Source of the DNA: an uncultured Alphaproteobacteria bacterium
Lineage (GTDB): Bacteria; Pseudomonadota; Alphaproteobacteria; Caulobacterales; Hyphomonadaceae
NCBI GenBank assembly: GCA_903831485.1
Contig: CAIKXW010000266.1
Coordinates: forward strand, 1-11,366
Reading direction: 5' to 3'
Length of the DNA stretch: 11,366 bases
Position 1 is the first letter of the stretch, and each line of letters begins with the position of its first letter. Positions 1-11,366 of the stretch are shown here, one piece after another. The notes beneath the pieces were generated by a model. That model made no database searches. It had not been told where the DNA came from and was given only the letters and a program-made list of their open reading frames with translations. Position numbers and translations under genes: made by a program.

Positions 1-24
1 CATCAGGAGGCGATGCAGGCAGGA

Positions 25-2307
25 TCAGGCGGCGTCAGCGTCGCGCTTGCGGCCCTTGAGAAGGCGGACATAGCGGGTCGCCAGTTCACGCGCGTCGATG
101 GGCTTGGAAATGTAGTCATCCATGCCCATGCCGAGATAGCGCTCCCTGTCGCCGCTCATGGCGTCTGCGGTCAGCGCGATGACCGGGATCCTGCTCCATG
201 GCTGGCCGCTGGCGCGGATGCGCCTGATGGTCTCGCGCCCGTCCATGACCGGCATGTGCACATCAAGCAGGACGATATCGAATGGCTGCTCGGACAGGCG
301 CTCCAGCGCCTGTTCGCCATTGACCGCTTCGACGATGCGTGGCGCGAGCTGGACGAGGAAGAGCCCGACAATCTGCCGGTTGACCGCATTGTCGTCGACC
401 AGCAGGACGCGCGCGCCCATCACCGGCATCGGGGATTGACCCAGATTGTCGGCAGCGTGGTTCTCGGGCGGCGCGACGGCGCCTCGTGTCGCGCCGGTTT
501 CGGCGGTGAACCAGAAATGGAAGCTGGAGCCTTCGCCAAGGCGGCTCTCGGCGCGCACATCCCCGCCCATCAGGCGGGCGAGCTGGCGCGTGATCGCGAG
601 GCCAAGCCCCGTGCCGCCGAAACGCCGCGTGATCGTGGCGTCGGCCTGGGTGAAAGCGCTGAACAGACGGGAGAGCGTGTGGTCATCCATCCCGATGCCG
701 GTGTCGGACACGGTGATGCTCATCAGCCAGTCGCCCGATGCGCGCTGCTTTGCGCCCAGCCGGATGGTGACGCCGCCCGATTCGGTGAACTTGATGGCGT
801 TAGAGAGAAGGTTCGACACGCACTGTCGCACGCGCACCGGGTCGTAACGCAGGAGCCGGGGCAGTTCGCCCGCAACCTCGACCTTGACGACAAGTCCGCG
901 CTCGGCGGCTTGCGACTGGAAGAGCTGTCGCACGCGCTCGATGGTCAGGCGGAGGTCGCCGTCGATCCCGGCGATGTCGAGCTTGCCGGCCTCGATCTTG
1001 GATATGTCGAGCACGTCGTTGAGCAACGCCATCAGGGTCTGCCCCGACTCGGATATGACGCTGACCTGTTCGCGCTGGAGATCGGTCAGCGGATCGGCGG
1101 CCAGCACCTGCGTCATCCCGAGAATGCCGTTGATGGGCGTCCGGATCTCGTGGCTCATCGAGGCGAGGAAGTTGGACTTGGCCACCGTCGCCGCTTCGGC
1201 CTGCGCCTTGGCTTCGGCCAGGGCGAGTTCCTGCATCTTCTGCGCGTGGATATCGAGCATCATGCCGACGGCGCGGATGTTCTCGCCCGTTGCGCTGCGC
1301 TCGACCCGTGTGAACAGCCGCACCCAGCGGCCCTGGCCGTCAGGGTGATGGATGCGCGTGTCGAGACTTTCGACAGCGTTGCTTGCAAGGCATCGCTCCC
1401 AGCTCTTCTTCACCTCAGCGACTTCGTCGTCGTGATAGAGTCCAAAGGGGTTGTGCTCCTGGCGCTGCATCGCCTCGGGGCCTGCAATCTGCATGAACTG
1501 ATCCGACGACCAGCGATCGCCGGTACGCAGGTCGATCTCGTAGACCCCGGCGTTCGCCGCCGCCATGGCCAGTTCGAGGCGACCGGACATGAGGTCCGCC
1601 TTGTCGCGTGCAACGGCAAGCTCGGTGACGTCCTGGCTGATGCCGAACATCTCGTACTTGCCGGAGGCCAGCTTGCGCCCCGCGCGATAATGCACGCGAA
1701 GGGTTTTCCAGCCGCCCGACCCGTCACGATAGCGCATCTCGCCATCGGCCGCGCCGCCCTCCGTGGTAATACGTTCGCGGATTGCCGTGTCCTTGTCCTG
1801 ATCGTCCACGTGCTGGACCAGCCGGAGAATGGACAGCCGCACGGGCTCCGCGGCGGTGGCATGGCCAAGCGCGAGCTCACTGGAGAAGTGGTAGAGTTCC
1901 TGGTCAGGGTCGAAACGCCACGTGCCGACCGCTGCGTCGTGGAGCAACCGGTCGCGCACGGTGCGTGCGCCGGCCAGCCTGCGCATTGCGGTCCATTCCT
2001 CGGTGACGTTGGTCAAGCGCACCAATTCGTGGCGGGCGTCGGCCGGGCTTCGGTCAAGCCTCAGCCAGGCGTGGCCATCCTCGCCGTCGATGCAGAAGAC
2101 GTCGCCCGAGGTAGAACGCGCATGATCGGCGGCGTTGGCCTTCATCGCCTGCAGCAGGTCGACGCCGATCAGGCTCGACGCCGGGCGATTGAGCTGATTG
2201 GCCAGCGCCTCATTGGCTTCGGTTACACGGCCGCTAGAATCCACAATTGCAGCGGCAACCCGGCTCCAGATGCCGGAATCGATCAGGAACTCGGTCTTTC
2301 GCGCCAT
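25..2307 (-). CDS. Hybrid sensor histidine kinase with three PAS-like domains and a C-terminal receiver
   Basis: A 760-residue kinase of a phosphorelay. No signal peptide or membrane segment is visible, so it should act in the cytoplasm. Three PAS-like regions (about 10-105, 120-235 and 240-355) lead through a short Ala/Glu-rich coiled coil (356-380) into HisKA, with the phospho-acceptor His386 in the SHEIRTP H-box. The HATPase domain (about 484-603) has its N-box at Asn503, DTGIGM at 535-540 and GGTGLGL at 564-570. The receiver domain (632-748) has the acidic pair Asp638/Asp639, phospho-acceptor Asp682 (LLDVHMPVMDG), Thr713 and Lys735, so every residue for autophosphorylation and His-to-Asp transfer is present. 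The ATG at 2307 follows an in-frame stop 11 codons upstream. No good Shine-Dalgarno precedes it. No HPt protein or DNA-binding regulator lies in the window, so the output partner is unknown. The ligand is also unknown. The gene lies 68 bases after the membrane-protein gene and may share its transcript. Confidence 0.95.
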   Translation of the reverse strand: MARKTEFLIDSGIWSRVAAAIVDSSGRVTEANEALANQLNRPASSLIGVDLLQAMKANAADHARSTSGDVFCIDGEDGHAWLRLDRSPADARHELVRLTNVTEEWTAMRRLAGARTVRDRLLHDAAVGTWRFDPDQELYHFSSELALGHATAAEPVRLSILRLVQHVDDQDKDTAIRERITTEGGAADGEMRYRDGSGGWKTLRVHYRAGRKLASGKYEMFGISQDVTELAVARDKADLMSGRLELAMAAANAGVYEIDLRTGDRWSSDQFMQIAGPEAMQRQEHNPFGLYHDDEVAEVKKSWERCLASNAVESLDTRIHHPDGQGRWVRLFTRVERSATGENIRAVGMMLDIHAQKMQELALAEAKAQAEAATVAKSNFLASMSHEIRTPINGILGMTQVLAADPLTDLQREQVSVISESGQTLMALLNDVLDISKIEAGKLDIAGIDGDLRLTIERVRQLFQSQAAERGLVVKVEVAGELPRLLRYDPVRVRQCVSNLLSNAIKFTESGGVTIRLGAKQRASGDWLMSITVSDTGIGMDDHTLSRLFSAFTQADATITRRFGGTGLGLAITRQLARLMGGDVRAESRLGEGSSFHFWFTAETGATRGAVAPPENHAADNLGQSPMPVMGARVLLVDDNAVNRQIVGLFLVQLAPRIVEAVNGEQALERLSEQPFDIVLLDVHMPVMDGRETIRRIRASGQPWSRIPVIALTADAMSGDRERYLGMGMDDYISKPIDARELATRYVRLLKGRKRDADAA

Positions 2308-2351
2308 GGCGCACTGTGGTCCCGTGAGGAGTAGTCACGGTCACCCTTATG

Positions 2352-2375
2352 GCAAATTCGCTTAACGAATTCTGC
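2352..2375 (-). repeat. Hairpin-forming inverted repeat just after the membrane-protein stop codon
   Basis: AATTCG at 2355-2360 and CGAATT at 2366-2371 form a perfect 6-bp stem with a 5-base loop. GCA (2352-2354) and TGC (2373-2375) extend it to 9 bp if C2372 is bulged. It starts directly after the TGA of the membrane-protein gene and precedes the kinase gene. No run of T follows on the minus strand, so it is not a clear Rho-independent terminator. It could attenuate transcription, stabilise an mRNA end, or be chance. A second, weaker 6-bp stem (CCGTGA 2322-2327 with TCACGG 2335-2340) lies just upstream of the kinase start. Confidence 0.35.
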
Positions 2376-3287
2376 TCAGCCGCCTTGGCGCATGCTCTCG
2401 GCGACGGCCTTCGCCGCATCGGAATTCAATGCTCCCAACTCGCCAAAGCGCTTGAGGGCCAGACGCCACAGCCATTTTGCGTGGCTCAGCCTTCCTGACA
2501 CGGCTGCGTGATCCGCGGCCAGCGCGGTCAGCAGGGCCAGGTCCATCCCTGTTGCCGTGTCGCGGGCGGCGGCCAGCATCTTGTCAGCATCATCAAGCTT
2601 GCCCTCGCGGATGGCGGCCCGGATCGCAGCATGCGGGTCGTCCACCGCCGGCGCAGGCGTCGACGCGGGCGGCGGGGCCTGCTGTACGGGCACGGGCGGC
2701 GGTTCGGCCGCCCGCGGCAGCGGGGCAAGGGTCACCTGCGCCGGAAAAGGTGATGGCGGCGGGGTGCTTGCCCCATTGGCCGCCGGCTCGGCGCTAGCGA
2801 CGGGTTTGGCGGCTGGTTTTGCTGGAGCTTCCGCCGCAGGCGTTGCCGGCTTCGGCGCGACAGGCGGTACCGATAGCGAACGCGGCTTCACCGGCGCAGC
2901 GGGCTCCACGATGTCGACCGGCGGAGCCGTCACGACCGGCTGTGGCGGTTCAGGCGGCGCAAGCGGCGTGATGTCGCCCGACCGCCAGTCCCGATCGGCA
3001 GCGCGGGCGCGCTGCGAATAGTATGCGTCCGCCTCGCCAAGGGCGACTTCCTCGCGCGAGGCGCGCGCCGCCAAGGCGCGCTTCTGGTTGGCGCGCGGGT
3101 GGACAGCGCTGACAAGGAAGACAATCCCGCTGGTGACGCCGAGCGCGCCTGCCAGCAGAAACAGCGGCAGGCCCGCAGCGCCGGGCGGGAAGACATTTGC
3201 TGCTTCAGCGCGATAGGTCCAGGCCAGATAGCCACCGCCGCCGGCCAGCACGGCTCCCAGCAGGAATTGAACAACGCGCACCAACAT
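2376..3287 (-). CDS. Two-helix membrane protein with Pro/Ala-rich linker and C-terminal TPR-like segment (unknown function)
   Basis: I do not recognise this family. The predicted 303-residue protein begins with two hydrophobic helices (about 5-24 and 40-62). A charged segment rich in Arg, Ala and Glu (about 65-104) follows, then a long linker dominated by Pro and Ala (about 105-217), and a C-terminal helical region (about 218-303). That last region includes an AIREGKLDDADKMLAAA stretch that reads like one tetratricopeptide-type hairpin, possibly followed by a second. The architecture suggests a membrane-anchored scaffold with the C-terminal domain held away from the bilayer. Which side of the membrane it faces is unclear. 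The start is the ATG at 3287; a TTG immediately before it is less likely. A GGGGTGG stretch four to five bases upstream could serve as ribosome binding site. It lies upstream of the kinase gene on the same strand, so a shared signalling role is possible but is only inferred from position. Confidence 0.8.
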   Translation of the reverse strand: MLVRVVQFLLGAVLAGGGGYLAWTYRAEAANVFPPGAAGLPLFLLAGALGVTSGIVFLVSAVHPRANQKRALAARASREEVALGEADAYYSQRARAADRDWRSGDITPLAPPEPPQPVVTAPPVDIVEPAAPVKPRSLSVPPVAPKPATPAAEAPAKPAAKPVASAEPAANGASTPPPSPFPAQVTLAPLPRAAEPPPVPVQQAPPPASTPAPAVDDPHAAIRAAIREGKLDDADKMLAAARDTATGMDLALLTALAADHAAVSGRLSHAKWLWRLALKRFGELGALNSDAAKAVAESMRQGG

Positions 3288-3544
3288 CAAGCCACCCCAG
3301 TCAGCCCGCTCTGCGGCGGTCCGGCAGGGGAAGGCTTAGCTGCTTCGCGGCCACACCGGAACCGCAAACACGCAGCAGGCTAGCCGTTTCGCAGCGCCTC
3401 CTGCATGACGGCGCTCACCACCTCCACGCCACGATTGCGAAGGGCTCCTGCCAGTTGCGAATCGACGCTCGGCGAGCGGCAAAGTCATCCTCCGAGCCAA
3501 AAAAGGCCAGCAGAAACGAACCAAGAAAATGGACAAGGGGAGAG
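3288..3544. other. Gene-free stretch upstream of the membrane-protein gene; possible minus-strand gene remnant
   Basis: No intact gene is visible here. It must hold the promoter of the minus-strand membrane-protein gene, but I cannot point to convincing -35 and -10 boxes. One minus-strand frame between about 3470 and its TAG at 3380-3382 reads for roughly 30 codons as a plausible helical protein C-terminus (ending MQEALRNG). It has no start codon with a ribosome binding site, and a stop lies just upstream, so it would be at most a remnant. Bases 3497-3537 are noticeably richer in A than the surroundings, as expected of non-coding or rearranged DNA. Confidence 0.4.
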
Positions 3545-3751
3545 GCCGACATGCCGCCATTGCTGGCCGGCCGGATGACCGCAGCGTGGGCCAACTTCGC
3601 GCGCAATGGCGACCCGAATGGCGGCAAGACCATCATCTGGCCGAAACACGACTCCGCGACGCGCCCTACGATGTTGTGGGACGAAAGCCCCGCCGGCCCG
3701 CGCTTCGAGAACGATATGCGCGAAGAATAGCGCAAGCGCATGCTGGGCTAG
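3545..3751 (+). pseudogene. C-terminal remnant of a type-B carboxylesterase (para-nitrobenzyl esterase family)
   Basis: From the ATG at 3551 this frame reads MPPLLAGRMTAAWANFARNG, then DPNGG, a WPKHD segment, ATRPTMLWDE and a final ENDMREE. This is the typical end of type-B carboxylesterases (AWxxFARxGxPN, WPxYD, ATRxTMxxD, VENDP/MR), which are normally about 500 residues long. Only about 65 residues remain. The Ser-nucleophile region, oxyanion loop and catalytic His are absent, so no activity is possible. A TAG at 3728-3730 cuts the tail early. Beyond it the same frame continues RKRMLG to a TAG at 3749-3751, which fits the usual family ending, so the first TAG looks like a later nonsense mutation. 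Upstream of about 3545 the similarity stops abruptly, suggesting a deletion or recombination end. Identification is from motif memory, not a search. Confidence 0.7.
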
Positions 3752-3903
3752 GGCCAGCTGCAATACCGGGCGCGGGAGATGAGGCCGGGCTGATCGCTTC
3801 GATGTGAACCTGCTGTCGCTGCGTCACCGTTTGCGTGCGGGCATCGCATGCGTAGGCTCCCTGCTTCGGAGCGGGAAAGCCCGTCCGCGAGGAGGAGACG
3901 TCG
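3752..3903 (+). promoter_or_regulatory. Leader of the three-gene catabolic operon with strong Shine-Dalgarno
   Basis: This 152-base region separates the esterase remnant from the operon's first ATG. GAGGAGGAG at 3889-3897 contains a perfect AGGAGG (3890-3895) eight bases before the ATG, the strongest ribosome binding site in the window. Just before it are two small possible stems: GCTCC/GGAGC at about 3856-3872, and CGGG-AAAG-CCCG at 3872-3883. I found no convincing sigma-70 boxes and no copy of the tetR-proximal operator motif, so the operon's regulator cannot be named from here. Confidence 0.45.
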
Positions 3904-4962
3904 ATGTCGGTTTCGCTGAAATCGTTGCTGTTGGCGTGCGCCGTTAGTGTCTCTGCGGCGCCGGCCGTTGCCCAGAGCGAGCCCGCCACGAAGCGGCCGG
4001 ACCTGGAGGGCGTGTGGTCCAACCAGTCGCTTACGAATCTGTCGCGCCAGCCCGGCACAAAGCTTTCGGTGACGGAGCAGGAGGCGAAGGAGCTGATCGA
4101 GAACAATCCGTGGATCCTGCTCGCGGCCAGCGAAGAAGGTGCCTCGGATTTCGGCGACGGGCTGCTCGATGATGGCAACAGCGATCGCGGCTACAACACG
4201 TTCTGGATCGATCCCGGCCAGTCACTCGCCAAGGTGAAGGGCGAGATCCGCACATCCTGGCTGGTCGAGCCTGCCGATGGCCGCGTGCCGGTCTCACCCA
4301 CGGGTCAGAAGGCGCGCACAGACGCAGCGGCCAAGAAACGCGCCACAATGTATGAAGGGCCCGAGACATTACCCATCGCCGAACGCTGCCTGGTCGGCTT
4401 CACGAATGCTGGCGGTCCTGGTATGCTGAACACGATTTACAACAACAATTACCAGATCGTCCAAGCGCCCGATCATGTGATGATCCTGGTCGAGATGGTG
4501 CATGATGCGCGCATAATCCCGATCGCCAGGAACAAGGCTGAGGCCAAGCACAGGCCCGCCGCGATCCAGCCATGGCTTGGCGATTCCGTAGGCTGGTATG
4601 AGGGCGACACGCTGGTGGTCGACACCCGCAACGTCCACCCCGAGCAGGCGCGGCAGGGGCAGGTGATCCTGTCGCCCGAAGGCAAGCTGACCGAGCGGTT
4701 CAGCCGCGCGAATGATGGCCAGTTGTTCTACACATTCGAGATCGATGATCCGGTGTACTACACGCAGCCATGGCGCGCCGAGATGGTGATGAACAAGCGC
4801 GACGATAGTATCTACGAATACGCCTGCCATGAAGGCAACTACGCCATGGAAGGCATCCTCAGCGGCGCGCGGCTCTATGAAGCCAAGGGGCTCGAGAACA
4901 AGCAGGGTCCCGGCATTTTCGGCCCCACCGCGCCGCCGCCAAAGCCAAGGAACAAGCAATAG
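3904..4962 (+). CDS. Exported protein of the uncharacterised 'PDLxGVW' family
   Basis: A 352-residue secreted protein. Residues 1-23 form a classical signal peptide with a likely cleavage at AVA|Q (23/24). The mature protein starts with the PDLEGVWSN motif (32-40). It also has NNNYQIVQAPDHVMILVEMV (180-199), HDARIIP (200-206), WLGDSVGWYEGDTLVVDTRN (224-243), and YEYACHEGNYAMEGILSGAR (304-323). I recognise these blocks from a widespread, functionally unassigned family found in sphingomonads, Acidobacteria and others, often in catabolic gene neighbourhoods. No catalytic mechanism is established to my knowledge. The conserved Trp, His and Asp residues suggest a beta-rich ligand-binding or hydrolytic fold, which is inference. 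Only two cysteines remain in the mature chain (162 and 308). The tail from 335 is Pro/Lys-rich. It is the first gene of the operon, two bases before the esterase gene, so the two are probably co-translated and act together outside the cytoplasm. Confidence 0.88.
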   Translation: MSVSLKSLLLACAVSVSAAPAVAQSEPATKRPDLEGVWSNQSLTNLSRQPGTKLSVTEQEAKELIENNPWILLAASEEGASDFGDGLLDDGNSDRGYNTFWIDPGQSLAKVKGEIRTSWLVEPADGRVPVSPTGQKARTDAAAKKRATMYEGPETLPIAERCLVGFTNAGGPGMLNTIYNNNYQIVQAPDHVMILVEMVHDARIIPIARNKAEAKHRPAAIQPWLGDSVGWYEGDTLVVDTRNVHPEQARQGQVILSPEGKLTERFSRANDGQLFYTFEIDDPVYYTQPWRAEMVMNKRDDSIYEYACHEGNYAMEGILSGARLYEAKGLENKQGPGIFGPTAPPPKPRNKQ

Positions 4963-4964
4963 CC

Positions 4965-6041
4965 ATGGCGCGCCTCGGCCGGAATTCCATTCTTGTGTGT
5001 GTCGCTGGCCTGCTTGCCGCGTGCACGACGCCAATCGAGGCGCCGCAGACGGCGAAGATGTGGGCGTGCCCTGATGGGTTCACGCCCAGGGAAGGTCTCA
5101 ACACCAACTTTCCGCACGAAGGAATGATGCGCGCGTTCGTCGTCGCGTCGGCGAAGGGCGCGACAGGGCCCGCGCCTACGTGGGTTCCGCTAACCGGGAC
5201 AGTTGAGTCGACCAACGCGAATCTCACCGTGCCGCGCTCCGGCGCAAACGCCTTGATGGCCGATCAGGGCTTCACCGTGATCGGGCCGGTGCGCCAGTGT
5301 GCCGAACAGGATCCGAATGCCGGACGAGGCCAGTGCGACGGGCCGGGATCGAACGGCTGGAACTGGAAGCCGTGGAATGACGGACGCGCCGGCAATGCCG
5401 ACGGCGAGAAATGGAAGAATGATGCAGGCCCCGACTCGCGCTTCTTCGAGGCGATGGTGCGGTGCGTCGGCACGGCGTTTCCGCTCGACGCAAAGCGTCT
5501 CTATGTCGGCGGCATCTCGGCTGGCGGCACGGTCACCAACCGCGCGCTGACCTTCAATTCCGACTTCTGGGCCGGCGGCATGCCGATCTCGGGCGAGTGG
5601 TATGTCTCAAACGATGACGGGTCGCCGCTGTCGTTTAACGATGCGCGTCAGGCCGTGATTACCAATCCGGCGAAGATTCATCAGGGCCGCATCGGTCCCT
5701 ATCCGCTGCCGAAATCGGTCTCTCCCATGATCGTCGTTACGGTGTGGGGCGGCGAGAAGGATTTGTGGGATTGCGGTCCGCCGCTCGGGCTGTGCGCCGA
5801 CTATCGTCCCTCGACGCAGGCGGGAGCGAACTATTTTGCGTCCATGCCCAACGTTGTGCATGTCGCGTGCTCTTCAACACATGGCCATATGTGGCCGCAG
5901 ATTAACACGCAGGCCTTCAACGCATGGGCGCTGAAGACGATGGCCTCGCATCCCAAAGGGACGAACCCGAAGGCGTTCAGGTTGACGCCGCCGCCGGAAG
6001 GCTATTCCTGCCGGATCGGAACCTACACCGATCACTACTGA
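4965..6041 (+). CDS. Lipoprotein alpha/beta-hydrolase, PHB depolymerase/feruloyl esterase-like
   Basis: A 358-residue predicted lipoprotein esterase. A short N-terminal helix ends in the lipobox LAAC with the acylated cysteine at 20, placing it in the periplasm or outer membrane. The nucleophile elbow is GISAG with Ser185, preceded by a strand (RLYVG), as in PHB-depolymerase/feruloyl-esterase (LpqC-like) hydrolases. Candidate acid and base are Asp266 (WGGEKDLWD) and His306 or His308 (STHGHMWP). Seven further cysteines in the mature chain (35, 112, 124, 167, 270, 277, 302) plus Cys348 suggest several disulfides, consistent with an exported enzyme. The mid-region 116-157 is rich in Gly, Asn and Trp and looks like a surface insertion. 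The start follows the previous stop by two bases, with AAGGAA about 13 bases upstream, so translation is probably coupled. The substrate is unknown; a polyester, an aryl ester or a smaller ester is possible. Confidence 0.85.
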   Translation: MARLGRNSILVCVAGLLAACTTPIEAPQTAKMWACPDGFTPREGLNTNFPHEGMMRAFVVASAKGATGPAPTWVPLTGTVESTNANLTVPRSGANALMADQGFTVIGPVRQCAEQDPNAGRGQCDGPGSNGWNWKPWNDGRAGNADGEKWKNDAGPDSRFFEAMVRCVGTAFPLDAKRLYVGGISAGGTVTNRALTFNSDFWAGGMPISGEWYVSNDDGSPLSFNDARQAVITNPAKIHQGRIGPYPLPKSVSPMIVVTVWGGEKDLWDCGPPLGLCADYRPSTQAGANYFASMPNVVHVACSSTHGHMWPQINTQAFNAWALKTMASHPKGTNPKAFRLTPPPEGYSCRIGTYTDHY

Positions 6042-6054
6042 CAGGCGGATAGCG

Positions 6055-6768
6055 ATGGCGGATGCGAAGAACGTCCTTGTCACGGAGCTGACGGGCTTTG
6101 CCAACCCCGTCATCGCCCGGCGGCTCGCCGCTGCGGGCGCGCGCGTGATCGGCTGTGACCCATCCATAGGTGCCGATGGTGAGCATGACAGCGTCGAGGT
6201 GGTCGGCTGGGCCAGGCCCGCCGATGTCGTGGCGCAAGCGACAGAGCGGTTCGGCGGCAGGCTCGATGCGATCGTCATCTCCTCGGCGATGCCGGCGCCG
6301 CGCATCCGCGTGGAGGATCTCTCCGAAGAAAACCTGATGCCGTACTTCCAACGACTCGCGGCAGAGTCGCTGCTTTTCGCAGGCGCTGCTGTGAAGGCTA
6401 TGCGGCCCAACAAGTCAGGCCGCATCGTGTTCGGATCCTCGTCGGGGCCGATCGGCGGCATACCAGGCTTTGCGGCCTACGCGTCGTCGCGGGCTGCAAT
6501 CAATGGCGTGGTGCGCACGCTGGCGCTTGAAGTGGCGGGCGACGGCATTTCCGTGAATGCGGTCGCGGCCAACTTCATCCAGACGGAGACGTACTATCCG
6601 AAGGCGCTGCTGGAAGATCCGGTGAAGGGTCCGAAGCTGCTCGCACGCGTGCCGATGGGGCGGCTGGGCGAGGCGGAGGAAGTGGCCGCGCTGGTCGAAC
6701 TGCTGGCGCTTGGCCAGAGCGGCTTTGTGTCGGGGCAGGTGATCCCGATCTCCGGCGCATGGTGCTGA
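6055..6768 (+). CDS. SDR-fold protein with a halohydrin-dehalogenase-type active site
   Basis: A 237-residue cytoplasmic protein of short-chain dehydrogenase fold and length. The cofactor motif TGxxxGxG is gone: at T10-E-L-T-G-F15-A-N17 all three glycines are replaced and a Phe sits where the second would be. Halohydrin dehalogenases carry T-x4-F/Y-x-G there; here the last Gly is Asn. The SDR NNAG motif reads SSAM (76-79). The catalytic set is Ser129-x12-Tyr142-x3-Arg146, with Arg replacing the SDR Lys, which is the dehalogenase signature (HheC Ser132, Tyr145, Arg149). Asn173-Phe174 match the Asn-Tyr of the HheC halide site. The family turns vicinal haloalcohols into epoxides, releasing halide without NAD(P), and can catalyse the reverse with small anions. 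The gene starts 13 bases after the esterase stop, with AGGCGGA upstream. A diverged SDR with another role is the alternative; the gene name hhe would be premature. Confidence 0.75.
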   Translation: MADAKNVLVTELTGFANPVIARRLAAAGARVIGCDPSIGADGEHDSVEVVGWARPADVVAQATERFGGRLDAIVISSAMPAPRIRVEDLSEENLMPYFQRLAAESLLFAGAAVKAMRPNKSGRIVFGSSSGPIGGIPGFAAYASSRAAINGVVRTLALEVAGDGISVNAVAANFIQTETYYPKALLEDPVKGPKLLARVPMGRLGEAEEVAALVELLALGQSGFVSGQVIPISGAWC

Positions 6769-6774
6769 GCGCGC

Positions 6775-7395
6775 CTACTTAGAGAATTGCTGCGAGGTGA
6801 AGGCGAGAATGCGCCGCGCAGCTTCCTCGCGCTGGTCGAGCGTGTCGCCGAACGCCTCGCCGAGCTTGCCTTCCAGCATCAGCGTCGCAAGGCCGTGGGC
6901 CGCCGACCATGCAGCGATGACGGGTACGAGATCGGGGCTTGTCTTGTCGCTGGCTGTTGAAGCGTTTGCGCCGGCGCCGAGCGTGTCTGCTACGAGCTGG
7001 AAGCAGCGGTCGGCCTTGGCCTTCGCATCGGGATAGCGCGTGAGGTCGCACATCTCGGCCCGGAACATCAGGCGGAAGACTTCGGGGTTGTTCAGCGCGA
7101 AGCGGATATAGGCCTCACCGAGTGCGCGGTTTTTCTCGGCACGCTCCTTGCGCGCGAGGCCCACGGCACTGACCATGTAGTCGTAAAGGCGGTCAAATCC
7201 ATCGCCCGCAAGTTCGGCAAGAATCGCCTCGCGGTCGGTAAAGTAGTGATACGGCGCTTGGTGGCTTACGCCTGCGCGCCGCGCGACTTCGCGCATGGAG
7301 AGAGCGCCGAGGCCGCCTTCATTCATCAACGACAGGCTGGCCTGCAGGATGCCCGCCCTGACATCATCGCGAGAAATCGACTTGGTAACGGTCAT
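6775..7395 (-). CDS. TetR-family transcriptional repressor of the divergent RND pump
   Basis: A 206-residue TetR regulator. The N-terminal helix-turn-helix spans about residues 33-53 (SMREVARRAGVSHQAPYHYF), which is the family's DNA-recognition signature. The C-terminal ligand/dimer domain has FALNNPEVFRLMF at 99-111 and W163-S-A-A-H167-G168, resembling the WHG-type TetR C-terminal domain. The ATG at 7395 gives the usual length and starts shortly before the DNA-binding domain. The open frame runs on to 7638, but that extension would overlap the start of the pump gene at 7475. A weak GGGA precedes the ATG. The gene is divergent from the membrane-fusion gene with 79 bases between starts, and an inverted repeat in the gap is its probable operator. 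This layout predicts repression of both the pump and itself, relieved by a pump substrate. Its stop is only 6 bases from the convergent dehalogenase-like gene. Confidence 0.92.
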   Translation of the reverse strand: MTVTKSISRDDVRAGILQASLSLMNEGGLGALSMREVARRAGVSHQAPYHYFTDREAILAELAGDGFDRLYDYMVSAVGLARKERAEKNRALGEAYIRFALNNPEVFRLMFRAEMCDLTRYPDAKAKADRCFQLVADTLGAGANASTASDKTSPDLVPVIAAWSAAHGLATLMLEGKLGEAFGDTLDQREEAARRILAFTSQQFSK

Positions 7396-7410
7396 GTGAG
7401 TCCCGTTCTT

Positions 7411-7448
7411 TCTTGACGCTGTCAATCTAATCGTAGACAGTGTCAAGA
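7411..7448. promoter_or_regulatory. Probable TetR operator, 13-bp-arm inverted repeat
   Basis: TCTTGACGCTGTC (7411-7423) and GACAGTGTCAAGA (7436-7448) are inverted repeats matching at 12 of 13 positions, separated by 12 bases. Each arm holds a smaller palindrome: TTGAC-GCT-GTCAA at 7413-7425 and GACA-G-TGTC at 7436-7444. This suggests two dimers binding side by side, as known for some TetR repressors. It fills the centre of the 79-base tetR-pump gap. A weak minus-strand promoter for tetR (TTGTCT at 7451-7446, 16-base spacer, TAGATT at 7429-7424) would be covered by the repeat. The plus-strand promoter boxes are not clear. Confidence 0.7.
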
Positions 7449-7457
7449 CAACACGTA

Positions 7458-7473
7458 TGTCAACTAGGTGACA
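7458..7473 (+). promoter_or_regulatory. Inverted repeat overlapping the pump ribosome binding site
   Basis: TGTCA (7458-7462) and TGACA (7469-7473) are perfect 5-bp arms around a 6-base spacer. They end one base before the membrane-fusion ATG and contain its Shine-Dalgarno AGGTGA (7466-7471). That sequence matches the 3' part of the AGGAGGTGA consensus, so the three-base gap to the ATG is acceptable. The arms share TGTC/GACA with the main operator, so this may be a second, weaker repressor site or an RNA hairpin masking the ribosome site. Chance is possible for so short a repeat. Confidence 0.35.
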
Positions 7474-7474
7474 C

Positions 7475-8503
7475 ATGCCAGCGGCGCTGTCAGCTTCGAC
7501 TCGACTGGCTATGGCTGCCGGTTGCGCTTTTCTTGTGGCTGCCTGCAGTGGCGAAGCTGCGGTTGCGACACAGAAGCCGGCAGCTGCAATTGCTGTCGAG
7601 GTTCTCAATATTTCGGCGTCAGGGGCGGGCGGGGACATTCGCGCCAGCGGGCTGGTTGCCTACAAGCGTGAGACCGCGCTGGGTTTCGGGGCGCCGGGCG
7701 AGATCGAATCGATACTGGCCGATGTCGGCGACCGGGTTGCGGCCGGGCAGGTGCTGGCCACGATGCGCCGGACCACAACCGGCGCCGACGCAAGCGAGGC
7801 TGCGCTGGCGCGGCTCACGGCGGAGCAGAATTTCGAACGCGTCACGCGGCTGCATGCTGCTGGGGCCGCGTCCCAGGCGGAACTCGATAATGCGAAGCTG
7901 GCGCTGGAACGCGCGCGCGAACGCGTGTCGATCGTCGCGCCTGCGGGCGGCATTGTTCTCCAGCGTGACGCCGAACCCGGCCAGAACGTCGCCGCGGGAC
8001 AGCGCGTCTTGTCGATCGGCGAGTCGCGCACGGGCATCATCGTCGAAGCATCGATGACGGCATCCGAAGTCTCCCAGCTTCGCGTGGGCGATGTGGCGTC
8101 AGTCAATATTCGCGAGCGCGCGGCGCTGGCGGGTCGGGTGGCGCGGATTGCGCCGAAGGGTACGCAGTCCGGACTTTTCACGGTCGAAGTGCAAGTTGAC
8201 CAGCCGGCCGGCCTGCGCTCGGGCGAGGTTGCCGAAGTCGTCATCGCCGGTCGGGCCGATGCGCAGGAGATCGCAGCCGTGCACGTCGTGCCGGCGATCT
8301 CGCTGATCGATGCGCGTGCCGACCAGGGCGTTGTGTTCGTGGTTGACGCCGAAGGCAAGGCGCGCCGCCGCGCCATCGAAACCGGCGGTGTCAGTGACCG
8401 GGGCGTGACAATCCTCAAGGGGCTAAGCGATGGCGACCGGGTGATCACCCGCGGCGCCTCGATGGTGCGAGACGGCGACGCTGTTTCCGTAGCAGCTCAG
8501 TAA
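7475..8503 (+). CDS. RND efflux periplasmic adaptor (membrane-fusion) lipoprotein
   Basis: A 342-residue adaptor that links the inner-membrane RND permease to an outer-membrane channel. The signal sequence ends in lipobox LVAAC with Cys24, so it should be anchored by lipid in the periplasm. Two lipoyl half-motifs flank an alpha-hairpin: about 70-98 (GAPGEIESILADVGDRVAAG) and 152-182 (IVAPAGGIVLQRDAEPGQNV). The hairpin (about 105-150) is short, and its LHAAGAASQAELDNA turn is typical of the family. A beta-barrel region (about 185-260) and a membrane-proximal region (about 265-340, ending in the usual GDRVITRG and DGDAV motifs) follow. Catalysis is not expected. It is the first gene of the pump operon, transcribed away from tetR, with the stop 21 bases before the permease start. 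The substrate cannot be predicted from sequence. Confidence 0.93.
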   Translation: MPAALSASTRLAMAAGCAFLVAACSGEAAVATQKPAAAIAVEVLNISASGAGGDIRASGLVAYKRETALGFGAPGEIESILADVGDRVAAGQVLATMRRTTTGADASEAALARLTAEQNFERVTRLHAAGAASQAELDNAKLALERARERVSIVAPAGGIVLQRDAEPGQNVAAGQRVLSIGESRTGIIVEASMTASEVSQLRVGDVASVNIRERAALAGRVARIAPKGTQSGLFTVEVQVDQPAGLRSGEVAEVVIAGRADAQEIAAVHVVPAISLIDARADQGVVFVVDAEGKARRRAIETGGVSDRGVTILKGLSDGDRVITRGASMVRDGDAVSVAAQ

Positions 8504-8524
8504 CACGACAAGGGGGAGGGGCGG

Positions 8525-11366
8525 ATGAAGGCCTTCACACGCTTCTTCGTCGATCGCTGGCAGTTCACGCTGATCCTGTTCTTCATGCTTTTCGGGCTGG
8601 GCATCCAGTCCGTGATGGCGATCCCGAAATCAGAAGACCCGATCGTGTCGTTTCCCGGCGTCGGCGTTTTCGTCGTCCTGCCGGGCGCGGATGCAGAGCA
8701 GATGGAGCGTGTGGTCGCAATCCCGATCGAGACGGCGCTCAACGGCCTTGAGGATGTCGATGAAATCCAGTCGACCAGCCAGGCAGGGCTGGCCTCGATC
8801 GGCGTGTCCTTTATCTACGGATCTGACCCCGAGAAGAAGTATGACGAGGTCGTGCGCGAACTGAACGTCATCCGCGCAAGCCTGCCGGAAGGCATCACGC
8901 TGCTGCGCGCGAACCGTCAGAATCCGGCGCAGACCAACATCGTGCAGATGGCGCTGGTCAGCGAGACGGCCTCCTACCGCCGCATGGAAGCCTATGCGCG
9001 CGAATTGCGCGACGCGGTCGAGCGCGCCAACGGCGTGCAACAGGCAGAAATCTGGGGCGTGCCGGCGTCCGAAGTGCGCATCACGCCGGACATGGACAAG
9101 CTGGCGAACTTCCGCCTGCCGCTGACGGCCCTGACCGAGGCAGTGCAGCGCGAAGGCGCCGACATTCCCATCGGCGCGGTCGAGAGCAGCGGGCGGCGTT
9201 TCAATGTCGAGGCGACAGGGCCATTCGACAGCCTTGATGAAATCCGCGACATCGTGCTGCGCTCGGACGGCGGATCGGCGATCACGCTGGGCGACGTGGC
9301 GCAGGTCGAGTGGACCAATGACGAACAGGCGGTTCGCACGCGCTTCAATGGCCAACGTGCGCTATTCGTGACGGCGCGAGCCAAGCTCGGCGCAACCATC
9401 TTCGACGTGATGTCGAACGTGCGGTTCCAGGTCGACAAGTTCGCGCCGCGCCTTCCGCCCGAGATCAAGCTCGAACGCGGCTTCGACCAATCCGAGACGG
9501 TGGCCTACCGGTTGTCATCGCTGGGGCGCGATTTCGCGATCGCGATTGCGCTTGTCCTGCTGACCCTCCTGCCGCTCGGCTTCCGGGCCTCGCTGGTCGT
9601 GATGGTGTCGATCCCGGCCTCGTTCGCGATCGGTGTGATCGCGCTCGACCTGATGGGGTACTCGCTGAACCAGCTGTCGATCGCCGGCTTCGTGCTGGCG
9701 CTTGGCCTGCTGGTGGATGACTCCATCGTCGTCACCGAGAATATCTCGCGTCACCTGCGCTCGGGCCTGAGTCCGCGTGATGCCGCCATTGCGGGCGTCG
9801 ATGAGATCAACGTCGCCGTGCTGGGCTGTACGGCGACGCTGCTGTTCGCCTTTGTGCCGCTGCTGAACCTGCCGGAAGCGGCGGGCGATTTCACGCGATC
9901 ACTGCCGATGGCCGTGGTCTGCACGATCGCGGCGTCGCTGTTCGTGGCGCTGACGGTGATCCCTTTCCTCGCCAGCCGGATGCTGCCGCGCAACAGCCAC
10001 TCCAACGTCTTTCTCGATGTGGTCATGGGCGCCATCCATGCGATCTATCGCCCGATCCTCAAGGTCGCGCTCGGAATGCCGCGATTGACCGTGGTCGCGG
10101 GACTTGCTCTGTTTGCGGCGTCCCTGACGCTCGTGCCGCGCCTCGGTTTCAGCCTGTTCCCCGAGAACGACAGCCCGTACTTCATGGTCGAGGTTGAACT
10201 GCCGCAGGGTGTCTCGGTCGAGGAGACCGACAAGGCGGTGATGTTCGCCGACAGTGTTCTCGCGAAGCATGACGAGTTCACCTGGCGCTTCGCCAACTCC
10301 GGCCGCGGCAATCCGCAGGTCTACTACAACGAGATCCCGAGCGAGCAGGCGAGCAATGTGGGCGGCATCTATGCCCGCTTCGACAAGTGGGAGTCGAAGG
10401 AAGGCAACGCGCTGCTGGAAGAGTTGCGCGCCGAACTTGCGACCTATCCCGGCGTACGCTTCAACGTGAAGCGCTTCCTCAACGGCCCTCCGATCGAGGC
10501 GCCCATCGCCATCCGCATCCAGGGTGCGGACATCGAGGTGCTCTCCGGCATCGCAGCTGATGTCGAACGCGCCATGGCGGGGGCCGAGGGCATCCGCAAC
10601 ATCACCAACCCGCTGGCCGAGCGCCTGCTCGACCTCGACCTCAATATCAACACCGAGGCGGCGGCCCTGCGCGGCGTTCCGGCCGGCGCCATGGATCAGA
10701 CGCTGCGGATCGCCATCGGCGGCGCACGGGTCGCCTCCTTCCGCGATCCGGTAGGAGACGCCTATCCCGTCATCGTTCGCGCGCCGCGCGCGGATCGGAT
10801 GAGCATTGCGGACCTCGATCGGCTCTACATCTGGACGGGCGATGGTTCGGCCGCGCCGCTGTCGGAGTTCGCCGAACCGGGCATTTCGTCCGGCCCCGCG
10901 CGCATCAGCCGGTTCCAGCGTGAGCGGACGGTGACGATTACGGCGTTCACGCAGCCTGGCTATCTCACCAATGTCGTGACGGCGAATGTCGAAGAGCGGC
11001 TGGCGGGCATTACACTGCCGGCGGGCTATTCGTGGAATGTCGGCGGCGAAGCAGAAGCGCAGTCGCGCAGCTTTGGCGGCATGGGTCCGGCGATCCTGAT
11101 CGCGCTGTTTGGCGTGATGGCCGTCCTGCTGCTCGAGTTCGGATCGTTCGCGACGGCGGGCGTAGTGGCGTTCGTGATCCCCTTCGGAATCATGGGCGGG
11201 CTGGTCGCGCTCTACCTTGGGGGACAGTCGCTGTCCTACACCTCGATCATCGGGTTCATTGCGCTCATCGGTATCGAGATCAAGAACTCGATCCTGCTGG
11301 TGGAGTTCGCCAACCAGGAACGCGAGCGAGGGACACCCCTGCGTGAAGCCATCGAGAAGGCGGGCG
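8525..11366 (+). CDS. RND-family efflux permease, HAE1-like (3' end beyond window)
   Basis: The inner-membrane proton-driven pump of the tripartite system; 947 codons are present and no stop is reached. Full-length relatives are about 1020-1050 residues, so the end of TM10 onward, including TM11 and TM12, is missing here. TM1 is at about 14-31, followed by the first large periplasmic porter loop. TM2-TM6 lie between about 335 and 486, TM7 at 522-540, the second periplasmic loop at about 541-850, and TM8-TM10 from 855. The proton-relay acids Asp398/Asp399 in TM4 (GLLVDDSIVV) and Lys920 in TM10 (GIEIKNSILL) match AcrB Asp407/Asp408 and Lys940, so it should be active. The ATG follows AAGGGGGAGGGG, a good ribosome site. 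The N-terminal PKSEDPIVSFPG is typical of drug-type rather than metal-type RND pumps, but this is only suggestive. An outer-membrane channel gene is not in the window. Confidence 0.95.
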   Translation, partial: MKAFTRFFVDRWQFTLILFFMLFGLGIQSVMAIPKSEDPIVSFPGVGVFVVLPGADAEQMERVVAIPIETALNGLEDVDEIQSTSQAGLASIGVSFIYGSDPEKKYDEVVRELNVIRASLPEGITLLRANRQNPAQTNIVQMALVSETASYRRMEAYARELRDAVERANGVQQAEIWGVPASEVRITPDMDKLANFRLPLTALTEAVQREGADIPIGAVESSGRRFNVEATGPFDSLDEIRDIVLRSDGGSAITLGDVAQVEWTNDEQAVRTRFNGQRALFVTARAKLGATIFDVMSNVRFQVDKFAPRLPPEIKLERGFDQSETVAYRLSSLGRDFAIAIALVLLTLLPLGFRASLVVMVSIPASFAIGVIALDLMGYSLNQLSIAGFVLALGLLVDDSIVVTENISRHLRSGLSPRDAAIAGVDEINVAVLGCTATLLFAFVPLLNLPEAAGDFTRSLPMAVVCTIAASLFVALTVIPFLASRMLPRNSHSNVFLDVVMGAIHAIYRPILKVALGMPRLTVVAGLALFAASLTLVPRLGFSLFPENDSPYFMVEVELPQGVSVEETDKAVMFADSVLAKHDEFTWRFANSGRGNPQVYYNEIPSEQASNVGGIYARFDKWESKEGNALLEELRAELATYPGVRFNVKRFLNGPPIEAPIAIRIQGADIEVLSGIAADVERAMAGAEGIRNITNPLAERLLDLDLNINTEAAALRGVPAGAMDQTLRIAIGGARVASFRDPVGDAYPVIVRAPRADRMSIADLDRLYIWTGDGSAAPLSEFAEPGISSGPARISRFQRERTVTITAFTQPGYLTNVVTANVEERLAGITLPAGYSWNVGGEAEAQSRSFGGMGPAILIALFGVMAVLLLEFGSFATAGVVAFVIPFGIMGGLVALYLGGQSLSYTSIIGFIALIGIEIKNSILLVEFANQERERGTPLREAIEKAG

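Follow-up and report, generated by a model that had tools for sequence, protein, structure and literature searches.

The gene at positions 6055 to 6768 of the window (the whole stretch of 11,366 nucleotides that was analysed, from an uncultured member of the Hyphomonadaceae) encodes a protein of 237 amino acids with an SDR fold, in which the cofactor motif of the SDRs is lost. Judging from its relatives, this protein appears to descend from halohydrin dehalogenases (HHDHs), enzymes that interconvert halides and epoxides without a cofactor. We consider it probable that it is itself a cofactor-free enzyme of the HHDH type, acting on an acyl or acyl-CoA halohydrin or epoxide. The features of the window and of the protein are as follows.

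25-2307, minus strand: hybrid histidine kinase (PAS, HisKA, HATPase, receiver)
3197-3730, plus strand: frame resembling the tail of a decayed type-B carboxylesterase (partial family match)
3904..4962, plus strand: 352-aa protein whose start resembles a signal peptide (by eye), with homologues in 3 of 11 loci (L001, L009, L125)
4965..6041, plus strand: esterase-like protein, PHB-depolymerase-like (NCBIfam e_dPHAscl_type1, E 1.5e-11, below cut-off)
6055..6768, plus strand: cofactor-less SDR-fold protein of apparent HHDH lineage, 237 aa (Pfam, solved-structure matches, predicted model)
6082..6108, plus strand: altered motif 1, T10-E-L-T-G14-F15-A16-N17-P18, where HHDHs have T-x4-F/Y-x-G (sequence, clade alignment)
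6280..6303, plus strand: S76-S77-A78-M79-P80-A81-P82-R83, with R83 aligned to HheC F86 (alignment)
6439..6492, plus strand: motif 2, S129-x12-Y142-x3-R146, in 163/163 clade rows
6571..6600, plus strand: nucleophile-loop segment N173-FIQTETYY-P182, residue 181 having no counterpart in SDR controls (alignment)
6775..7395, minus strand: TetR-family regulator, convergent with the 6055-6768 gene (Pfam TetR_N, TetR_C_33)
7475..8503, plus strand: RND efflux adaptor subunit (TIGR01730, 135.6 bits, cut-off 94.9)
8525..11365, plus strand: RND efflux pump, truncated at the end of the window (PF00873, E 1.1e-184)

The Pfam match of the protein was adh_short_C2 (E 1.7e-28), and the best 25 of its 179 NCBIfam matches all scored under their cut-offs. 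Among solved structures, the top match by sequence was 6a41, a 'dehalogenase' (E 6.1e-37), followed by 8xxb and 7b73, named HheD8 and HheD2 in their entry titles, and then by FabG enzymes interspersed with more HHDHs. Two results bear on the question of an anion pocket or a cofactor site: the cofactor glycines are absent from the sequence, and the best fold matches of the predicted model (mean pLDDT 91.5) were HHDHs, by a small margin, with 6a41 first. The classical signature of NAD(P)-dependent SDRs (TGxxxGxG, NNAG, YxxxK) was not found. The SDR cofactor-glycine sites correspond to positions 11, 15 and 17, which are occupied by E, F and N; SSAM stands at residues 76-79 in place of NNAG, and R146 in place of the Lys. 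Re-reading of the sequence bore out the residues given in the preliminary description (T10, F15, N17, S76-S77-A78-M79, S129-x12-Y142-x3-R146, N173-F174), and with them its statements that the three cofactor glycines are replaced, that Arg takes the place of the SDR Lys and that NNAG has become SSAM.

As controls we took frames from the 70 weaker hits (L011-L080) of the locus search, of which 69 were usable, none coming from L056. These carried Gly at position 11 in 66/69, at position 15 in 68/69 and at position 17 in 69/69. Position 146 was Lys in 66 and Arg in 3, the latter three having Ser instead of Tyr, and the residue at position 181 was missing from all 69. At each of these five sites the protein thus departs from what is usual in SDRs. 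Its departures at 15, 146 and 181 are common to the solved HHDHs, in which position 17 is Gly (6/6). Judged against the 69 controls, the HHDH-like feature set of the protein is more than chance.

Two protein searches, each with about 8000 candidates scored, gave 189 distinct proteins (the best 120 of 731 and the best 120 of 2574 matches), and these relatives, together with the locus sequences, were grouped by identity to the query. Among the matches listed, its clade (62-100% identity) amounted to 163 rows including the query, 159 of them distinct, and a sister set to 38 proteins (40-56%). The triad Ser129/Tyr142/Arg146, rightly described beforehand as complete, is unchanged in 163/163 clade rows, as are F15, N173, Y181 and P182. 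Asn17 had been pointed out as an exception to the HHDH pattern; it is indeed one, and it proved to be the rule of a whole clade instead of a quirk of a single copy, with Asn in 160, Ser in 2 and Thr in 1 of the 163 rows (156, 2 and 1 among the distinct ones). Around it, position 14 is Gly in 163/163 and position 16 Ala in 162/163, while position 10 is Thr in 149, Ala in 13 and Cys in 1, and position 11 is E or D in 131 rows read. Position 83 is Arg in 152 and Lys in 11. The sister set has Gly (29) or Ala (9) at position 17, never Gly at 14 and never Ala at 16; P0141, P0142, P0145, P0146, P0148 and P0152 are among the nine Ala17 proteins. Another 23 HHDH-like proteins (31-39% identity), from genomes in the class of a relative, form a third set with Gly17 in 23/23, the strict motif 1 in 20 and W for F/Y in 3. 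Arg or Lys also occupies position 83 in 38/38 of the sister set and 21/23 of the third set. The HHDHs are defined by motif 1, T-x4-F/Y-x-G, and motif 2, S-x12-Y-x3-R (PMC4989007, PMC11976700). None of the 163 clade rows, query included, has motif 1, and motif 2 is found in 163/163 of the clade, 38/38 of the sister set, 23/23 of the third set and 6/6 solved HHDHs.

The three Trp-bearing proteins of the third set (L092, L095, L102) read T-x4-W-x-G and keep motif 2 intact. In the class of G010, P0130 matched at E 1e-35 in 36/385 genomes drawn (L010 not counted, motifs were read for 23 of 37 matches), and HHDH-like genes are therefore not rare there; L123 holds two HHDH-like matches in tandem on one strand (7998-8723 and 8750-9463, minus). 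Of 299 genomes drawn from the order of one relative, 4 had a match to the query at E 1e-40, three of them already among our loci. The genomes of ten relatives, mostly metagenome assemblies and possibly incomplete, had one close match each (10/10), and seven of them a further match at E 1e-15 or better (E 5.8e-19 to 7.9e-16). Between the query and nine relatives, dN/dS was 0.05-0.19 by a simple counting method, values that are approximate because dS was 0.87-1.78.

Three trees were built, drawing on 30 of the listed 189 proteins and on between 17 and 25 of the 69 SDR frames. Tree 1 had 62 rows, with 20 SDR rows and 7 solved HHDHs (types A, B, C, D and G, one or two chains each, no E or F); a branch supported at 100/97 parted the SDR rows from all 7 solved HHDHs and the family of the query, which was sister to 6a41, HheC and HheA2 (88/84). 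For tree 2 (66 rows), we stripped the alignment of both loop regions (motif 1 and the nucleophile loop), of the NNAG stretch and of the catalytic positions, and added five SDRs, including the three odd Arg-bearing ones. All 25 SDR rows again lay on one side (96/85), and the family grouped with 6a41, HheC and HheA2 (98/97). The AbHheG chain was omitted from trees 2 and 3 as a very long branch. Tree 3 (69 rows) gained 16 HHDH-like rows and one clade row, and omitted nine rows of tree 1 (six of the family of the query, three SDRs). It set 17 SDR rows apart (100/100), supported the clade (100/98), the Gly/Ala sister set (100/96) and the union of both (100/99), and gave weak support (64-73) to the place of this joint family among A/C-like proteins. 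With Gly in the groups around it, the simplest history of the clade is a single change from Gly17 on the branch leading to it, a branch on which positions 14 and 16 changed as well.

The preliminary description hesitated between a divergent HHDH and an SDR that had converged on the same site. All three trees, including the one without motif columns, place the query with the known HHDHs and apart from the SDRs, which supports the first reading and disfavours the second, for SDR rows that included no NAD(P)-dependent member with an intact YxxxR. The comparison with HHDH subtypes and SDRs that it had proposed, made with types A, B, C, D and G in tree 1, put the family of the query nearest to 6a41, HheC and HheA2.

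Among known systems, 6a41 resembles the query in identity (35%), in S-x12-Y-x3-R, in an equal loop length, in a Lys at the Arg83 site and in being the best fold match; it differs in having T-x4-F-x-G and in branching outside the clade. No relevant paper on it was found among the open PMC papers listed. HheC and HheA (24 and 27% identity) end motif 1 in Gly where the query has Asn17, and HheC has Phe86 in place of Arg83. The HheD and HheB chains (7b73, 8xxb, 4zd6) have the same triad, and two HheD chains share an N-F-V loop ending in T-Y-F-P, but their identity is 26-29% and they form a separate, well-supported branch. The sister set (L010 and the P0121-P0161 type) has the loop N-(F/Y)-I-(Q/A/E/R)-T-E-x-Y-(Y/F)-P and the triad in 38/38, but differs at positions 17 and 14 as described above; no characterised member was found in the searches made. 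FabG-type SDRs share the Rossmann fold and the Ser and Tyr positions, but they have the glycine motif, NNAG and Lys and lack loop residue 181. Identity between HHDH subtypes is about 30% (PMC4989007). Against one or two chains for each of the subtypes A, B, C, D and G, the query reached 27, 26, 24, 28-29 and 27% (the last for AbHheG, in a Foldseek alignment), so that it exceeded 30% with none. Because motif 1 fails, we do not class the protein among the canonical HHDHs; it belongs to the HHDH lineage and most likely works as an HHDH does.

The weight of the substitution at position 17 can be judged from PMC11976700, in which each of the three motif-1 residues was swapped for others in HheC and HheG. 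At the Thr and Gly sites, activity was detectable only with Ser for Thr and Ala for Gly, and even so the Ala exchange cost much activity. The glycine is called 'quite invariable' in the two enzymes studied, and natural variation is mentioned solely for the threonine. The Ala of nine sister sequences agrees with this laboratory tolerance; the Asn of 160 rows does not. Gly14 and Ala16, which changed together around Phe15, suggest a compensation for Asn17. The arrangement T-x3-G-F-A-N, with Gly just before Phe and Asn for Gly, marks the clade and could be a compensated rebuild of the anion pocket.

As to the chemistry, by inference from HheC, Tyr142 would be the proton relay, Arg146 would lower the pKa of Tyr142 and Ser129 would hold the oxygen of the substrate. 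The SDR nicotinamide site, between the T10-P18 and N173-P182 loops, would here receive a vicinal leaving group or nucleophile, and the enzyme would interconvert a beta-substituted alcohol and an epoxide. HheC Phe86 was an earlier engineering target, according to a structure entry title; the Arg or Lys found in its place may be a handle for an acidic substrate, and we infer that Arg83 meets an acidic group on it. The gene neighbourhood suggests an acyl or acyl-CoA halohydrin or epoxide as the natural substrate.

Eleven flanked loci (L001-L010 and L125) were compared, L010 being a Gly-type relative. L004 and L007 end less than 300 bp downstream, which leaves eight clade loci (L001, L002, L003, L005, L006, L008, L009, L125). 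Neighbour families were named with Pfam and NCBIfam. The neighbours were sought with sequences taken from the window, L001, L006 and L008, each source locus therefore matching itself. All clade loci have an acyl-CoA dehydrogenase gene (8/8), with an APH kinase with DUF6285 in 7/8, the TetR gene in 7/8, the RND pair in 6/8, a KAS III gene in 5/8 and a downstream acyl-CoA ligase in 4/8 (some flanks stop short of it). The dehydrogenase is of one type in seven loci (80-100% identity); L006 has another one (29% to that type), which is the next gene, 34 bp on. Beyond the RND pump, L001 carries an acyl-CoA dehydrogenase, an APH kinase, KAS III and an acyl-CoA ligase, and the HHDH-like gene of L008 and L009 is preceded by an acyl-CoA ligase whose end lies 61 bp from the aligned start, or 1 bp from the first in-frame ATG.

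The 70 SDR control loci (25 of them shorter than 16 kb, from many phyla, unmatched) gave an acyl-CoA dehydrogenase in 4, an APH kinase in 2, an RND gene in 2 and TetR in none, with no match at 50% identity or more. For 19 Gly-type loci the counts were 3 (L109, L123, L128), 0, 0 and 0, and L010, the twentieth, had a 67% dehydrogenase match about 9 kb away. In L128 (6685-8717, plus) the longest frame of the Gly-type HHDH-like gene overlaps the end of an acyl-CoA dehydrogenase gene by 4 bases, a separate case of an acyl-CoA link. Alpha-amylase-family genes lie near 4 of the 19 Gly-type loci, and no other shared context was found among these 19 loci with 20 nearby genes scanned. In L010 (7851-11521) the Gly-type gene stands between apparent threonyl-tRNA synthetase and IF-3 genes (by eye). 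Because the controls are unmatched and the eight clade loci are mutually related, the acyl-CoA neighbourhood is suggestive and not a statistic.

In the window itself, the genes of the 352-aa protein (for which neither Pfam nor NCBIfam gave a match), of the esterase-like protein and of the query are collinear on the plus strand, with gaps of 2 and 13 bp. An operon with an esterase, as previously proposed, therefore stands locally; elsewhere the esterase occurs in only 1 of the 11 related loci (L001), and it was dropped as a functional clue. The frame at 3197-3730 matches the carboxylesterase family only over its residues 123-166 (family positions 457-501 of 515; E 1.5e-4, below cut-off). The TetR open reading frame extends to 7638, its likely start having been chosen by eye from L002. 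In L002, L003, L004, L005 and L007 the HHDH-like gene is preceded, in the same orientation, by a homologue of the histidine kinase. The presence of an acyl-CoA dehydrogenase and an APH-family kinase among the neighbours led us to consider a 4-hydroxyacyl-CoA pathway (ACAD10/11, LvaA/LvaC). It was not adopted: among solved chains the dehydrogenase comes closest to caffeyl-CoA reductase and to general acyl-CoA dehydrogenases, ACAD11 ranking 34th of 49, and the kinase matches ACAD11 only at E 8e-10.

The protein could derive from HHDHs and keep the S-Y-R site for another non-redox reaction; examples would be the isomerisation of an epoxide, a hydration, or the elimination of a group other than halide from a hydroxyacyl-CoA. 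Asn17 would then reflect lost halide binding. We regard this as unlikely, though worth weighing, and to our knowledge no such non-redox reaction is known for an S-Y-R SDR fold. It is consistent with a Gly17 that holds throughout the SDR controls (69/69), the wider HHDH-like proteins (23/23) and the solved HHDHs (6/6), with a simplest history of one change on the clade branch, where 14 and 16 changed too, with an APH-kinase neighbourhood found in the clade alone (7/8 clade loci against 0/20 Gly-type loci), and with the Ala exchange as the only one of the motif-1 Gly to leave detectable activity in HheC and HheG (PMC11976700). However, the nucleophile loop has stayed invariant, also at the two places that correspond to HheC Asn176 and Tyr187. 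Also, an acyl-CoA dehydrogenase gene is found in 4/20 Gly-type loci, and that part of the context is therefore not unique to the clade.

Pfam and NCBIfam both call the protein an SDR, and in the ranking of solved structures FabG enzymes come directly behind the first HHDHs, as would be expected if a standard NAD(P)-dependent SDR with YxxxR had converged on an HHDH-like site. This is nevertheless highly improbable: F15 is present in 163/163 rows, position 17 is never Gly, position 11 is acidic (E/D) in 131 rows, the tree without motif columns still groups the query with HHDHs, and loop residue 181, missing in 69/69 SDRs, is common to the query and HHDHs. The replacement of a residue thought essential, the motif-1 Gly, might also point to a paralogue that has kept the fold but lost catalysis or become regulatory, perhaps as a partner subunit. 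Such a role seems improbable for a protein whose S, Y and R are invariant in 163/163 and whose dN/dS is as low as 0.05-0.19. Moreover, the genomes of the 10 relatives, mostly metagenome assemblies and possibly incomplete, had a single close match each and showed no active sister copy.

HHDHs are used in industry, and database screens with motifs 1 and 2 have yielded new ones. Since 0/163 rows pass motif 1, motif-based mining would miss the clade of this protein. Also, with a natural Asn/Ser/Thr clade and a sister set that partly carries Ala, the requirement for the motif-1 Gly is now directly testable in natural proteins. No HHDH clade with Asn in motif 1 was found in the titles and abstract openings of the open PMC papers listed, and among the matches listed no open PMC paper names an HHDH in Hyphomonadaceae or Caulobacterales. 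PMC4989007 leaves the natural function of HHDHs open, and states that only two of the HHDH genes then known share an operon with an epoxide hydrolase. The acyl-CoA neighbourhood offers a lead on this function. We tentatively put forward, as possible though doubtful, an HHDH lineage with an Asn-rebuilt anion pocket in an acyl-CoA catabolic cluster, which would act on an acidic or CoA-bound halohydrin or epoxide, or with a non-halide leaving group. If true, this would give HHDHs a native metabolic role beyond the breakdown of man-made haloalcohols.
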